From Sphingomonas sp. LC-1 (GTDB lineage Bacteria; Pseudomonadota; Alphaproteobacteria; Sphingomonadales; Sphingomonadaceae), in the NCBI RefSeq assembly GCF_025371035.1, contig NZ_JANZXB010000005.1, positions 124,001-188,000 on the forward strand: 64,000 bases of DNA. The letters run 5' to 3'. Positions 1-64,000 of the stretch are shown here, piece after piece; the stretch's first letter is position 1, and every line of letters starts with the position of its first letter. The position numbers and the translations under genes are program-made. The notes under the pieces are model-generated. The model worked only from the letters and a program-made list of their open reading frames with translations. It was not told the origin of the DNA and did not search any database.

Positions 1-624
1 CTGTCTCTGCCGCGCGGCGCGATGACGTTGTTTCGCGATCCTGCCCTGCGCCTGCTCTATGCCGAGAGCTTCCTGCTCATGGGCATTTTCGTGACCATCT
101 ACAATTATGCCGGTTTCCATCTGATCGCGCCGCCCTATGGACTGGGGCAGGCAACGGTCGGCGCCATATTCCTCCTTTATATTCTCGGTTCGGTAAGTTC
201 GAGCCTGTTCGGCGGACTGGCGGGCAAGGTCGGCCGCCGCCGGATATTCTGGCTTCCCACGACCCTGTTGATCGCGGGTGTCGGTCTGACGCTGGCCAGC
301 CCGCTCTGGGCGATCGTTGCAGGCATCGCCATCGCAACGGTCGGCTTCTTCGGCGCCCACTCGATCGCGAGCGCCTGGGTCGGGCGACGGGGTGGTGCGC
401 GACGCGGACAGGCGGCGGCTTGGTATCTGTTCTTCTATTATATGGGATCGAGCGTGCTCGGCTCCGCAGGGGGGATCGCCTGGACCCGCATGGGCTGGCC
501 CGGTGTCGTTGGTTTCTGCATCGCTCTGGGCGCACTGGCGATCGCGGGCAGCCTTTTGCTGGTCTTCGTTCGCCCCCTGGCGGTCGAGCCCGGCCCGGCC
601 GCGGTGGTTCCACCCCAGGCCTGA
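1..624 (+). CDS. MFS transporter, C-terminal part (5' end outside window)
   Basis: The reading frame is open from the first base of the window, so this is the C-terminal half of a larger protein; the first internal ATG is at 22. The roughly 207 visible residues form about six hydrophobic membrane segments separated by short loops. The loop GGLAGKVGRRRIF is the conserved G-x3-D/G-R-x-GRR signature between helices of the major facilitator superfamily. Family knowledge says these are inner-membrane secondary transporters, and the closest resemblance is to the drug or metabolite exporters of the YnfM type. The substrate cannot be read from the sequence. The gene lies 132 bases upstream of an exported sulfatase on the same strand, but there is no overlap to prove an operon. 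No strong terminator is obvious in that gap. Confidence 0.85.
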   Translation: MSLPRGAMTLFRDPALRLLYAESFLLMGIFVTIYNYAGFHLIAPPYGLGQATVGAIFLLYILGSVSSSLFGGLAGKVGRRRIFWLPTTLLIAGVGLTLASPLWAIVAGIAIATVGFFGAHSIASAWVGRRGGARRGQAAAWYLFFYYMGSSVLGSAGGIAWTRMGWPGVVGFCIALGALAIAGSLLLVFVRPLAVEPGPAAVVPPQA

Positions 625-756
625 GGAACGGTCTAAGCTCGCCGGAAACGAAAGAAGTAAATCCTATCTAATCAGTAGAGATTATTCGTTGGCTCCCTCA
701 GGATGAGGTCTATCCCTGGCGAGCAGCCGCCCGAACGGCGCGAAAAGGGAGCAGAT

Positions 757-2529
757 ATGATCGGTGGAAGATTGTTGGCAGTGGCCCTCCCGGCCCTGAT
801 CGCGGCTACTCCGGTTTTGGCCAAGCCCGTGCCCATGGCAGCACAGGAGGCCGGGCAGCAGCAAGCGCCCAAGGACGCGCCCAACTTCCTGATCATAGTC
901 GCGGACGATCTCGGATGGTCCGATCTGGGAGCCTTTGGGGGAGAGATCGCGACGCCCAACTTGGACGCGCTGGCCTTGTCCGGGGTGCGCTTCACCGGTT
1001 TCCATACCGCGCCAACCTGTTCGCCGACCCGATCGATGTTGATGAGCGGGGTGGACAATCACGAAGCCGGACTTGGTACGATGGCCGAGCTTCTCGGTCC
1101 CGCGACGGAAGGGCGCCCCGGTTACGAAGGGTATCTGAACGACCGCGTCGCCTCGATCGCAGAACTGCTGCGCGCGGGCGGCTATGCGACGTTGATGGCG
1201 GGCAAATGGCATCTCGGCCTGACGCCGGATCGCGAGCCCGCCGCGCGGGGCTTCGAGCATAGCTTCGCCCTTCTTCAGGGCCTGTCGAACCATTTCGGCG
1301 CGGACCAGAACGAGGCCTGGACCAAGGCTGGACTCGCCCCCAGCTATCGCGACGATGGCAAGCCCGCCGTCCTGCCCGACGGCGCCTATTCGGCCGACTA
1401 TTTCGCCGATCGGTTGATCGGCTATCTCGACGCCGCGACCAAGGCCAGGGACGCCCGGCCTTTCTTCGCCTATCTGCCCTTCACGACACCGCACTGGCCG
1501 CTGCAGGCGCCGGAGGAGACGATCGCCAAATATAAGGGCCGCTATGACGCGGGCTATGAGGCGCTACGGGCCGAGCGGCTTGCGCGGCAAAAGGCGCTCG
1601 GGCTGGTGCCTGCGGATACGGTTTCGCATAGTCTGGAACTGGCACGCCCCTGGGCTTCGCTCAGCAAGGCGGAGCGGGCGATCGAGGCACGCAAGATGGA
1701 GGTCTATGCCGCGATGGTCGATCGCATGGACCAGAATGTCGGCCGCGTCATCGCCGCGTTGAAGGCACAAGGCCGATACGACAATACCATCATCCTCTTT
1801 TTCGCCGACAATGGGCCGGAAGGGAACGTCATCGAGGCGCCCAGCCCGAAGTTCAAGGTCGGATCGCCTGCGACGGCCCTTCCGTCCGTCGAGACCTTGG
1901 GGATCGACAACAGCCTGGGCAATATCGGCAAGCCGACCAGCTATGTCGGCTATGGCCCTGGTTGGGCACAGGCCAATTCGACGCCGTCCTGGCTGGTCAA
2001 GGGCTACACCACCGAGGGCGGTATCCGGGTCAGCGCCTTTGCGGCGGGGCGTGGGATCAGCGGCGGCGGACGGATCGCCAACGCCAATCTGGACGTGCGC
2101 GACGTGGCGCCGACGCTGCTCGACTATGCGGGGCTCCGCCAGCCGAGCCGATATGCGGGTCGTGCGGTACTACCATTCGAGGGGCATAGCCTGCGGCCGG
2201 TACTCGCCCAAACGGCAGCCGGCGTGCGCCCGGCCGACGAGACGCTGGGCTATGAGCTGTTCTTCCGCCGGGCCCTGCGCAAGGGCGACTGGAAGGTCGT
2301 GTTCCTGCCAACTCCGACCGACCGCTATACGCGGGGCGGCGTCAGCACAGGACGGTGGCAGCTTTTCAACGTGGCGGCGGATCCCGGCGAGACGAAGGAC
2401 CTGGCGGCAGCGGAACCGACCAAGCTGGCCGAACTGGTGGATGCTTATGACCAATATGCCAAGGCCAAGGGCGTCGTGCCGTTGCCCGCAAATGCTAAGG
2501 CGTCGCCGGCTCCGGCGGCACGACCATGA
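757..2529 (+). CDS. Exported formylglycine-dependent sulfatase (arylsulfatase family)
   Basis: This hydrolyses a sulfate ester in the periplasm or outside the cell; the substrate is unknown. The 590-residue protein begins with a hydrophobic signal peptide and then the metal-site segment VADDLGWSD. Residues 88-92 read C-S-P-T-R, the sulfatase signature whose cysteine is converted to formylglycine; it has the C-x-P-T-R pattern recognised by FGE-type maturases. The C-terminal part includes the usual ADNGPEG and FFADN-type metal and substrate segments. I chose ATG 757 because GGGAG lies just upstream and the signal peptide then starts the protein; an in-frame ATG at 703 would add 18 unlikely residues. 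The stop overlaps the start of an FGE homologue by 4 nt, which strongly suggests substrate and maturase are made together. An inverted repeat TAATC-N6-GATTA at 669-684 is a possible operator. Confidence 0.93.
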   Translation: MIGGRLLAVALPALIAATPVLAKPVPMAAQEAGQQQAPKDAPNFLIIVADDLGWSDLGAFGGEIATPNLDALALSGVRFTGFHTAPTCSPTRSMLMSGVDNHEAGLGTMAELLGPATEGRPGYEGYLNDRVASIAELLRAGGYATLMAGKWHLGLTPDREPAARGFEHSFALLQGLSNHFGADQNEAWTKAGLAPSYRDDGKPAVLPDGAYSADYFADRLIGYLDAATKARDARPFFAYLPFTTPHWPLQAPEETIAKYKGRYDAGYEALRAERLARQKALGLVPADTVSHSLELARPWASLSKAERAIEARKMEVYAAMVDRMDQNVGRVIAALKAQGRYDNTIILFFADNGPEGNVIEAPSPKFKVGSPATALPSVETLGIDNSLGNIGKPTSYVGYGPGWAQANSTPSWLVKGYTTEGGIRVSAFAAGRGISGGGRIANANLDVRDVAPTLLDYAGLRQPSRYAGRAVLPFEGHSLRPVLAQTAAGVRPADETLGYELFFRRALRKGDWKVVFLPTPTDRYTRGGVSTGRWQLFNVAADPGETKDLAAAEPTKLAELVDAYDQYAKAKGVVPLPANAKASPAPAARP

Positions 2530-3395
2530 GGCGGGGGGCGGCGCTGCTGCTGCTATTGGCGAGTGTGCCGCTCGGCGCACCGGCGGCGGAGCCGGTTCGG
2601 CGCTGCGTGGCTCGGGATGCGGTGGTGACGATTGCCGCCGGGTCCGTCCTGTTGGGCGAGGACGGGGCGGATCGACCGGGTGAGCCGACCACGGTCGCTG
2701 CCTTCCGCATCGATGCTCATGAAGTCACCAACCGGCAATTTGCCGCTTTTGTCGCGGCGACCGGCTACCGCACACGCGCCGAGCGGGAAGGTGCTTCGGC
2801 CCTGTTCGTATCGCCCGATCAGCCGGTGTCGCTCGACGACGCCTCGCGCTGGTGGCGCTGGACTCCAGGGGCGGACTGGCGGCACCCAAAGGGTCCAGGC
2901 AGCGACCTGACCGGGCGTGGCGATCAGCCGGTGGTCCATGTCGATCGCGACGATGCGCTGGCCTATGCCCGATGGGCGGGCGGCGCGCTTCCCACGACGG
3001 CGCAATGGGAACGTGCGGCGCGTGGCAACCAGAATGCGACGCGCGATCCGATCGAATGGGCATTCGACCACGGCAAGCCGCGCGCCAATGTGTGGGAGGG
3101 GGTATTCCCCATCCGTGACACGGGCGATGACGGCTATGCCGGGATCGCGCCGGTGGGATGCTTCGAAGCCAATGACCTGGGCATATACGACATGGTCGGC
3201 AATGTCTGGGAATGGGTGGCGGGCGAGGGCGATGTCGGGCTGGTAAAGGGTGGAAGCTATCTTTGCGCGACGAACTATTGCGCCAACTTCCGCCCGGCCG
3301 CGTTTCAGGCGCAGGAGCATGACTTGCCGACATCGCATATCGGCTTTCGTGTCGCCTATCCGATCGCGGGACCTTCAGTCGCGCGGCGGCTCTAG
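2526..3395 (+). CDS. Formylglycine-generating-enzyme (SUMF1) family protein with a signal peptide
   Basis: FGE oxidises the cysteine of the sulfatase signature to formylglycine using oxygen and copper. The 289-residue protein has the FGE fold throughout: an N-terminal EVTNRQFAAF segment, WRHPKGPGS at about residues 118-126, PTTAQWERAARG near 156-167, and GNVWEW at 225-230. The segment GGSYLCATNYC carries Cys247 and Cys252, spaced exactly like the two catalytic copper-binding cysteines of authentic FGE (Cys336/Cys341 in human numbering), so it looks catalytically complete. The odd feature is the N-terminus: MRR, a run of Leu and Ala, and an A-x-A-like site ending near residue 21, which reads as a Sec signal peptide. 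Most bacterial FGEs act in the cytoplasm. It overlaps the sulfatase stop by ATGA, so translation is probably coupled. A related non-FGE role (EgtB/PvdO type) is possible but less likely given both cysteines. Confidence 0.88.
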   Translation: MRRGAALLLLLASVPLGAPAAEPVRRCVARDAVVTIAAGSVLLGEDGADRPGEPTTVAAFRIDAHEVTNRQFAAFVAATGYRTRAEREGASALFVSPDQPVSLDDASRWWRWTPGADWRHPKGPGSDLTGRGDQPVVHVDRDDALAYARWAGGALPTTAQWERAARGNQNATRDPIEWAFDHGKPRANVWEGVFPIRDTGDDGYAGIAPVGCFEANDLGIYDMVGNVWEWVAGEGDVGLVKGGSYLCATNYCANFRPAAFQAQEHDLPTSHIGFRVAYPIAGPSVARRL

Positions 3396-3533
3396 CGGGA
3401 TCAGCAATCGTGACAGCCCCGCGAAACGCGCCGGGTCTTCCCAATTGAGAAGCGGCACATCGTCGCTGTTTATGGCATTGCTTTGCCCGCTTGTCGGATA
3501 GCAGGCGGCCAGTACCGGGTGGCAATGGCCCAT
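3375..3533 (-). other. Short minus-strand open frame, possible 3' gene remnant
   Basis: A 52-codon frame runs on the minus strand from ATG 3533 into the end of the FGE gene. Its last 33 codons have a coding-like third-position GC bias and an ordinary protein composition (INSDDVPLLNWEDPARF and following). The first part is less convincing and there is no clear ribosome binding site. It may be the 3' remnant of a lost gene or a chance frame. No family is recognised. Confidence 0.2.
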
Positions 3534-3627
3534 GACGCGGCGGGCGTCAGCACTGCCACGGTCAAGACACGGACCATCAAGTCGTAAGGACATTGCCGGA
3601 CAGGACAATCGAGGGCAGGGGTGGGAC

Positions 3628-4836
3628 ATGTCCCCATCTGGCCCCGACCCGATCTCGTCACGTTCGTTCCTTCCCCTATGGATTTTCGCATTGGCGAATG
3701 TCGGCGGTGTGATCGCATATCTGCCGCTGTTGACGTTACTCGTGCCGCTCAAGGTGGAGGCGATCAGCCCGGAGGGACGGATCACCCTGCTATCTCTGCT
3801 CACGGTCGCGGGCGCGGTGGTCGCCAGCCTGGCCAATATCCTGTTCGGCTGGTTGAGCGATCGCTCCGCAGGAACCGGTTGGGGCCGGCGGGGATGGATG
3901 GCGATTGGCCTGGGTGGGATCGCGGTCAGCTATGCCCTGATCGCCTGGGCCGCGACTCCCGTTTCCGTGGTCGCGGCGGTCCTGTGTTTCCAGTTCGCGG
4001 TGAATGCGCTGCTCGCGCCCTTGCTGGCGATCATGGCCGAAGAGATTCCCGACGCGAAGCGCGGCATGGCTGGCGGCCTGATCGCCCTGGGAAATCCGGC
4101 GGCATCCGCTTTGTCGGCCTGGCTGGTTGGGGAGGCGGTGCTGGGCGAGGCGGGGCGTTTGACCGTCGTGGCTGCGATGGTGACGGCCTGCGCCCTGCCG
4201 CTGATCGCGACACGGGCGCGGCTCATCACCCCGGCGAAGGTTCAGGACGTCGCGCCGCGGCGCCCGCCGCGGCGCGATTTCTGGATCGCCGGTGTCTCAC
4301 GCCTGCTGGTCCAAGTCGCCGTCGTCGCTACCCAATGCTATCTGCTTTATTATTTCGAGACGATCGTGCCGCCCTCGCAATGGGCCAACCTGCCACGCTC
4401 GGTCGGGCAGCTTCTGACGCTTGCCTTTGTCGTACCGCTGCCGCTTGCGCTGATCTTCGGGCGTTTGGCGGACCGGACCGAGCGACGGAAATATGTGCTA
4501 CTTTCCTCCGCGCTGGTTGCCGCGATCGGCCTGTTCGCGATGGCATTGGCGCAAAGCCTGGAAGCGGGCGCTGCGGCATTCATCCTCTACGCCGCCGGAT
4601 CCTCTGTCTTCGTGGCGTTGCACTGGGGCCTCAGTTTCCAGTTGCTGCCCGATCCGCGTCACCATGGGCGGGATCTTGGTCTGTTCAACCTGACCAATAC
4701 GTTGCCGAGTTTCCTGGGGGCGGCGCTGACCTGGACGTTCGCAACGCCGCAGGATTTCAAGGTGATCCTGCTGGTCCTGGGGTTCCTCACCGCTTCGGGT
4801 GGGCTGGCAGTACTGGGGGTAAGGGCATGGCGATGA
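3628..4836 (+). CDS. MFS transporter
   Basis: A 402-residue inner-membrane protein with about twelve hydrophobic segments. The loop after the second helix, FGWLSDRSAGTGWGRRGWM, is the MFS signature (G-x3-D-R-x-G-RR, here with a short insertion). A second, weaker copy, FGRLADRTERRKY, sits at the start of the C-terminal half, as expected from the internal duplication of the family. ATG 3628 was chosen because AGGGG lies just upstream and the first helix follows directly; the frame is open further upstream to 3532, but those residues are not membrane-like. It follows the sulfatase/FGE pair by 232 nt on the same strand, so it could take up the desulfated product, but this rests only on proximity. 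The substrate is unknown. Confidence 0.88.
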   Translation: MSPSGPDPISSRSFLPLWIFALANVGGVIAYLPLLTLLVPLKVEAISPEGRITLLSLLTVAGAVVASLANILFGWLSDRSAGTGWGRRGWMAIGLGGIAVSYALIAWAATPVSVVAAVLCFQFAVNALLAPLLAIMAEEIPDAKRGMAGGLIALGNPAASALSAWLVGEAVLGEAGRLTVVAAMVTACALPLIATRARLITPAKVQDVAPRRPPRRDFWIAGVSRLLVQVAVVATQCYLLYYFETIVPPSQWANLPRSVGQLLTLAFVVPLPLALIFGRLADRTERRKYVLLSSALVAAIGLFAMALAQSLEAGAAAFILYAAGSSVFVALHWGLSFQLLPDPRHHGRDLGLFNLTNTLPSFLGAALTWTFATPQDFKVILLVLGFLTASGGLAVLGVRAWR

Positions 4837-4923
4837 TGATCCGGTGCCCTTAGCTCCCAGCTCCGCCATGGGCTTGGGCCCTTTGGACTAGGTTTTAGGG
4901 AGATTGGGCCGTAACGTTTAGGA

Positions 4924-5811
4924 ATGGCGCGACTATTTCATCTCCTGCTGACGCTGACCGCGTTCCTGTCTTCGACGATGGCTTGGGCCCAATGCCGTCC
5001 CGGTTCCCTGGATGCCATTATCAAGGGTGAGGCAGCAATTCACCTTCCCACGACGCCATCCATGGGACCCCGACCATTGGTGCTGTTGCTTCATGGCAGC
5101 ACGAGCAACGGTGCCGAGATGCTTCGGGACAGTGCTCTTGCCGATACGGCGGATCGACACGACTTCATCGTCCTTGCCCCCAATGGCGGCATTCCCGCAG
5201 GCCGTGGCTTCGTCTGGAATATTCCCGGAGTCCCGACCGTAACGGGGTCTCTGCCGCCAAAGGATGCGCGCGATGACGTGGCCTATCTCGCCCGGCTCGT
5301 AGACCGGATGATCGCAACAGGGTGCGTCGATCGGAGCCGCGTTTACGCAACGGGTCTATCGGGGGGTGGTCGGATGACGTCCTTGCTAGGCTGTCGCATA
5401 CCGGACCGGCTAGCCGCGATTGCGCCAGTCGTAGGGCTGCGAGCCGGTCGTCCTCTCAAGGGCGATAGCAGCCGTGCCGACCCTTCGACCTGCCGCCCGC
5501 CCATCCCCTTGGCTCTTCTCGCCTTTTCCGGCGATGCCGATACGACCAATCCGATAGCCGGTGGCGGCGCACCCTATTGGCAATATACGCAGGCTACGGC
5601 GCTTCAGCGCTGGGGGCAGATGAACGGATGCGCCGCGCCCTATGCCCGGAACATCGCCGCGAACATCTATGAACAGGGCTATGCCAAATGCCGGGGTGGC
5701 GTCGCCGTTGCGGCGCGTGTGAAACGAGGTGGAGGGCATAGCTGGTCGGTGGTGGACAATGAGGCGATGTGGACGTTCCTGTCCCGATATACACGCCCAA
5801 CGGCACCCTAG
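4924..5811 (+). CDS. Exported PHB-depolymerase-family esterase (LpqC-like)
   Basis: A 295-residue alpha/beta hydrolase with a clear signal peptide (hydrophobic residues 4-18, cleavage after AWA). The oxyanion region is LLLHGST near 55-60, the nucleophile is Ser146 in GLSGG, the acid is probably Asp204 or Asp206 in SGDAD, and the catalytic histidine is His272 in GGGHSW. The order and spacing match the family that holds poly(3-hydroxybutyrate) depolymerases, feruloyl esterases and acetyl-xylan esterases. A xylan-side-chain esterase would fit the glucuronoxylan locus 16 kb away, but that is inference. An AGGA element lies just before the start. Its stop overlaps that of the convergent acylase gene by 4 nt. 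The true substrate cannot be read from the sequence. Confidence 0.85.
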   Translation: MARLFHLLLTLTAFLSSTMAWAQCRPGSLDAIIKGEAAIHLPTTPSMGPRPLVLLLHGSTSNGAEMLRDSALADTADRHDFIVLAPNGGIPAGRGFVWNIPGVPTVTGSLPPKDARDDVAYLARLVDRMIATGCVDRSRVYATGLSGGGRMTSLLGCRIPDRLAAIAPVVGLRAGRPLKGDSSRADPSTCRPPIPLALLAFSGDADTTNPIAGGGAPYWQYTQATALQRWGQMNGCAAPYARNIAANIYEQGYAKCRGGVAVAARVKRGGGHSWSVVDNEAMWTFLSRYTRPTAP

Positions 5812-7991
5812 CTTCCGGGGCGGTAAGTCCGCTCTACATGACCGGTGAGCTCGTCCGGATAAAAATAGACCGGGCGCAATCGCCCATTGGCATAGCGCTC
5901 GATCTGGTCGGCAAAATGAGGAGAGGCGGGATCGCCGCTCTGGCCGCCAGCCATGACCGCCATGGCCTTCACTCGCGGACCGAATTCCACAACCGCGACG
6001 AAGCTGTTCCCGCTGGTCCCATAATAGGCTTTGGTGCCCGGCCAGGCCTTCGCACCGAACGAGGCCAGGCTGCCCCACTGGGCGGAGGTGAAGGGCACGG
6101 GCGTCGAGGGTCGCGCATCGTCAAAATGCGGTTGGATGGCATCGTCCAGCCGCTGAAAGCGATTAATATCCCCCCAGCGGGTGCGCCAACTGCCAAAATC
6201 GCGCGTAAGGCGGATGACAGCCGATTCCAAGGCGGCGAGTTTGGCCGGGACATCCACATGAGTGGCGATATAGTCCGGGACGTTCATCCGCTGGGCCTGA
6301 GCAAAGCCGCCGAACTCTCGCCAGAGCTGATCGCCCCAGAACACGGCAAGGCTGGTTGCAACCGAGTCATAGCCCCAACGATGATCCCAGCCCGCCAGCG
6401 TCGCGACGGGCTCCGCCAGCGCCGACCGACGGGGATCGCCAGGCGGCAAGCTCTTCCATGCCGCCACTAGGCCGGGCAACAGTCGAGCAAAGGCAGGCAG
6501 ATAGGGATCATACGCGGCCTTACGCAGGCTGTCGGGCGTCCAGTCGCGCTTGCCCGTCAGCAACAGGTCTGCATGGTCACCTCGCGCGTTCGCGCCCGTC
6601 TGATCCATATAGCGCGGATAGTCGGCGGCCCTCGGACTATCGGGACCAGCAGAACTCCAGGGCCAGTCATTGGTGTTGTGGACCCAGCCCACCCGTGGAT
6701 TGGCGACGCTGGGCAGGCTGGCGAGCGGGTGAAGGCCTTGCCAGTCGGTCGCGGGATCGCTGCCATCGACGGGGCGGGTATAGTCGAAGCGATTGTCCCG
6801 CACCGGCATGAATTGCGGCATCAGGAATGCGATCTCGCCCTTGTCGTCGGCGAATAACGTATCGTTGGAGGAGTTCGCCTTTCGCTCCGCGATCTTCAGA
6901 TAGTCGGCCAGATTGGTTGCCTTGGTGCGAAGCCAGCTTTGCTCCAGTGCCGGGATGGGGCACCACATCAGCGCCGTGGCGATCCACCGACCGTCTTTCG
7001 CCGCTACGATCGGGCCATGATGGGTTCGCCACGTATCGAAGCGCCGCTCACCCATGTTGCCATCGGACCTGCGGAAGCGGATCGTCACGGCGCGCTGGGT
7101 GACGGGCCGTGTTTCGCGGCCATAGCGATACGCCCACCCCTTGGGCCCGCGCGTGATCTTCTCGGCGAACTGATCGACATTGTCGACCGTGGACGAGGTA
7201 TGCATCCAGCCGGCATGCGCATTGAAACCCTGGTAGACGAAGAATTGCCCCCAGGTGCTGGCGCCATAGGCGTTCAGCCCCGTGTCGCTTGTCATCTGCG
7301 CTTCGGATCGGAAGTAGAAGCTGGTGTGCGGGTTGATCAGCAGGAGCGCGTGGCCCGCTCGGGTCAACTTGGGAGCAATCGCAATTCCGTTGGACCCGGA
7401 CGGCTCGCGCGGAACCATTCCCAATTCCTCGGGGCTGGGCGGCGTCGGCCGGCCATAAAAGCTCTTCAGGTCGGCCAGCGAAATGCGTTCGATGTCGCCG
7501 CCGATGCTGCCCTCTGTGAAGCTCAACGCCATCCATGGCTCGAACTTGGTCAGGACCTTCGGCTTCGTTTCCGGATGGGTCGCCAGATAATAGTTCAGCC
7601 CATCGGCCCAGGCGTCCATGAGCGTTCGCAGCCAAGCGGGACTGGCGGCATATTGCGCCTGTAGCTCCGCCGGATCGACATAGAGACGCTGGCGCAAATC
7701 AGCCCAGATCGCCTCTTCGCCCTCCGCCTCGGCGGTCCGCCCTAGCGCGGTCAGATAATTGGCTTCGATCCGCGCGAAATCATCCTCTGCCTGCGCATAG
7801 ATCATGCCGAATACCGCATCGGCGTCGCTGTGTCCGCGGACATGGGGGATGCCCCAATCATCTCGGGCGATCGTGACCCGGGCCGCCCGTTCCTGCCAGC
7901 GTGTCCGGTCCGGATCGGGCACGGCCGCCGCCGTCGCCAGCATCGTCATGAGGATCAGCGGATTGCGTAAGCGTCGCACGGGCTTATTCAT
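5808..7991 (-). CDS. Penicillin acylase family protein (Ntn hydrolase)
   Basis: The 727-residue precursor is of the type that cleaves itself into alpha and beta chains and then hydrolyses an amide such as a penicillin, acyl-homoserine lactone or aculeacin side chain. It starts with a signal peptide, as expected for a periplasmic enzyme. The N-terminal chain has the RDDWGIPHVRG motif near residues 43-53. The nucleophile is Ser200 in the segment SGSNG, which would become the first residue of the beta chain after cleavage. The beta chain has the usual LLINPH and later HTSSTVDNVDQF segments. Length agrees with the family. It is divergent from the amidohydrolase gene, with only 28 nt between the two starts, and its stop overlaps the esterase stop. 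Substrate is unknown; quorum-signal degradation is one possibility. Confidence 0.9.
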   Translation of the reverse strand: MNKPVRRLRNPLILMTMLATAAAVPDPDRTRWQERAARVTIARDDWGIPHVRGHSDADAVFGMIYAQAEDDFARIEANYLTALGRTAEAEGEEAIWADLRQRLYVDPAELQAQYAASPAWLRTLMDAWADGLNYYLATHPETKPKVLTKFEPWMALSFTEGSIGGDIERISLADLKSFYGRPTPPSPEELGMVPREPSGSNGIAIAPKLTRAGHALLLINPHTSFYFRSEAQMTSDTGLNAYGASTWGQFFVYQGFNAHAGWMHTSSTVDNVDQFAEKITRGPKGWAYRYGRETRPVTQRAVTIRFRRSDGNMGERRFDTWRTHHGPIVAAKDGRWIATALMWCPIPALEQSWLRTKATNLADYLKIAERKANSSNDTLFADDKGEIAFLMPQFMPVRDNRFDYTRPVDGSDPATDWQGLHPLASLPSVANPRVGWVHNTNDWPWSSAGPDSPRAADYPRYMDQTGANARGDHADLLLTGKRDWTPDSLRKAAYDPYLPAFARLLPGLVAAWKSLPPGDPRRSALAEPVATLAGWDHRWGYDSVATSLAVFWGDQLWREFGGFAQAQRMNVPDYIATHVDVPAKLAALESAVIRLTRDFGSWRTRWGDINRFQRLDDAIQPHFDDARPSTPVPFTSAQWGSLASFGAKAWPGTKAYYGTSGNSFVAVVEFGPRVKAMAVMAGGQSGDPASPHFADQIERYANGRLRPVYFYPDELTGHVERTYRPGS

Positions 7992-8019
7992 GAACCCAGC
8001 TTAGGACGGAGGTAGGATA

Positions 8020-9288
8020 ATGGCCATGCGTTGGCTGACGATCATGGCAACGCTGGCGCTGGGCGGTGCGAGCGCGCCGCCGCCCGACTCTTCTTCCATT
8101 CTGCTGCGTCCTGCGGCGATATTCGACGGGGTGGACGGCAGGGTTCATGCCGGGTGGCAGGTGTTGGTCAAAGGCGATCGGATCGTGGCCGTTGGTCCTT
8201 CGCTTGTGGCACCGGCGGGCGCTCGGATCATCGACCTCGCAGGCGATACGCTGATGCCGGGGATGATCGAGGGGCATGGCCATTTGTTCCTCCATCCCTA
8301 TGACGAGGCGAGTTGGGATGATCAGGTGCTCCATGAGCCTCTGGCCCTGAGGACCGCCCGTGCGGTCGCCAATGCGCGAGCGACATTGCGAGCCGGTTTC
8401 ACAAGTGAGCGGGACCTCGGCACCGAGGGCGCCGGATATGCCGATGTCGGCCTGAAGGCCGCAATCGATCAGGGAATTGTCGAAGGGCCGCGCTTGAGCG
8501 TCGCGACGCGGGCGATCGTGGCGTTGGGCGCCTATGGACCGAAGGGATTCGAACCGGGTGTGGCTATTCCGCAAGGGGCCGAGGAGGTATCCGGCACCGA
8601 ACAGATGGTGGCGGCGGTCCGGCGGCAGATCGCGGCTGGTGCCGACTGGGTGAAGCTCTATGCCGATTATCGTTGGCGCGCGGGCGAGGAAAGCCGCGCG
8701 ACGTTGAGCATCGATGAAATCAAGGCAGCGGTAGACGCCGCGCATGACGCAGGACGCCCGGTGGCAGTCCATGCGGCGACGGCTGAGGGAATGCGACGGG
8801 CGATCGAGGCGGGGGTCGATACGATCGAACATGGCTATGGCGGCACGGTAGCCATCTTTGCGGCAATGGCGGCCAGGAAGATCGCATTGTGCCCGACGCT
8901 CGCCGCCGCCGATGCGAGCGCCCGCTATCGCGGCTGGAATGGGAGCGAGCCTGCGCCCGCGAGCGTGCGGATCAGCCGGGAGAGCTTTCGGCGCGCGCTC
9001 GCCGCGAAGGTGCCCATCTGCATGGGCGGCGACGTGGGCGTCTTCGCGCACGGGACGAACGCGCGTGAGATGGAATTGATGGCGGCGGCCGGGATGACGC
9101 CAGCGCAAGTCTTGATCGCCGCGACTTCGGGCAACGCACGCTGGATGCGTATAGGCGATAGGCTGGGCGCGGTGACGCCCGGATTGCTTGCCGATCTGAT
9201 CGCCGTCGAGGGAGATCCGACGATCAAGATTGGCGCGATACGATCCGTCCGCATGGTCATGAAGAACGGTAGGGTAATCGCGATCTGA
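8020..9288 (+). CDS. Exported amidohydrolase (imidazolonepropionase/prolidase-like)
   Basis: A 422-residue metal-dependent amidohydrolase with a short signal peptide. The metal ligands can be seen: His86 and His88 in EGHGH, Lys212 in WVKLY, the site of the carboxylated lysine in binuclear members, His251 in AVHAAT, His271 in IEHGYG, and Asp338 in MGGDVG. This set is typical of the exported subgroup that hydrolyses X-Pro dipeptides, N-acyl amino acids or mycotoxin amides. The ribosome site GGAGG precedes ATG 8020 at good distance; ATG 8026 is an alternative two codons in. It shares a very short divergent promoter region with the acylase gene, so the two may be co-regulated. Exact substrate is unknown. 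Confidence 0.9.
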   Translation: MAMRWLTIMATLALGGASAPPPDSSSILLRPAAIFDGVDGRVHAGWQVLVKGDRIVAVGPSLVAPAGARIIDLAGDTLMPGMIEGHGHLFLHPYDEASWDDQVLHEPLALRTARAVANARATLRAGFTSERDLGTEGAGYADVGLKAAIDQGIVEGPRLSVATRAIVALGAYGPKGFEPGVAIPQGAEEVSGTEQMVAAVRRQIAAGADWVKLYADYRWRAGEESRATLSIDEIKAAVDAAHDAGRPVAVHAATAEGMRRAIEAGVDTIEHGYGGTVAIFAAMAARKIALCPTLAAADASARYRGWNGSEPAPASVRISRESFRRALAAKVPICMGGDVGVFAHGTNAREMELMAAAGMTPAQVLIAATSGNARWMRIGDRLGAVTPGLLADLIAVEGDPTIKIGAIRSVRMVMKNGRVIAI

Positions 9289-9293
9289 TATCG

Positions 9294-9325
9294 AGGGTCA
9301 ACGACGAGCCATGGCCGCTGACCCT
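9294..9325. terminator. Hairpin between convergent genes
   Basis: The arms AGGGTCA (9294-9300) and TGACCCT (9319-9325) are perfectly complementary around an 18-nt loop. They lie between the convergent amidohydrolase and M13 peptidase genes. There is no clear T-tract, so termination is plausible but not certain. Confidence 0.4.
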
Positions 9326-9332
9326 TCTGACC

Positions 9333-11375
9333 TTACCAGACGTGAACGCGCTGCTCGGGCGTCAGATACAGTTTCTGGCCGGGCTCGACCTTGAACGGGG
9401 CGTACCACGCGTCGAGGTTCCGGACGGTCAGGACACGCCACGGAGCCGGCGCGTGAACATCGGTGGCGATCCGCGCCCGCAGCGCCTTTTCGCGCATCTT
9501 GGTCCGCCAGCTTTGGGCAAAGGCCAGGAAAAACCGCTGATCCCCGGTCAGGCCGTCGATCACGGGTGCGGGCTTGGCGCCGAGCGACGCCCGATAGGCC
9601 TCGTAGGATGCCGTCAGGCCGGCGACGTCCGCAATATTCTCGCCCAGTTCCTGTTCGCCGTTCAGATGAAGGCCGGGCAACGCCTCATAGGCGCTATATT
9701 GGGCAATCAGTGCCTGACCGGCCCCTTCGAAGCGCTTGAGGTCGGCGGCCGTCCACCAATTGTGCAGCCGTCCGGTGGAGTCGAAGTCGCTGCCGAGATT
9801 GTCGAAGCTGTGGCTGATCTCATGCCCGATCACCGATCCGATCGCGCCGTAATTGGCGGCGGCGTCGAACTTGGGATCGAAGTACGGGCTTTCGAGGATC
9901 GCGGCGGGGAAGTTGAGCGCGTTCTGAAGCGGCAGGTTGACCGCGTTCACCGTCTGCGGCGTCATCCACCATTCGCTGCGATCGACCGGCTTTCCAAGCT
10001 TGGACAGATGATAGCGATACAAGGCGAGCCTTGCCCGCTGCGCATTGCCGACCGGATCGTCGGCGCGCACCGTGAATTTGGGATAATTCCACCAATGGTC
10101 GGGATAGCCGACGCCGACCTTCAGCACCGCCAGTTTGCGCCGTGCCTCGGCCTTGGTCGCGGGGGCCATCCAGTCGAGCGCGGCAATCCGGCGATCGAAG
10201 GCGGCGACGATGTTCGTCACCATCTGTTGAATTTCGGTCTTGGACGACGCAGGGAAGTAGCGCTCGGCATAGATTTTGCCGACCGCCTCGCCCAGTGCGC
10301 TGTTGACGGCGGCGATGCCGCGCTTTTCGCGCGGCTGCTGGGCGGGTGTGCCGTTCAGCGTGCGGCCGTAGAAGCCGAACGAGGCATCGTCGATCGCCTT
10401 GGGCAGCGAACCGGTAACCTGATTGATCGTGTGGAACGCCAGCCAATCCCGCCAGCTTTGCAACGGTTCGCTGGCGACGAGCGCGGACAATTTGATGATC
10501 GCGTCGGGCTGCCAGGCGATGAAGTCCCGCTGGCTCGTGGGAATGCCTGCCGCGCTCCAGAACGCGGCCCAGTCGATTCCCGGCGCGCGCGTATCGAAAT
10601 CGGTACGGGTCCAGGGATTGTCGCCCTTATGCGCATCCTGGCTGGTAATGATGTCGGTCTGCGCGGCGGCGATCTGCATTTCCAAGGCGAAGACACGATC
10701 GGCGCGAGCCTGTGGGTCCGACAATCCGGCAAGCCGCATCAACTCGGTCAGATAGCCGCGATAGGCCGTCCGGATTTCCGCCATTTCGGGCTTGTCGGAA
10801 AGATAATAGTCCCGGTCGGGCAGGCCGAGCCCGCCCTGCATCAGATAGGGCACGTTTCGGGTCGGACGGTTCAGGTCCTGGCTGACGAACAGGCCAAACA
10901 GGTCGTTGGTGCTGGCATAGTTGTTATTGTTGAAGGGATCAGTGTCGGAGCGCATCGCCGCACCGATGGCACGAGACAGGCCATGCTTGTCTGCGATCGC
11001 TGCAATGGCGGCAAGATCGCCCGCAATCGGCTTCAGACCGCGCGCCTCGATACCCGTCACGTCGGTATAGGCGGCATAATAGTCGGCGATACGCTGCTGA
11101 TCGCTGCCCGGCGCGCCCTTTGCCGAGGCAGCGCCCCTGATGATAGCGGCCGTGCGCCCCTCCGCCCGAAGCGATACGTCGAGGCCGACGCCGATGGAGG
11201 AACGGTCGGCCGGGATCTGCGCAGTCTTGGCCCAGGTGCCGTTCGCATAATCGTTGAAGTTGTCACCGGGTTTGACGCTGTCATCCATCAGCGCCTTGTC
11301 CACGCCGGGCTGGAAGCCCGTCTGTGCAATGGCGGAGGAAGCGAGCAGGGCAAGGACAATGGCAAAGCGCTTCAT
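9333..11375 (-). CDS. M13 family zinc metallopeptidase (neprilysin/PepO-like)
   Basis: A 680-residue exported endopeptidase. After a signal peptide (MKRFAIVLALLASSAIA) comes DNFNDYANGTW, the start of the M13 N-terminal domain. The zinc site is H518-E-I-S-H522 (HExxH) with the third ligand Glu579 in GENIAD, both diagnostic of M13. The C-terminus ends in RVHVW, a family-typical ending. Start ATG 11375 gives the signal peptide; the frame is open 20 codons further upstream, but those residues do not fit a signal sequence. It lies 120 nt downstream of the alpha/beta hydrolase gene on the same strand. Family members degrade short peptides in the periplasm; the specific role here is unknown. Confidence 0.93.
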   Translation of the reverse strand: MKRFAIVLALLASSAIAQTGFQPGVDKALMDDSVKPGDNFNDYANGTWAKTAQIPADRSSIGVGLDVSLRAEGRTAAIIRGAASAKGAPGSDQQRIADYYAAYTDVTGIEARGLKPIAGDLAAIAAIADKHGLSRAIGAAMRSDTDPFNNNNYASTNDLFGLFVSQDLNRPTRNVPYLMQGGLGLPDRDYYLSDKPEMAEIRTAYRGYLTELMRLAGLSDPQARADRVFALEMQIAAAQTDIITSQDAHKGDNPWTRTDFDTRAPGIDWAAFWSAAGIPTSQRDFIAWQPDAIIKLSALVASEPLQSWRDWLAFHTINQVTGSLPKAIDDASFGFYGRTLNGTPAQQPREKRGIAAVNSALGEAVGKIYAERYFPASSKTEIQQMVTNIVAAFDRRIAALDWMAPATKAEARRKLAVLKVGVGYPDHWWNYPKFTVRADDPVGNAQRARLALYRYHLSKLGKPVDRSEWWMTPQTVNAVNLPLQNALNFPAAILESPYFDPKFDAAANYGAIGSVIGHEISHSFDNLGSDFDSTGRLHNWWTAADLKRFEGAGQALIAQYSAYEALPGLHLNGEQELGENIADVAGLTASYEAYRASLGAKPAPVIDGLTGDQRFFLAFAQSWRTKMREKALRARIATDVHAPAPWRVLTVRNLDAWYAPFKVEPGQKLYLTPEQRVHVW

Positions 11376-11495
11376 GGGTATCCCGTGATCACAAATATAT
11401 ACCCAATGGAGCCGCCATTGCGCAGGCCAAGTCAAGACCGATAGTATGAACTTCGCTTCATGATCTTCGACGCGAACGGCCCGCAGGAGGCGTTC

Positions 11496-12407
11496 CTATT
11501 CGGCCTTCAACCGGGCATTTCGGATCAGGGTCAGCCGCGGGTCGCGGCAATAGGTACAGTCGGCGCCAGTAAAGTGCCGAGCGGCTTTCGCGTCGCCCTT
11601 CAATCGCCAATCCAGCCATGCCGTAACGACCTGCGCGGCGACACCGCCATGGGGCTGCATATAGGTGCCGCCATGGCCGACCGGTACATCGACCAATGCG
11701 GCGGGAATATGGGTGATGCGCTGGAAATCGTCGCTCCCATTGCCGTGCGCGATGTCGGTCGGGCCGCCCAGTACATACAGGGTCGAGCCATCGAGCTTGG
11801 CGAGCAGGGCCTTGTCCGACACGATACCGGGAATGGGATTGCCACCAGCGGGGAAGAAGCCGCTGTTCATGATGACCGATGTTCGCACGCGCGGATCCGC
11901 CGCAACGGATAATGCCTGAAGCCCGCCGCAACTCCAGCCGGATACGGCGATAGCCTTGATCGCGATATGCCCGCGAAACGGGCTGCCCTGGCGGCTATTC
12001 TCCGCGACCGCCCAATCGATGGCATCGGCCAGCAAATGGGTTGCCGTTTGGACCTGCAATCCGCCATCGCCGCCCGGCGAAGGCTTGGCCGCTGCGCTCT
12101 TGGGGATGGTGCCCGACGCGATCACCAGATAGCCATGGGATGCGATCTCCAGCAGATGATTGCGCGACGCAGTACCATCCGCGCCGCATCCACCGTTGCC
12201 GAAAACATAGATGCCGAGCTTGTCCCGCCCCAGCGCGCCCAGGTCGGCTGGACGATAAACGACGTGGTCGGGCAGGTCGGCTCGCTCTTCCAATATTGCG
12301 GGGAAGCGACCCGTTCCGCGCTCGGTTTCGGCTGGCGCAGCGCTCGCCACCGTCGCAACGCTCAGTAGCGCAATCGGCGCGAACCGCCAGAGCCAACCAT
12401 TCGACAT
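11496..12407 (-). CDS. Exported alpha/beta hydrolase (dienelactone-hydrolase-like)
   Basis: A 303-residue protein with a signal peptide (hydrophobic residues 10-23, cleavage near ASA). The segment YVFGNGGCG near 67-75 supplies the oxyanion hole, and the nucleophile is Ser159 in GWSCGG. A histidine in PVGHGGTY near residue 245 is the likely catalytic base. The ATG at 12407 is preceded by a strong AGGGGAGG ribosome site; the frame is open upstream to 12629 but that part overlaps the end of the GGDEF-EAL gene and is not protein-like. The C-terminus holds CTYC, unusual for a hydrolase, possibly a disulfide. Substrate is unknown; cutinase or PET-hydrolase-like relatives and simple esterases share this architecture. 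Confidence 0.8.
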   Translation of the reverse strand: MSNGWLWRFAPIALLSVATVASAAPAETERGTGRFPAILEERADLPDHVVYRPADLGALGRDKLGIYVFGNGGCGADGTASRNHLLEIASHGYLVIASGTIPKSAAAKPSPGGDGGLQVQTATHLLADAIDWAVAENSRQGSPFRGHIAIKAIAVSGWSCGGLQALSVAADPRVRTSVIMNSGFFPAGGNPIPGIVSDKALLAKLDGSTLYVLGGPTDIAHGNGSDDFQRITHIPAALVDVPVGHGGTYMQPHGGVAAQVVTAWLDWRLKGDAKAARHFTGADCTYCRDPRLTLIRNARLKAE

Positions 12408-12508
12408 GAGTTTCCTCCCCTTGGCGCCGGCCCGTTCGACGACCGGCGCTCTATCGAACGGAAGGTTATGGAGTTTTGTCCTATTCGCAACAGGTTCGAG
12501 GCGATAGC

Positions 12509-14560
12509 TTAGGCGACAGCTTCCCTTTCGACGGGATGGGGGCGCAATGTCACGATCCGCCGTACGTGATCCGGGTCTGTCAGGCGTCGCGAAGGTCTGC
12601 CGATCAGATAGCCCTGGATCGCCGTACAACCTTCCCGCGCGACGATGGAAAGCTGAGCCGGTTCCTCGACGCCCTCTGCCAGCACCGGCATGTTCAGCGT
12701 CGCGCCCAAGGCTGCTACCGAGCGCAGGATCGATACGGCCTGCTCGTCATGTTCGATCTCGGACACGAACGAAGCATCGAGCTTGATGCGATCGAACGGG
12801 AACGATCGCAGCACGTCGAGCGAGGAATAGCCGACGCCGAAATCGTCCAGGGCGATGGCGATGCCCATCGCCTTCAGCGCCTTGAGTTGCTCCAGCGCGA
12901 AGCGGCGGTCGTGAATGATGGCGCTTTCGGTCAGTTCGAGGAGAAGGCGTTCGGGCGGCAATCCGCTATCGCTCAGTGCAGACCGCACGGTCTCGATCAG
13001 GCGCGGATCGGCCAGATGCATAGGCGACAAATTCACCGAGACCGGATGGCGGTTGGTCCATAAGGCGGCCTCGAAGCAGGCCTGACGCAATATCCAGATG
13101 CTCAGCGGGACGATGTCGCCGCTCTTCTCGGCCAAGGGAATGAACGAGGCTGGCGGGACCATGCCGCGTACGGGATGGTGCCAGCGGATCAGCGCTTCGT
13201 AACCGCAAATCTCGCCAGTGGTGACGGACGCCTGAACCTGATAATGAAGTTCGAACGCGCCTTCATCCAGAGCCGTGCGCAGGTCTACGACGAGTTCACG
13301 TCCTTCCCTGACCGCATCGTCCATCTCCGAATCGTAGAAGCAGGGTTCGTTGGAGTGGATGGATTTCGCCCGGTACATCGCAAGATCGGCCTTGGCGAGC
13401 AGCGCATCGGCGTCGAAGCCATCGTGTATCGCCAGGGCCACGCCAATATTCGCGCCGATCGATGCGGTGAACCGATCGAAGAGAAAGGGTGCGCTGCAAA
13501 CCGCAGTCAGCCGGGCGAGGAAGTCCTCGAGATCGACTGGCTCATTATAGGAAATCACCGCCGAAAACTCGTCGCCGCCCAACCGGGCGATACACTCGCC
13601 GGGTTTCACCATCGCCGTCATCCTCGTCGACAAGGCGACGAGCAGCTGGTCTCCCGCCTGGTGGCCATAGGTGTCGTTGACGACCTTGAACCGCGACAAG
13701 TCCATCATGATGACGGCCATGCAGGGATAGCCGTCCTTAATGAGGAAGCGTCTTTCCAATTCCTCGATGAAGCACATCCGGTTCGGGAGATCGGTCAGAC
13801 TGTCATGCATCGCCAGATAGCGAAGACGACGATAGGTTTCGGACTGGGTATGGCCGTCAATCAGTGCGCTGATCGCCGCGCAACCGACGATGATGCCGGT
13901 CGCCACGGTGGTCGTCGTCGCGAGCGTGACCATGGTGAGATCGGACAGGCCGTGACCCAGCTTCAGGACCGTGATGCTCATCGCGGTCATCCCGGTGAAG
14001 TGCAGCGCCGCCACGGCGGCGCTGAGCAGGCTTACGGCGTTGGCATTTCGCCATGCGCTCCGCCCCGTCAGCACATGAAAGGAAAGGGCGGCCAGACCAC
14101 TTGACAGCAACGCCGAGGCGGCGACGTAATTCCAATTCCAGGTGACGATGCCGTCGACGCGGTACGCTGACATGCCGATATAGTGCATGACGGTTATGCC
14201 AAGGCCAATGACGGCACCCCCCAGGGCGCCCGCCCATCGACGTCGATGAGCCGCCAGAGCCAGGCCGGGCATGGCAATGCCGATCACCGCCAGGAGCGAG
14301 GATAGCGTCAGGATGGGGTCGAGGATGACGGGTGCTGTCGTTCGAAACGCCATCATCGCGACGAAGTGCGTTGCCCATACCATCGTTCCAGCCCCCACCG
14401 ACGTCAGGGCGATCCAGCCGAAGCGGCGATAGGAGAAGGACGCCCGAACCCGGTTGAACAACTGTACGGTGGCGATCGAACCGGTCAGGCAGATCAGCAG
14501 GGCCATTCCGACGAGTCGCAGATCATGCTGCTGGACGGTGCAGAGGACGACATCGATCAT
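12509..14560 (-). CDS. MHYT-GGDEF-EAL membrane protein (c-di-GMP turnover)
   Basis: A 683-residue dual-domain cyclic-di-GMP enzyme. Residues 1-235 are seven membrane helices of an MHYT sensor with three copies of its motif: ATHFVAM (63-69), VMHYIGM (124-130) and ALHFTGM (185-191), thought to bind a metal, perhaps copper, and sense a diatomic gas. The cyclase signature GGDEF is intact at 328-332. The position of the inhibitory RxxD site reads KPGE, so product inhibition at that site is probably absent. The EAL domain starts with YEALIRWHH (454-462) and keeps the TES, LDDFG-GYSS, KLD and AEGVE segments needed for phosphodiesterase activity, so both activities are possible. Its ATG overlaps the stop of the GAF gene by ATGA, suggesting a two-protein signalling unit. 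Confidence 0.93.
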   Translation of the reverse strand: MIDVVLCTVQQHDLRLVGMALLICLTGSIATVQLFNRVRASFSYRRFGWIALTSVGAGTMVWATHFVAMMAFRTTAPVILDPILTLSSLLAVIGIAMPGLALAAHRRRWAGALGGAVIGLGITVMHYIGMSAYRVDGIVTWNWNYVAASALLSSGLAALSFHVLTGRSAWRNANAVSLLSAAVAALHFTGMTAMSITVLKLGHGLSDLTMVTLATTTTVATGIIVGCAAISALIDGHTQSETYRRLRYLAMHDSLTDLPNRMCFIEELERRFLIKDGYPCMAVIMMDLSRFKVVNDTYGHQAGDQLLVALSTRMTAMVKPGECIARLGGDEFSAVISYNEPVDLEDFLARLTAVCSAPFLFDRFTASIGANIGVALAIHDGFDADALLAKADLAMYRAKSIHSNEPCFYDSEMDDAVREGRELVVDLRTALDEGAFELHYQVQASVTTGEICGYEALIRWHHPVRGMVPPASFIPLAEKSGDIVPLSIWILRQACFEAALWTNRHPVSVNLSPMHLADPRLIETVRSALSDSGLPPERLLLELTESAIIHDRRFALEQLKALKAMGIAIALDDFGVGYSSLDVLRSFPFDRIKLDASFVSEIEHDEQAVSILRSVAALGATLNMPVLAEGVEEPAQLSIVAREGCTAIQGYLIGRPSRRLTDPDHVRRIVTLRPHPVEREAVA

Positions 14561-15069
14561 GCGACGCCCCCAATCCTGAGCAGGTCCGCACGCGCTTCCA
14601 GGGCGGTCGCGGCCTGCCGGCCGAGGGCGAGAAGATAGGCCTTCTGGTCAGCCGATGCGGGTTTGCGTTCCCGCGTGTCGAGCACACACAGCGCCCCGAC
14701 ATCGATTCCGCTGCGCACCCGCAACGGGACGCCGATATAGTAGCGGATATGGGGCGCGCCCGTCACCGCAGGCAGGGAGGCAAAACGGGAGTCGCCGCAG
14801 GGATCGCAGACTTCCAGAGTGTCGGGCCGATCGAGCGCGAAGTTGCAAAAGCTTCTGTTACGGGGATGGCATGCGACATCCACACCGTGGCACGCCTTGA
14901 ACCATTGTTGATCGGCATGGATCAGCGAAAGCAGGGCCAGCGGCGCATCGAACGAACTCGCCGCCGCCGAGACGAAGCGATCGAACGACGCCTCGGGTGG
15001 GGTCCCCAAAATGCTCAAGGCATGCACGGCGTGGGAGCGTCGCCGCTCCTGGAACAGGCTTTTGAGCAT
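14557..15069 (-). CDS. GAF domain protein
   Basis: A 170-residue stand-alone GAF sensor. The fold is recognisable from the IHADQQWFKA segment, SFCNFAL, the DSRFASLPAVTG stretch, YYIGVPLR and GALCVLD, in the order found in GAF proteins N-terminal to histidine kinases and diguanylate cyclases. No output domain is present. The 4-nt overlap with the downstream MHYT-GGDEF-EAL gene suggests it works with that protein. Several cysteines lie near the expected ligand pocket (Cys-His-Pro, FCNF, EVCDPCGD), so a redox or metal ligand is conceivable. I prefer ATG 15069, which has a GAGAG element upstream; ATG 15114 would add 15 residues with no clear ribosome site. Confidence 0.82.
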   Translation of the reverse strand: MLKSLFQERRRSHAVHALSILGTPPEASFDRFVSAAASSFDAPLALLSLIHADQQWFKACHGVDVACHPRNRSFCNFALDRPDTLEVCDPCGDSRFASLPAVTGAPHIRYYIGVPLRVRSGIDVGALCVLDTRERKPASADQKAYLLALGRQAATALEARADLLRIGGVA

Positions 15070-15219
15070 CGTCTCTCGTACGCAATCGTTATATGCCCAT
15101 TTTGGTCGCATCAAAGCCTTAAGAAATCGTGCCCTCCCCGAAACATGTTAAGCGAGCGACGTTTCGCAAAACGGGATGGCGTCCGTTTTCACGTCGAAGC
15201 ATTTGCCCTGTGGCGGCGC

Positions 15220-16317
15220 TTATCGGTTCGCCGAAGCGACCACCGCTCTCGTAACGTCACCCATCAGCCGCATCCGTGCGGGGATGGGTTGTCGCGTGCT
15301 GCCGATCATGACTGCGACGGCATAACGATGACCATCCGGCGCGACCAGCAGACCGACATCGTTATAGCCGGTCGCGAGGTTGCCCAGTTCCTGGCCCGTT
15401 CCCGTCTTGTGCGCCAACGTCCAGCCGGGGCGAAGGCCGGACTTCAGGCGGAGCGGGCCGGTCTTGCTCGACCGCATCAGCGTGAGCAGTGAATCGGTCG
15501 ATCGCGGGGTCAGCAGCTTGCCCTGCGCCAGCAGGGACAAGCCGAGCGTCACGCCACTGGCCGATGCACCGTCCATAGGGGCCGCGAGATAGCGACGCAG
15601 CGCCTTGTCGCGGGCTTCATAGCTCATCGCTGCGCGGGCCTGCAGAAAGCCCCAACCCCCGGCCCATTCCGGCCGCCATTCCAGCCCGGCGGTTCGCGCC
15701 TGCAACACGCGCTCGCCAGGACCAAACTTAACGCCGGCGATACCCTTTCTAGCGAGCATGCGGTTGATCGCGCTCGGGCCGCCAACCTTCCAGAGAAGGA
15801 CATCGTTGCAGGTATTGTCACTGCGGGTCATCGCGCCGCGCAGCAGTTCGCCGATCGTCGTCCGATAACCGGTCTTGCCGATGAGCGCGCGGATCGGTTG
15901 ATGGAAAACGGTCAGGTCGGACCGAGTGACTGTGACGGGATCGGACAGAGACAGGTCGCCGCGATCCACCGCGTCCATGACGGCGATGGCGACCCAAAGC
16001 TTGCTGACGCTCTGCTGGGGGCGGGGGCGATCGCCTTCCCACGCCACCACCCAGCCTTCGTCGATGTCACGAACGCTAATCCCGACCTCACCGTTGAAGC
16101 CAGCGCCAAGCGCCTGAATGACATTCAACAGGTCAGCGGACGGCTGCGGCCGAACCGGGGCGGGTCGGGTAACCGGAGCGGCCGGTCTGACGGTCTGCAC
16201 CGTGATGGGAACGGGTGCTGCGGGCGGCACAGGCCGCTGTACGGTGGGAACGCAAGCGGACAACAAGGCCGCGCCGGCGATCAGCACGGCCGTGCCCAAT
16301 GACGATGGAAGTGACAA
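15220..16317 (-). CDS. Class A beta-lactamase-like serine hydrolase, predicted lipoprotein
   Basis: The protein has the class A active-site set: S-V-S-K (Ser103 and Lys106 from the proposed start), S-D-N at 166-168, and K-T-G at 304-306. Between SDN and the omega loop the alignment is ungapped, including the GGP landmark, and puts Glu202 exactly at Ambler position 166; the following residues read E-R-V-L-Q instead of the usual E-x-x-L-N. About 34 extra residues, rich in Trp and Gly, lie between the omega loop and KTG. A lipobox LSAC gives Cys22 if translation begins at TTG 16317, which has AAAGGGAC upstream; ATG 16410 would put 31 Pro/Arg-rich residues before the signal peptide. A Pro-rich linker follows the lipid anchor. 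It could be a beta-lactamase or a related serine hydrolase. Confidence 0.8.
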   Translation of the reverse strand: MSLPSSLGTAVLIAGAALLSACVPTVQRPVPPAAPVPITVQTVRPAAPVTRPAPVRPQPSADLLNVIQALGAGFNGEVGISVRDIDEGWVVAWEGDRPRPQQSVSKLWVAIAVMDAVDRGDLSLSDPVTVTRSDLTVFHQPIRALIGKTGYRTTIGELLRGAMTRSDNTCNDVLLWKVGGPSAINRMLARKGIAGVKFGPGERVLQARTAGLEWRPEWAGGWGFLQARAAMSYEARDKALRRYLAAPMDGASASGVTLGLSLLAQGKLLTPRSTDSLLTLMRSSKTGPLRLKSGLRPGWTLAHKTGTGQELGNLATGYNDVGLLVAPDGHRYAVAVMIGSTRQPIPARMRLMGDVTRAVVASANR

Positions 16318-16481
16318 CGGAGCGTCCCTTTTTTGCGGGTTTGTAGCGGACCGGTCGCGGGGCGGCACCCGACCGGACGGGATACTCGACGCGCCTGACG
16401 CACCGCTCATCGGGAAATTACCTGGCTGGGAACCTATGGCCTTGGGATCGCTTGCTCTCTCAAACAGCGAAAGGCGCTTCC

Positions 16482-17327
16482 ATGTCTTCTTCTACGCCAA
16501 TCTGGTTCATCACGGGCTGCTCGACCGGCTTCGGTCGCGAATTGGCGAAACTCGTTCTCGAACAGGGCAAACGCGCCGTCATCACAGCCCGGCGGCTCGG
16601 CGACGTCGTGGACATCGTCGAGGGCTATGACGATACGGCCTTGGCGCTGGAACTGGATGTCACGAACGACGCCCAGATCGCCGCTGCGGTGGCGGCGGCT
16701 TCAGATCGGTTCGGCGGCATCGATGTTTTGGTGAACAACGCCGGCTATGGTTACCAGAGCACGATCGAGGAGGGCGAGGATCGTGCGATCCGGGCGCAGT
16801 TCGACGTCAACGTCTTCGGCCTGTTCGCGCTGACGCGGGCCGTCCTGCCGATCATGCGGAGCGCGCGCCGAGGGCATATCATCAACATCACGTCGGTGGC
16901 TGGGCTCGTCGGATTTCCGGCATCGGGCTATTATGCCGCATCCAAACATGCGGTCGAGGGTTGGTCGGACTCGCTCGCCGCCGAGGTCCAGCCGATGGGC
17001 ATCGATGTCACCTGCGTCGAGCCCGGGCCATTTCGCACCGATTGGGCCGGACGCTCGCTGCAGCAGACGCCGAGCCGGATCGAAGACTATGCGGAGACGG
17101 CGGGCAAGCGTCTTGCGAGCACGCGTGAGGTCAGCGGCTCGCAAGCGGGTGACCCCATTCGCGCCGGCCGCGCGATGATTGCGATCACCGAAGAGAAAGA
17201 GCCGCCCCGTCACCTCGTCCTTGGCAAATGGGGCTATGATGCCGTCACCGACAGGCTGAAGCACCGCGCGGCGGAAATCGAGGCGAATCGGGAACGAAGC
17301 CTGAGTGCGGACTATCCGACCAACTAA
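16482..17327 (+). CDS. SDR family oxidoreductase
   Basis: A 281-residue classical short-chain dehydrogenase. The nucleotide-binding motif TGCSTGFG sits at residues 11-18, NNAG follows near 85, and the catalytic ITSVAG serine and YYAASK Tyr/Lys are in place around 140-160. The C-terminal part contains the PGPFRTDWAG segment found in the subgroup annotated as 3-oxoacyl-ACP-reductase-like or retinol-dehydrogenase-like oxidoreductases. ATG 16482 was chosen because it has GAAAGG upstream and matches the family N-terminus; the frame is open to 16452. It is divergent from the beta-lactamase-like gene and convergent with the inositol operon. Substrate is unknown. Confidence 0.92.
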   Translation: MSSSTPIWFITGCSTGFGRELAKLVLEQGKRAVITARRLGDVVDIVEGYDDTALALELDVTNDAQIAAAVAAASDRFGGIDVLVNNAGYGYQSTIEEGEDRAIRAQFDVNVFGLFALTRAVLPIMRSARRGHIINITSVAGLVGFPASGYYAASKHAVEGWSDSLAAEVQPMGIDVTCVEPGPFRTDWAGRSLQQTPSRIEDYAETAGKRLASTREVSGSQAGDPIRAGRAMIAITEEKEPPRHLVLGKWGYDAVTDRLKHRAAEIEANRERSLSADYPTN

Positions 17328-17372
17328 GCGTTCCGTCCTGAGACAGACTGCCCGAACCAAGTCGAACGGGTG

Positions 17373-18098
17373 TTACGCGACGCGGCACAGCGATCGAGCG
17401 TTGCTATCGATCCACGCCTCGGCCTTTGCCAGAGCGGGCTGGTCGTCCACGTCGATCCAGTCGACATCGGTGCAATCCAGCGTCCATGCCGCGTTACGCG
17501 CTGCGAGGACGCGCATTCCTTCGGTCAGCGAGGGGGCCTCGAGTCCGTGCAGAGCCTGGAAAAGGCCGCTTCCGATCGCAAAGACGCCAGTGTCGAAACA
17601 GTCATAGTCGGTCAGGCCCTTGCCGATCGCGACGATCCGCGCGCCTTGGGTCCGGACACAAGTCACGTCCTCCAGATCGACCCAATCGCTGTCGATGCGC
17701 CGATCGATGGCCAATCGGGCCCCGCCGCCCGTACCCGCAGTGGCGGTACGGCGGTAGAGTTCGGGATCGGCCAGATGATCGCACATCGCCAGCAAGGCGT
17801 CCTGGCCGCCGATCAACGGTTCGGCCGCCAGGACGGACACGCCATTCGGCTTTCGATAATCCGCGACCCGCACCGTCCCGACCGCGATCGGCCAATTCGC
17901 GCTCGCGAGGTGGCGTTCGATGCTGTCGGCACCATAGCCGAGCACCACCACCGCACGCCGCAATCCCGCCTCCGCCAGGCCGTGCAACGCATGATCGATC
18001 AAGGCGCGATCGCCGACGCGGCAGAGCGGTTTGTAGGGAGCAGCGGAGCGAAGGCGACTGCCTTCGCCCGCGGCGAGCAGGATTGCGGAATCGATCAC
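17373..18098 (-). CDS. Sugar/inositol-phosphate nucleotidyltransferase
   Basis: A 241-residue NTP transferase. The N-terminal signature LLAAGEGSRL followed by YKPL (residues 7-25) is the nucleotide-binding loop of the sugar-phosphate nucleotidyltransferases. A Mg-binding MCDHLAD segment is near 105, and the C-terminus holds a WIDVDDQPALAKAE segment like that of inositol-1-phosphate cytidylyltransferases. It starts with GTG 18098, one base after the stop of the inositol-3-phosphate synthase gene, so it is the third gene of that operon. From this context I infer that it makes CDP-inositol from inositol phosphate and CTP. A generic sugar nucleotidyltransferase remains possible, because base specificity cannot be read from the sequence. 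Confidence 0.8.
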   Translation of the reverse strand: MIDSAILLAAGEGSRLRSAAPYKPLCRVGDRALIDHALHGLAEAGLRRAVVVLGYGADSIERHLASANWPIAVGTVRVADYRKPNGVSVLAAEPLIGGQDALLAMCDHLADPELYRRTATAGTGGGARLAIDRRIDSDWVDLEDVTCVRTQGARIVAIGKGLTDYDCFDTGVFAIGSGLFQALHGLEAPSLTEGMRVLAARNAAWTLDCTDVDWIDVDDQPALAKAEAWIDSNARSLCRVA

Positions 18099-18099
18099 C

Positions 18100-19191
18100 T
18101 TATTGCAGCGTGATGAAGTCTTCGACCGCCTGCGCGGCGAGATCGTCGGTCATCTGCGTGCGCGGGTGCTTGCAGAAATAGGCCGATGCCGCGTCGATCG
18201 GGCCGGACAGGCCACGGTCCTTGGCCAGCTTGGCGCAACGGATCATGTCGATGGCGACGCCCGCGCTGTTCGGGCTGTCCTCGACCGAGAGCCGCAGTTC
18301 CAGGTTCATCGGCACGCCGCCGAACATCGCGCCTTCCATGCGCAGGAAGCAGACCTTGTTGTCATTCTGCCACGGCACATAGTCGGACGGACCGATATGG
18401 ACGTTCTCGTCTTCCAGACGCTCGGCGGCGACGGACTGCACCGCTTCGGTCTTCGAGATCTTCTTGGAGGCGAGGCGGCGGTGGTTCGACATGTTGAGGA
18501 AGTCGGTGTTGCCACCGGTGTTGAGCTGATAGGTGCGTTCCAGCTTGACGCCGCGCTTCGCGAACAGATCGGTCAGCACGCGGTGAACGATGGTCGCGCC
18601 CAGCTGCGCCTTGATGTCGTCACCGATGATCGGCACGCCGGCGGCCTCGAACCGTGCCGCCCATTCGGGATTGCTGGCGATGAAGACCGGGATGTTGTTG
18701 ACGAAGGCGACGCCCGCCTCCAGCGCGCATTCGGCGTAGAACTCGCTCGCCTTCTGGCTGCCGACCGGCAGATAGTTCATCAGCACGTCGGTGTTGGATT
18801 CGCGGAGCGCGGCGACGACCTCTTCCTTGGTCGGCTCGGGCGCGTCCGCCAGCAGGAAGGTGCGATCGTCCTGATATTCGGCCATATGCTCGGCCACGCC
18901 GTCCAGGACCTTGCCCATACGCACGGTCGCGCCGGTGGTCTCGATCGTTTCGCAGAAGATCGCGGTGCAGTTGGGCTTGGCGAAGATCGCCTCAGCCACA
19001 TCCTTACCCACCTTGCGCTTGTCGACGTCCCAGGCCGCGACGACCTTGATGTCGCTGGGGCGATAACCGCCCAGATCCCAGTGCATCAGCCCGATCGTCT
19101 CATTGGCGCCATCGCGATAGTGCGACAATCCTTGAACCAGTGAGCTGGCGCAATTGCCGACGCCGACCACGGCGATATTGATGCTCGTCAT
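18100..19191 (-). CDS. Inositol-3-phosphate synthase
   Basis: Converts glucose-6-phosphate to 1D-myo-inositol 3-phosphate with internal NAD+ redox. The 363-residue protein starts with the dinucleotide-binding segment INIAVVGVGNCASSL. It also contains the family motifs NNIPVFIAS, GDDIKAQLGATI, LNTGGNTDFLNM and SKKISKT, which place it in the shorter actinobacterial/archaeal-type group rather than the eukaryotic one. ATG 19191 overlaps the stop of the CDP-alcohol phosphotransferase gene by 4 nt; the open frame further upstream is only an overlap with that gene. With genes on both sides it forms a complete inositol head-group unit. Confidence 0.95.
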   Translation of the reverse strand: MTSINIAVVGVGNCASSLVQGLSHYRDGANETIGLMHWDLGGYRPSDIKVVAAWDVDKRKVGKDVAEAIFAKPNCTAIFCETIETTGATVRMGKVLDGVAEHMAEYQDDRTFLLADAPEPTKEEVVAALRESNTDVLMNYLPVGSQKASEFYAECALEAGVAFVNNIPVFIASNPEWAARFEAAGVPIIGDDIKAQLGATIVHRVLTDLFAKRGVKLERTYQLNTGGNTDFLNMSNHRRLASKKISKTEAVQSVAAERLEDENVHIGPSDYVPWQNDNKVCFLRMEGAMFGGVPMNLELRLSVEDSPNSAGVAIDMIRCAKLAKDRGLSGPIDAASAYFCKHPRTQMTDDLAAQAVEDFITLQ

Positions 19192-20057
19192 TGGGTGTTC
19201 ATGTCCTTCGAGTGGATCATAGATGATGAAAAGGGGCGGGCGTCGGCTGGGATCAGGCGTCGCTCGACGCGCCGGTGCCACACCAAGCCGGTAAGCAGGA
19301 TCAGGGTCAACGGCCCGAGCTCCACCCACCAGAACCAGCGGGGATCGCCCGCCAGACAGGCCAGAAAAATCGTATAGACGCGGACATTGGCGCTCAGTAG
19401 GCTCATCAGCCGCATGGGTGGAGTCGATGCACGGCCATAAACCGACGCGAGCGGCATGGGATCGGACTCGCGCCCCAGGACGGCGTCGAAGCGGCGTGCG
19501 AAGCGTTCCAGAGTGGCGGCGACATGGTCGTAACACCGGACCAGGGGATTGCGGCTGACCGGCAAGGGCGAGGACGCGGCAATGCCCTTGCACCGGCGAT
19601 GGAACCGCGCCCGCTCGCTTTCGTAGAAGTTCGACTGGACGGCATGAGCTGCACCAGCCGCGACCGCCAGTGCCCAGCCACCCACCGTTCCGATCGACCA
19701 TGCGAGCGAAACATAGATCAGCGCGAACACGCCATGGTCACACAAGCCGTCCAGCGCCCGTCCTAGCGCACTCGCAGTGCCCGTCGCACGTGCGATCATG
19801 CCGTCCAGTCCATCGGCGATCAGCCAGCCGATGGACAGGATGAGACCGCAAAGGACGAAGCGCCAATCCTGCCATTGCGCATAGCAGAGAGCGGCCAGCG
19901 CCCCCAGGATCAGGCCGCCGACCGAAACCATATTCGCCGACACACGGCGGGCAATGAACCAGGGCAGCAGCGAATAGGCTGCTGGGTGTACGATCCAGAG
20001 ATTGGTCGGATCCTCGATCCGGCGATCCCGCGACCGGTCCGGTGGAGGACGTGTCAT
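19188..20057 (-). CDS. CDP-alcohol phosphatidyltransferase family membrane protein
   Basis: Joins a CDP-linked alcohol to a second alcohol in the inner membrane. The 289-residue protein has about six membrane helices and the complete catalytic signature D-G-L-D-G-x2-A-R-x8-G-x3-D-x3-D (ADGLDGMIARA followed by GRALDGLCD), including all four metal-binding aspartates. It is the first gene of the three-gene inositol operon. Two reactions are possible: CDP-diacylglycerol plus inositol phosphate, as in phosphatidylinositol-phosphate synthases, or CDP-inositol plus a lipid or inositol-phosphate acceptor, as in the route described in Rhodothermus. The linked nucleotidyltransferase favours the second. 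A C-terminal extension of about 60 residues lies beyond the catalytic core. Confidence 0.9.
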   Translation of the reverse strand: MTRPPPDRSRDRRIEDPTNLWIVHPAAYSLLPWFIARRVSANMVSVGGLILGALAALCYAQWQDWRFVLCGLILSIGWLIADGLDGMIARATGTASALGRALDGLCDHGVFALIYVSLAWSIGTVGGWALAVAAGAAHAVQSNFYESERARFHRRCKGIAASSPLPVSRNPLVRCYDHVAATLERFARRFDAVLGRESDPMPLASVYGRASTPPMRLMSLLSANVRVYTIFLACLAGDPRWFWWVELGPLTLILLTGLVWHRRVERRLIPADARPFSSSMIHSKDMNTQ

Positions 20058-20277
20058 GCGGTTGTCACATACAGCGCGTCGTCAATGTCCGGCAAGCGGT
20101 TTGCCAATTCGAGGCGATAAAAAAGAGCCGATGGCGTCGCTTTTGTTCCCGAGCGTCCGCATGATTTCACTTCGTGCGCCGGGCGGGGTGATTGGGCCGC
20201 GGTCTTCGCCCCCAATCAATGGCTTGCGCGCCGATCTCCTCGCGATAGCTTGAGGTGACATGACAGAAGGGGGAATT

Positions 20278-21864
20278 ATGCGTGGCTTGATGCTGGGGTT
20301 GGCCGTCATGGCGTGCGCGGCGGCTCAGCCGGTCGCGGCGCGATCGGTCAAGGTCGAGGAGGTGTCGATCGACCAGTTGCAGACGATGATGTCCAACGGT
20401 CGCGCCAGCAGCGTCGATATCACCCGCGCCTATCTCGCGCGGATCGCGGCCATGGATCGCAAGGGGCCGACATTGCGCAGCGTCATCGCCATCAACCCTG
20501 AGGCACTGGCCCAGGCCCGCGCCTCGGACGCAGAGCGTCGCGGGGGCAGGGTGCGGGGGCCACTGCATGGCATACCCATCCTGATCAAGGACAATATCGA
20601 GACCGCTGACAGGATGGCGACCACGGCCGGAAGTCTCGCGCTGATCGACAATGTCACCGGTCGCGATGCGCCGGTCGTCGCGATGCTGCGTCGGGCCGGG
20701 GCGGTCATTCTGGGCAAGACGAACCTTTCCGAATGGGCCAATATTCGCTCGACCCATTCGATGAGCGGCTGGAGCGCCGTTGGTGGGTTGGTCCGCAATC
20801 CCTATGGTCTGGATCGCACCGCATGCGGCTCGTCCTCCGGGTCGGGGGCGGCCATTGCGGCGAGCTTCGCGGCGATCGCGGTCGGCACGGAGACGGATGG
20901 GTCGGTGGTCTGTCCCTCCTCGGTCAATGGGCTGGTCGGTTTCAAACCCTCGATCGGCCTTGTCAGCCGCACCCATGTCGTGCCGATCAGCCACAGCCAG
21001 GATACCCCCGGCCCCATGGGCCGTAGCGTCCGCGACGTCGCGTTGATGCTGTCGGCCATGGTCGGGAGCGATCCGGCCGATCCGACAACCGTGAAAGCGG
21101 CCCCCCGCGATTACACGGCAGGGCTTTCGACCAGCGCGCTGTCCGGAATGCGCGTCGGGGTCATCCGACCCAAGTCCATGTCGGATACGCTTTCGGTGCG
21201 ATACGATCAGGCACTGGAAACGCTTAAAGCGGCGGGCGCCGTCCTGGTCGAGGTCAGCGTCCCCGAGCTCAAGGGGCTGGGAGAGGCCGAACAGACCGTC
21301 TTGATGACCGAACTCAAGGCTGATCTGGACGCTTATCTTGCCACCACGCCCCCAGCCGTGAAGACCCGGACGCTGGATCAGGTCATCGTGTTCAACCGTG
21401 CCCATGCGGCGGAAGAGATGCCGTTCTTCGCGCAGGAACTGTTCGAGCAAGCGGCCAAGACACGCGGCCTTGACGATCCGGCCTATCTCGCAGCCCGGCA
21501 GCAATCGCTTCGCCTGGCGGGTAAAGAGGGCGTGGACGCGATGCTGAAGGCGGCGGGCGTTCAGATACTGGTCGAGCCGACCTATGATGCCGCCTGGCTA
21601 AGCGACCCCATCTATGGCGATCAATATAGCGGGCCGTCGGCATCCGAACTGCCCGCGGTGGCGGGCTATCCCCATCTGACCGTGCCGATGGGGCTGGTAC
21701 GTGGCATGCCCGTTGGCCTGTCCTTCATCGCGACGAAGGATGCCGATGCGGTCGTCCTGGGTGCGGGCTATGCCTATGAGCAGCGAGCCAAGGCCCGGCA
21801 GGTGCCGCGCTATCTGCCCCAAACCGATGCGGGCAAGGGTCTGGACGGTCGGCAAGCGACATAA
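20278..21864 (+). CDS. Exported amidase (amidase-signature family)
   Basis: A 528-residue amidase-signature enzyme with a signal peptide. The Ser-cisSer-Lys triad is visible: Lys104 in LIKDNIET, the cis-serine at about 185 in GSSSGSG, and the nucleophile Ser209 in TETDGSV. The rest of the family pattern (GLVGFKPSIGLVSR, DTPGPMGRSVRDVA) follows in order. The start ATG 20278 is preceded by GAAGGGGG; an ATG at 20260 would precede the signal peptide by six codons. The substrate is unknown; relatives hydrolyse amides of many acids. It ends at a strong terminator shared with the convergent TonB receptor gene. Confidence 0.93.
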   Translation: MRGLMLGLAVMACAAAQPVAARSVKVEEVSIDQLQTMMSNGRASSVDITRAYLARIAAMDRKGPTLRSVIAINPEALAQARASDAERRGGRVRGPLHGIPILIKDNIETADRMATTAGSLALIDNVTGRDAPVVAMLRRAGAVILGKTNLSEWANIRSTHSMSGWSAVGGLVRNPYGLDRTACGSSSGSGAAIAASFAAIAVGTETDGSVVCPSSVNGLVGFKPSIGLVSRTHVVPISHSQDTPGPMGRSVRDVALMLSAMVGSDPADPTTVKAAPRDYTAGLSTSALSGMRVGVIRPKSMSDTLSVRYDQALETLKAAGAVLVEVSVPELKGLGEAEQTVLMTELKADLDAYLATTPPAVKTRTLDQVIVFNRAHAAEEMPFFAQELFEQAAKTRGLDDPAYLAARQQSLRLAGKEGVDAMLKAAGVQILVEPTYDAAWLSDPIYGDQYSGPSASELPAVAGYPHLTVPMGLVRGMPVGLSFIATKDADAVVLGAGYAYEQRAKARQVPRYLPQTDAGKGLDGRQAT

Positions 21865-21869
21865 ATGGT

Positions 21870-21897
21870 AAAGGCCCCGGCGAAAACCGGGGCCTTT
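21870..21897. terminator. Strong bidirectional intrinsic terminator
   Basis: An 11-bp perfect stem, AAAGGCCCCGG (21870-21880) pairing with CCGGGGCCTTT (21887-21897), with a 6-nt loop. It carries A-rich and T-rich flanks on both sides and lies between the convergent amidase and TonB receptor genes, so it can serve both strands. Confidence 0.85.
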
Positions 21898-21918
21898 GTT
21901 GATCGAGCAGAACCGGCC

Positions 21919-24900
21919 TTAGAAGGTACCGCGCAGACCGATCAGGAACTGGCGACCCGGCTTATACTGGGTGAAGGTCGCATTTTCGAACTGGAAGTAG
22001 GAGCGCAACGTCGCATTGGTGAAGTTGGCGACGTTGATGGTCAGCTGCGGCGCGCCCGGAATGCCGAAGATCTTGTCCAGGTCGAACGCCGACGAGAAGT
22101 CATAGGTGGTATAGTCGGTCCCGAACAGCGCGGCGGCGGGAATGCCGTTCTGGGCCGCGCCGCTGTTCTGCGATCCCTGACGCGAGGTGGTCGCGACGCG
22201 CAGCATCACGCCATTTTTCTCGTAATAGCCTGTGATGTTGTAAGTGAAGGGCGCCACACCGAAAGCGATGGCCGGTCCGTCGCTCCGCTGGTCGACGATC
22301 GTGGCGTTGGCGTTGAAGCCGAAGCCGGTGATACCGATGGCGCGGGTCAGGAAGTCGAGCGGCTGAACCCACTGGAATTCCAAGCCGTTGATGGTCAGCT
22401 TGTTGGGCACGTTGACCTGCGACGTCACCTGTACCTGCGCCTGGCTGGGCCCGCCACGTGCGTCGATCGCGATCTGCTGCGTCGGGTTCAACGTGTCATA
22501 GGTAATGCCGTACTGGCCCAGGTTGGAGAAGGGCACGGTATTGATCGCGGTGGTGGTGAAACCCTCAATCGACTTGCGGAAGGCGTTGAAACTGATGACG
22601 CCTTCGCGTCCGGTATAATATTCGAAGCCGAGGTCGAGATTGGTCGACAGATAGGGCGCCAGCGCCGGGTTGCCGATAGACGCCTGATCCGCCGATGGCG
22701 CGCCGAAATTGACGCCGGGCAGCTGGGCCGAGGGATCGGGCCGGGTCATGGTGCGCGACCCGGCAACGCGTACGACCGCATGCTCGCCGACGTCATAGGC
22801 AAACGTCGCGGCGGGCAGCCATTCGGAATAGACGTTCCGCGTTTCGGCGATATTGACGATATTCGGATAGCGGCTGCCATCGGGCAGCGATCCGCCACCG
22901 GCCGGCGAATTGCGTGGATCGGGAAGCGAGACGCGACCCGAAATCATCTGGATCGTGTTGACGTAGCGCACGCCGACATTGAAGCGCAGCGTATTGCCGC
23001 CCAACTCCTGTGCGCCGTTGATCGTCGCGAAGGCCGACTTGACGACTTCGCGAATGAAGCCGCCGCTGGCACCGGTATTGGCACCGCCGCTCTCCGGCGC
23101 ATTGTCGTGGAAATAGTTGTAGTTGCTCGCTGCGGCGAAGGCGGGCCAGTTGACGGTGACGAAGCCGGCAGGCCCCGGCATCAGATAGGTGGGCGCTAGG
23201 TTGTTGGGGATCAGCGATCCGCCATAGCTGACCGGACCGCTCATACCCGCGGTCGATCCCGTGCCATATCCCGGATAGGTGGGATAGCCTGCCGGCGCAG
23301 CGCCGGGGGCGTTCAGGCCGGTGCAGGGCGGCTGCGAATTGGGAGAGGGGACCGCGACATTCGGATTGTTGCCGCAGACCGCATTCTGCCAATATTGGCT
23401 GTTGTCGAAGCCGCGAATGCGGCGCGACGTATCGTCATAAGCGCCACCGACCTTCAGATTGAGCGCGGTGTCGCCCCAGGTCAGGTCGCCGCGGAAACCT
23501 TTGTTGATATTCAGGCGGCGCTCGTCCTGCAAATTGACGCGGCTGCCTGCATTCCAGCCGAAATTCTTAGGGTCGTTCAGGTCCAGCGCGCTGGTGATCG
23601 TCGGAATACCGCCATTGTTGGAATAGGTCACGGTGTTGCCGACGCCCAGCGGCGTGGTCATCCCGACGGTCGGGCTTTCCCGGTGGAAGGTCGAGCGCGC
23701 ATAATTGCCCTGGAAGTTCAGCTTCAGCTTGTCGTTGATCTCCCATTCCCCGCCCGGATTGACGCTCCAGAGGCGGGTCGTTTCGGTATAGGGGCGAAAT
23801 TCGTTGAAGAACTGGACATTGGCGAAGGTGCCGCCGGTGACCGTACAGCCAGCGCTGCAATCCGCCTTGTCGAACGTCAGATTGGTCGGGATGATCGCGC
23901 CGTTGCGAACGATCCACGCCATATTCTCTCGCGTCAGTTCGTTCTGCTTATAGCCGTACAGCCCGTCGATATAGAAACGCAGCGTATCCGACGGCCGATA
24001 TTCGGCGCTGACGATCGCGTTCACGCGGTCACGCGGGCCGCGAATGCTGGTAACGCGACCCAGGCGCGGCAACAGTCCGTTGTCGATCTGCTGGATCGTG
24101 GCGCCTGGATTATTGGCTAGCAGAAAGGCCCTGTCGATCGTCGTGCCCGCCACCAGTCCGGCGCCGGCCCCCTGCGGGACCACCGCCGGGATCGTCCAGT
24201 TGCCGCCGCCCGTGCTGTTGCAGCCGCTTGTCGCACCGCACTGGGCGGCCGTCAAAGCGGGATTGGTGTAGCCGATCGTCTCGAACCCGCGCGTATCGGT
24301 AAAGATGCGCTGCGCCGATACGCCTCCCAGAATGCCGAAGCTGTCGTTCCGCCAGCTTCCGATCAACGAACCGCGCGCGCCGATGCGGTCTTCGGGCGTC
24401 TGCTTCGTGCCCTGGATATTATAGGCGACGAACGATGTCTGCCGATCGAAGGGCCGGGCTGAGCGGAGGTCGATGTTGCCGGCGGCGCCCCCTTCGAGCA
24501 GGTCGGCCGTATAGCTCTTGTTCACGGTCAACTTAGTGAACAGGTCGGTCGGAAAGAAGCTGAGATCGACCGAACGGTCAGTGCCTTGCGCATCGGTCGC
24601 GCCTGAGGACGCCACCGCGATCGGAGCGCCGTTCAGCGTGACGTTGGTGAAGTTCGATCCTAGTCCCCGGATGGCGACGTTCGTACCTTCGCCCGTCACA
24701 TCGCGCGTGATCGTCACGCCCGGAATACGGTTGAAGGACTCGGCGATGTTGGTGTCCGGGAACTTGCCGATATCCTCGGCGAAGATCGAGTCGGTGAAAC
24801 CGGTCGAGGCGCGCTTGGCGTTGGTCGACTTGGCAAGGCTGGAGCGATAGCCGGTGACGACGATGTCTTCGCTCGTCGTGCCCTGAGTCTGATCGGTCTG

Positions 24901-25065
24901 GGGCGGGGGGCTGACCGCCGGGCCATTGTCCTGTCCATCGGCCGGGGCCTGTTCCTGCGGCGGGGGAACCGCCTGCGCCAGAGCCGTGGACGCGGTCATC
25001 GCGCCGACCGCCGTGGCGCACAGCAAGGTGAAGCGGCGCAGGCGGACGTTGGGCGTCGTTCTCAT
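21919..25065 (-). CDS. Large TonB-dependent receptor of the hexuronate/xylan locus
   Basis: A 1048-residue outer-membrane receptor for TonB-driven uptake. It has a signal peptide with an ALAQA cleavage site, a Pro/Gln-rich linker, a DIVVTGYRSSL TonB-box region, then the plug (FPDTNIAESF, IPGVTITRDV, NVAIRGLGSNFTNVTLNG), and a beta-barrel ending in the terminal phenylalanine of GLRGTF. Length and plug type match the TonB-Xanth-Caul class that takes up oligosaccharides. It lies downstream of a GH67 alpha-glucuronidase gene and near mannonate dehydratase and a hexuronate transporter, so aldouronic oligosaccharides from glucuronoxylan are the likely ligand. ATG 25065 has AGAGAGGA upstream. Its promoter carries the operator described at 25317. 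Confidence 0.93.
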   Translation of the reverse strand: MRTTPNVRLRRFTLLCATAVGAMTASTALAQAVPPPQEQAPADGQDNGPAVSPPPQTDQTQGTTSEDIVVTGYRSSLAKSTNAKRASTGFTDSIFAEDIGKFPDTNIAESFNRIPGVTITRDVTGEGTNVAIRGLGSNFTNVTLNGAPIAVASSGATDAQGTDRSVDLSFFPTDLFTKLTVNKSYTADLLEGGAAGNIDLRSARPFDRQTSFVAYNIQGTKQTPEDRIGARGSLIGSWRNDSFGILGGVSAQRIFTDTRGFETIGYTNPALTAAQCGATSGCNSTGGGNWTIPAVVPQGAGAGLVAGTTIDRAFLLANNPGATIQQIDNGLLPRLGRVTSIRGPRDRVNAIVSAEYRPSDTLRFYIDGLYGYKQNELTRENMAWIVRNGAIIPTNLTFDKADCSAGCTVTGGTFANVQFFNEFRPYTETTRLWSVNPGGEWEINDKLKLNFQGNYARSTFHRESPTVGMTTPLGVGNTVTYSNNGGIPTITSALDLNDPKNFGWNAGSRVNLQDERRLNINKGFRGDLTWGDTALNLKVGGAYDDTSRRIRGFDNSQYWQNAVCGNNPNVAVPSPNSQPPCTGLNAPGAAPAGYPTYPGYGTGSTAGMSGPVSYGGSLIPNNLAPTYLMPGPAGFVTVNWPAFAAASNYNYFHDNAPESGGANTGASGGFIREVVKSAFATINGAQELGGNTLRFNVGVRYVNTIQMISGRVSLPDPRNSPAGGGSLPDGSRYPNIVNIAETRNVYSEWLPAATFAYDVGEHAVVRVAGSRTMTRPDPSAQLPGVNFGAPSADQASIGNPALAPYLSTNLDLGFEYYTGREGVISFNAFRKSIEGFTTTAINTVPFSNLGQYGITYDTLNPTQQIAIDARGGPSQAQVQVTSQVNVPNKLTINGLEFQWVQPLDFLTRAIGITGFGFNANATIVDQRSDGPAIAFGVAPFTYNITGYYEKNGVMLRVATTSRQGSQNSGAAQNGIPAAALFGTDYTTYDFSSAFDLDKIFGIPGAPQLTINVANFTNATLRSYFQFENATFTQYKPGRQFLIGLRGTF

Positions 25066-25579
25066 GGCAAATCCTCTCTGTCGACCCGCTGCCGTTCGTC
25101 GCGGCATGCGAGGATATTGGAATGATGATGAAGATGGTCGGGGGGTGCGGCGCTCAGGCGGTCGAGCAGCAACGGCGAAGGGTGGCGCGATGCTCGCAGG
25201 ATGATCGGGCGGCAGCCATAAGCCCCGAACAGGACGTCACGCCTGATCGCCTTCGACGCGCTATTGCCTTGGAAACCATTCCGCTTCCTCTCAAGACCGT
25301 CTGATGCGGTTTTACTGATAGCGCTATCGATACGCCTATTGGTTAGTAAGTCAAATGCAAATTGGTTAGGCCGGAATGGATGAACGGAAATTCATGGCTT
25401 ATGCCTCGTGTCCCACCACGATTCTCGAAAGGTGGCAACACTTTCCTCAATGATGCCCGCGGCAGTGATGAAATCGAATGCAGATCGGCCCGACCAGATT
25501 GGCCAGGCAGCGCCTTTGGCCGCAGTCGAGATCGATCCAGCTATCCATCGCGCCGTTTAATCCGCATCGGCACAACAGC
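25066..25579. other. 514-nt intergenic region, receptor to alpha-glucuronidase
   Basis: Besides the promoter/operator at 25317-25354 it has two copies of ATTGGTTAG (25338-25346 and 25361-25369), 23 nt apart. The receptor leader would be about 255 nt long. No convincing gene is seen in either strand. The part next to the glucuronidase stop (25380-25579) has nothing I recognise. Confidence 0.5.
25317..25354 (-). promoter_or_regulatory. Promoter with LacI-type operator upstream of TonB receptor
   Basis: Read on the minus strand, TTGACT (25354-25349) and TATCGA (25332-25327) are separated by 16 nt and look like -35 and -10 boxes. The 12-bp perfect palindrome GATAGCGCTATC (25317-25328) overlaps the -10 box on its downstream side. 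This is the shape of LacI-family operators known for sugar genes in Caulobacter and sphingomonads, and would repress by blocking polymerase. Confidence 0.6.
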
Positions 25580-27673
25580 TTAATGGGCTTGTCCAGGCGC
25601 ATGCGGATACTGCTGTGCTTTGTACCATGCCAGATCATGCTCGGGTGGGCGCACACCCGCTGGCAGCGGGAGGTGATTGACCGACATCCAATAGGCCAGG
25701 CTGGCATCGCGCCACCATTGGGCTTCACGATTCTGGATGGCGAGATAGGTCGCCGTTTTCTGCCACCGCTCGGCATCGATCTTGTCCCGCAGGCCGCCCC
25801 ATTGCTTCTGCATGTTCGCAACATAGGCAACGCCGCGATCATAATGGGCCACCAAATCCTCCCACAGAGACCGCCCGTCCGCCACGCGGTACGTCCACGG
25901 CAGATGATGGAACCATAGCAGCATCGACTCTGGCGTCGTTCCCGGCTTGGCAAAGGTCCGGGCAACCGGACCGGCATATTGTCCGACGGCGTTGCTGCCC
26001 GACTCGGTACGGTCGAACCCGATCCCGGCGGCATCGGCACGGTGATAATAAACGGGGTTCCATTCCGGACGAGCCAGTTCGGACACCCAGGGCCCGGGAC
26101 CATAATGATGGCCGGTCGCCATCAGATGCGCCAGCCCCAGGGCGCCGGTATAGTCCACCACCGCCTCACGCGATCCCATCATCATCGTGGTTACCGTATC
26201 GATCACCTGGCGGTCCGGGCCGAAGGTCTGTGCGGCCCAGGCGCGCGCGATCGCCTCCGCAGAAAGGTCAGGATCCCAGGCAAGGCGGCCAAAGGCGTAC
26301 CAGTTCGCCTGATTGAAGGTCGATCCACTCCAATCGCGATCGCGCCCGATATTGGCGACGCCTGCCATACCGGTAAGCTTATGGTGTTCCGCCTTGCCGT
26401 CGACCACATCGGCCACCGTCTCTCCAGGACGGTGGCCCGTCCTGGCGTCCAGGACCTCGGTGAACAACGGCCCGAGATACGCCAGATGCGTCGCGAAGCC
26501 GAGATATTCCTTGGTGATCTGGAATTCGATCATCAGCGGCGTGCGGGGCATCGCGCCGAACAGCGGGTGGAATGGCTCGCGAGGTTGGAAGTCGATCGCG
26601 CCGTTCTTCACCTGTACTAGGACATTGTCGGCGAATTTGCCATCAAGCGGTTTGAACTCGGAATAGGCTTGCTTGGCACGATCCTCCGGATCGGTTTCCG
26701 CATAGACGAAGGCCCGCCACATCACGATGCCGCCATGGTCGCGCACTGCAGCGGCCAGCATGTTGGCACCATCCGCATGGCTGGCGCCATAATCGCGAGG
26801 ACCCGGCTGCCCCTCGCTATTGGCCTTGACCAGAAAGCCGCCAAAGTCGGGTATGGCACGGTAGATTTCGTCCGCCTTGGCCCGCCACCATGCCGCAACT
26901 GCGGGATCACGCGGGTCGGCTGTCTTTAGTCCGCCAAGTTCGATCGGGGCCGAAAACCGGACCGACAGATAGACGCGAATGCCCCAGGGGCGGAATATAT
27001 CGGCCAACGCCGCCGCCTTCGCGATATAGGGTGCGGTCAGGCTGTCGGCCTTGGCATTGACGTTGTTCAGGACCGTGCCGTTGATCCCGATCGACGCATT
27101 GGCGCGCGCATAGTCGGTGTAACGAGGATCGCGAAAATCGGGGAGCGTCCACCAATCCCAGAGCGACTGCCCCGCATAGCCGCGCTCGACCGAACCATCC
27201 AGATTGTCCCAATGGTTGAGGACGCGCAGTTTGACCTTGGGGCTGGATCGCAGGTCGATCGACTCAGCGGGACCGCCAGTGTTCAGGTGACGGATCAGCG
27301 CGAACGCGCCGTAAAGTGCGCCCCGATCGCTATTCCCCGCAACGAGTATCACCTTCCGCCCATCGAGTGTCACGCTGCGGATGAGATAGCCTTCATCTCC
27401 CAGCCCCTTAAATTTCAGGCCTAGCATTTTGAGGGAGGGGCTTGAGGCGGTAGCAAGGACGACCGGCGGCGCGTCGGGTGAGAGTGCATGGCGAAGTTCA
27501 CGCTCCGCGAGCATCAGCGTGGCGGAGTCGCCTAACCGGTTTGCCTTCATCTGTCGGACCGATGAAGCGGCTGGCTTCAGCCAAAGCGCGTAACCATCCT
27601 CCGCTGATGCGGGCAATGGCACCGTCATCAATGGGATAGACAGAGCCCCCAGCCATATGCGCACTCTGTTCAT
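25580..27673 (-). CDS. GH67 alpha-glucuronidase
   Basis: Removes 4-O-methyl-glucuronic acid from the non-reducing end of xylo-oligosaccharides. The 697-residue protein has a signal peptide (cleavage after ASA) and the GH67 fold: VLNHWDNLDGSVERGYAG, KANSEGQPGP, VQVKNGAIDFQPREP and QITKEYLG. By spacing, Glu287 corresponds to the catalytic acid and Asp361 and Glu389 to the base pair described for Cellvibrio GlcA67A (292, 365, 393). The C-terminal WFHHLPW and TYLAIQNREAQWWRDA segments are also typical. ATG 27673 has GGGAGAG upstream. It is divergent from the mannonate dehydratase gene, and the released glucuronate would feed that pathway. The predicted export places it in the periplasm, consistent with uptake of intact oligosaccharide by the TonB receptor. 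Confidence 0.95.
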   Translation of the reverse strand: MNRVRIWLGALSIPLMTVPLPASAEDGYALWLKPAASSVRQMKANRLGDSATLMLAERELRHALSPDAPPVVLATASSPSLKMLGLKFKGLGDEGYLIRSVTLDGRKVILVAGNSDRGALYGAFALIRHLNTGGPAESIDLRSSPKVKLRVLNHWDNLDGSVERGYAGQSLWDWWTLPDFRDPRYTDYARANASIGINGTVLNNVNAKADSLTAPYIAKAAALADIFRPWGIRVYLSVRFSAPIELGGLKTADPRDPAVAAWWRAKADEIYRAIPDFGGFLVKANSEGQPGPRDYGASHADGANMLAAAVRDHGGIVMWRAFVYAETDPEDRAKQAYSEFKPLDGKFADNVLVQVKNGAIDFQPREPFHPLFGAMPRTPLMIEFQITKEYLGFATHLAYLGPLFTEVLDARTGHRPGETVADVVDGKAEHHKLTGMAGVANIGRDRDWSGSTFNQANWYAFGRLAWDPDLSAEAIARAWAAQTFGPDRQVIDTVTTMMMGSREAVVDYTGALGLAHLMATGHHYGPGPWVSELARPEWNPVYYHRADAAGIGFDRTESGSNAVGQYAGPVARTFAKPGTTPESMLLWFHHLPWTYRVADGRSLWEDLVAHYDRGVAYVANMQKQWGGLRDKIDAERWQKTATYLAIQNREAQWWRDASLAYWMSVNHLPLPAGVRPPEHDLAWYKAQQYPHAPGQAH

Positions 27674-27695
27674 GCCATACTCTCCCGATGCGCCG

Positions 27696-27752
27696 CCAAT
27701 TGACAAGCTGGCGCTTGGCCATCAGGGTACCGCTATCAGACCAATTGGCAAG
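27696..27752. promoter_or_regulatory. Repeated operator-like elements between GH67 and manD genes
   Basis: Two direct repeats, CCAATTGACAAG (27696-27707) and CCAATTGGCAAG (27741-27752), are 45 nt apart. Between them GGTACCGCTATC (27726-27737) is the reverse complement of GATAGCGGTACC, which resembles the palindrome GATAGCGCTATC upstream of the TonB receptor. The CCAATTGG core also resembles GntR-family hexuronate operators. This suggests one or two regulators shared by the locus. Confidence 0.45.
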
Positions 27753-27786
27753 TCGATTAAACGGCTTTGGACAGAGGAGGGGTGCC

Positions 27787-27927
27787 ATGGCCCGCAGACC
27801 GGATACTCCTCACGCGGCAGTTGCGCTGGTAGTGCCCGAACCTGCGCGCGTATCGGCTCCTCATTCCGATTGGACCCGTAATTCGGTGGATCGCGCCCCG
27901 CGATCGATTGCTTTCGACTTCGTCTAA
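27787..27927 (+). CDS. Candidate 46-residue protein or leader peptide upstream of manD
   Basis: A small frame preceded by a near-ideal ribosome site, GAGGAGGGG, seven bases before the ATG. The peptide is [12 protein letters not shown] and 34 further residues, ending in AFDFV; it has no membrane segment and no recognised family. The stop codon TAA is followed by AGG, the likely ribosome site for the mannonate dehydratase start 10 nt downstream, so translation of the two could be coupled. Codon third positions are less GC-biased than in neighbouring genes, so it may instead be a leader or the remnant of a regulator. The strength of the ribosome site is the main argument for it. Confidence 0.4.
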
Positions 27928-27937
27928 AGGACCCCGC

Positions 27938-29149
27938 ATGCCCAAGATCATCGCCGCCCGCCTGATCGTCACGTCGCCGGGCCGCAATTTCGTCACACTG
28001 AAGATCGAATGCGACGACGGTACGTTCGGGCTGGGTGATGCGACCCTCAACGGGCGCGAACTCGCGGTGGCGAGCTATCTGGAGGACCATGTCCTACCCT
28101 GCCTGATCGGGCGCGACGCGCATCGGATCGAGGATATCTGGCAGTATCTCTACAAAGGTGCCTATTGGCGTCGCGGCCCCGTGACCATGACGGCGATCGC
28201 GGCCGTGGACATGGCGCTGTGGGACATCAAGGGCAAGGTTGCGGGCCTCCCCGTCTATCAGTTGCTGGGGGGGGCCGCGCGTGACGGATGCCTGGTCTAT
28301 TGTCATGCAAACGGCACCACGATCGAGGACACGATCGCCACGGCGATCCGACACCGCGACGAAGGGTATCGCGCAATCCGTCTGCAATGCGGCGTGCCTG
28401 GCCTGGCGTCGACCTATGGTGTCGCCAAGTCGGGGCAGCGCTACGAGCCGGCCGACGCCGATCTGCCGAGCGAGAGTGTCTGGTCGACGGAAAAATATCT
28501 GCGGATCGTCCCGGAGCTCTTCGCCGCCGCGCGTGAGGCCTTGGGGTGGGACGTCCATCTGCTGCACGACGTGCACCACCGCCTCACGCCGATCGAGGCG
28601 GGGCGGCTCGGCAAAGACCTGGAACCCTATCGCCCCTTCTGGATCGAGGATGCCACACCGGCCGAAAATCAGGACTCTTTCCGCCTGATCCGCCAGCATA
28701 CGACGACGCCGATCGCCGTTGGGGAGGTGTTCAATTCGATCTGGGACGCCAAGCATCTGATCGAAAATCAGTTGATCGATTATATTCGCGCCACGGTCGT
28801 CCATGCGGGGGGCATTACCCATTTGCGGCGGATCGCGGGGCTTGCCGACCTGTATCAGGTGCGTACCGGCTGTCACGGCGCAACCGATCTGTCGCCCGTG
28901 ACCATGGCGGCCGCGCTTCACTTCGGCCTGTCGGTGCCGAATTTCGGTATTCAGGAGCATATGCCCCACACGGACGAGACCGATGCGGTCTTCCCGCATC
29001 ATTATCGGTTCGACGATGGCATGATGCATCCCGGCGATGCGCCCGGCCTGGGTGTCGCAATCGACGAAGAACTGGCGGCGACCTATCCCTATAAACGGGC
29101 CTATCTGCCGGTGAACCGGCTTGAGGATGGTACGCTGTGGAGTTGGTAA
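27938..29149 (+). CDS. manD: D-mannonate dehydratase, enolase superfamily
   Basis: Dehydrates D-mannonate to 2-keto-3-deoxy-D-gluconate in hexuronate catabolism. The 403-residue protein belongs to the enolase superfamily: capping-domain start [18 protein letters not shown], then the barrel with [20 protein letters not shown] and VGEVFNS carrying the Asp-Glu-Glu metal ligands, and the DGTLWSW C-terminal end typical of ManD enzymes. It closely matches the pattern of the structurally studied Novosphingobium aromaticivorans ManD. ATG 27938 fits the family N-terminus. It is followed after 1 nt by the hexuronate transporter gene, forming an operon. Some ManD homologues have very low activity, but the genomic context here supports the true catabolic role. 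Confidence 0.93.
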
Positions 29150-29150
29150 G

Positions 29151-30470
29151 ATGAGCGACCTGACCCAAGCCGCCGCGACCGCGCCGGAAACTGCCGTTCA
29201 CGCCGTTCCGCCGCCACGCGGCCGGATCCGTTGGGTCATTTGCGGCCTGCTCTTCGCGGCGGTCGTGCTCAGCTATATCGACAGATTAGTGTTGGGCGTG
29301 CTCAAGCCGCAGCTGACCGCGCTCTACGGTTGGACTAATAGCGGCTATGGCGACATCACCGGCTATTTTCAGGTTGCCTATGGCTTAGGCTTTCTGTTGT
29401 TCGGCTGGCTGATCGACCGGATCGGGCCTCGGGCCGGTTATCTGCTGGCAATGGGCGCGTGGACGGTCGGGCATTTCGCCAAGACACTCGTCACCTCGAC
29501 CACTGGGTTCGCGCTGGCTCGTATCCCGCTGGCCTTTGGCGAGGCGGGGACATTTCCGTCCGCTCTCGCCGCAGCATCGCAATGGTTTCCGAAGAAGGAA
29601 CGGGCGCTGGCGATCGGCATCTTCAACGCCGGTGCCAATGTCGGTGCGGTGGTCACGCCGCTTCTCGTGGGCTTCCTCATCGCAGATATGGTGCTCGACT
29701 GGCGCTGGGCGTTCATCATCACCGGGCTCTTCAACCTCATCTGGCTGACGGCATGGTGGCGGCTCTATCATCCCCCTCACGCCCATCCGCGCATCACGCC
29801 GGAGGAACGCGCTTGGATCGAAGCCGAGCCGGTCGAAACGTCGGGCCGCGCGGGCTTTCTGACGGTGATGCGCCACCGCGAATCCTGGTCCTATATGACG
29901 GGCCGCTTCCTGATCGATCCCGTTTGGTGGACGTTCCTGTTTTGGCTGCCGGACTTCTTCCATAGCCGCTATGGCTATGACCTGAAAAGTTTCGGACCGC
30001 CGCTGGTCGCCATCTATATCATGGCCGATGTCGGGGCGATCGTCGGTGGCTGGTATTCGTCGCGCCTGCTCAAGCGCGGGGCCGAGACGGGGTGGGCCCG
30101 CAAGCGCGCGATGTTCGCCTGCGCTTTGTTCGCCCTCCCGGTCATGTTCGCTGCACAGGCGAGCAGCATCTGGATCGCCGTGGCAATGATCGGCCTGGCC
30201 TGTGCCGCGCATCAGGGCTTCTCGACCAATCTCTTTGCGCTGCCGGGTGATCAGTTTCCGCGCTACGCCCAAGGCACGCTGATTGGCCTGGGTGGCTTTG
30301 CCGGGGCGACCGGCGGGTTCATCGCGTCCAAGGCTTTGGGCGTTCTGCTGGACCGCGTGGGGAGCTATCAGCCTTTCTTCATCGCGTGCGGCATCGCCTA
30401 CCTCTTCGCACTGCTCGTCTTCCAGCTGCTCAACCCCCGTTATCGCAATGTGCAGATAGCGGACAGGTGA
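29151..30470 (+). CDS. MFS hexuronate transporter (ExuT-like, ACS family)
   Basis: A 439-residue inner-membrane transporter with twelve predicted helices. The N-terminal YIDRLVLGVLKPQL segment and the GWLIDRIGPRAG loop are typical of the anion:cation symporter branch that includes ExuT and GarP. The segment ARIPLAFGEAGTFPSALAA is another family signature. ATG 29151 starts 1 nt after the manD stop, so the two are one operon. The likely substrate is D-glucuronate or galacturonate released in the periplasm by the GH67 enzyme. A hairpin follows the stop. Confidence 0.92.
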   Translation: MSDLTQAAATAPETAVHAVPPPRGRIRWVICGLLFAAVVLSYIDRLVLGVLKPQLTALYGWTNSGYGDITGYFQVAYGLGFLLFGWLIDRIGPRAGYLLAMGAWTVGHFAKTLVTSTTGFALARIPLAFGEAGTFPSALAAASQWFPKKERALAIGIFNAGANVGAVVTPLLVGFLIADMVLDWRWAFIITGLFNLIWLTAWWRLYHPPHAHPRITPEERAWIEAEPVETSGRAGFLTVMRHRESWSYMTGRFLIDPVWWTFLFWLPDFFHSRYGYDLKSFGPPLVAIYIMADVGAIVGGWYSSRLLKRGAETGWARKRAMFACALFALPVMFAAQASSIWIAVAMIGLACAAHQGFSTNLFALPGDQFPRYAQGTLIGLGGFAGATGGFIASKALGVLLDRVGSYQPFFIACGIAYLFALLVFQLLNPRYRNVQIADR

Positions 30471-30487
30471 CGTCCTTTCGATGGGAT

Positions 30488-30515
30488 GCGATCCCGGCCC
30501 GATGACCGGGATCGC
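30488..30515. terminator. Hairpin between convergent transporter and catalase genes
   Basis: GCGATCCCGG (30488-30497) pairs perfectly with CCGGGATCGC (30506-30515) over an 8-nt loop. It lies in the 52-nt gap between two convergent genes. There is no T-tract, so it may act as a weak or factor-assisted terminator. Confidence 0.5.
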
Positions 30516-30522
30516 AGTGACG

Positions 30523-32700
30523 TCAGGCCTTTAGCGAGGCGGCATCGAGATCGACTTCCAATTCGCGCGCCCAGAAGCGTAAGTCGCGGCATTGCGTAAC
30601 GAAAGTCTTCGCGTCCTTGGACTTGGCGAGCGGCACGAAGCCGTCATCGCGGTCCTTGACCCCGGCCGCATCGAACAGATTGTTCGCATCCGCTGTGTGA
30701 CCGATGAACTTGCAATGCGCAAAGGCGTCGGCCACGAAGTCCTTCGCCGTGGCGTCTTTCGCCAGCATCGCGGCCCCTTGCGCCGATGGCAGGACTGCGA
30801 CCGCATCATAGAGGACCGAGGGGCCGCCATCGATCTTCTGCTTGGCGGCGACCTTGGTCCCGTCGTCCAGGGTCACGCCACCGATCTTGGGCGCGACGAC
30901 CTCCCACAAGCCGCCCTCGGCGTCGAGCGCCTTGGTCAGCCCCTTGAACAGGTCCGCGCTGGAGCCATCGGTCAGCAAAAGGCCCATCTTGCGACCCGCA
31001 AAGCTTTTCGGCCCATTGGCCAGGATGCTGAGCTTCGGCGACGCCGACAGGTCCAGCGTCGGCTTGGCCGCCTTGGCCGGCTCGGGCAGTTCCAGCCCCA
31101 GCCCGTCCGCCACCGTCGCCGCCAGACCCTCGTCGATCAGGCGGAGGTGCGACACCGCGCGTGCCCGGATGTCGACCCGCTCGACCTTCGACAGCTCGAA
31201 TACCAGGGCGTCGCCGATATGCTTCTGCTCGATCGGCAACTGGCTGACGAAGAATTGCCGCGCCTGGCTATAATGGTCGGAGAATGTCTCCGCCCGGATG
31301 CGCTGCTTGGTTCCCCGAACCTCGGCCGGGTAACTGCGGTAACCGGCCGTCGGGTTCTCGCGTGGGCCACCTTCGGGGCCCCAGCTGTTCGGCTCGTAAT
31401 TGGCGCGGCCCTTGGGATTGCGCATCGCCATATGGCCGTCCTGCTGGAAATTCATGACCGGGCAGCGCGGGGCATTGACCGGGATATGCGTGAAATTCGG
31501 CCCGCCCAGCCGCTTCAGCTGCGTGTCCAGATAGGAAAAGTTACGCCCATGCAGGAGCGGATCGTCCGAGAAGTCGATGCCGGGCACCACATTCTGCGTG
31601 CAGAAAGCCACCTGCTCCGTCGCCGCGAAGAAATTGTCGACATTGCGGTTGAGGGTCAGTGTGCCGATGATGCGGACGGGCACATCCTCTTCAGGGATCA
31701 GCTTGGTCGAATCGAGATGATCGAAGGGGAGGCGATCCGCCGTCTCCTGATCGAACAATTGCACGCCCAAATCCCATTGCGGGAAATCGCCGGCCTCGAT
31801 CGCCTGCCACAGGTCGCGACGGTGGAAGTCAGGATCGGCCCCGTTGATCTTGACCGCCTCGTTCCACAGAACCGACTGCAAGCCCTGTCGCGGCTTCCAA
31901 TGGAACTTCACGAACGTCGACTTCCCCTCGGCGTTGACCAGTCGGAAGCTGTGGACGCCGAAGCCTTCCATCGTGCGGAACGAGCGGGGGATGGTCCGGT
32001 CCGACATCTGCCACATGACCATATGCCACGCTTCGGGGGTCAGGCTGGCGAAGTCCCAGTAATTGTCATGGGCCGACTGGGCTTGCGGGAACGCGCGGTC
32101 CGGCTCCTGCTTCACCGCGTGGACCAGGTCGGGGAACTTGATCGGGTCCTGGATGAAGAAGACCGGGATATTGTTGCCGACAATGTCCCAATTGCCCTCC
32201 TTGGTGTAGAACTTGACCGCGAAGCCGCGCACGTCCCGGGCGAGGTCCATCGATCCCTTGTTGCCCGCCACGGTCGAGAAGCGGACGAACACCTCCGTCT
32301 GCTGCCCGACTTGGCTGAGAACCTCGGCGCGGGTATAGTCGGCCAGGCTGTCGGTCAGTTCGAAGACCCCATGCGCGCCATAGCCGCGCGCGTGGACGAC
32401 GCGCTCCGGAATTCGCTCATGGTCGAAGTGGAAGATTTTCTCACGCAGGATGAAATCTTCGAGCAACGTGGGGCCGCGTTCCCCTGCGCGCAGGCTGTTC
32501 TGATCGTCGGCGATCGGTACGCCCTGCTGCGTGGTCAGCGTACGGGCGGGGTCGTCGGTCGTCTGGTGCGTCTCGCCGCCATGACCCTGGGGCTCGGCAT
32601 AATGGGTCGGCACTTCGGCACCTGCGGGAAGGGGCGGTGCCTTGGCCGGGCTTTCGCCCTTCATCTTGCCCGCATCGCCCTTGCTGGTCTTGGTCGCCAT
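30523..32700 (-). CDS. katE: Large-subunit catalase (HPII type)
   Basis: Breaks down hydrogen peroxide. The 725-residue length and the two-part architecture identify the large-subunit clade: a heme catalase core followed by a C-terminal flavodoxin/DJ-1-like domain (about residues 570-725). Core motifs are the distal histidine in [12 protein letters not shown], the asparagine in VGNNIPVFF, and the proximal tyrosine in [10 protein letters not shown]. The first 50 residues are Lys/Gly/Pro-rich, as in the family. ATG 32700 has GAGAG upstream; the open frame continues 29 codons further but those are not catalase-like. It is divergent from the glycosyltransferase operon, with an AT-rich region between them holding an FNR-type box. 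Confidence 0.95.
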
Positions 32701-32773
32701 ATCGTCGTCTCTCGCTGTTGATCGGATCACATCGTCAACGCGCGGATTGCGAGATCGCCCTACAAGTAAATGA

Positions 32774-32816
32774 TTGATTTTTATCAAGTCGGTTTCACCT
32801 GTATTAGTCTAATAAT
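32774..32816 (+). promoter_or_regulatory. Exact FNR/FixK-type box with -10 element, class II layout
   Basis: TTGAT-TTTT-ATCAA (32774-32787) is a perfect match to the FNR/FixK consensus TTGAT-N4-ATCAA. Downstream, AATAAT (32811-32816) is a good -10 element. The box centre then falls about 41-42 nt upstream of the expected transcription start near 32822, the class II activator position, pointing at the glycosyltransferase operon. A separate perfect inverted repeat ATTAG-T-CTAAT is at 32803-32813. The region is markedly AT-rich. An effect on the divergent catalase gene is also possible. Confidence 0.6.
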
Positions 32817-32848
32817 CGATTGATTGATGATGATTAGCCACATGGTTT

Positions 32849-33925
32849 GTGGTTGGTCGGCCTGCGGATCGGCCGCTGGTGCTCGGGAGAACGGACCTGC
32901 TCGATACCCTTCCCGTCATTCTGTGCATCCCGGCCCGGAATGAAGAGGCGTCGCTGCCGACCCTGCTCAGCGCCTTGAGTTCACTCGTAGTCGAGGGAGG
33001 GCGGCTGACCGTCTGCATCTATCTGGACGATTGTCAGGATCGCAGTGCCACGCTGCTGGATCGAGCGGCTTCGGACCGTCCGTTCCGGCTGTGCGTGACG
33101 GCGGGGCGAAGGAGGGGCGGCCCCAATGCCGGTGTCGCCCGACATGCCGCCATGACGATGGCGCTGGACACTCTACAGGGCCGCGAAGCATTGCTGTTCG
33201 TGACGGACGCCGACAGCATCCCGCAGCCGGATTGGATCATGGCGGGCCAGAAAGCGCTGGCGGAAGCGGATGTCGTCGCGGGGCGCATCACACGAAGCGG
33301 CGCGCTCGCCGATCCCGAGCAAGGTCGGCTCGAGCGTTATTATGATCGCCTGCATCGCTATCGCCGTCTCCTCGACCCCGTCCCCTGGGAAGCGCGCGAC
33401 ACGCATCACTTCGGCGGCGGCGCCAACATGGCAATGCGCGCCTCGGCCTATCGCGCCGTCGGCGGTTTCAAACCTCTGGCCACCGCCGAGGACGCGACCT
33501 TCCTCGACGATGCGGCGCGAGCGGGGCTTCGAGTCCGGCGCGATCGCGCCATGGTCGTCGAGACCTCCTCCCGCCGCGAGGGTCGAGCGGCGAACGGTCT
33601 CGCTGGAGCCTTGCGTGCCCTTGATGCCGGAGAGGATCGGCGCGTCGCTCACCCGGCGGCGGCGGCATGGCAATGGAGCGCACAGGCAGCGGCCAGGCAG
33701 AGTTTCACGATTATCGACCGAGCCGACATCCGAGCGGCGCTCGGCGATCGACTGGGTCTGACGCCGGATCATGTCCTGGGCGTCGCACGCGATTGTCCCA
33801 ATGGCGAAGCCTTTGCGATGCGGATTGTTCCCGCATCCCCCATCTACACCGACCTGGTCGGCCTCGCCGAAGCGGAAAATCTGTTGTCCGCGATGGAAAG
33901 GCAATCGTGCGAGATCGCGGCATGA
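32849..33925 (+). CDS. Family 2 glycosyltransferase, first gene of GT2-ACAD-PIG-L-NodS operon
   Basis: A soluble 358-residue GT-A fold transferase. The N-terminal nucleotide-binding strand is CIPARNEEASL (26-36), the metal-binding D120-A-D122 sits in VTDADSIPQPDW, and the acceptor-side acidic pair is E214-D215 in TAEDATFLDD, after HHFGGGANMAMR. No membrane helices are seen, unlike NodC or chitin synthases. Start is uncertain: GTG 32849 gives the full frame but lacks a clear ribosome site, and GTG 32879 is an alternative ten codons in. The stop overlaps the next gene by 4 nt. From the partners I infer that it adds an N-acylated amino sugar to an unknown acceptor. Confidence 0.88.
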   Translation: MVGRPADRPLVLGRTDLLDTLPVILCIPARNEEASLPTLLSALSSLVVEGGRLTVCIYLDDCQDRSATLLDRAASDRPFRLCVTAGRRRGGPNAGVARHAAMTMALDTLQGREALLFVTDADSIPQPDWIMAGQKALAEADVVAGRITRSGALADPEQGRLERYYDRLHRYRRLLDPVPWEARDTHHFGGGANMAMRASAYRAVGGFKPLATAEDATFLDDAARAGLRVRRDRAMVVETSSRREGRAANGLAGALRALDAGEDRRVAHPAAAAWQWSAQAAARQSFTIIDRADIRAALGDRLGLTPDHVLGVARDCPNGEAFAMRIVPASPIYTDLVGLAEAENLLSAMERQSCEIAA

Positions 33926-34911
33926 TCGCGATGGCGCAACTCGTGCGGGATACGATCGAGGCGTCCGGTTGGGCCCATAATCCCGCTCGCGACCCGCAAA
34001 CGGCCGAGGAATATGTCGCCCTGTTGAGGACGCTCTACGAGATCGGGCGCCGCGACCTTCCGCTCGCGCGATTGGTCGAGGGGCATGTCGATGCCGTACA
34101 GATCGTCGGCCGCCATGGCACAATGCAACAAGTCGAGCGACTGCGGGAATTGGTCGCACAGGGTGCAACGCTCGGCGTTTGGAATGCCGGGCTGCCCGGC
34201 GAGCCGCTTCGGCTGGACGGCGGGCGGCTGACGGGGGGCAAGAGCTATGCGTCGGGAGCAGGCGTGTTGAGCCATGCCTTGGTCACGGCGGACGTTCTCG
34301 ACGGCGTGCAACTGATATTGCTCGACCTCGCACGAACGGAACCCGAGATCGATCGCGGCTGGTGGCAAGTGACGGGGATGCAGCGGTCCGAAACGCATCG
34401 GGTCCGCTGGGACGGGGTGCTGACTGACGAAGATGATCTAATCGGCATCCCGAACGTCTATGCCCAAGAGCCTTATTTCAGCGGTGGCGCGTTGCGCTTC
34501 GTCGCGGTTCATGCTGGTGGCATTGCCGGGATTTCCGACCGGGTGCGCGACCATCTCGTCCGGACCGATCGAGCGTCCGATCCCTTTCAGGCGGCACGGC
34601 TCGCCGAGTTGTTCGCGCTGGCCGATGGCGCGGGCGCGGTGGTGCGTCGTGCCGCGACACGCTGGTTCGAGGAGCAGGGCGAAGCACGGTTGGCGCGGAT
34701 CGCCGCAGCCCGCCTCGCCGTGACCGACGCCGCCGAGCGGTCGATCGTGATCGCACGAGAGGCCGTGGGTCTCGCCAGCCAGTTCATCACCCACCCCCTG
34801 TCGGCCATGCTTAGCGACTTGGCGGTCTACCTCCGCCAGCCGGTTCCGGACGCGCAACGTCTTCGCGTTGGTCGGGCGGTGGAGGGTGGCTTGCTGGCGC
34901 CGTCGCTATGA
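33922..34911 (+). CDS. Acyl-CoA dehydrogenase-like flavoprotein
   Basis: A 329-residue protein with the middle beta-domain pattern of acyl-CoA dehydrogenases: an LVAQGATLGVWNAG stretch near 75-88, then GGRLTGGKSYASGAG near 98-112, followed by HALVTADV. The C-terminal half is helical with Arg-rich repeats, as in the four-helix bundle. It is some 50 residues shorter than typical enzymes, and I cannot identify the catalytic glutamate with confidence. The closest resemblance is the loosely defined subgroup that includes FAD-dependent oxidases and monooxygenases rather than fatty-acid oxidation enzymes. It is translationally coupled on both sides (ATGA overlaps) inside a glycan-modifying operon. 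It might oxidise the glycoconjugate or introduce unsaturation; this is inference. Confidence 0.75.
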   Translation: MIAMAQLVRDTIEASGWAHNPARDPQTAEEYVALLRTLYEIGRRDLPLARLVEGHVDAVQIVGRHGTMQQVERLRELVAQGATLGVWNAGLPGEPLRLDGGRLTGGKSYASGAGVLSHALVTADVLDGVQLILLDLARTEPEIDRGWWQVTGMQRSETHRVRWDGVLTDEDDLIGIPNVYAQEPYFSGGALRFVAVHAGGIAGISDRVRDHLVRTDRASDPFQAARLAELFALADGAGAVVRRAATRWFEEQGEARLARIAAARLAVTDAAERSIVIAREAVGLASQFITHPLSAMLSDLAVYLRQPVPDAQRLRVGRAVEGGLLAPSL

Positions 34912-35558
34912 GGTTGGCGATCAAGGGCGTTCGCAGAGCCGTGATCGTCGCGCCGCATCCCGATGACGAGATCATCGGCGCGGCGGCATTGATCCGGACG
35001 CTGCGCCGTCAGGGCAGCGACGTGCAGGTCGTCATCGTCAGTGACGGTGCCGCGTCGCATCCGGCGAGCGTGTCCTGGCCCCGCAACCGCCTGATCGCGG
35101 CACGGCGACGGGAAAGCAGGAATGCGTTGGCGAGGCTGGACGTGATGCGGGGAAACGTCACGTTCCTCGACCTGCCTGACGGTGGACTTCCAGCCAATTT
35201 CGACCGATGCCGAGTGCAGCTTCGACGGGTGCTATCGAGACGCCGGGGCATCGATCTGATCGTCGGTCCCTCACCACATGACGCGCATCCCGATCACCAG
35301 GCGGTGGCAGAAGCGCTGAGCCGGATTCCGGTCACGGCATCATGTTGGACATATCAGGTCTGGCCTCCGCTACGACATAGGCAGGGCCGTTGCCGAACCA
35401 TCGTGATGCCGGGCGGAGCGGCGGCAAAGCGCTCGCTGATCCGAGCCCATCGTACCCAGTTGGGCGCGATCAAAGATGACCCACAGGGGTTCGCCATCGC
35501 CCCCCATGAACTGACCGTCTTCGCGCATCCGGTCGAACGCTTTGTGGTAGCTGGATGA
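34908..35558 (+). CDS. PIG-L family (LmbE) N-acetyl sugar deacetylase
   Basis: A 216-residue zinc-dependent deacetylase of the family that removes the N-acetyl group of GlcNAc in GPI, mycothiol, bacillithiol and antibiotic biosynthesis. The diagnostic zinc motif A-x-H-P-D-D-E is at 15-21 (His17 and Asp20 as ligands, Asp19 as base). The second motif is H127-P-D-H130, supplying the third ligand. Length fits the family. It overlaps the genes before and after by ATGA. In many genomes this domain is fused to a NodS-like methyltransferase; here the two are separate but adjacent, which supports a shared substrate: a free amine made by this enzyme and methylated by the next. Confidence 0.93.
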   Translation: MRLAIKGVRRAVIVAPHPDDEIIGAAALIRTLRRQGSDVQVVIVSDGAASHPASVSWPRNRLIAARRRESRNALARLDVMRGNVTFLDLPDGGLPANFDRCRVQLRRVLSRRRGIDLIVGPSPHDAHPDHQAVAEALSRIPVTASCWTYQVWPPLRHRQGRCRTIVMPGGAAAKRSLIRAHRTQLGAIKDDPQGFAIAPHELTVFAHPVERFVVAG

Positions 35559-36133
35559 TGAAAGCGGCCGACTTGAGCAGCTTTGCCGCGAAGTTCGCGG
35601 CTGACGGCGATCCGTGGTCGACCTTCAGCAATCGCGACGAAGCCGTGAAGCGCGCGGCGATCCTCCATGCGCTCGGTCCTGCCCCAATGGGGCGCGTCCT
35701 CGAATTGGCGAGCGGCAATGGATCGAACAGCCGTGCCATTGCGCCCAGGGTGCTTCGCCTCGACGCGACGGAGGGCACTGCCGCCGGGACGCGATTGACC
35801 GCCAGCGCGATCGCGGCGTGGCCACGGGCGAGGGCGATCGAACTGGCTCTGCCCGCGCGCCTTCCCGCGCGGCCCTATGACGCGATCGTTGTGGCCGAGT
35901 TGCTTTATTATCTGTCCCCCTTGGACATGGCGCGCGTCGCGGATTGTGTCGGCAAGGTATTGCGGTCGGGCGGGCGACTGGTGCTCGCGCACCACCAGGT
36001 CGATTATTATGATTTCGCCCAGCACGCGCGCGGCATCCACGAACGCTTTCTCGAGGAGACCGGATGCGACTGGCGCATCAAGGTCGTTCGACGCTGCGCG
36101 CGCTGGATCGTTTCGGTAGCCCGAAAGAAATGA
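35555..36133 (+). CDS. NodS-like SAM-dependent methyltransferase
   Basis: A 192-residue class I methyltransferase. The SAM-binding loop is VLELASGNGSNS (48-59), the acidic residue after the second strand is in LDATEG, and the motif IV region is VVAELLYYLS, which matches the NodS family of N-methyltransferases that act on deacetylated chitooligosaccharides. It is the last gene of the operon. By analogy it methylates the amine exposed by the PIG-L enzyme; a carboxyl or hydroxyl target is also possible. It ends 221 nt before the convergent coiled-coil gene, and I see no strong terminator there. Confidence 0.88.
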   Translation: MMKAADLSSFAAKFAADGDPWSTFSNRDEAVKRAAILHALGPAPMGRVLELASGNGSNSRAIAPRVLRLDATEGTAAGTRLTASAIAAWPRARAIELALPARLPARPYDAIVVAELLYYLSPLDMARVADCVGKVLRSGGRLVLAHHQVDYYDFAQHARGIHERFLEETGCDWRIKVVRRCARWIVSVARKK

Positions 36134-36354
36134 TCGACCTCTTGGCACAGGAATAGAGCTGCAACACGGATCCAAACCCGATAATTGGCTGCATCGCGTT
36201 CCGTCTGTCGTACCGTCGTTCTTCGTCGCTATCGCGGGCTTGGCGATGCCATATCTGCGAGTCACACGCTGGTCGGAAAGCAGAGCGCAAACGCCATAGC
36301 CACGCTCATCGGTTTCGGACGCCGTCACGCTAGGATGCGCAAACCGGGATTGGT

Positions 36355-36891
36355 TCAAGCGTCGCTGCGCCAGCGTTCGACGGCCCGATCATAGCGATCC
36401 TGCGCCTCGTCCAACGCAGACTGTAAATCGCGCCGTTCGGCGGCATGACGGCGTTGCAATTCTCGGCGCTGCCGTTGGGCTTCCTCGACCCGCGCCTTGG
36501 CCTCGCCATCTTCGGCTCGGTGCCGGGACTCCGCAGCGTTCAGCGCGGCCTCCGCCTCCGTCACCGCCGTGCGGCTTGGGCGTGGTTTTGGCTTCGCTGG
36601 CTTTTTCGGCGGTGAATCAGCCTTTTGGGGGTAATCCTTATCCATTTTCGACAGCTCGGCGAATTGCTCCGCTTCGGAGCCGCGCAGGTGACGGATGACC
36701 TCGCCGGGCTTGGCCAGCGCTTCCGCGATCAACTCCGGGTCCGACACTTCGGATGCGAGGCCGCGGGCGAACAGGTCCCGCTCGCTCCCCCAGGCGCGTA
36801 GCGCGGCGGCCCGGCTTGGCGCCGCGACATAGACATCGTGGAAACCGATGGGTGTGGTGAAAACCTTCAGCTTGGGCGTCCTGGCCATCAT
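36355..36891 (-). CDS. Coiled-coil protein of unknown function next to ku
   Basis: A 178-residue protein in two parts. Residues 1-80 are a globular domain (TPKLKVFTTPIGFHDVYVAAPSR..., containing RAWGSERDLFARG and IAEALAKPGEVIRHLRG). A Pro/Lys-rich linker at about 85-105 leads into a long charged helix rich in Glu, Ala and Arg (110-175), a probable coiled coil. No signal peptide or membrane segment. AGGAGG lies just before ATG 36891; ATG 36888 is equally possible. It is divergent from ku, 64 nt away. The resemblance to TolA is only in composition. I recall similar proteins beside ku genes in related bacteria, so an end-joining accessory role is possible but unproven. Confidence 0.75.
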   Translation of the reverse strand: MMARTPKLKVFTTPIGFHDVYVAAPSRAAALRAWGSERDLFARGLASEVSDPELIAEALAKPGEVIRHLRGSEAEQFAELSKMDKDYPQKADSPPKKPAKPKPRPSRTAVTEAEAALNAAESRHRAEDGEAKARVEEAQRQRRELQRRHAAERRDLQSALDEAQDRYDRAVERWRSDA

Positions 36892-36904
36892 GCCTCCTCG
36901 GGCG

Positions 36905-36930
36905 TGAACCCGCTTTGGGTCTCGTACGTT
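36905..36930 (+). promoter_or_regulatory. Candidate EcfG-type (general stress) promoter for ku
   Basis: TGAAC (36905-36909), 17 nt, then CGTT (36927-36930) resembles the alphaproteobacterial EcfG consensus GGAAC-N16/17-CGTT with one mismatch. The predicted start would be about 20 nt before the ku ATG. Stress-sigma control of end joining is known in some rhizobia. Short motifs occur by chance, so this is tentative. Confidence 0.35.
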
Positions 36931-36955
36931 GATAATCGAGCAAGGAGAACGCTTT

Positions 36956-37837
36956 ATGGCCGCTCGCGCCTATTGGCAGGGACAGATCAAGCTCGCCTTG
37001 GTGAGCATTCCGGTCGAAATCTATTCCGCCACCCGCTCGGGCGCCACCATCTCGTTCAAGCAGATCCACGAACCTAGCGGCAAGCCGATCCATTATGAGA
37101 AGGTCGTGACCGGCATTGGTCCCGTCGACAAGGATGAGATCATGAAGGGCTATGAGGTGAAGAAGGGCGAATTTGTCCTGCTCGAACAGGATGAGATCGA
37201 CGCCGTAAAGCTCGAATCCAAACGGACCCTGGAACTGACCCAGTTCGTCGACGCGGACGCCATCGACGTGCTGTATTACGAAAAACCGTTCTTCGTCGTC
37301 CCGGCGGACGACCTGGCGAACGAAGCCTTTATCGTCCTTCGCGAGGCGTTGAAGCGCACCAAGAAGGTCGGGCTGGGCCAGTTGGCGCTGCGGGGGCGCG
37401 AATATGTCGTCAGCCTCAAACCCTCCGGGCGCGGCATGGTGCTCGAAACTCTCCGCTACGCCGATGAAATGGAAAAGGCGCAAGGCTATTTTCGCGAAAT
37501 CCCGGACGACGACCCAGATGGCGAGTTGCTGGACCTGGCGGAGGCGCTGATCGACCGGAAGAGCGCGGCGTTCCATCCGCAGGAATTTCACGATCGCTAC
37601 GTCGATGCGCTGAAGGATCTGATCGAGCGGAAACGCAAGTCGCGTGGCAAGAAGGTCATCGAGGATGATGGCGCGACCAATGCCCCAAAGGCGTCGAACG
37701 TCGTCGATCTGATGGCGGCGCTCCGTCAGTCGATGGACGGGAAGGGTGGCGGCTCGACCGCGAACAAGGCGCCGGCCAAGAAATCCGCCCCCCGCAAACG
37801 CGCGCCCGCAAAGTCGTCGGTGAAGAAGCGTGCCTGA
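36956..37837 (+). CDS. ku: Ku protein, non-homologous end joining
   Basis: Homodimeric DNA-end-binding protein that recruits LigD to double-strand breaks. The 293-residue protein has the bacterial Ku core (AYWQGQIKLALVSIPVEIY at the start, FKQIHEPSGKPI, YEVKKGEFVLLE, LTQFVDADAID, YVVSLKPSGRG) and a Lys/Ala/Pro-rich C-terminal tail (about 230-293), typical of bacterial Ku, which contributes to DNA binding and LigD stimulation. ATG 36956 has AAGGAG upstream; the open frame nine codons further is not conserved. The stop overlaps the ligD start by 8 nt, so the two are made together. Confidence 0.96.
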   Translation: MAARAYWQGQIKLALVSIPVEIYSATRSGATISFKQIHEPSGKPIHYEKVVTGIGPVDKDEIMKGYEVKKGEFVLLEQDEIDAVKLESKRTLELTQFVDADAIDVLYYEKPFFVVPADDLANEAFIVLREALKRTKKVGLGQLALRGREYVVSLKPSGRGMVLETLRYADEMEKAQGYFREIPDDDPDGELLDLAEALIDRKSAAFHPQEFHDRYVDALKDLIERKRKSRGKKVIEDDGATNAPKASNVVDLMAALRQSMDGKGGGSTANKAPAKKSAPRKRAPAKSSVKKRA

Positions 37838-40271
37838 TCGCCGCAAAGCCTCGATCGCAGCGGCGGAGAGCGATAGGCTGGCGATCTACAACGCCAAGCG
37901 GGATTTTTCGCGAACGCCGGAACCGGCCGGGGCGCTGGCGCACGGTCACGCCAACAGCTTCATCGTGCAGAAGCATGATGCCACCCGGCTGCATTGGGAT
38001 TTCCGTCTGGAAGTGGACGGTGTGCTGAAAAGCTGGGCGGTCACACGTGGCCCAAGCCTGGACCCCAATGAAAAGCGTCTGGCGGTGCGGACCGAGGATC
38101 ACCCGCTTTCCTATTCCGATTTCGAGGGGGTCATTCCTAAGGGAGAATATGGCGGCGGAACGGTGATGCTTTGGGACCGGGGCACATGGTCGCCTGTCGC
38201 GGGCAAGTCGGCCGCCGATCTCGCTAAAGGGCATCTCCATTTCGTATTGGACGGCGAACGCATGCGCGGCGAGTGGATGCTGATCCGCTTGAAACCGCGG
38301 GGCCGGGAAAAGCGCGAGAATTGGCTACTGCGCAAGGTCGAGGATGACTTCGCGGGCGCGACCGATGCGCTCGTCGAAGAGGGGCTGACCAGCGTCGCTT
38401 CCGGCCGGACCATGGCCGAGATTTCAGACGGGAAGGCGGCGAAGGCTAAGGCCCCGCCGAAACGGATCAAACGGAACGTCAAGAGAGCCGTGGCAATGCC
38501 GGGTTTTCGCGAGCCACAACTCTGCACCTTGCGCGATACGGTTCCCACCGGGGACGCCTGGCTCCATGAGATCAAGTTCGACGGCTACAGGGTCATGATC
38601 GCCACAGGGGGCGGGAAAGCGACGATCTTCACGCGGACCGGGCTGGACTGGACCGACAAATTCCCGGCGATCGCAAAGGCTGCCGCGCGCCTCCCCGCGG
38701 CGGCCCTGATCGACGGTGAAGTCGTGGCCTTCAAAGACGGCCGCCCCGATTTTTCGGCTCTGAAGACCGCCATCAGCGAAGGTGGCGAGATGGTTTTCAT
38801 GGCCTTCGACCTGATCGAACAGGATGGCGACGACATCGGCGAGTTATCGACACTTGATCGCAAGGAGCGGCTTCGTGCGCTGCTGAACGACGCGCCGAAC
38901 GCCATCCGTTTCGCGGAACACGTCATCGGGAAGGGGGAAGCCCTGCTCGAGCAAATGTGTCGAGACGGATTGGAAGGGGTCGTGTCCAAGCGTGCGGACG
39001 CGCCCTATCGCTCGGGCCGCGCCAGGGCCTGGATCAAGGTGAAATGCGTTCAGCGTGGCCGTTTTCGGATCGTCGGGTGGTTGCCGTCCGACAAGCGTCG
39101 CGGGTTTCGATCGCTCTTGCTGGGGCAGGAAGGGCCGGGGGGTCTTGCCTATGCAGGGAAGGTCGGAACGGGCTTCGATACGACGGGCATGGATGCGATC
39201 GTCGGGAAATTGAAACGACTGGAGCGCACGACGGCAACCGTCGACGCCCCCCGCGCGATGGTTCGCGGTGCGCATTGGGTGACGCCCAGCCTGGCGGCCG
39301 ACATAGCCTATGCGGAAGTGACACCTGACGGACTGCTGCGCCATGCCAGTTTTCTGGGGCTAGGCAGTGAACCGGGCCGTGAAGATGCACCAGAACCCGC
39401 CGACGGCGAAACCAGTGTGAAGGTGACGCATCCCGACCGCATCATCTTTCCAGACGGTGATATCACCAAAGGGCAACTCGCGGAATATTATGCCAGGATG
39501 GCCGGGTTGATGCTGCCCTTCATCGGCGATCGTCCGATCAGCTTGGTTCGCTGTCCGCAGGGCAGGGCGCGGAAATGCTTTTTCCAAAAGCACGACGCCG
39601 GCAGCTTCGGGGAGCATGTCCACCGCGTGCCGATCCGCGACAAGGACGGCAAGAGCGACGATTATCTTTACGTGAAAGACGCCGACGGCCTGGTCGCCTG
39701 CGTACAAATGGGGGCCATTGAGTTCCATGGATGGGGCTCGCGGGTCGCCACCTTGGAGAAATCCGACCGAATGGTGTTCGATCTGGACCCGGACGAGGGC
39801 CTGGCCTTCACCGACACCAAGAAGGCGGCCGAGCACCTAAAGGAGCAACTGGCGGAGGTCGGCCTCACCAGCTTCCCGATGTTATCGGGGGGCAAGGGCG
39901 TGCATGTGGTCGTACCGCTTCAGCCCCTTGCCGAATGGGCCGAGGTCAAGAGCTTCGCCGAACGGTTTGCCCGCGCTCTGGCCGCTCTGGAGCCCGATCG
40001 CTTCGTCGCGACCATGTCCAAAGCCAGTCGCAAGGGCCGCATCTTCATCGACTGGCTTCGCAATCAACGCGGCAGCACCGCGGTGATGCCCTATTCTGCC
40101 AGGGCGAGAAATGGCGCACCGGTGGCAGTGCCGGTCTCATGGACCGAATTGCGCGATATCGAGACCGCGGCGGCCTGGACGATCCATGACGCTGCCGCCC
40201 TGATCGAGCGTGCTTCCGGAAGGGCGCTGTCTGGCTGGGGCTTGGCCAGCCAGACGCTGCCGGAACTGTGA
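37830..40271 (+). CDS. ligD: Multifunctional DNA ligase D
   Basis: The 813-residue end-joining enzyme has three domains in the order phosphoesterase, ligase, polymerase. The phosphoesterase domain (about 20-190) contains FIVQKHDATRLHWDFRLE and the GEYGGG loop. The ATP-dependent ligase domain (about 225-520) has the adenylated Lys249 in EIKFDGYR and motif IV DGLEGVVSKR. The primase-like polymerase domain (about 535-813) has the metal-binding D651-L-D653 in VFDLDPDEG and SGGKGVHVV. All catalytic motifs look intact. GTG 37830 lies inside the end of ku (8-nt overlap). It ends 4 nt from the convergent reductase gene. Confidence 0.96.
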   Translation: MPDRRKASIAAAESDRLAIYNAKRDFSRTPEPAGALAHGHANSFIVQKHDATRLHWDFRLEVDGVLKSWAVTRGPSLDPNEKRLAVRTEDHPLSYSDFEGVIPKGEYGGGTVMLWDRGTWSPVAGKSAADLAKGHLHFVLDGERMRGEWMLIRLKPRGREKRENWLLRKVEDDFAGATDALVEEGLTSVASGRTMAEISDGKAAKAKAPPKRIKRNVKRAVAMPGFREPQLCTLRDTVPTGDAWLHEIKFDGYRVMIATGGGKATIFTRTGLDWTDKFPAIAKAAARLPAAALIDGEVVAFKDGRPDFSALKTAISEGGEMVFMAFDLIEQDGDDIGELSTLDRKERLRALLNDAPNAIRFAEHVIGKGEALLEQMCRDGLEGVVSKRADAPYRSGRARAWIKVKCVQRGRFRIVGWLPSDKRRGFRSLLLGQEGPGGLAYAGKVGTGFDTTGMDAIVGKLKRLERTTATVDAPRAMVRGAHWVTPSLAADIAYAEVTPDGLLRHASFLGLGSEPGREDAPEPADGETSVKVTHPDRIIFPDGDITKGQLAEYYARMAGLMLPFIGDRPISLVRCPQGRARKCFFQKHDAGSFGEHVHRVPIRDKDGKSDDYLYVKDADGLVACVQMGAIEFHGWGSRVATLEKSDRMVFDLDPDEGLAFTDTKKAAEHLKEQLAEVGLTSFPMLSGGKGVHVVVPLQPLAEWAEVKSFAERFARALAALEPDRFVATMSKASRKGRIFIDWLRNQRGSTAVMPYSARARNGAPVAVPVSWTELRDIETAAAWTIHDAAALIERASGRALSGWGLASQTLPEL

Positions 40272-40275
40272 CGGC

Positions 40276-41337
40276 TCAGGGGATCAGACGGTCGGCCCGG
40301 AGCCGTTCGAACAGGGCGAAGAACGCATCGTCCGTCGGTTGATACGCCGTGAAGCCAAGACGGCGGCTCTTGCTCATGTCCGTCACCACTTCGATCGGGC
40401 GGCCCAGATCCGCGTCGGTATGCCAGGGTGATGCCAAACGGTTGAGGTCAAACTCCGCCAGCCCCTCTCGCTCGGCAATCCGACGCCACAGCGGCGCATC
40501 GTCTACCATCTGCCGCTCGAGCGGACGCACGACGCCATCGAACAGCGCGGGCTCCAGGCCGAACCACTGCGCAATGCGGCCCCACATCCACTGCCAACGG
40601 AAGACGTCGCCGTTGACGACGTTGAAAGCCTCGTCATGTGCCGCCTCCGTTTCGGTCGCCCAAAGCAGATGGCGGGCCAACTGACCCGCATCGGTCATGT
40701 CCGTCAGGCCGGCCCATTGCGCCGCCGAACCCGGAAAAGTGAAGGGACGGCCTGTTTCACGGCATAAGGTGGCATAGACGGCCAGCGTCGTGCCCATGTT
40801 CATCGCGTTGCCAACCGCTAGGCCGATTACCGTGTGCGGCCTGTGGACGCTCCACGTAAAACCATCGCGGGCGGCGGCGGCGAACACCTCGTCCTCCTGC
40901 GCATAATAGAAATTCTCGACGTCCAGGCGCCCCTGTTCCTCGCGAAAGGGGGTCTGCGGAAGCGTCCCCTTGCCATAGGCTTCGAACGGACCGAGATAAT
41001 GTTTGAGACCGGTGACCAGCGCGACGTGGCGCGGGCGGTTCGGCTTCGGTAGGCCGTCCAAAAGGTTGCGGACCATCGCACCGTTGACCCGGATATTCTC
41101 CGCTTCGCTATCCTGCCGCAGCCATGTCGTGATGAACACGGCATCGGGGTCCAGATCGCGCAATGCTTCGGCTGTAGCGTGAGCGTTCAGAAGGTCTGCC
41201 GCGACTGGTTCGACGCCCGCCTGCGCGGTCGGACGCCGGGCAAGGCCGTGGACCTTCCAGCCCTGCTCCACGAGCAACCGAGCCGTCGCGCTGCCCACGA
41301 TCCCGCTAGCGCCCACCACCAATGCCGTCTTAGCCAT
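40276..41337 (-). CDS. PRISE-type SDR (progesterone 5-beta-reductase/iridoid-synthase-like)
   Basis: A 353-residue atypical extended short-chain dehydrogenase that uses NADPH, usually to reduce activated C=C bonds. The Rossmann motif VVGASGIVGSATA is at the N-terminus. The family-specific catalytic pair is present with the right spacing: Lys112 in VTGLKHYLGPF and Tyr144 in NFYYAQED, matching Lys147 and Tyr179 of plant progesterone 5-beta-reductase. ATG 41337 fits the family start. It is divergent from an HxlR regulator 91 nt away, so it is probably controlled by it, perhaps in response to an enone or aldehyde electrophile. Natural substrate is unknown. Confidence 0.9.
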   Translation of the reverse strand: MAKTALVVGASGIVGSATARLLVEQGWKVHGLARRPTAQAGVEPVAADLLNAHATAEALRDLDPDAVFITTWLRQDSEAENIRVNGAMVRNLLDGLPKPNRPRHVALVTGLKHYLGPFEAYGKGTLPQTPFREEQGRLDVENFYYAQEDEVFAAAARDGFTWSVHRPHTVIGLAVGNAMNMGTTLAVYATLCRETGRPFTFPGSAAQWAGLTDMTDAGQLARHLLWATETEAAHDEAFNVVNGDVFRWQWMWGRIAQWFGLEPALFDGVVRPLERQMVDDAPLWRRIAEREGLAEFDLNRLASPWHTDADLGRPIEVVTDMSKSRRLGFTAYQPTDDAFFALFERLRADRLIP

Positions 41338-41390
41338 GAATAACTCCACTTTGCGAACAAGTTAGGCATAGCTGGACAGGGCTTCCAGAA

Positions 41391-41407
41391 GGCACCATTT
41401 GGTGACC
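41391..41407. promoter_or_regulatory. Candidate HxlR operator
   Basis: GGCACCATTTGGTGACC forms an imperfect inverted repeat (core CACC-N4-GGTG) in the 91-nt divergent gap between the reductase and the HxlR gene. Its position suits a site for autoregulation and control of the reductase. Only one such site is seen. Confidence 0.35.
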
Positions 41408-41428
41408 CAGGCACCAGGGAGTAACCAT

Positions 41429-41809
41429 ATGCAACCCGGATCACCGGATGAGGAATGGCGCGAAGACTGCGCGCCGCGCCGCATTCTGGAGTTGTTCGCC
41501 ACCAAATGGACCAGCATGATCCTTCACACGCTTCACGCCCGGCATGAAGGGGCGGCGCGGACCGGCGCCTTGCTGCGAAGCCTTCCCGGCATCTCGAAGA
41601 AGATGCTGACCCAAACGGTCCGCGACATGGAGGCGAGCGGCTTGATCAGCCGCCATGTCCATAGCGCCATCCCGCCGATGGTCGAGTATAAGCTGACCGA
41701 ATTGGGCCAGCGCTTCGTCGAGCCGGTCGAGATGCTGTATGGCTGGGGCAGGGACAATAAGGATGCGCTGGATCGCCTCGTCCCTCGCGCAACGTCGCGG
41801 CGAAGCTAG
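41429..41809 (+). CDS. HxlR family transcriptional regulator
   Basis: A 126-residue winged-helix regulator. The HxlR pattern runs through residues 11-115: CAPRRILELFATKWTSMIL with the conserved cysteine near the start, RSLPGISKKMLTQTVRDMEASGLISR as the recognition helix and following helix, and YKLTELG in the wing. Family members sense aldehydes or other electrophiles, often through that cysteine. ATG 41429 has AGGGAG at a slightly long distance. It is divergent from the PRISE-type reductase, the probable target gene. Its stop overlaps that of the convergent oxidoreductase gene. Confidence 0.92.
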   Translation: MQPGSPDEEWREDCAPRRILELFATKWTSMILHTLHARHEGAARTGALLRSLPGISKKMLTQTVRDMEASGLISRHVHSAIPPMVEYKLTELGQRFVEPVEMLYGWGRDNKDALDRLVPRATSRRS

Positions 41810-42708
41810 GCGACCGACTGCTCGGCCTGGAGGGTCGCCACCTCGCAAAGCGTGTGGGTGGCCAGAATGTCGTCGGCACGTGTAGGCCGTCCCTCGCGGA
41901 CCGCCGACAGGAAATCGGAGCACATTGCGTCGAAACCACGCTGTTGCCCGACTGACGTCCAGTCACCCCGGCGCTCATGACATTCGGTCCCGTCCAGGCG
42001 AATTCGGTCCGAGATATTCAGCACGGATTGCCGCAGACCGTTTCCGATCACGTCCAGCCGTTCCTCGTTCAGCCCGCTATCGCGGTGCATGGTCCCGATC
42101 GCGGTGAAGCCTTCGCCCGCCAATGTCAGGATGATGGCAGATAGTGATCCGCCTTCGCCATGGACCTCAATGCTATGACGGGTCACCGATGACGGTGCGA
42201 GAAACAGCAGCGTATCGATGACATGGATGAAATCGTCGAAGATCACGCGGCGCGGCACATCCGGTTGGCGGTGGCGGTGCTTCTCCATCATGATCAGGTT
42301 CGCCCCCGACCCCTTGAGCGCGGTATAGGCGGGTGCGAACCGGCGGTTGAAACCGACGGCCAACAATGTCCTTTGACGCTCCGCCAAAGCCACCAGCTGC
42401 TCGGCCTCCGCCAGATTGTCGGCCAAGGGCTTGTCGACGAATGTCGGGATGCGGCGATCGAGCAAGTGTCGCACCAAGGACGGATGCGCCTCGGTTGCGG
42501 CATGGACGAAGGCGGCGTCGAAATGCCCGCTGGCCATCGCATCGTCCAGGCTGGAATAGGTGCCAACGGCGTGAAAGGCGCGTCCGGCTTCCGTCAGGGT
42601 TCGCGCGTTGCGGGTGGCGAGGTGCAGCTCGACATCGGGGCGGGTCGCCAGAACGGGCAGATAGGCCTTGTGGGCGATGTCGCCCAAACCAATGACTAGC
42701 ACGCGCAT
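41806..42708 (-). CDS. Gfo/Idh/MocA family oxidoreductase
   Basis: A 300-residue NAD(P)-dependent sugar or sugar-acid dehydrogenase. The N-terminal Rossmann motif is VIGLGDIAHKAYLPVL, the cofactor/catalytic motif is FVDKPLADNLAEAEQL near 90-105 (the E/D-K-P motif of the family), and FNRRFAPAY follows. The C-terminal half is the substrate-binding alpha/beta domain with FDDFIHVIDTLLFL. The protein is shorter than many members (about 330-380). No operon partner; the stop overlaps the HxlR stop by 4 nt. Substrate unknown. Confidence 0.88.
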   Translation of the reverse strand: MRVLVIGLGDIAHKAYLPVLATRPDVELHLATRNARTLTEAGRAFHAVGTYSSLDDAMASGHFDAAFVHAATEAHPSLVRHLLDRRIPTFVDKPLADNLAEAEQLVALAERQRTLLAVGFNRRFAPAYTALKGSGANLIMMEKHRHRQPDVPRRVIFDDFIHVIDTLLFLAPSSVTRHSIEVHGEGGSLSAIILTLAGEGFTAIGTMHRDSGLNEERLDVIGNGLRQSVLNISDRIRLDGTECHERRGDWTSVGQQRGFDAMCSDFLSAVREGRPTRADDILATHTLCEVATLQAEQSVA

Positions 42709-42780
42709 ATCCGTCTCCTAGCTCCTCTTCGGGAGCCATGACGGATTGCGTCCGCAGGCCCGAATGTCTACCAAATCCCG

Positions 42781-43353
42781 GTGCACTCTATCCCAACCGA
42801 TCCCATCGAGGCGCGTGTCAAATTGTGCGACGCGCTGGACCGTATTGGGGCGGAGGATCAGGACGCGCTCAGCGAATTATACCGAATGACATCCGCCAAG
42901 CTGTTCGGCATCTGCCTTCGGATATGCGGTGATCGCAGTTCCGCCGAGGATGTCCTGCACGACGTTTACACCACCATCTGGAAACGGGCAGGGGCGTTTC
43001 AACCGGGGCAGGCGAGCCCCATGGCCTGGCTCGCCACCATCGCACGCAACCGCTCAATCGACTGGGTGCGCGCGCGTCGCAAAAGGCCGACCTCGCCGAT
43101 AGACGCCGCCGCCGAGATCGCGGATGACTCACCCGATCAGTCCCTGACCGTCGAGCGAACGGAGACGGCACAACGGCTTCACGAATGCCTCGAAGCATTG
43201 GAAGTCCGCCAACGCGACGCGATCCGAACCGCGTTCTTCGACGGCAAGACCTATGCCGAACTGGCCGATGCGAAGGGCGTGCCGCTGAGCACGATGAAGA
43301 CATGGGTCCGGCGAGGCCTGATGCAATTGCGGGGGTGCGTCGGTGACGACTGA
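42781..43353 (+). CDS. ECF RNA polymerase sigma factor
   Basis: A 190-residue extracytoplasmic-function sigma factor. Region 2 spans about 28-95 (LSELYRMTSAKLFGICLRI, SAEDVLHDVYTTIWKRA, PMAWLATIARNRSIDWVRARR) and region 4 about 130-185 (LEVRQRDAIRTAFFDGKTYAELADAKGVPLSTMKTWVRRGL). The start is GTG 42781. The downstream anti-sigma gene begins inside its last codons (11-nt overlap), the usual arrangement for such pairs, which resemble SigK/RskA. The stimulus and regulon are not visible; I could not identify a convincing autoregulatory promoter in the 72-nt gap upstream. Confidence 0.93.
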   Translation: MHSIPTDPIEARVKLCDALDRIGAEDQDALSELYRMTSAKLFGICLRICGDRSSAEDVLHDVYTTIWKRAGAFQPGQASPMAWLATIARNRSIDWVRARRKRPTSPIDAAAEIADDSPDQSLTVERTETAQRLHECLEALEVRQRDAIRTAFFDGKTYAELADAKGVPLSTMKTWVRRGLMQLRGCVGDD

Positions 43354-44014
43354 TCCCGATATGATGGCCGGCGAACTGGTGCTGGGGCTGCTCGATGGCG
43401 AGGAACGCGCAGCCGCGCTTCGTCGGATCTTGTCCGACCCGCATTTCGCGGCGGAGGTTGAATGGTGGCGCAATCACTTCGCCCATCTCTTCGACGATTA
43501 TCGTCCCGCAGATGCGCCTGCCCATATCACAGCGCAGATCGTCGCTGCGCCTGCCGCCAAGCCGCGCACGCCGATATGGGCGACCGCCTCGGCCGCAGTC
43601 GCGATCGCTGCCATATTGCTGCTGTTCCTGTTGCCACGCCCCGAGCCGGTATCACTTCCGCTTCCTGAGGCTCGCTCACCCAATCTGATGATCGCGGCGC
43701 TGGCCCCGGAGGCAAAGGACGCCAAGCCGATCGGCACGACGGTGAATATGGATCGCGGCGAGCTCCGCATCGCAGGCAATGCGCTGGCCCCGGAGGGCAA
43801 GATCGCGCAGCTTTGGGTGCTTCGCGAAGGAAAACCTTACTCGCTGGGTCTGTTGAACAGAGACGGTGCGACGCGCATCATCGTTCCGACCGCCCGTCGC
43901 CAAGACCTTCGGACCGGCGCGGTACTCGCCATTTCGATCGAACCGCCAGGAGGATCGCCCGAACCGACCCCGACAGGTCCGGTTGTGGCCACTGGCACCT
44001 TGGCGACGACTTGA
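43343..44014 (+). CDS. Anti-sigma factor, RskA-type, single membrane helix
   Basis: A 223-residue partner of the upstream ECF sigma factor. The N-terminal cytoplasmic part (1-70) has the GELVLGLLDGEERAAALRRIL and FAAEVEWWRNHFAHLF segments of the RskA group. There is no H-x3-C-x2-C zinc motif. One membrane helix follows at about 78-97 (WATASAAVAIAAILLLFLLP). The periplasmic C-terminal domain (about 110-223) includes the LWVLREGKPYSLGLL segment typical of the RskA domain. Start GTG 43343 overlaps the sigma gene. Signalling probably involves regulated proteolysis, as in RskA. It ends 3 nt from the convergent gene. Confidence 0.9.
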   Translation: MTTDPDMMAGELVLGLLDGEERAAALRRILSDPHFAAEVEWWRNHFAHLFDDYRPADAPAHITAQIVAAPAAKPRTPIWATASAAVAIAAILLLFLLPRPEPVSLPLPEARSPNLMIAALAPEAKDAKPIGTTVNMDRGELRIAGNALAPEGKIAQLWVLREGKPYSLGLLNRDGATRIIVPTARRQDLRTGAVLAISIEPPGGSPEPTPTGPVVATGTLATT

Positions 44015-44017
44015 CGA

Positions 44018-44827
44018 TCAGAAGAGCAACGCGCCACCGGTCACGAGACGCAAGCCCGGTGACGCGTGATTGAGTCCAGCAACAGCGAGAATGTCGAGTT
44101 GCATGACCTTTGTCGGCCGCCATGCGGCGGATAGCGCGGCAAGCGCCATGGTCTCATGCTGGTCGGGTTCGTCATCCCGCTCCAGCGATAGTTCGGCGGT
44201 GGCGGTGACCTTCTCGGTGAACTTGTATCGCAGGCCGGTAATCTCGCTATAGGCCAGATGACGGCCCATGCCGGATTCATTGGCCGCAGCATCGGCCTCT
44301 CCGGTCAGCGCAATCGCAAGCTTTTCGGTCAGTTCATATTGGACGGGGACGATGACGCCCGTCGACCAGGTGCCTTCGCCGACAGGGTAGCGCCCTGTCG
44401 GGGCGGTGAAGAATGCCTGCACGCCCGCCGAGAAGGCCTTGCCCTTCTGCCCGGCCAGATGCTGGCGGATCGCGAATGTCATGTCGCCGGTACCGGTGAT
44501 GGTATCGACGCTGCCATCCGTCTTGTCCCGCGTGCGGTCGTGGCCGTAACCGACCCAGTCGAATTGCAACTCGGTATTCTTGCCGATCCCGACGCGGGTC
44601 AAAATATCCGCCGTGATGATCCGATCGTCACGCTGATCGGATTGATCGTCGCGTTGCCAGTCCAGGGTCGAGACCTCGACATGGACGCGGCCGGGCTCGG
44701 TGGTGCAGCTTGAGCCGCCAATGCTGGGCCGGGTGGGACAGAAGCGGGGCTCATCGTCTTCGGCAAGAGCGGGGGCAGCCGCCGCAACAGCCATGATGCC
44801 CAACAACCCCATCACTGTTCTTCGCAT
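44018..44827 (-). CDS. Outer-membrane beta-barrel-type protein (transporter family)
   Basis: A 269-residue exported protein with a signal peptide ending at ALA. The body alternates beta-strand-like stretches (LTRVGIGKNTELQFDWVGYG, GDMTFAIRQHLAG, AFSAGVQAFFTAPTG, KFTEKVTATAELSLERD), matching the small barrel family often annotated as transporter or phenol-degradation MetA-like protein. It ends in GGALLF, and the final Phe is typical of barrel insertion signals. Two cysteines near the start of the mature part may form a disulfide. ATG 44827 has AGGGGGTGA upstream. The function of this family is poorly defined. Confidence 0.75.
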   Translation of the reverse strand: MRRTVMGLLGIMAVAAAAPALAEDDEPRFCPTRPSIGGSSCTTEPGRVHVEVSTLDWQRDDQSDQRDDRIITADILTRVGIGKNTELQFDWVGYGHDRTRDKTDGSVDTITGTGDMTFAIRQHLAGQKGKAFSAGVQAFFTAPTGRYPVGEGTWSTGVIVPVQYELTEKLAIALTGEADAAANESGMGRHLAYSEITGLRYKFTEKVTATAELSLERDDEPDQHETMALAALSAAWRPTKVMQLDILAVAGLNHASPGLRLVTGGALLF

Positions 44828-44883
44828 GATCACCCCCTAACTGCCTGAATTACCTGCCGCTTTGGCTAGCAGGGCGCAACGCG

Positions 44884-45474
44884 TCAATAGGGGGGCGTGG
44901 CACGAGCCCGTTGTTCGCGCGCGGCGGATGTCCACCATGCCAGGTCGTCGGCGAAACGCGGAAAGGTGCGCGTCAGTGCCTGGCCGCCGTCTCCGATCGG
45001 CCGACCATCCGCATCGAGCGCCTGACCGATACCCCCCACAGCTAGCGTAGTCGAGATGACGACCATGCCCATCTCGGACAAGCTACCGTGCCATGCGACA
45101 CTGGCATGGGCACCGGCCAGCCGCCCGGCCGAGTAGCTCGCGATGGCGGCGGGTCGCCAGAACCATTCCTCCAGGAAATGATCGGTCAGGTTCTTCAGGC
45201 CCGGTTGTTGGCCCCAATTATATTCGCCCGTCACGAAGACGAAGGCGTCAGCGTCTCGAATCTGGCTGGCGAGCCGCTCCATCGCCAAAGGGGCCTCTCC
45301 GGCCGGATACTCCTTGTACATACGGTCTAGCATCGGCAAGCCGATGGCCTGTGCATCGATCAACTCGACGTCGGCGCCCCGCTCCGCAAAGGATCGGACG
45401 AGATAGTTGGCCAAACGTATGCCCTGTCGATCCGATCGATAGGAACCGTAGAAGACCAAAATGCGGTCGGCCAT
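44884..45474 (-). CDS. NADPH-dependent FMN reductase family protein
   Basis: A 196-residue flavodoxin-like reductase. The phosphate-binding loop of FMN is FYGSYRSDRQG (8-18), and VTGEYNWGQQPGLKNLTDHF (about 80-99) contacts the isoalloxazine ring, as in the family (SPEYN...PG.LKN). Members reduce quinones, azo dyes, chromate or free FMN. No signal peptide; cytoplasmic. ATG 45474 has a modest GAGATAAG element upstream. It stands alone, 57 nt from the preceding barrel-protein gene on the same strand. Confidence 0.9.
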   Translation of the reverse strand: MADRILVFYGSYRSDRQGIRLANYLVRSFAERGADVELIDAQAIGLPMLDRMYKEYPAGEAPLAMERLASQIRDADAFVFVTGEYNWGQQPGLKNLTDHFLEEWFWRPAAIASYSAGRLAGAHASVAWHGSLSEMGMVVISTTLAVGGIGQALDADGRPIGDGGQALTRTFPRFADDLAWWTSAAREQRARATPPY

Positions 45475-45576
45475 CGCTTATCTCGAACATCATGACCATC
45501 GCATAACGCTGCCGAGCCGGGGATGATCCGGGGGCAGTGAAGCGCCCTTCGTTCGGGCGCCATTCCATGCGACGGA

Positions 45577-46437
45577 TCAATGTGTTACCCGACGAACGAA
45601 ACCGGTCACATCCTGCAATACCGAAGCACGCCCGCGAAACGGTCGTGCGAGGGCCAGCAGGATGCCCACATGACCGAGCTTTGGATAGGACCGAAGCTCG
45701 GCCGCGACACCCCCGTCACGAAGTTTCGCGGCGAGCGCCAGGCTGTTCCGGGGCTCTACGACCTTGTCGTCCGCCCCGTAGAGCAAAAGGGCAGGCGGAT
45801 CTCCCGCTCCGGCCCAGGTCACTGGCTGCGTTTCGGCGGGCTTGGGGAAACGACCGAAGGCCGCCCGGCTCGCATCCACATTGAATGGCGCAAAATCATA
45901 GGGGCCGGCGAGCCCGACCAATCCCTTCACGACGGCTCGCGTGTCGCCCAGCCAACGCGGGTCCACGGCCAGCATCGCAGCGATGTACGCGCCGGCCGAA
46001 TGGCCCATTAAGACGATCGAGCGACCATCGCCCTCATAGTTCCCGGCATGGGTGGCGGACCAGCGCACCGCCGCCGCTCCATCCTGAACGAAGGCCGGAT
46101 ATTCGACAGCCGGTACGAGCCGGTAATCCGGGATGATGGTCACGAACCCTTGGGCGGCGAGCGCGCGGCCGACAAAGGCATAGCCCGCACGCGTGCCGCT
46201 GTTCCAACTCCCGCCGTAGAAAAACACGACCACGGGGCGTCGACCTTGCGACGGGACACGGGGAACGTAGACATCGAGCCGCTGCCGCAGATCGGGACCA
46301 TAAGCGACATCCTTCGCCACCCGGATGCCGCCCCGATCCTTTGGCACAAGGGCGTCGAAGGTCGTCAGCGGCGAACAACTCGCCGCCAATACCGCCAGCA
46401 ATGCCGTCACGCCTGCGCGAACGCCCGAACGCCTCAT
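45577..46437 (-). CDS. Alpha/beta hydrolase lipoprotein (BD-FAE-like)
   Basis: A 286-residue esterase anchored as a lipoprotein: the signal peptide ends in the lipobox LAASC (Cys21). The oxyanion motif VVFFYGGSW at about 70-78 is the form seen in BD-FAE and related carboxylesterases. The nucleophile is the serine of GHSAG near residue 148, the acid is in YGADDKV, and the histidine is in KLGHVG. Last gene of a three-gene coupled operon with an exonuclease and a small conserved protein; the overlap with the exonuclease stop is 4 nt. Feruloyl or acetyl-xylan esterase activity is possible given the xylan-related genes elsewhere, but this is inference. Confidence 0.87.
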   Translation of the reverse strand: MRRSGVRAGVTALLAVLAASCSPLTTFDALVPKDRGGIRVAKDVAYGPDLRQRLDVYVPRVPSQGRRPVVVFFYGGSWNSGTRAGYAFVGRALAAQGFVTIIPDYRLVPAVEYPAFVQDGAAAVRWSATHAGNYEGDGRSIVLMGHSAGAYIAAMLAVDPRWLGDTRAVVKGLVGLAGPYDFAPFNVDASRAAFGRFPKPAETQPVTWAGAGDPPALLLYGADDKVVEPRNSLALAAKLRDGGVAAELRSYPKLGHVGILLALARPFRGRASVLQDVTGFVRRVTH

Positions 46438-46988
46438 GGGCGATCCGCTCGGGCGACCGACGAAGCACGGTCCCGCAACCTCTGCCAGACAGCCAACTCC
46501 TCTGTCGCGTCAGCGAGAGCCCGATGAGCGGGCGATTTGTCCTTGGTCGCGTTCGCCCAAGCGACGAGTTCATCGATCAGGGCCTCGACCCGATCCGGAG
46601 GACATGCATCACGGAGGATAAGCGCCGCACTCTCTCGAAGCGCGACATCCGTATCCCGAAGCCGCAAAGCGTGGCGCGGCAGCCCCGCCGTCCGTAGCAA
46701 CAGGCTCAACCATTTACCGTCCCAAGAGGGCGCACTGGCGAACAGCGCGTGAGGCGACAATTCTTCCACCATGCGCTGTGCCACCACCTCGTGCGAGACG
46801 CCCTCGCCGACGAGAAGGTCTCGGGAGAGACCATGAATATGTTCGGCCGCATCGTCCCAATCGTCCCAGCCGGGGGCAGGAGCGATCAAATGGCTTTCGG
46901 ACCGGCCGTCTTCGAATATCCAGGCGACCTCGATCGGGTAGCTTCGATCCGAAAGGGATGAGGCCTCGAAATCCAGGAACACGTTCAT
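46434..46988 (-). CDS. DEDD-type 3'-5' exonuclease family protein
   Basis: A 184-residue protein with an RNase H-like exonuclease fold. Exo I is VFLDFEASSL (3-12; Asp5 and Glu7), a conserved SAPSWDGKWL segment near 86-95 supplies Exo II, and AHRALADATEEL near 156-167 is Exo III, with the histidine of DEDDh enzymes. Such proteins trim DNA or RNA ends, and this subgroup is short and stands alone. ATG 46988 has GGAGGAGGAG upstream, an exceptionally good ribosome site. It overlaps its neighbours by 4 nt on both sides. Specific role is unknown. Confidence 0.85.
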   Translation of the reverse strand: MNVFLDFEASSLSDRSYPIEVAWIFEDGRSESHLIAPAPGWDDWDDAAEHIHGLSRDLLVGEGVSHEVVAQRMVEELSPHALFASAPSWDGKWLSLLLRTAGLPRHALRLRDTDVALRESAALILRDACPPDRVEALIDELVAWANATKDKSPAHRALADATEELAVWQRLRDRASSVARADRP

Positions 46989-47296
46989 CGCTCCTCCTCC
47001 AATGCCGCATACCATTCGGCATAGCCGGTATTCCGAGCCATTCGCCGGTTGAGGTCAGGGCTGCCATCTGTCCACCAGACCGGGCCGCGTTCGCCCAGTG
47101 CCACCTTGGCCGCCTGAACCTGTGACCGCGCGAGGCGGAGTTCCACATCGTCCCCACTGCGCAATGCCTTCTGAACGAAGCGCCGCGCCTGTATCAGCGT
47201 GTCGACCAGGGTTTGTCGTTCGCTCGCGCCGAGATGAGGATTGCTCCTGCGCCACAAGCGTCCTCGAACGACGATATAGCGTCCGTCCGGCGTCAT
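46985..47296 (-). CDS. Small conserved protein of unknown function
   Basis: A 103-residue soluble protein starting MTPDGRYIVVRGRLWRRSNP. It has an Ala/Arg-rich helical middle (ASERQTLVDTLIQARRFVQKAL) and a strongly patterned end, GERGPVWWTDGSPDLN, followed by ARNTGYAEWY. I recall similar proteins as conserved hypotheticals in many alphaproteobacteria, but no function is known to me. ATG 47296 has GGAGG ten bases upstream. The frame is open to 47380, but those residues do not look conserved. It is coupled to the exonuclease gene by a 4-nt overlap, so a nucleic-acid role is possible. Confidence 0.8.
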   Translation of the reverse strand: MTPDGRYIVVRGRLWRRSNPHLGASERQTLVDTLIQARRFVQKALRSGDDVELRLARSQVQAAKVALGERGPVWWTDGSPDLNRRMARNTGYAEWYAALEEER

Positions 47297-47420
47297 TCTT
47301 GGCTGGCCTCCGCTGGCGGCGGCAGGCAACGTTTCGGCAGCTTTATTCACGATGCCGCTGCGAGGCAGTTGGTGCCGCATCGGTTGGCCGGTCCACCGGA
47401 TCCACGCCGCACCATCCAGT

Positions 47421-48194
47421 TCACCGGTTGCCCGCCTCGCGCTGCTGTGCCGCGCGCTCGGTCAATGTCTTCAGCGTCGTGTCGAACCGTCCCTCCCGCT
47501 CCGCCTGACGGAGGAACTGGACCTCATCGACCAGGATTTCGGACGGTGTGGGCTGCAGCGCGAATTGTGCTGCAACGGCATCGGCGAACGCCTCCAAAGG
47601 CATATATCCCGGTCGATTGGCCTGTCCTGGTGTCAGGTCGGTCCGAACTCCCGGCGGCGCAAGTTCGATGATCTCTACCTTGCCGGCCAACTGCGTCCGC
47701 AACGACACGGTATAGGAATGGATCGCGGCCTTGCTCGCCGAATAGGTGGGGGCGGCGACCAGAGGAACGAAGGCGAGCCCCGACGTCACGTTGACAATGG
47801 CCGCGTCGGGGACATGGGTCAGATGATCGATCAGGGCATTGGTCAGGCGTATGGGGCCCAGAATGTTGATCGCCAGTGTCGCCTCGGCGTCAGCCAGGTC
47901 GCGCCGCTGCGTCAAATCCTCGAACTTCATGATGCCAGCATTGTTGAACAGCACATTCAGCGCCGGAAAGTCGCGGACGATCCGCTCGGCGAAAGCGTCC
48001 ACTGCGCCGACATCCTCGACGTCGAGCAAAACCGTATGGATACGATCGCGCCCGGCGGCGGCGCGGTCCAGAGCGTCCTGGCGGCGGCCGGCAATGATCA
48101 CGGAGTCGCCGCGATCATGGAACCGATGGGCCAGTGCTTCCCCAATACCGCTTCCGCCGCCGGTCATCAGGATCGTGTTGCCAGTGGTCTTCAT
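47421..48194 (-). CDS. SDR oxidoreductase (DltE-like)
   Basis: A 257-residue short-chain dehydrogenase. TGGGSGIG is the cofactor loop, NNAG is near 85, and the catalytic NVTSGLAF serine and YSASKAA Tyr/Lys are in the expected places. The EIIELAPPGVRTDLTPGQ segment is typical of the DltE/YghA-like group that has no clear biochemical assignment. ATG 48194 fits the family start. A candidate EcfG-type promoter lies 36-60 nt upstream. It stands alone, 124 nt from the next operon. Confidence 0.9.
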   Translation of the reverse strand: MKTTGNTILMTGGGSGIGEALAHRFHDRGDSVIIAGRRQDALDRAAAGRDRIHTVLLDVEDVGAVDAFAERIVRDFPALNVLFNNAGIMKFEDLTQRRDLADAEATLAINILGPIRLTNALIDHLTHVPDAAIVNVTSGLAFVPLVAAPTYSASKAAIHSYTVSLRTQLAGKVEIIELAPPGVRTDLTPGQANRPGYMPLEAFADAVAAQFALQPTPSEILVDEVQFLRQAEREGRFDTTLKTLTERAAQQREAGNR

Positions 48195-48229
48195 GGGTCT
48201 CTGTCCCTTGGCCGGAGTCAATTCGTGTC

Positions 48230-48254
48230 AACTCAAGCTGTTGGGCAGCGTTCC
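48230..48254 (-). promoter_or_regulatory. Candidate EcfG-type promoter for the SDR gene
   Basis: On the minus strand GGAAC (48254-48250) is followed after 17 nt by GTT (48232-48230), matching GGAAC-N16/17-(C)GTT. A start near 48222 would give a leader of about 28 nt. A motif this short is expected a few times by chance in 64 kb. Confidence 0.3.
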
Positions 48255-48378
48255 GGTTGCATGAACTAAAGGTCACGCATCCTGCGGGCCAGGCATAAGC
48301 GGAAGCTACATCGGCAGCGTGTATTGACTAAATAACACACATGCGCGATCGTCCGATTCCTCAACAGGGAGAACGTCC

Positions 48379-49407
48379 ATGTATAGCGAGAGCGACATTG
48401 ACGGTGCGGTGGCGGCGGGGGCCATTTCCCCCGATGCCGCAGCCGCGCTGCGGCGACATGTCGCCACGGTTCACGCCGCACCGACCGTAGACGAGGAGCA
48501 TTTCCGGCTGCTCACCGGCTTCAACGATATATTCGTGTCGATCGCGATCGCGTTGCTGCTCGCGGCCCTGGGACAGATCGGCTTTCGGATCAGCCATGGA
48601 CTGGGCGGGGCATTCATCGCTGCGGCGGCGTGGATGCTGGCCTTTTATTTTACCGAACGGCGGCGGATGGGCTTGCCGAGCATCCTGTTGCTGCTTGCAT
48701 TTGTCGGTGGCGTGGCAGGTGGGCTGATCGGCCTGATCGACACGGTCTGGCCCCATATCGACGGCACGGCGGGTGCGCTGGCGGCTGCGGGTATCGGTTT
48801 GATCTCGGCCGGGTCGGCCTGGCTGCATTGGCGTCGTTTCATGGTCCCGATCACGGTCGCGGCGGGGGCGGCGGCGCTGGTCGTGGTAGCGATCGGCTTG
48901 CTGATGGCGGCTTTCCCGGACATTAAACAGGGCGTCTGGCCGATCCTGTTGTTGTGCGGCATCGGGGTATTCTCTCTAGCGATGCATTGGGACATGTCCG
49001 ATCCCCGGCGAGAGACCCGTCGGGCCGACGTCGCCTTCTGGCTGCATCTGGCCGCCGCGCCGATGATCGCACACCCGATCTTTCAGCTATTGGGCGTATT
49101 CAATAGCGACATCGGCGCGGGCACGGCGGTGATCGTCCTTGCGCTGTACCTGCTGTTCGCGGGGATCGCGTTGGCGGTGGACCGGCGTGCCTTGCTGGTC
49201 TCCAGCCTCGTTTATGTGCTCTACGCCCTCTATTCCCTGCTCCTCAGTGCCGGTGCGGTCGAACTGGGCGCGGCGTTTACGGCTTTCGTCATAGGATCCG
49301 CGCTTCTGACCCTCTCGGCCTTTTGGCAGCCAATGCGCGGGATCGTCATCGGCTGGCTGTCGCAGCCAATGCGGCTGCGCCTGCCGCCTGTTCACCAGCC
49401 TGCGTAA
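48379..49407 (+). CDS. Multi-pass membrane protein (DUF2157-like)
   Basis: A 342-residue inner-membrane protein. Residues 1-45 form a soluble helical N-terminus (SDIDGAVAAGAISPDAAAALRRHV), followed by about ten hydrophobic segments from residue 50 to the end. This layout resembles the DUF2157/DUF4401 class of uncharacterised membrane proteins. CAGGGAG lies just upstream of ATG 48379. No enzymatic motif is seen. It is convergent with the siderophore-receptor gene 48 nt away. I cannot give a function. Confidence 0.8.
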   Translation: MYSESDIDGAVAAGAISPDAAAALRRHVATVHAAPTVDEEHFRLLTGFNDIFVSIAIALLLAALGQIGFRISHGLGGAFIAAAAWMLAFYFTERRRMGLPSILLLLAFVGGVAGGLIGLIDTVWPHIDGTAGALAAAGIGLISAGSAWLHWRRFMVPITVAAGAAALVVVAIGLLMAAFPDIKQGVWPILLLCGIGVFSLAMHWDMSDPRRETRRADVAFWLHLAAAPMIAHPIFQLLGVFNSDIGAGTAVIVLALYLLFAGIALAVDRRALLVSSLVYVLYALYSLLLSAGAVELGAAFTAFVIGSALLTLSAFWQPMRGIVIGWLSQPMRLRLPPVHQPA

Positions 49408-49455
49408 AGGCTCCATCGCCGCTCTCCGTTCGGAGAGCGGCCATCCACCTGGGAT

Positions 49456-51540
49456 TTAAATTTCAAAGCGCAGGGAAGCCCGCACCGTCCGAGGTGCACC
49501 GGGGTAAATCCATAAACGGCTATAGGAACTCGCCGCATAGCGATAATCGAACAGGTTATCGGCCTCCAACCGGAAGCGCAAAGTATCGGTCACGGGTGCC
49601 TCGATCGCCGCCTTGGCTTTGATATAATCGGGCAGGACCAACGGGCGGGCGTCGAGGGATCCGGCACGATCCCCGACATAAGCGACGCCAGCGCTAACCT
49701 GCCACTCACGCCCGGCGAGGGGCAGGCGATGTACGACTAGGATAGTACCTGAATGTTCGGGCACGCCCAGGACGGCGGGCGTGGCGAAGCTCTTGTCGTC
49801 ATTGCGGGCATCGACCCAAGCGTAATTGGCCACCACTTGCCACCGCCGCCCCAGGCGGAGCGACGCATCCGCCTCGACGCCCCGACTGTTCAACTGGCCA
49901 ACGGGCGCATTGAAGCCGGGATCGACGGGGTCGGTCGTCAGGATATTGGCCTTGGAGATATTGAACCAGGTCAATCCCAAGTCGAAGCCGTTCCAGCGCC
50001 CGGCAAGCCCGACCTCATATCCGCGCGCCTCTTCGGGCTGGAACCCCTCGCCGGTGCGGCCGGTACCCGAGTTGAGCAGGAACGATTCGCCCCAATTGGC
50101 ATGGACCGAAATGTGATCGGTCGCCGCGTAACGTGCACCGGCTCGGAACTTTACCGGCTGCTCGACGATCTCCCCGACACCGCCTGTCCGGTTGTTGACG
50201 ATCTTTTGCCGATAGGGATCGATGCGCGCGCCCCCGACCAGCGTCAGCCGGTCCGTGACGGCCCACATATCCTGGGCATAGATCGTGCCCGCCCAGCGGT
50301 TCTCGTCATTGTTGGTAAAGGGCAGGAGCGGGGCGGCGGACCCGCCATAGCCCGATGCCGGCTCATATAAATCGACGGCATAGGGAAAGGCCGCCGACGG
50401 ATTGCGGCGCATCCACCGCTCGCCATAGGTCATGCGGTAACCCTTGAGCCCCAGGCTGACCTGATGACGTCCGATCTGCCCGGCCAGTTCCAGCCGCGCG
50501 GAGAGATCGTCGATCACGAAATCGCGCGAGCGACGTTGCCGCCAGACCTGCGTCCCCACGATCCGCGACTGGTCCGCAGAGAACCCCTTGAGCGAACCGG
50601 TACGCCACACCACCCCGCCATTGAGCGTCCATCCGTCACCCAGTTGCGCCAAGCCCGTCAACTGGTGACGCTCGTTGCGGAAGCGGGTGAGGCCGTTCGA
50701 AGGCTCGCCATAATAGTTCGACCGGGGCAGGGCGTTCGCATCGTCGCCGACCGCCGGGATGCCCCGATCGAAAGGCGTGTCGAACTGCATGAACTCCGCC
50801 AGATAGGTCAGTCGCACCGCGTCGCTGGGACGCCAGGTCAATGATGGCGACACCACCCGCCGGCGAAGCTCCACCGTGTCACGCCAACCGTCGCTATCCT
50901 CCGCCGCGAAGACGATGCGAGCGGCGACGGTTTCCGACAGGGGGCCGGTGGCGTCGATCTCCGCGCGCCGGGTGTCGAACGAGCCATAGGTGACGGTAGC
51001 ACGAGCGGACGGTGTGAAGCGCGGCACCTTGGACACGATGTTGACGCGCCCACCCGGATCGATGTCCCCGAAAACAGCGCCGGCCGGCCCTTTCAACACC
51101 TCGATCCGTTCCACGGTCGCCGGGTCACGGGGAGGGGCCATGCCTCGATTGGCGACGAAGCCATCGACATAGAATTCCGCGCCGCCATCGGGTGTGCCCA
51201 GAAACCCGCGTATCGCGAAATTGTCGAGCACCCCACCACGATTATTCTGCTGGCTGAACCCGCTGACCAATTCCAGCGCGTCGCTCAGGCGGTAGGTTCC
51301 AGCGGCTTGCAGCACATCCTGCTCGAGCGAGCGGCTGGACTGGGACATGCGCTCTGTCGCGGGATCGGACGACAGGGTGCGATCGATCGTGCTCCGCGTA
51401 CCGAGCACCACGATGTCGGTGCGCGTCTCGGCATCGTCGCGCGCATCCGTTTCCTGCGCGTCGGCGAGCGCCGGAATGGCGCACCACGCCATGGCAAATC
51501 CGAAAGCAGACATATGGCGGCGAAGACGGGCAGCGGACAT
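49456..51540 (-). CDS. TonB-dependent siderophore receptor
   Basis: A 694-residue outer-membrane receptor. After the signal peptide (ending ALADA) comes the TDIVVLGTRST TonB-box region, then the plug with DNFAIRGFLG, EFYVDGFVANRG, RIEVLKGPAGAVFGDIDPGGRVNIVSK-type segments, diagnostic of siderophore receptors, and a barrel ending in LRFEI. ATG 51540 has GGAG upstream; an ATG at 51555 is less likely. No siderophore synthesis gene or Fur-regulated partner is nearby, and I did not find a convincing Fur box. It lies downstream of ugd on the same strand, separated by a terminator, so it is a separate unit. Confidence 0.92.
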   Translation of the reverse strand: MSAARLRRHMSAFGFAMAWCAIPALADAQETDARDDAETRTDIVVLGTRSTIDRTLSSDPATERMSQSSRSLEQDVLQAAGTYRLSDALELVSGFSQQNNRGGVLDNFAIRGFLGTPDGGAEFYVDGFVANRGMAPPRDPATVERIEVLKGPAGAVFGDIDPGGRVNIVSKVPRFTPSARATVTYGSFDTRRAEIDATGPLSETVAARIVFAAEDSDGWRDTVELRRRVVSPSLTWRPSDAVRLTYLAEFMQFDTPFDRGIPAVGDDANALPRSNYYGEPSNGLTRFRNERHQLTGLAQLGDGWTLNGGVVWRTGSLKGFSADQSRIVGTQVWRQRRSRDFVIDDLSARLELAGQIGRHQVSLGLKGYRMTYGERWMRRNPSAAFPYAVDLYEPASGYGGSAAPLLPFTNNDENRWAGTIYAQDMWAVTDRLTLVGGARIDPYRQKIVNNRTGGVGEIVEQPVKFRAGARYAATDHISVHANWGESFLLNSGTGRTGEGFQPEEARGYEVGLAGRWNGFDLGLTWFNISKANILTTDPVDPGFNAPVGQLNSRGVEADASLRLGRRWQVVANYAWVDARNDDKSFATPAVLGVPEHSGTILVVHRLPLAGREWQVSAGVAYVGDRAGSLDARPLVLPDYIKAKAAIEAPVTDTLRFRLEADNLFDYRYAASSYSRLWIYPGAPRTVRASLRFEI

Positions 51541-51709
51541 GAGAACTCCAGACAATGCGATACAGCCAATAGCGGCCTATCGCTCGATGACATGTTGCAA
51601 CGTCTCATATCGTTCATGCGCGGCAAATCAACTGTGCATAGGGGCCAATTGGACGGCGGACTCGCGTTTCGGATTCACGACCGCGGGGGCGGGCACGAAA
51701 ATACGAAAA

Positions 51710-51739
51710 CGGTTCGGCCTTTCTGCGAAGACCGAACCG
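51710..51739 (-). terminator. Intrinsic terminator after ugd
   Basis: CGGTTCGG (51710-51717) pairs with CCGAACCG (51732-51739), extended by CTT/AAG across one mismatch. Read on the minus strand, the hairpin is followed by TTTTCGTATTTTCG. It lies 28 nt beyond the ugd stop. Confidence 0.7.
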
Positions 51740-51766
51740 CTATCCCGTCACGCCTGGGCGAGCAGG

Positions 51767-52933
51767 TCAGTCGGAACCGAAGATATCCCGAGTGAACAGC
51801 TTTTCGGCGCAATCGGCCAGTTCCGGGGCATTGCGGTTCGCGATGATAACGTCGCATTCCGCCTTGAACGCCTCCAGGTCACGCAGCACGCGCGAGCCGA
51901 AGAACTGATCTTCCTCCAGCGCGGGCTCATAGACGATGACCTCGATTCCCTTGGCCTTCACCCGTTTCATGATCCCCTGGATCGAGGACTGGCGGAAATT
52001 GTCCGATCCCGCCTTCATGGTCAGGCGATACACGCCCATTTTGCGGGGGCCGCGCGCGATGATCTGATCGGCCAGGAAGTCCTTGCGGGTGCGGTTGGCG
52101 TCGACGATTGCGCGGATCAGGTTCTGCGGCACTTCGGAATAGTTGGCGAGTAGCTGCTTGGTGTCCTTGGGCAGGCAATAGCCACCATAACCGAAGCTCG
52201 GATTGTTGTAATGCGTGCCGACCCGTGGATCCAGGCCGACGCCCTCGATGATCTGCCGCGTGTCCATGCCGCCCGCGATGGCATAGCTGTCCAGTTCGTT
52301 GAAGAAGGCGACGCGCATCGCAAGATAGGTATTGGCGAACAGCTTGATCGCCTCCGCCTCGCGCGCGTCGGTGAACAGCACCGGCGCATCCTTTTTCTCC
52401 GCGCCCTGGATCAAAAGGTCCGCGAAGATACGCGCGCGTTCCGAGCGCTCACCGACGACCACGCGCGATGGGTGGAGATTGTCGTACAGTGCACGGCCTT
52501 CGCGAAGAAATTCCGGGCTGAAGATCACCTGGTCGGTACCGAGCCGCGCGCGAACGTCGTCCACGAAGCCGACCGGAATGGTCGACTTGACGACGACTGT
52601 GGCTTCGGGCGCATGGGCCTTGGCCAGCGCAATCACCGCCTCTACGGAGCCCGTATTGAACTTGTTGGTCTCGACATCATAGTTGGTCGGCGTCGCGACG
52701 ATGACATATCGGGCATCCGCCAGCGCCTCTGCGGCATCGGTCGTCGCGGACAGATCCAGCGTACGGTTGGCGAGGAACTCCTCCAACTCGGTATCGATGA
52801 TCGGCGAGGTGCGCGCATTGACCTGAGCGACTCGTTCCTCCGAAATATCGACCGCCACGACTTGGTTGTGTTGCGCCAGAAGAACGGCATTGGACATGCC
52901 CACATAGCCGAGGCCGAAAACAGCGATCTTCAT
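51767..52933 (-). CDS. ugd: UDP-glucose 6-dehydrogenase
   Basis: Oxidises UDP-glucose to UDP-glucuronate with two NAD+. The 388-residue protein starts with the Rossmann motif [16 protein letters not shown], contains [10 protein letters not shown] and [11 protein letters not shown], the catalytic Cys253 in [11 protein letters not shown], and the C-terminal UDP-binding domain (VIVYEPAL). It is of the short group found in capsule and EPS loci. It sits at the edge of the EPS cluster and would supply glucuronic acid, a standard component of sphingans and of the glucuronosyl-ceramide of this bacterial family. It is divergent from the priming transferase gene. Confidence 0.96.
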
Positions 52934-53330
52934 TCTTCAAACCCCATAGCAGTGGGAGGAGCCCGATCGGGACCGGTACGTCTCTGCGACTAGCCGCCCC
53001 GGTCGATCCACGACAACCCCATTCATGATAGGAAAGACAGGCGATTTGCCCAAGTGCGGGACTTTGATGGCGAAGCGTCGGTGTCCTGTCCCATCGCGCC
53101 GAAAAATAATTGATGCTGCAGTGCGATGCAATCTTGACTTTTTCACCTTAACCAAGATGGCCGGGCGTCCTGCCCTTGGTGGACGCTGGATGAACGGCAC
53201 GTTGCCAAAAATTCAGCCTTTCGTACCTATTCCACGGTGAGACGCTGTTGCGATGCAAAATATCTGTTCCGCAAGCGGCACAGACGCTACATTCTGTCTC
53301 AACCAAAGAAATCAGGGCAGGTCGGCTAAC
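52934..53330. promoter_or_regulatory. 397-nt divergent region between ugd and the priming transferase
   Basis: Two copies of TGCGATGCAA lie at 53122-53131 and 53249-53258; the second is part of the inverted repeat TTGC-GAT-GCAA. A TGC-rich element, TGCTGCAGTGC (53114-53124), shares TGCAGTGC with the other EPS regulatory region at 60672. TTGACT at 53134-53139 could be a -35 box, but I see no good -10 partner. Small frames are open here on both strands, but none has a good ribosome site or recognisable product. Confidence 0.4.
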
Positions 53331-54719
53331 ATGGATATGGGAAGATTCCATAGCAAGGCGCCGATACAAAAGGTAAGGCGCTTGAGTATTCCAGCTTCTA
53401 TTTTGCGCTTTAGGGCGCTCATTGCCCTGATCCTGATAGATTTAACCTGCGTTGCCGCAGGTTTTGCTGGTGCCGCCTATTTCCGGTTTGTCATGCTGGG
53501 CCACACCCGTTGGACCCTCGCGATTGTGACATTATTGTCAGCTTACTTCCTGACATCCTTTTCCATCCGGGCCTATGATCAGGAAAACCTGACCATCCCT
53601 CGCCATGCTGCATCGCAAGGTACGAAGGCGTTGCTGCTGGCAGTGTGCGCGGTCATCTTGGTCGCATTCGTTTTTCAGGCGAGTGAAGATTTTCCCCGCG
53701 TTGTCATCGCCTTGGGCGCACTGATCGGGACGGTCCTGATCGCCTCCGCCCGCTATGCATTCGTCCGGAATATGGCACAGGTTATCGGCGGTAACCCTTT
53801 CACTGTCATGCTGCTCCATGATGGCCGTTCGCCAATCCCGCAGGGTGACTTCGCACAGGTGGTCGAGACGGGTGACCGCTTCGACCCCAATCTTCATGAC
53901 CCGATCATGTACGACCGTCTCGCACGGCTGGTCGCCAGCGCGGATCGTGTCGTGGTGGCCTGCGCGCCCGATACCCGGATCGCCTGGGCAAATGCTCTCA
54001 AGGGCACGGGTGTGCAGAGCGAGATCTTCGTGCCCGAGCTAAGCCAGCTAGCGCCACTCGGCATCTCCACTTGCGCCGACACGCCGACCATGATCGTCGC
54101 TGTCGGTCCCCTCGGCCTGTTCGATCGTTTTCTGAAGCGGATGTTCGACATCGCGGTCTCCGGACTCGCGCTGTTCCTGCTCGCGCCGGTCCTGGGGCTG
54201 ATCGCGCTGGCGGTTCGCCTCGACAGCGCAGGGCCCATCCTATTCCGCCAAGTGCGTATCGGGTGGGGGAACGAGATGTTCCACATCCTCAAGTTCCGCA
54301 GCATGTATGTCGAGGGCAGCGACGGCGCAGGGCATCGTTCCGCCTCGCGCGACGACGACCGCATTACGCGTGTCGGCCGGTTCATTCGCATGACCAGCAT
54401 GGACGAGCTCCCCCAGATCATCAATGTGCTGAAGGGTGATATGAGCATCGTCGGCCCGCGCCCGCATGCGCTGGGTTCGCGCGCGGCCGAGAAGCTGTTT
54501 TGGGAAGTCGACGGTCGTTATTGGCAACGCCATTCGGTCAAGCCCGGCCTCACCGGCTTGGCGCAGGTTCGCGGCTATCGTGGTGCTACCCTGATCGAGG
54601 ACGATCTTCGCAATCGCCTGCAGGCCGACCTCGAATATCTGGAGCATTGGTCGATCTGGCGCGATATTCGCATCGTGCTGCAGACGTTCCAGGTCCTGCT
54701 CCACCGCAACGCTTACTGA
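53331..54719 (+). CDS. EPS polyprenyl glycosylphosphotransferase (priming enzyme)
   Basis: Starts EPS repeat-unit assembly by moving a sugar-1-phosphate, probably glucose, to undecaprenyl phosphate. The 462-residue protein has four N-terminal membrane helices, a central soluble domain, a fifth helix, FDIAVSGLALFLLAPVLGLIALAV, and the conserved catalytic C-terminus: LKFRSMYVEG, MDELPQIINVLKGDMSIVGPRPH, and PGLTGLAQVRGYRG. This is the WbaP/WcaJ/GumD family, with homologues (SpsB, GelB) in sphingan producers. ATG 53331 precedes the membrane region well; the frame is open to 53253. It faces ugd across a long regulatory gap. Confidence 0.94.
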   Translation: MDMGRFHSKAPIQKVRRLSIPASILRFRALIALILIDLTCVAAGFAGAAYFRFVMLGHTRWTLAIVTLLSAYFLTSFSIRAYDQENLTIPRHAASQGTKALLLAVCAVILVAFVFQASEDFPRVVIALGALIGTVLIASARYAFVRNMAQVIGGNPFTVMLLHDGRSPIPQGDFAQVVETGDRFDPNLHDPIMYDRLARLVASADRVVVACAPDTRIAWANALKGTGVQSEIFVPELSQLAPLGISTCADTPTMIVAVGPLGLFDRFLKRMFDIAVSGLALFLLAPVLGLIALAVRLDSAGPILFRQVRIGWGNEMFHILKFRSMYVEGSDGAGHRSASRDDDRITRVGRFIRMTSMDELPQIINVLKGDMSIVGPRPHALGSRAAEKLFWEVDGRYWQRHSVKPGLTGLAQVRGYRGATLIEDDLRNRLQADLEYLEHWSIWRDIRIVLQTFQVLLHRNAY

Positions 54720-54866
54720 CGATCGCGGGTTAGGGCGGGCCCGCAAGGCCGTCGCTATACGCTATGCGCAAGTCCGGTAAGGACTACGCTGGAGGACGGC
54801 TGGCGTAACTCACGACGGTGACGTCCGACCCGCACGTCTCGGATATGGTCGTTTCGACGCAATTTA

Positions 54867-54887
54867 GGGGGCGGCGTTACCGCCCCC
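54867..54887. terminator. GC-rich hairpin after the priming transferase
   Basis: GGGGGCGG (54867-54874) pairs with CCGCCCCC (54880-54887) over a 5-nt loop. It lies between the convergent priming transferase and glycosyltransferase genes. On the minus strand it is followed by TAAATTG, so it may mainly terminate the long glycosyltransferase operon. Confidence 0.55.
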
Positions 54888-54901
54888 GCTCAAGATAGGG
54901 C

Positions 54902-55855
54902 CTATTTCTTCAGCTTCGACGGGGCATATTCCTGATAGGAATGGCCCAATATGCCCATGGTAAGCCCGGCCCCGCGCAGAAGGTGGACCATGGCGCGCCC
55001 ACCCCAATAAGGGGAGACGAGCATCGCAGGCGACATCGCGGCGCCCAGTCCCATGCGCACTACCCCACGGGCGAGCTGCTTCGCCTTCTCTGCACCCGAT
55101 CCCTCGATACGGGTCGCGACGGCGAAGGTATTGCCAAGACGATACTGCCTCTGACGCTGCCATTTCATCGTCAGACGATTGACCGGGAACATGTCATAGA
55201 CCAGCGCCTGATCCGACCAATGAATCCGGACACCCCGGCGCCACGCCTGATTAAAGAACAGGTAATCACTGCCGCCCGTGAAACGCATCCGCGCATCGAA
55301 GCGTAGATCGAGTTCACGGAATCGGGCGAGATCAAACATCACGTTGTTCGAAGCCGCGAAATTCAACCTTTCGCCTTCGGCATAGCGCTTGCGATCATAG
55401 AGACGGCTGCGACGCAGCCAGTCGTCCACCGGCCCTTCGAAGACGGGCTCGATCGGACCATATATACAATCCGCGCCGGTCGCCTCGCGGGTACGAAGCA
55501 TCGAATCCAGCCAGCCATCGACCGGCCATTCGTCATCGTCAAGGAAGCAGAAAAGCTTCGTCCCCTCCGGCGCGCTGTCCATCGCCCGGTTGCGAGCGAT
55601 CGGAATGCCCTGCTGCGGCTCGACGACATAATGAAGGTCATATTCGGGATGACCGGCATGGGCCATCACCGCATCCCGGCTGCTGCCCGACGCATCATTG
55701 TCCACCACAACGATGCTGAGCCGCCAGGGCCGCGCCGGATCGCGATGCTGGTTGCGCATGACGCCAAGCAGCTTGTCGATCCCCTCCGGACGGCGGAAGG
55801 TCAGAACACCCAGCGTGATGTGAATGGGCGCGCGGTCAGCGGACATGCCGGTCAT
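54902..55855 (-). CDS. Family 2 glycosyltransferase
   Basis: A 317-residue GT-A glycosyltransferase. The start LGVLTFRRPEGIDKLLGVM and SIVVVDNDASG are the nucleotide-binding strands. The metal-binding motif is in FCFLDDDEWPVDGW near 95-108, and NFAASNNVMFD and FTGGSDYLFF are acceptor-side motifs. The C-terminus (about 255-300) is weakly hydrophobic and may lie on the membrane. It is the last gene of the minus-strand EPS operon and overlaps the preceding gene by ATGA. Sugar specificity cannot be read. Confidence 0.9.
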   Translation of the reverse strand: MTGMSADRAPIHITLGVLTFRRPEGIDKLLGVMRNQHRDPARPWRLSIVVVDNDASGSSRDAVMAHAGHPEYDLHYVVEPQQGIPIARNRAMDSAPEGTKLFCFLDDDEWPVDGWLDSMLRTREATGADCIYGPIEPVFEGPVDDWLRRSRLYDRKRYAEGERLNFAASNNVMFDLARFRELDLRFDARMRFTGGSDYLFFNQAWRRGVRIHWSDQALVYDMFPVNRLTMKWQRQRQYRLGNTFAVATRIEGSGAEKAKQLARGVVRMGLGAAMSPAMLVSPYWGGRAMVHLLRGAGLTMGILGHSYQEYAPSKLKK

Positions 55856-56742
55856 CGCCCGAGCAGCGAGCGGGCGGCGCCCGTGATCCGTTTGCGGATC
55901 ACCTGCGTGGTCAGATTCTGGCGAGTCCAGCCCATGCCCCGTGCTTCGCGCGCGACGCGATCAATCTCGGCCAGCGTGTCGGTCATGCCGAGATGTGCAT
56001 CGGCGATACCCCCGGTGACGAGGCTCTTGCCCATCCGGCCCAGCCCGTCGAAGCGGCGTGCGAGGTGCAGGCCGGTCGCCATCATGATCTGCGGCTTCAG
56101 CGACTTGGCGCGATCGGTGTTGGTGTAGCGGTTGCTTTCGTGCAGCCGCTGGTAGGTGAGCGGGGTCTCGACGAGCACGCCCGGCGCCAGATAGGCGGCC
56201 GCGAACTTCAGGTAATTGTCGCTCAACACCACGTCGTCGGCCAGCGGCATCGGCAGGATTTGCGACAGGATCGACCGATGGAAGGTCAGACCGGAGGTAG
56301 GGACGGGCAGGGTAGGAAAGCCACCCGCGCGCATCGTCTCGCGCTTGTCGATCGGCGTGATCGCGATCTCGGCGGGCACCAGCCCGGCCTCGTCGTTCGT
56401 GACGCGATCGAAGCACCAGCCGACCTGACGCTGGGTGTAAATGTCCGCAATCCGGGCCAGCTTTCCGGGCAGGAAGAAATCGTCCGCGTCGAGCATCATC
56501 AGCACGTCGCCGGTCGAGGCGGCGAAGCCAGCATTGAAGCTGGAGGCCTGGCCGCCATTGGGCTTGAACACCGGGGTCACCGCATCACCATAGCTGGCAA
56601 TTACGGCACGGGAGTCGTCGGTCGACCCGTCATCGACCACGATGATCTCCGCCCCCAACTCGTTTTGCGACAAGACACTGTCGATGCAGGCGCGCAAATA
56701 CCTGGCGTAATTGTAATTGTTGATGAGGACCGACAGTTTCAT
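55852..56742 (-). CDS. Family 2 glycosyltransferase
   Basis: A 296-residue GT-A transferase. It has LSVLINNYNYARYLRACIDS at the start, IIVVDDGSTDDS, NGGQASSFNAGF and the DxD motif in MMLDADDFFLPGKL, the classical GT2 order. ATG 56742 with GGAAGTAGG upstream matches the family start; the frame remains open upstream to 56946 but overlaps the acetyltransferase gene. It is separated from that gene by 100 nt, the only real gap in the operon, so an internal promoter is possible. Donor and acceptor unknown. Confidence 0.92.
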   Translation of the reverse strand: MKLSVLINNYNYARYLRACIDSVLSQNELGAEIIVVDDGSTDDSRAVIASYGDAVTPVFKPNGGQASSFNAGFAASTGDVLMMLDADDFFLPGKLARIADIYTQRQVGWCFDRVTNDEAGLVPAEIAITPIDKRETMRAGGFPTLPVPTSGLTFHRSILSQILPMPLADDVVLSDNYLKFAAAYLAPGVLVETPLTYQRLHESNRYTNTDRAKSLKPQIMMATGLHLARRFDGLGRMGKSLVTGGIADAHLGMTDTLAEIDRVAREARGMGWTRQNLTTQVIRKRITGAARSLLGR

Positions 56743-56842
56743 CCTACTTCCCCGTTTGCCCTCGAAACCATATCGCGATGCAGCATTAGCATAAGCGGAC
56801 CCGTGACCGCGATGGCGAAGCGATGTCGCGCGACACGAAAAT

Positions 56843-57334
56843 TCATTCCGGCTGATCCGGCGCGGGCACATCGTCAGCGCCGATCCGTCCATAACGGGCG
56901 ACGATACGCAGGTTGCTGCGAATGACGCGTGCGGGATTGCCGGCAACCAACGAATTGGGCGGTACGTCCTTGGTCACCACCGAGCCCGATCCGATCACGC
57001 ATTCGTCGCCGATGCGAATGCCAGGCAGGATGATGCTGCGCGCGCCGATGAAGCAGCGGCGTCCGATCCAGGTATCGAGATACAGCCCACGCGTCAGGTC
57101 GTGGGTCAGGATCGCCGCGTCGAACGCGACATAGCTCTCTTCGCCGATATGCAGCCCTTTGGGGTTCGTCCGGTCGAACTTCGCCGATAGCGAGAATTGC
57201 GCGGTCGGATGAATGTCCATTCCCCAGAAACGGACATACCAAAAACGCTTCGCCTCGACGAAGACGTTACGCAGCTTCTTGAGGCGATTGAGCCCCCATT
57301 TGGGCTTGGCTCCGCTGGTGCGCGCCACTGTCAT
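56843..57334 (-). CDS. Left-handed beta-helix acyltransferase (WcaF/NodL-like)
   Basis: A 163-residue O-acetyltransferase. From about residue 40 onward it has hexapeptide repeats (GLHIGEESYVAFDAAILTHD, WIGRRCFIGARSIILPGIRIGDECVIGSGSVVTKDVP) and the ending VAGNPARVI, typical of sugar acetyltransferases that use acetyl-CoA. The catalytic histidine is likely the one in LTHDLTRG. In EPS clusters such enzymes acetylate a sugar of the repeat unit. It overlaps the preceding GT4 gene stop by 4 nt. Confidence 0.9.
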   Translation of the reverse strand: MTVARTSGAKPKWGLNRLKKLRNVFVEAKRFWYVRFWGMDIHPTAQFSLSAKFDRTNPKGLHIGEESYVAFDAAILTHDLTRGLYLDTWIGRRCFIGARSIILPGIRIGDECVIGSGSVVTKDVPPNSLVAGNPARVIRSNLRIVARYGRIGADDVPAPDQPE

Positions 57335-58497
57335 TTCCTCCGATAGTCGTCGAGGACGCGGTCATAATAGTCTTCGAGCTGACGCGTCTGTGCCATCAGG
57401 TCGAAACGTTCGGCCACCCATTCGGGCGCGCGCTCGTGAAAAGACCGCCAGCGCTCGCCATCGGAGAGCAGAGAGGCGACCGCGTCGGCCATCGCCGCCA
57501 CGTCCCGCTCCTCTGCCAGCAGGCCTGTACGTCCTTGCTCGACGGCTTCGCCGACGCCTCCCGAGCGAAAGGCGACCACGGGCGTTCCCACCGCCTGGGC
57601 TTCCAGATTGGCGATGCCGAATGCCTCGGCATGACCATTGTCCAGCGTGACGCTCCCATGCAGATAAAGCTGCGCCTGACCCAGTTCGTCGCGGATCGCC
57701 TCTTGGCTGAGGCGCGGATGATGGGTCACGCGGGGCAGGCTGGCGCGCGCATGTGCGAGCGTCGCGGCGGCTTCGGGGCCGTCGCCGATCATCACATAGT
57801 CGACCGGAATACCCTGTGCGGCCACGCGGGCCAGCGCATCGATCATGTAGCGATAGCCCTTATACTCCACGAAGCGGGCGATCGAAACCACCCGACCGGG
57901 AATGCGGGGGCGGGGATCGGGCCGGAACAGCCCACGATCGACGCCGATATAATGGCGATGGATCGACGTCGAGGGGTAGCCCAGATCAAGCAGCCGATCG
58001 CGAATAAAGTCGGACACGGCAATATGGTAACCGCCTGCCCGAGCCATCTGGGCCCGCCCTTTGGCAAAGAAGCGGACCTGGTTGAAGCCGCCCGGTTTCT
58101 TGGGATCACCGCGATAGGTGGCATCGAAGCCGTGAAAGGTCGTCACGAGCGGCTTGCCCAAGGCACGCGCCAGCGGCGAAAGGACATAGCCGTTCTTGCC
58201 GAAATGAGCATGGATCAGGTCGGCCCGCGCCAGTGGCGGAAACAGCCCCGGCACCGCGACCCGTGGGATTTTCAGCAGAAGCGAGCCCGCCTTCATCAGC
58301 GGAGAGTTCGCTATCACATGGACGGGCAGATCGCTTTCCCCGCCATGTCCCTCGCCCATACGCTTTCCGACGAGGAATTCCGGCGAATAGCGCTCATAGC
58401 CGCGCGCCTGCGCCAGCACGAAGGCCTGGCTGGGCGGGAGGAAGCGTTCGACGAAGATCGCCACGCGGCGGCCATTATGGTTCTGCGGTCCACTCAT
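57331..58497 (-). CDS. Family 4 glycosyltransferase
   Basis: A 388-residue GT-B transferase. The N-terminal domain contains LIHAHFGKNGYVLSPLA, FHGFDATYRG and the VSDFIRDRLLDLG stretch. The C-terminal donor domain has VSIARFVEYKG-Y, VMIGDGPE, and HAEAFGIANLEAQAVGTPVV with the E-x7-E catalytic motif of GT4. The closest resemblance is the AmsK/colanic-acid-type group of retaining transferases. It overlaps the upstream xylanase gene and the downstream acetyltransferase gene, so it is firmly within the EPS operon. Confidence 0.92.
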   Translation of the reverse strand: MSGPQNHNGRRVAIFVERFLPPSQAFVLAQARGYERYSPEFLVGKRMGEGHGGESDLPVHVIANSPLMKAGSLLLKIPRVAVPGLFPPLARADLIHAHFGKNGYVLSPLARALGKPLVTTFHGFDATYRGDPKKPGGFNQVRFFAKGRAQMARAGGYHIAVSDFIRDRLLDLGYPSTSIHRHYIGVDRGLFRPDPRPRIPGRVVSIARFVEYKGYRYMIDALARVAAQGIPVDYVMIGDGPEAAATLAHARASLPRVTHHPRLSQEAIRDELGQAQLYLHGSVTLDNGHAEAFGIANLEAQAVGTPVVAFRSGGVGEAVEQGRTGLLAEERDVAAMADAVASLLSDGERWRSFHERAPEWVAERFDLMAQTRQLEDYYDRVLDDYRRK

Positions 58498-59582
58498 CGG
58501 CCTGATCCCGCCGAGCGCAGCGCCCCGGCCAGCGCATCGAGCGCGGGGAGGGGCATCATATTCTCATCGTACAGCAGGGCGCGGGCGCGGCAGCCATGAC
58601 CCTGCGCGGCCTCCGCCTTGCTGAACTTCTCGCGCAGCCCCCAGGTGGTCACCCCTTTCAGCGTTCCCGACGCGGACACCGTTCGAACGAGGTCAGCAAA
58701 GGTGCGTCCATAGACGTCCGGATCCGGCGTGGGCAGTCGGTGCGCGAATTTGCACGACCCGTCCATCTCGGTGATATATGTGCCCAATCCCAACTTCCTG
58801 GTCTCGCGCAGGAACGCGGTTAGCGCGGGAGCGTCGAGGCGGTCGAAGCCGGGACGGAAATGCGCCTGGAGCCCGATCGCGTGGATCGGCGCATTGGCCG
58901 CGCGAAGCTCGCGCAGAATGTCCAGCATCATCGCCCGGCGCGCGTCATAATTGGCGCCCGCCTTTTCCAGATGGGTTTCGTTAATGACCAAAATGGCCTT
59001 GGGGTCGGCACGATGCGCCCGCTCGAATGCCTCGCGCACATGGTCTTTGCCGAGGAGACGGTAGAAGACCGATGCCCGCCACTGCGCGGCGTCATATTCC
59101 ATGACTTCGTTGACCACGTCCCAGGCATAGACCTGCCCGGCGAAATGACCGACCGTCTGATCGATATGCCGGTTCATCGCGCTGCGAAGCTCGGTCGGAT
59201 CGGTGATCGCATCGACCCAGCCTGGAACGCGGTACCAGATCAACGTATGACCATAGAGCCCGGCGCCGATTTCCCTGGCGAAGGCCGCGATCTTATCCGC
59301 GTCGACGAACTGGACCTGTCCCGGCTGCTTTTCCGTACCCACCCATTTCAACGCGTTGCGCGGGGTCAGCGATGAACAATGGCGACGAAACAGTTCGCGC
59401 ATCGCGGGGTCCCGCAGATCCTCTGCGTCGATGGCGGCACCGAAGCGAATGCCGCGCGTCAGGTTGCGCAAGCTCAGGTCATCGGCTGCCGCACTCGGCA
59501 TTCCGATGGTAAGCGCCGCCGCACCGCCACTCAGCAGCAGACCGCGCCGGGTCAGGGCCATGTCCTTCGCTCCGTCCGCCAT
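58494..59582 (-). CDS. GH10 endo-beta-1,4-xylanase-like enzyme inside the EPS operon
   Basis: A 362-residue GH10 glycoside hydrolase. It keeps the family landmarks: NALKW at 76-80, GHTLIWY at 111-117, the catalytic acid/base Glu159 in WDVVNEVMEYD, and the nucleophile Glu272 in YITEMDG, plus TTWGLREKFS. The N-terminus, LTRRGLLLSGGAAALTIGM, reads as a twin-arginine (Tat) or Sec signal, so it is exported. ATG 59582 shares its A with the stop of the upstream glycosyltransferase gene (TGATG), and its own stop overlaps the GT4 gene, so it is an integral part of the operon. GH10 enzymes normally cut xylan; here it may trim the EPS itself. That would imply a beta-1,4-linked xylose- or glucose-like backbone, but this is inference. 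Confidence 0.92.
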   Translation of the reverse strand: MADGAKDMALTRRGLLLSGGAAALTIGMPSAAADDLSLRNLTRGIRFGAAIDAEDLRDPAMRELFRRHCSSLTPRNALKWVGTEKQPGQVQFVDADKIAAFAREIGAGLYGHTLIWYRVPGWVDAITDPTELRSAMNRHIDQTVGHFAGQVYAWDVVNEVMEYDAAQWRASVFYRLLGKDHVREAFERAHRADPKAILVINETHLEKAGANYDARRAMMLDILRELRAANAPIHAIGLQAHFRPGFDRLDAPALTAFLRETRKLGLGTYITEMDGSCKFAHRLPTPDPDVYGRTFADLVRTVSASGTLKGVTTWGLREKFSKAEAAQGHGCRARALLYDENMMPLPALDALAGALRSAGSGR

Positions 59583-60067
59583 CACCGCTTTCCGCTATGG
59601 CGAATAATGGCGTCGAGATGTTGCATCAATTGCTGGCGTCCGGGCGGGACGACGTCGTTGCCGGGCGGCGGAGCGAGATCGCGGGCCAGCAGCGCGTGCA
59701 AGTCTTCGGCGGTTCGTGCGACATAAAGCCCCGGACGTCCCTCAAGCTGGGACACTGTGGCCATCTGATGGTCGTTGCGATGCTCGCCATGCGCCGCAAG
59801 GCGTGGAAAGAGGATGGCTGGGCGACCGACCCTCTGACACGTCAGTATCGTGCCGATCCCGGCATGAGCCACCACCACGCGCGCATTCGCAAAATAGGCA
59901 TCGACATCCAGCGGCCGGATGCGGGGGCTCCACTCGATATTGCGGGGCACATAGGTCGATTTGCCGGTCTGTGCAAAAATCGGTTCGTTCAGCGACGGTG
60001 CGATGGCATCGATCGCCTCGATCAGCCGGTCGAAGGGAAGCTGCGTCCCGACGGTGACGAAGATCAC
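59582..60067 (-). CDS. Alg13-like glycosyltransferase subunit (PssE type)
   Basis: A 161-residue UDP-sugar-binding half of a two-protein glycosyltransferase. It begins IFVTVGTQLPFDRLIEAID, the start of the Alg13/EpsF/PssE/Cps14G family, and contains VVAHAGIGTIL and FPRLAAHGEHRNDHQ, the donor-binding region of GT28-type enzymes. The start is GTG 60067, which overlaps the stop of the partner gene (GTGA); the frame is open far upstream but only as an overlap with that gene. It forms a complex with the next-listed membrane subunit, probably adding a beta-1,4-linked sugar, often glucuronate or galactose. Confidence 0.9.
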   Translation of the reverse strand: MIFVTVGTQLPFDRLIEAIDAIAPSLNEPIFAQTGKSTYVPRNIEWSPRIRPLDVDAYFANARVVVAHAGIGTILTCQRVGRPAILFPRLAAHGEHRNDHQMATVSQLEGRPGLYVARTAEDLHALLARDLAPPPGNDVVPPGRQQLMQHLDAIIRHSGKR

Positions 60068-60546
60068 AGGACCGCTCCTGCATGATGCGGCCCGTTGGGC
60101 TTGGCGAGATGCGCCCATTGGGTCAGCCATTCCGTCGCGACAAATCGCGCCAATGTCCCACTTTTGGACAGTTGCTCGACATTCGCAACGCTGTCGATCC
60201 ATACGGTGCGCGCCCCGATCAGGCGGCCGGCGAGCAGGCAGAAAAAGCCCGGTGCCGCACCGGTCGAAATGATGACGGCGGGACGGAGCGACAGAACCGT
60301 CGTGAAGGACCGGATCAGGCACTTCAGGCTCTGCAACGGTTCGTTGCGGTTACAGTCGGGCAGGACGATCCCGTCCTTGATACCCGCCTTCTCCAAAAGC
60401 TCGGCCTCCGTCGTCGCGAAGCGGGTCGCATGGGTATCGAGCATGCTGCGGAGCAACATCATCTGCTCCCAATGGCCACCTTGCGATGCGACTGCGAGCA
60501 CCCGTGGACGAGACCGGGTATCAGCGGGTTTGCCATTCAAAGCCAT
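60064..60546 (-). CDS. Alg14-like glycosyltransferase membrane subunit (PssD type)
   Basis: A 160-residue membrane-recruiting partner of the Alg13-like subunit. It has LAVASQGGHWEQMMLLRSML near residues 17-36 and ISTGAAPGFFCLLAGRLIGARTVWIDSVANVEQLSKSG-type segments typical of Alg14/PssD/Cps14F proteins. ATG 60546 has GGGAGG upstream; ATG 60579 is an alternative that would add 11 residues. It is the first gene of the minus-strand EPS operon and diverges from the tyrosine autokinase gene. PssD/PssE pairs in rhizobia transfer glucuronic acid, which fits the nearby ugd. Confidence 0.88.
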   Translation of the reverse strand: MALNGKPADTRSRPRVLAVASQGGHWEQMMLLRSMLDTHATRFATTEAELLEKAGIKDGIVLPDCNRNEPLQSLKCLIRSFTTVLSLRPAVIISTGAAPGFFCLLAGRLIGARTVWIDSVANVEQLSKSGTLARFVATEWLTQWAHLAKPNGPHHAGAVL

Positions 60547-60856
60547 CTCGCAACCTCCCATGGCAAGGGCGATCTTCATCGCCCGGCGCGCCGCGGAATA
60601 CGGAACGCCATCGTTGCGGTACCCTATATAGACCGGCGCGTAACCCGCAAATACTGTCGGTTATGGGACAGTTGCAGTGCAGCATAATTTGCCCGAAGAC
60701 GGTGAGGCCTGTACGAGCGCGCTTGTCCTATCCCGGATCGGTGGCGTTCCGGAGGACGATGCGCATTGCCTTGCGTCGGAGGGAAGGACACCGGTAAACA
60801 ACCGGACGCTTTAACCGCCGCGCAGGATGTCAAATGGTCGGGACGGAGACAAAAAT
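60547..60856. promoter_or_regulatory. 310-nt divergent EPS promoter region
   Basis: It separates the Alg14-like operon (minus) from the tyrosine autokinase gene (plus). TTGCAGTGCAGCA (60672-60684) is a TGC-rich, partly palindromic element resembling PhaR/AniA-type sites and sharing TGCAGTGC with 53117-53124. TATATA at 60628-60633 may be a -10 box for the minus-strand operon. Inverted arms CTGTC and GACAG flank 60654-60671. No gene is seen. Confidence 0.4.
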
Positions 60857-62983
60857 ATGAACCCGCTGGTGCCTGTCGAACAGGATTCGGCCAAGATAAT
60901 CGACATCGGCGCCGTCATGAACGCGGTCCGTCGGCGCATCATTCCCATCGCGATCACGATGGTCATCGTCCTCGCGCTAACCGCCGTCAGCTACAAGCTG
61001 GCCACCCCGCGCTACAGTGCCGAAGGGCAGGTCGGTATCGAGCGCACCAACGAGGAAATCGTCAATGCGCAGCAAGACCAGCGCCTACAACCCCTGACCA
61101 CCGATTCGTCGTCCGTCGATACGGAAGTCACGCAGATCCTGTCGCCCGAGACGCTGGGGCGCGTCGTGGACCGCCTGGGTCTGGCGAAGAACCCGGACTT
61201 CGTCGGCACCGATCCGGTCGACCCGACGACGGCACGCAATAACGCGATCGGTGCATTGACCGGCGGTTTGAGCGCCAAGCGCGACGGCACCTCCTATGCC
61301 ATCGACGTCAGCTTCCTGTCGACCGATCCCGCCATGGCGGCGAAGATCGTCAACACGGTGATGGACGAGTATCTGAACCGTCAGCAGATTCAGAAGCGCG
61401 ACGAGCGGAATAAGGAAATTGGTCTGCTCAGCTCGCGTATCGCCAGCGCGCGAGGCGAGTTGCTAGGAGCCGAGACCGAGGTGGCCCGTTTCCGTGCGGC
61501 GACCAACCTCGTCGACATTCAGAATGAAAGCACAAACGCGCAGCAGTCGATCGCGGTGCTCAACCAGCAACTGGCCGATGCGCAGGCCCAGCAGGCCGTA
61601 GCGGAGGCACGGAACACCGCCCGCAGCGCGAGCAGTGCCGGCGCAGGGTCGGCGGTGACCTCCCCGGTGCTGCAGCAGTTGCGCACCGAGGAAGCGGCGC
61701 TGAGCGCTCAGCAGGCCTCGCTTTCGGAACGTTATGGCGAACGCCATCCGCAGGTGATCGAGACCAACGAGAAGCTGCGTGAGACACGCCGCCAGATCGC
61801 ATCGGAAACCGCGCGGGTCCGCCAGAGCCTGGCCGCCGAGGCCGATGTGGCACGTCGCCGCACTTCCTCGATCGTCTCGTCGCTCGGCGCACAAAAGGGG
61901 CAGTTGCTTCAGGGCAATGCCGCATCGGTCCGCCTGGGCGAACTAGAGCGCAAGGCGACGACGCTCAAGAGCCTCTACGAAGCGCTGCTCGAGCGGTATC
62001 AGCAGGCGATTGCCCGCCAGGGCACCGAGCGGAGCGCGGCTTATATCATCGCGCGGGCGTTCGTGCCGCAAAAGCCCGATAGCCCGAAGAAGATCGTCTA
62101 TGGCGGTGGCGGCCTGTTGGCGGCGCTGCTCGCCGGGGCGCTTGTCCTCGCCGGCCTGGAAATGGCGGAGAACGGCTTCACCACCCGCCGTCAGGTCGAA
62201 CGCGCGCTGGGCCTGCCGGTGCTGGCCTCGATCCCCGATCTTCGAACGCTCGATCGTCACCGGATCAAGTCGCCGACCCCTGCCACGATCAGCCATCATT
62301 TGGTCGAGCATCCCGGAAGCGTCTTCAGCGAGGCCTATCGCTCGATCCGCACCGCATTGAAGGTCGGACGCGAGGAGCAATCGGTGAAGGTCGTCGCGAT
62401 CTCCTCCGCGCTTCCGGGCGAGGGCAAGACCTCGACTTCCTTCTCGCTCGCACGCTCTTCGGCGCTGGCTGGCATCACGACCGTCCTGGTCGATTGCGAT
62501 CTTCGCCGTCAGGCGACCAGCCGTCAGATGGAAGGGGCGATTCAATATGGTCTCGCCGATCTTCTGCGTGGTGAAGCGACGCTGGATCAGGTCCTGGTCC
62601 GCGACAGCGCAAGCGGCGCTTTCCTGTTGCCGCAGCGGCCGACCAATGCCGACACCTCGTACGATCTGATCGCCTCCAGCGCGATGCAGCACCTGGTCGA
62701 ACAACTGCGCGAGCGCTTCGATCTGGTCATCCTCGACACCGCACCGCTGCTGGCAATCGCGGATTCGCGCGCTATCGCCTCGATGGCCGATGTCGCGTTG
62801 CTGGCGGTACGCTGGCGCAAGACGCCCGCTCCGGCGGTGCGGCTGGCGCTGGACCATCTGTCGATGGCGGACGCGCAAATCGGCGGCATCCTGATGACCA
62901 TGGTCGATCTCAAGGTGCAGCGCCGTGCCGGAGCAGGCGACGAGATGCGCTACTATAATCGCTATTCCAGCTATTATAGCTGA
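60857..62983 (+). CDS. Polysaccharide biosynthesis tyrosine autokinase (Wzc-like)
   Basis: A 708-residue co-polymerase that controls EPS chain length and export. The N-terminal Wzz domain begins with a membrane helix at about 30-50, followed by a long periplasmic coiled coil (about 180-390), and a second helix near 415-440. The cytoplasmic BY-kinase domain has Walker A SALPGEGKTSTSF with Lys524, Walker A' VLVDCDLRRQ and Walker B VILDTAP. The C-terminus, YYNRYSSYYS, is a tyrosine cluster as used for autophosphorylation. In gellan producers the two halves are separate proteins (GelC/GelE); here they are fused. ATG 60857 has GGACGGAG upstream. A terminator follows. Confidence 0.95.
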   Translation: MNPLVPVEQDSAKIIDIGAVMNAVRRRIIPIAITMVIVLALTAVSYKLATPRYSAEGQVGIERTNEEIVNAQQDQRLQPLTTDSSSVDTEVTQILSPETLGRVVDRLGLAKNPDFVGTDPVDPTTARNNAIGALTGGLSAKRDGTSYAIDVSFLSTDPAMAAKIVNTVMDEYLNRQQIQKRDERNKEIGLLSSRIASARGELLGAETEVARFRAATNLVDIQNESTNAQQSIAVLNQQLADAQAQQAVAEARNTARSASSAGAGSAVTSPVLQQLRTEEAALSAQQASLSERYGERHPQVIETNEKLRETRRQIASETARVRQSLAAEADVARRRTSSIVSSLGAQKGQLLQGNAASVRLGELERKATTLKSLYEALLERYQQAIARQGTERSAAYIIARAFVPQKPDSPKKIVYGGGGLLAALLAGALVLAGLEMAENGFTTRRQVERALGLPVLASIPDLRTLDRHRIKSPTPATISHHLVEHPGSVFSEAYRSIRTALKVGREEQSVKVVAISSALPGEGKTSTSFSLARSSALAGITTVLVDCDLRRQATSRQMEGAIQYGLADLLRGEATLDQVLVRDSASGAFLLPQRPTNADTSYDLIASSAMQHLVEQLRERFDLVILDTAPLLAIADSRAIASMADVALLAVRWRKTPAPAVRLALDHLSMADAQIGGILMTMVDLKVQRRAGAGDEMRYYNRYSSYYS

Positions 62984-63018
62984 AACGCAGCAGCTTCCGA
63001 TCCACCATGATCCTTCCG

Positions 63019-63053
63019 AAAAGCCGCCGATCCCAATGGGACTGGCGGCTTTT
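63019..63053 (+). terminator. Intrinsic terminator after the tyrosine autokinase gene
   Basis: AAAAGCCGCC (63019-63028) pairs with GGCGGCTTTT (63044-63053); inner bases TCCCA/TGGGA can extend the stem. A T-run follows directly (CTTTTTAGC). It is 36 nt past the stop. Confidence 0.85.
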
Positions 63054-63194
63054 TAGCATGGCTTGGTTGCCAAATCGGCCGAACGGGCCTCATCCGGGAC
63101 GTCGACCGCCGCATAAGGCGTTGCAATGCGCCCAAGCCCCGATTAGGGCGACGCCACTTCCAGCCAACCCCCTATCAGGAGCTGCGTGACCATC

Positions 63195-63617
63195 ATGGCC
63201 GCGAACCGTACCTTTTCGATCATCAAGCCCGATGCGACCCGTCGCAACCTGACCGGCGCCGTCACCAAGATGCTGGAGGAAGCCGGCCTGCGCGTCGTTG
63301 CTTCGAAGCGTATCCAGATGACCCGCGAGCAGGCCGAGGGCTTCTATGCGGTCCATAAGGAGCGCCCCTTCTTCAACGATCTGGTCGAATTCATGATTTC
63401 GGGCCCGGTCGTCGTGCAGGTGCTGGAAGGCGAGAACGCCATGCAGCGCAACCGTGACATCATGGGTGCGACCAACCCCGCCAATGCCGAGCCGGGCACG
63501 ATCCGCAAGGAATTGGCGGAGTCGATCGAGGCGAACACGGTCCATGGTTCGGACTCGGACGAGAATGCGGCGATCGAGATCGCCTATTTCTTCAAGCCGG
63601 AAGAAATCGTCGGCTGA
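63195..63617 (+). CDS. ndk: Nucleoside diphosphate kinase
   Basis: Transfers the gamma-phosphate of ATP to nucleoside diphosphates by way of a phosphohistidine. The 140-residue protein is a complete housekeeping Ndk: [17 protein letters not shown] at 7-23, the [19 protein letters not shown] segment, [15 protein letters not shown], and the catalytic His117 in [11 protein letters not shown] 63195 gives the conserved N-terminus; GTG 63186 is closer to the AGGAG ribosome site and would add three residues. It is followed by a GNAT gene that starts on its stop codon (TGATG). Confidence 0.97.
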
Positions 63618-64000
63618 TGGAATGGCGGCTGCGGCGGGCGGATGCGGGCGATGCGCCCGTCTTGTCGCTCGTCGCGGCCGCGACCTTCCTGGAAACGTTC
63701 GTCGGGGTCATCGCCGGTCCCGACATGATCCGCCACTGTTCGCGGAACAGCTCGCCGACGCGGTTCGAGCAATGGATCGCCGATCCGCACTGCGTGGCGA
63801 CGCTTGCCGAACATCGCGATGGCGCCGCGCCGATCGGCTATACACTGCTGACCCCGCCGGATCTTCCCGTCGAAACCGATGCGCGCGATATCGAGCTGCG
63901 TCGCATCTATACGCTCCTGCCTGCTCGCGGCACCGGGCTCGGCCACGGCTTGATGGCAAGAGCTGTCGATGACGCGCGCGCTTTGGGTCGGCGTCGGATG
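63617..64000 (+). CDS. GNAT family N-acetyltransferase (3' end outside window)
   Basis: The first 128 residues of an acetyltransferase that is cut by the window end. It begins [21 protein letters not shown], has the AATFLETF segment common in this group, and contains the acetyl-CoA-binding motif LPARGTGLGHGLM near residues 105-117 (R-G-x-G-x-G/A). The start ATG shares its A with the ndk stop TGA, indicating translational coupling. Substrate is unknown. Confidence 0.88.
   Translation, partial: MEWRLRRADAGDAPVLSLVAAATFLETFVGVIAGPDMIRHCSRNSSPTRFEQWIADPHCVATLAEHRDGAAPIGYTLLTPPDLPVETDARDIELRRIYTLLPARGTGLGHGLMARAVDDARALGRRRM

Follow-up and report, generated by a model that had tools for sequence, protein, structure and literature searches.

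A conserved four-gene operon of Sphingomonas, often found beside stress genes, that may direct the synthesis of an N-methylated amino-sugar conjugate

The four genes at positions 32849-36133 (+ strand) of the window, which is the whole 64-kb stretch of DNA analysed here, form a real conserved module, beyond chance adjacency; they encode a glycosyltransferase (GT), a flavoprotein with the acyl-CoA dehydrogenase (ACAD) fold, a PIG-L deacetylase and a methyltransferase (MT). Given that this set recurs in distant bacteria, often beside stress genes, its probable product is a small molecule with a protective role. Our preferred reading, to which we give a probability of about 0.45, is that of an accessory and self-contained operon whose product would be an N-methylated, soluble conjugate of an amino sugar, used as a stress metabolite; in this clade the operon would be subjected to FNR-type control together with the catalase gene katE.

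The first gene (32849..33925) starts with GTG and encodes a soluble GT2 glycosyltransferase of 358 aa. It is followed on the same strand by the genes for the flavoprotein, probably a flavin monooxygenase (33922..34911, 329 aa), a PIG-L/LmbE-type N-deacetylase (34908..35558, 216 aa), and a NodS-related SAM-dependent MT (35555..36133, 192 aa); besides the ORFs themselves, these assignments are based on Pfam (PF00535 and PF02585) for the GT and the deacetylase, and on profile comparison for the flavoprotein and the MT. The ORFs of the window agree with the first-pass annotation in their extent, in their order and in the ATGA overlap present at all three junctions. It had also been proposed that the GT lacks membrane helices, and this is borne out, since the highest 19-residue Kyte-Doolittle mean does not exceed 1.59 across the four proteins, a value that indicates no membrane helix.

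The flavoprotein, PIG-L and MT genes are found in this order at 64 of the 73 distinct loci (window included), and the GT gene is also present at 59 of these 64. In the set of 74 loci, which includes one duplicate, the 4-nt NTGA overlap occurs in 22/32 of the GT-flavoprotein junctions, in 49/66 of the flavoprotein-PIG-L junctions and in 46/65 of the PIG-L-MT junctions, and a fusion of the deacetylase with the MT, which had been anticipated for other genomes, was seen at one locus (L129). The four genes therefore do co-occur elsewhere, and this ordered set supports the proposal of a single shared pathway. The idea that four unrelated genes lie together by chance is contradicted by this synteny, in which order and overlaps are kept in distant bacteria, and its probability is negligible. 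A sample of 36 loci (L120-L155) was drawn with a flavoprotein profile, itself built from module loci; PIG-L was nearby in 32 of them, the MT in 35 and the GT in 29, and no PIG-L, MT or GT was near the three weakest further matches (L156-158). The same profile matches 40 of the 397 genomes sampled from the phylum, around one in ten, and half of those sampled from the window's genus (125/250). The module was also found in a Deinococcus and in Sphingomonas sp. Leaf21 (L007). A fusion of the GT to the flavoprotein in D. radiodurans was considered and is not supported: the fused N-terminal part has no Pfam match at 0.001, and no match to the GT profile was found.

Residue conservation was scored in the aligned subset of the matches (46/57 flavoproteins, 39/52 PIG-L proteins, 42/55 MTs and 36/47 GTs). 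The GT of the window matches PF00535 (GT2) at 3.6e-9, and it has the GT-A fold and the DxD motif of the GT2 family; its structure model (pLDDT 90) has GT-A neighbours of mixed sugar specificity, and residues D118, D120, E212, D213, S238 and R240, numbered from the aligned start, are invariant in the 36 members. The deacetylase matches PF02585 above the cut-off (8.7e-29) and carries the PHPDDE and HPDH-type motifs of the PIG-L/LmbE family, with H17, D19, D20, E21, H127, D129 and H130 invariant in 39 members; the nearest proteins to its profile are TT1542, diacetylchitobiose deacetylases, 6p2t (an N-acetylglucosaminyl-malate deacetylase) and MshB. The MT of the window stays below the gathering score of PF05401 (NodS) (20.1 vs 24, 6e-4), but all 42 aligned MTs match this family at E 0.001, with relatives down to 6e-20, so that the protein is related to NodS, yet separate. 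Its profile retrieves 4isc, a clear relative labelled in the PDB only as 'Methyltransferase' (4e-66), and NodS 3ofj (3e-30), and D19, P20, E29, E115 and Y118 are invariant among the aligned members. Inactive catalytic sites had been named as grounds to abandon the proposal; the motif residues of the PIG-L protein, the MT and the GT are intact. When the PADLOC anti-phage models were searched, the MT alone gave a match, to mad2, covering profile residues 279-404 (5.6e-10).

From these activities we infer a route in which the GT2 enzyme would move an N-acetylhexosamine, most likely GlcNAc, onto a small cytosolic acceptor, the PIG-L enzyme would then take off the acetyl group, and the NodS-related enzyme would N-methylate the freed amine; as a fourth step, the flavoprotein may oxygenate the product, possibly on the methylated nitrogen, a reaction for which KijD3 and the nitrososynthases offer precedents with other amino sugars. 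The Nod factor pathway, formed by NodC, NodB, NodS and NodA, likewise proceeds by N-deacetylation of GlcNAc followed by N-methylation. In contrast with it, the operon has no chitin synthase or NodA, its deacetylase belongs to another family, and its MT does not reach the NodS equivalog NF041650 (25.7 vs a cut-off of 300). The Nod-factor parallel drawn in the first-pass annotation thus stands for the amino-sugar logic, given the BshB1 match of 39/39 aligned PIG-L proteins and the NodS match of the MTs, but not as a close relationship, given the distance from the equivalog and a soluble GT2. The statement that no product is known to have been described for this gene set agrees with our search, in which no description of the four genes or of their product was found in the part of the open-access (PMC) literature covered.

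The flavoprotein had been described as acyl-CoA-dehydrogenase-like, which is correct for the fold (structure model with pLDDT 95) but less so for the probable activity. The protein of the window matches no Pfam family at E 0.01, and the acyl-CoA dehydrogenase domain is detected in up to 9/12 members of alignment A1. The profile is nearest to the monooxygenases of the DszC group (DszC 6e-25, TdsC 1e-21, MsuC 1e-20), while the best dehydrogenase appears at 2e-15; among the 46 members, SfnB was matched by 37, DszC by 26 and the commonest dehydrogenase model by 13. In a sequence alignment with four ACADs of the same genome, the catalytic Glu of the MCAD or IVD type is absent: the first canonical column falls on Q306 (46/46) or on residue 307 (P, S, A, T or C, never acidic in the 46), either pairing being possible because one reference residue was dropped in the alignment, and the second position is G189 in 46/46. 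DszC, TdsC, MsuC, SfnB, KijD3 and DnmZ have the same fold and also lack the canonical Glu, and a K-x-x-x-SGA-type motif is present as in DszC; the module protein differs from them in that the identity is only 16-20% in structural alignments and the N-terminus is shorter in Sphingomonas. Judging from the sequence, it is more probably a flavin monooxygenase than an acyl-CoA dehydrogenase, and the usual label 'acyl-CoA dehydrogenase' probably misdescribes it. Structure comparison was also tried as a discriminator and set aside, since dehydrogenases tie structurally.

This tie, together with an acidic residue 310 in 44/46 members, would fit a true dehydrogenase acting on an acyl or carrier-bound substrate in the decoration of an envelope glycan or glycolipid, whose chain would be built by the extra GT4, GT2 or GT28-like genes that adjoin the module at a small number of loci, among them L088, L124, L125 and L128. 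We regard this as unlikely, given the missing canonical Glu, the four proteins free of membrane helices, and a core without flippase, acyltransferase or polymerase; moreover, GT4 genes are present at only 8/72 distinct module loci, against 3/64 control loci.

Within the monooxygenase group, DszC and MsuC are S-oxygenases, whereas KijD3 and the nitrososynthase DnmZ act on the nitrogen of amino sugars. Bacillithiol (BshA-BshB-BshC) and mycothiol (MshA-MshB-MshC-MshD) are made by a glycosyltransferase followed by a PIG-L deacetylase, which gives a glucosamine conjugate against oxidative stress. That pairing, the BshB1 matches, the S-oxygenases as nearest flavoproteins and the oxidative-stress neighbours could suggest a low-molecular-weight thiol or sulfur cofactor of this type, oxygenated on sulfur. 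We consider it very improbable: the operon GT, the only one assessed here, is a GT2 and not a GT4-type BshA, there is no cysteine-adding enzyme, the NodS-type MT and the flavoprotein taking the place of cysteine ligation, and the bacillithiol equivalogs are far from reached (BshB1 38.8 vs 182.5, BshB2 27.9 vs 195.25). In an improbable extension of the preferred amino-sugar reading, the pathway would be widespread and the flavoprotein would N-oxygenate the glucosamine once it has been deacetylated and methylated; the resulting N-hydroxy-N-methylamino sugar, or its nitrone, would serve as a radical-scavenging or redox-active protectant. The profile is nearer to DszC than to KijD3 (9e-16) or the nitrososynthase (2e-13), and the dehydrogenases start at a similar level. 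If true, this extension would add to mycothiol and bacillithiol a further glucosamine-based redox metabolite, built without sulfur.

The link of the module to oxidative, osmotic and DNA-repair genes was missed by the first-pass annotation, and together with the monooxygenase reading and the FNR box goes beyond it. Stress genes (catalase, Ku/LigD, trehalose/alpha-glucan) lie near 26/72 module loci and 0/64 control loci; such adjacency, seen at roughly one locus in three, suggests an unrecognised protectant. In the window, a large KatE-type catalase gene (30523..32700, - strand; Pfam Catalase 1.6e-181 plus Catalase_C), associated but not part of the core, diverges from the operon and has its promoter region in common with it; KatE is near 14/72 distinct relatives. 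Downstream, the associated neighbours on the + strand encode the end-joining protein Ku (36929..37837) and DNA ligase D (37830..40271), with 41% and 44% identity by tblastn to the annotated Ku and LigD of L086; each is near 5/72 distinct relatives.

At L017, L130, L133, L135, L137 and L141, otsA or glgX ends some 14-32 bp upstream of the module on the same strand. Measured between matches, the gap from otsA is about 22 bp at L017, about 14 bp at L130 and 223 bp at L142, and that from glgX is 23-32 bp at L133, L135, L137 and L141. This proximity raises the alternative that the acceptor is trehalose or another sugar of the alpha-glucan pathway, which the module would convert by amino and N-methyl substitution into an osmolyte or a protectant against desiccation, with the sugar rather than the nitrogen as the site of oxidation; in Pseudomonas aeruginosa, tolerance of osmotic stress and of drying draws on trehalose and alpha-glucan (PMC8084333). 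Nonetheless, co-transcription with otsA or glgX may mean only common stress control, and OtsA, GlgX and MalQ are present at 3, 5 and 5 of 72 distinct loci, and none was found at the window locus, which makes this alternative improbable as well.

Between the divergent katE and the operon there is an exact FNR/CRP-type palindrome, TTGATTTTTATCAA (32774..32787, no strand assigned), which is the sole exact match in the window (0.02 expected) and one of 9 sites genome-wide. A divergent katE lies within 150 bp at 9 distinct loci, the window's among them; the box is exact in 7 of these and has one mismatch in the other 2. It is not a general feature of the module, since 51/73 loci have no such box at up to two mismatches. 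The genome encodes an FNR-type regulator (CxxC-x7-C, ETVSR helix), and under the preferred stress-metabolite reading the operon and katE of this Sphingomonas clade would be co-expressed from the divergent region under this kind of oxygen sensor. The box gives a concrete reason for the comparison of growth with and without oxygen suggested in the first-pass annotation. As the four-gene set is small enough for one plasmid, its product can be sought directly.

A promoter of the EcfG type (GGAAC-N15-19-GTT, a consensus that resembles those printed in PMC6599016) was absent from the 350 bp preceding the operon, both in the window and in 24 further loci, 23 of them from Sphingomonas or the window's genus (one duplicate) and one from a Caulobacteraceae; it was present in the same interval at 4 other loci. 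PMC6599016 includes the EcfG-dependent glycosyltransferases #3506-#3508 and the exopolysaccharide protein #3509. We claim no link through a motif printed in that paper: 3/295 genomes of the genus match it with one mismatch, and 2 of these carry the module, on contigs other than that of the match. As a minor observation, the order of the names of #3506-#3509 resembles the row of GT genes beside the module at L128.

The operon at 32849-36133 (+ strand) encodes a GT2 glycosyltransferase (GT), a flavoprotein (Fl) of the acyl-CoA dehydrogenase (ACAD) fold, a PIG-L deacetylase and a NodS-related methyltransferase (MT). The first-pass annotation is borne out on the four open reading frames, on how they are ordered and on the ATGA overlap at all three junctions. 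The window corresponds to G000:C44:124001-188000 in a genome of 4.15 Mb, to which the closest named relatives belong to Sphingomonas. Since the flavoprotein of the window alone matched no Pfam model, and the MT matched NodS at 6e-4, under the NodS cut-off, the names of the second and fourth enzymes need care. The co-occurrence of the four genes also held in relatives of the genus, the phylum and beyond; the module is a real biosynthetic unit of wide distribution, for which no published description was found in the literature searched.

Among the best 80 of 99 relatives from a PIG-L protein search using one genome per species, at least 13 Sphingomonas loci and one Caulobacteraceae MAG carry all four genes ordered as in the window, and Psychrobacter glacincola and a Myxosarcina MAG have more distant versions of the module. 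The flavoprotein was matched in 125 of 250 genomes of the genus, in 5 of 146 from the phylum of the Myxosarcina genome and, by its profile at 1e-25, in 40 of 397 genomes of the phylum sample, own genome counted. At least one partner gene lies at 36 (L120-L155) of the 39 other neighbourhoods of this sample, and the three weakest matches have none near; these 36 loci, the fairest subset for co-occurrence, include MT at 35, PIG-L at 32 and GT at 29. In eight of the 73 plasmid records matching the flavoprotein that were inspected, all four genes are near each other in another Sphingomonas, Bradyrhizobium, Komagataeibacter, Novosphingobium and Paracoccus, the module without GT is carried by Deinococcus radiodurans and Roseomonas, and the flavoprotein is the only one of the four in Methylobacterium sp. 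FF17.

The 73 distinct loci (74 minus one duplicate), a mixed sample reached via PIG-L, via the flavoprotein or by choice, show the orders GT-Fl-PIGL-MT (30), Fl-PIGL-MT-GT (18), Fl-PIGL-MT with GT on the opposite strand (11), Fl-PIGL-MT (5) and others (9). At L120 a second, diverged flavoprotein homologue (L120:4414-5844; 4e-18) is directly upstream of the module's own, and no PIG-L match was found. At L133, L135, L137 and L141 a second PIG-L-profile gene, confirmed by Pfam for L133, lies just past the module, giving two deacetylase genes near glgX. On D. radiodurans DRR11 plasmid 3 (L083:5546-6730) the flavoprotein is fused behind an N-terminal part of about 395 aa that matched no Pfam family and that by eye we presume to resemble a family-1-type glycosidase; a helicase gene separates MT from the rest of this module.

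All 39 aligned PIG-L members keep the motif residues unchanged, and the nearest structures are TT1542, diacetylchitobiose deacetylases, N-acetylglucosaminyl-malate deacetylase and MshB; the nearest named structure to MT is NodS. GT is a soluble GT-A enzyme whose DxD and ED do not vary across 36 members. The family has near-misses to the NCBIfam models TIGR04283 (34/36), EpsD (28), HpnB (24) and MftF (19), and the structural neighbours of GT include chondroitin/heparosan synthases and UDP-GlcNAc-bound TarS; mannosyl-, rhamnosyl- and fucosyltransferases are also among them, so the sugar donor is not settled.

The dehydrogenase label initially given to the flavoprotein is probably wrong. Its predicted structure has the ACAD fold (pLDDT 95), and its profile ranks DszC first (6e-25), followed by TdsC, MsuC, 5z8t (a flavin-containing monooxygenase by its title) and KijD3 (9e-16); the best dehydrogenase scores 2e-15, and nitrososynthases reach 2e-13 and 7e-13. 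Among 46 members, the SfnB model is matched by 37, the DszC model by 26 and the commonest dehydrogenase model by 13; the window protein matched none of these at 0.001. In an alignment with four ACADs of the window's genome, none of the 46 has an acidic residue at either site where the catalytic Glu can lie. Position 310 holds an acidic residue in 44/46, and the structural ranking does not separate dehydrogenases from monooxygenases; for these reasons we place a monooxygenase at a probability of about 0.7, and oxygenation of nitrogen seems rather doubtful.

In bacillithiol, mycothiol and GPI synthesis, a GT paired with PIG-L opens the route to glucosamine conjugates, and in Nod factors NodS methylates the freed glucosamine nitrogen. 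With an ACAD-fold oxygenase added, this logic suggests that the putative product is an amino-sugar conjugate, N-methylated and oxidised; the amino-sugar core proposed earlier stands, and the Nod-factor framing was loose.

An association with stress genes was overlooked by the first-pass annotation. Homologues of KatE, Ku, LigD, GlgX, OtsA, OtsB or MalQ occur in the fetched flanks of 26/72 distinct loci, window excluded, vs 0/64 control loci with a PIG-L gene without the module, which cover a wider taxonomy (Fisher 4e-9 for 27/73, with the duplicate still in and related genomes not independent); in the same test a GT4 neighbour appeared at 8/72 vs 3/64. Measured as gaps between matches, katE stands 56-150 bp away in divergent orientation at eight distinct genus loci, about 950 bp past the other end of the module at L164, L165 and L172, and upstream on the same strand at L088 and L152; at L007 Ku follows the module by 67 bp, and at L138 and L144 LigD precedes it by 172-183 bp. 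Where they occur, these neighbours suggest that the product is needed under oxidative stress, osmotic stress or desiccation, and DNA damage. By the same measure, the end of otsA lies upstream of the module start by about 22 bp (L017), 14 bp (L130) and 223 bp (L142), and that of glgX by 23-32 bp (L133, L135, L137, L141); where either is directly upstream, trehalose is our best single guess for the acceptor. The main text of two papers on the trehalose/alpha-glucan operons of P. syringae and P. aeruginosa (PMC8982409, PMC8084333) mentions neither acyl-CoA, PIG-L, LmbE nor methyltransferase. Left of katE, window positions 21922-29146 encode a TonB receptor, a GH67 glycosidase and a mandelate racemase/muconate lactonizing enzyme-type protein, possibly a glucuronoxylan-use locus from the role of GH67.

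Between katE and GT the window carries an exact FNR-type box, TTGAT-N4-ATCAA. In the nine distinct divergent katE/GT loci, window included, the box is exact in seven and has one mismatch in two, 51-81 bp upstream of the aligned GT start; the background rate of an exact box in other 320-bp stretches of the loci is 0.1%. Further exact boxes occur at L004, L016 and, as the only case outside Sphingomonas, L161. Allowing up to two mismatches, the box is absent at 51/73 loci, and two-mismatch boxes are at background level (7/73 vs 9.4%). Among the regulators encoded by the window's genome is one that combines CxxC-x7-C with an ETVSR recognition helix, features that we take to mark an FNR. An annotated Crp/Fnr-type regulator near the module at L085 and L088 is a further hint of FNR-type control; in L088 it is a homologous ORF common to L085, L088, L125, L128 and L131. 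Elsewhere in the window's genome, a pair of exact FNR boxes lies 250 bp apart at G000:C1:539374-539637.
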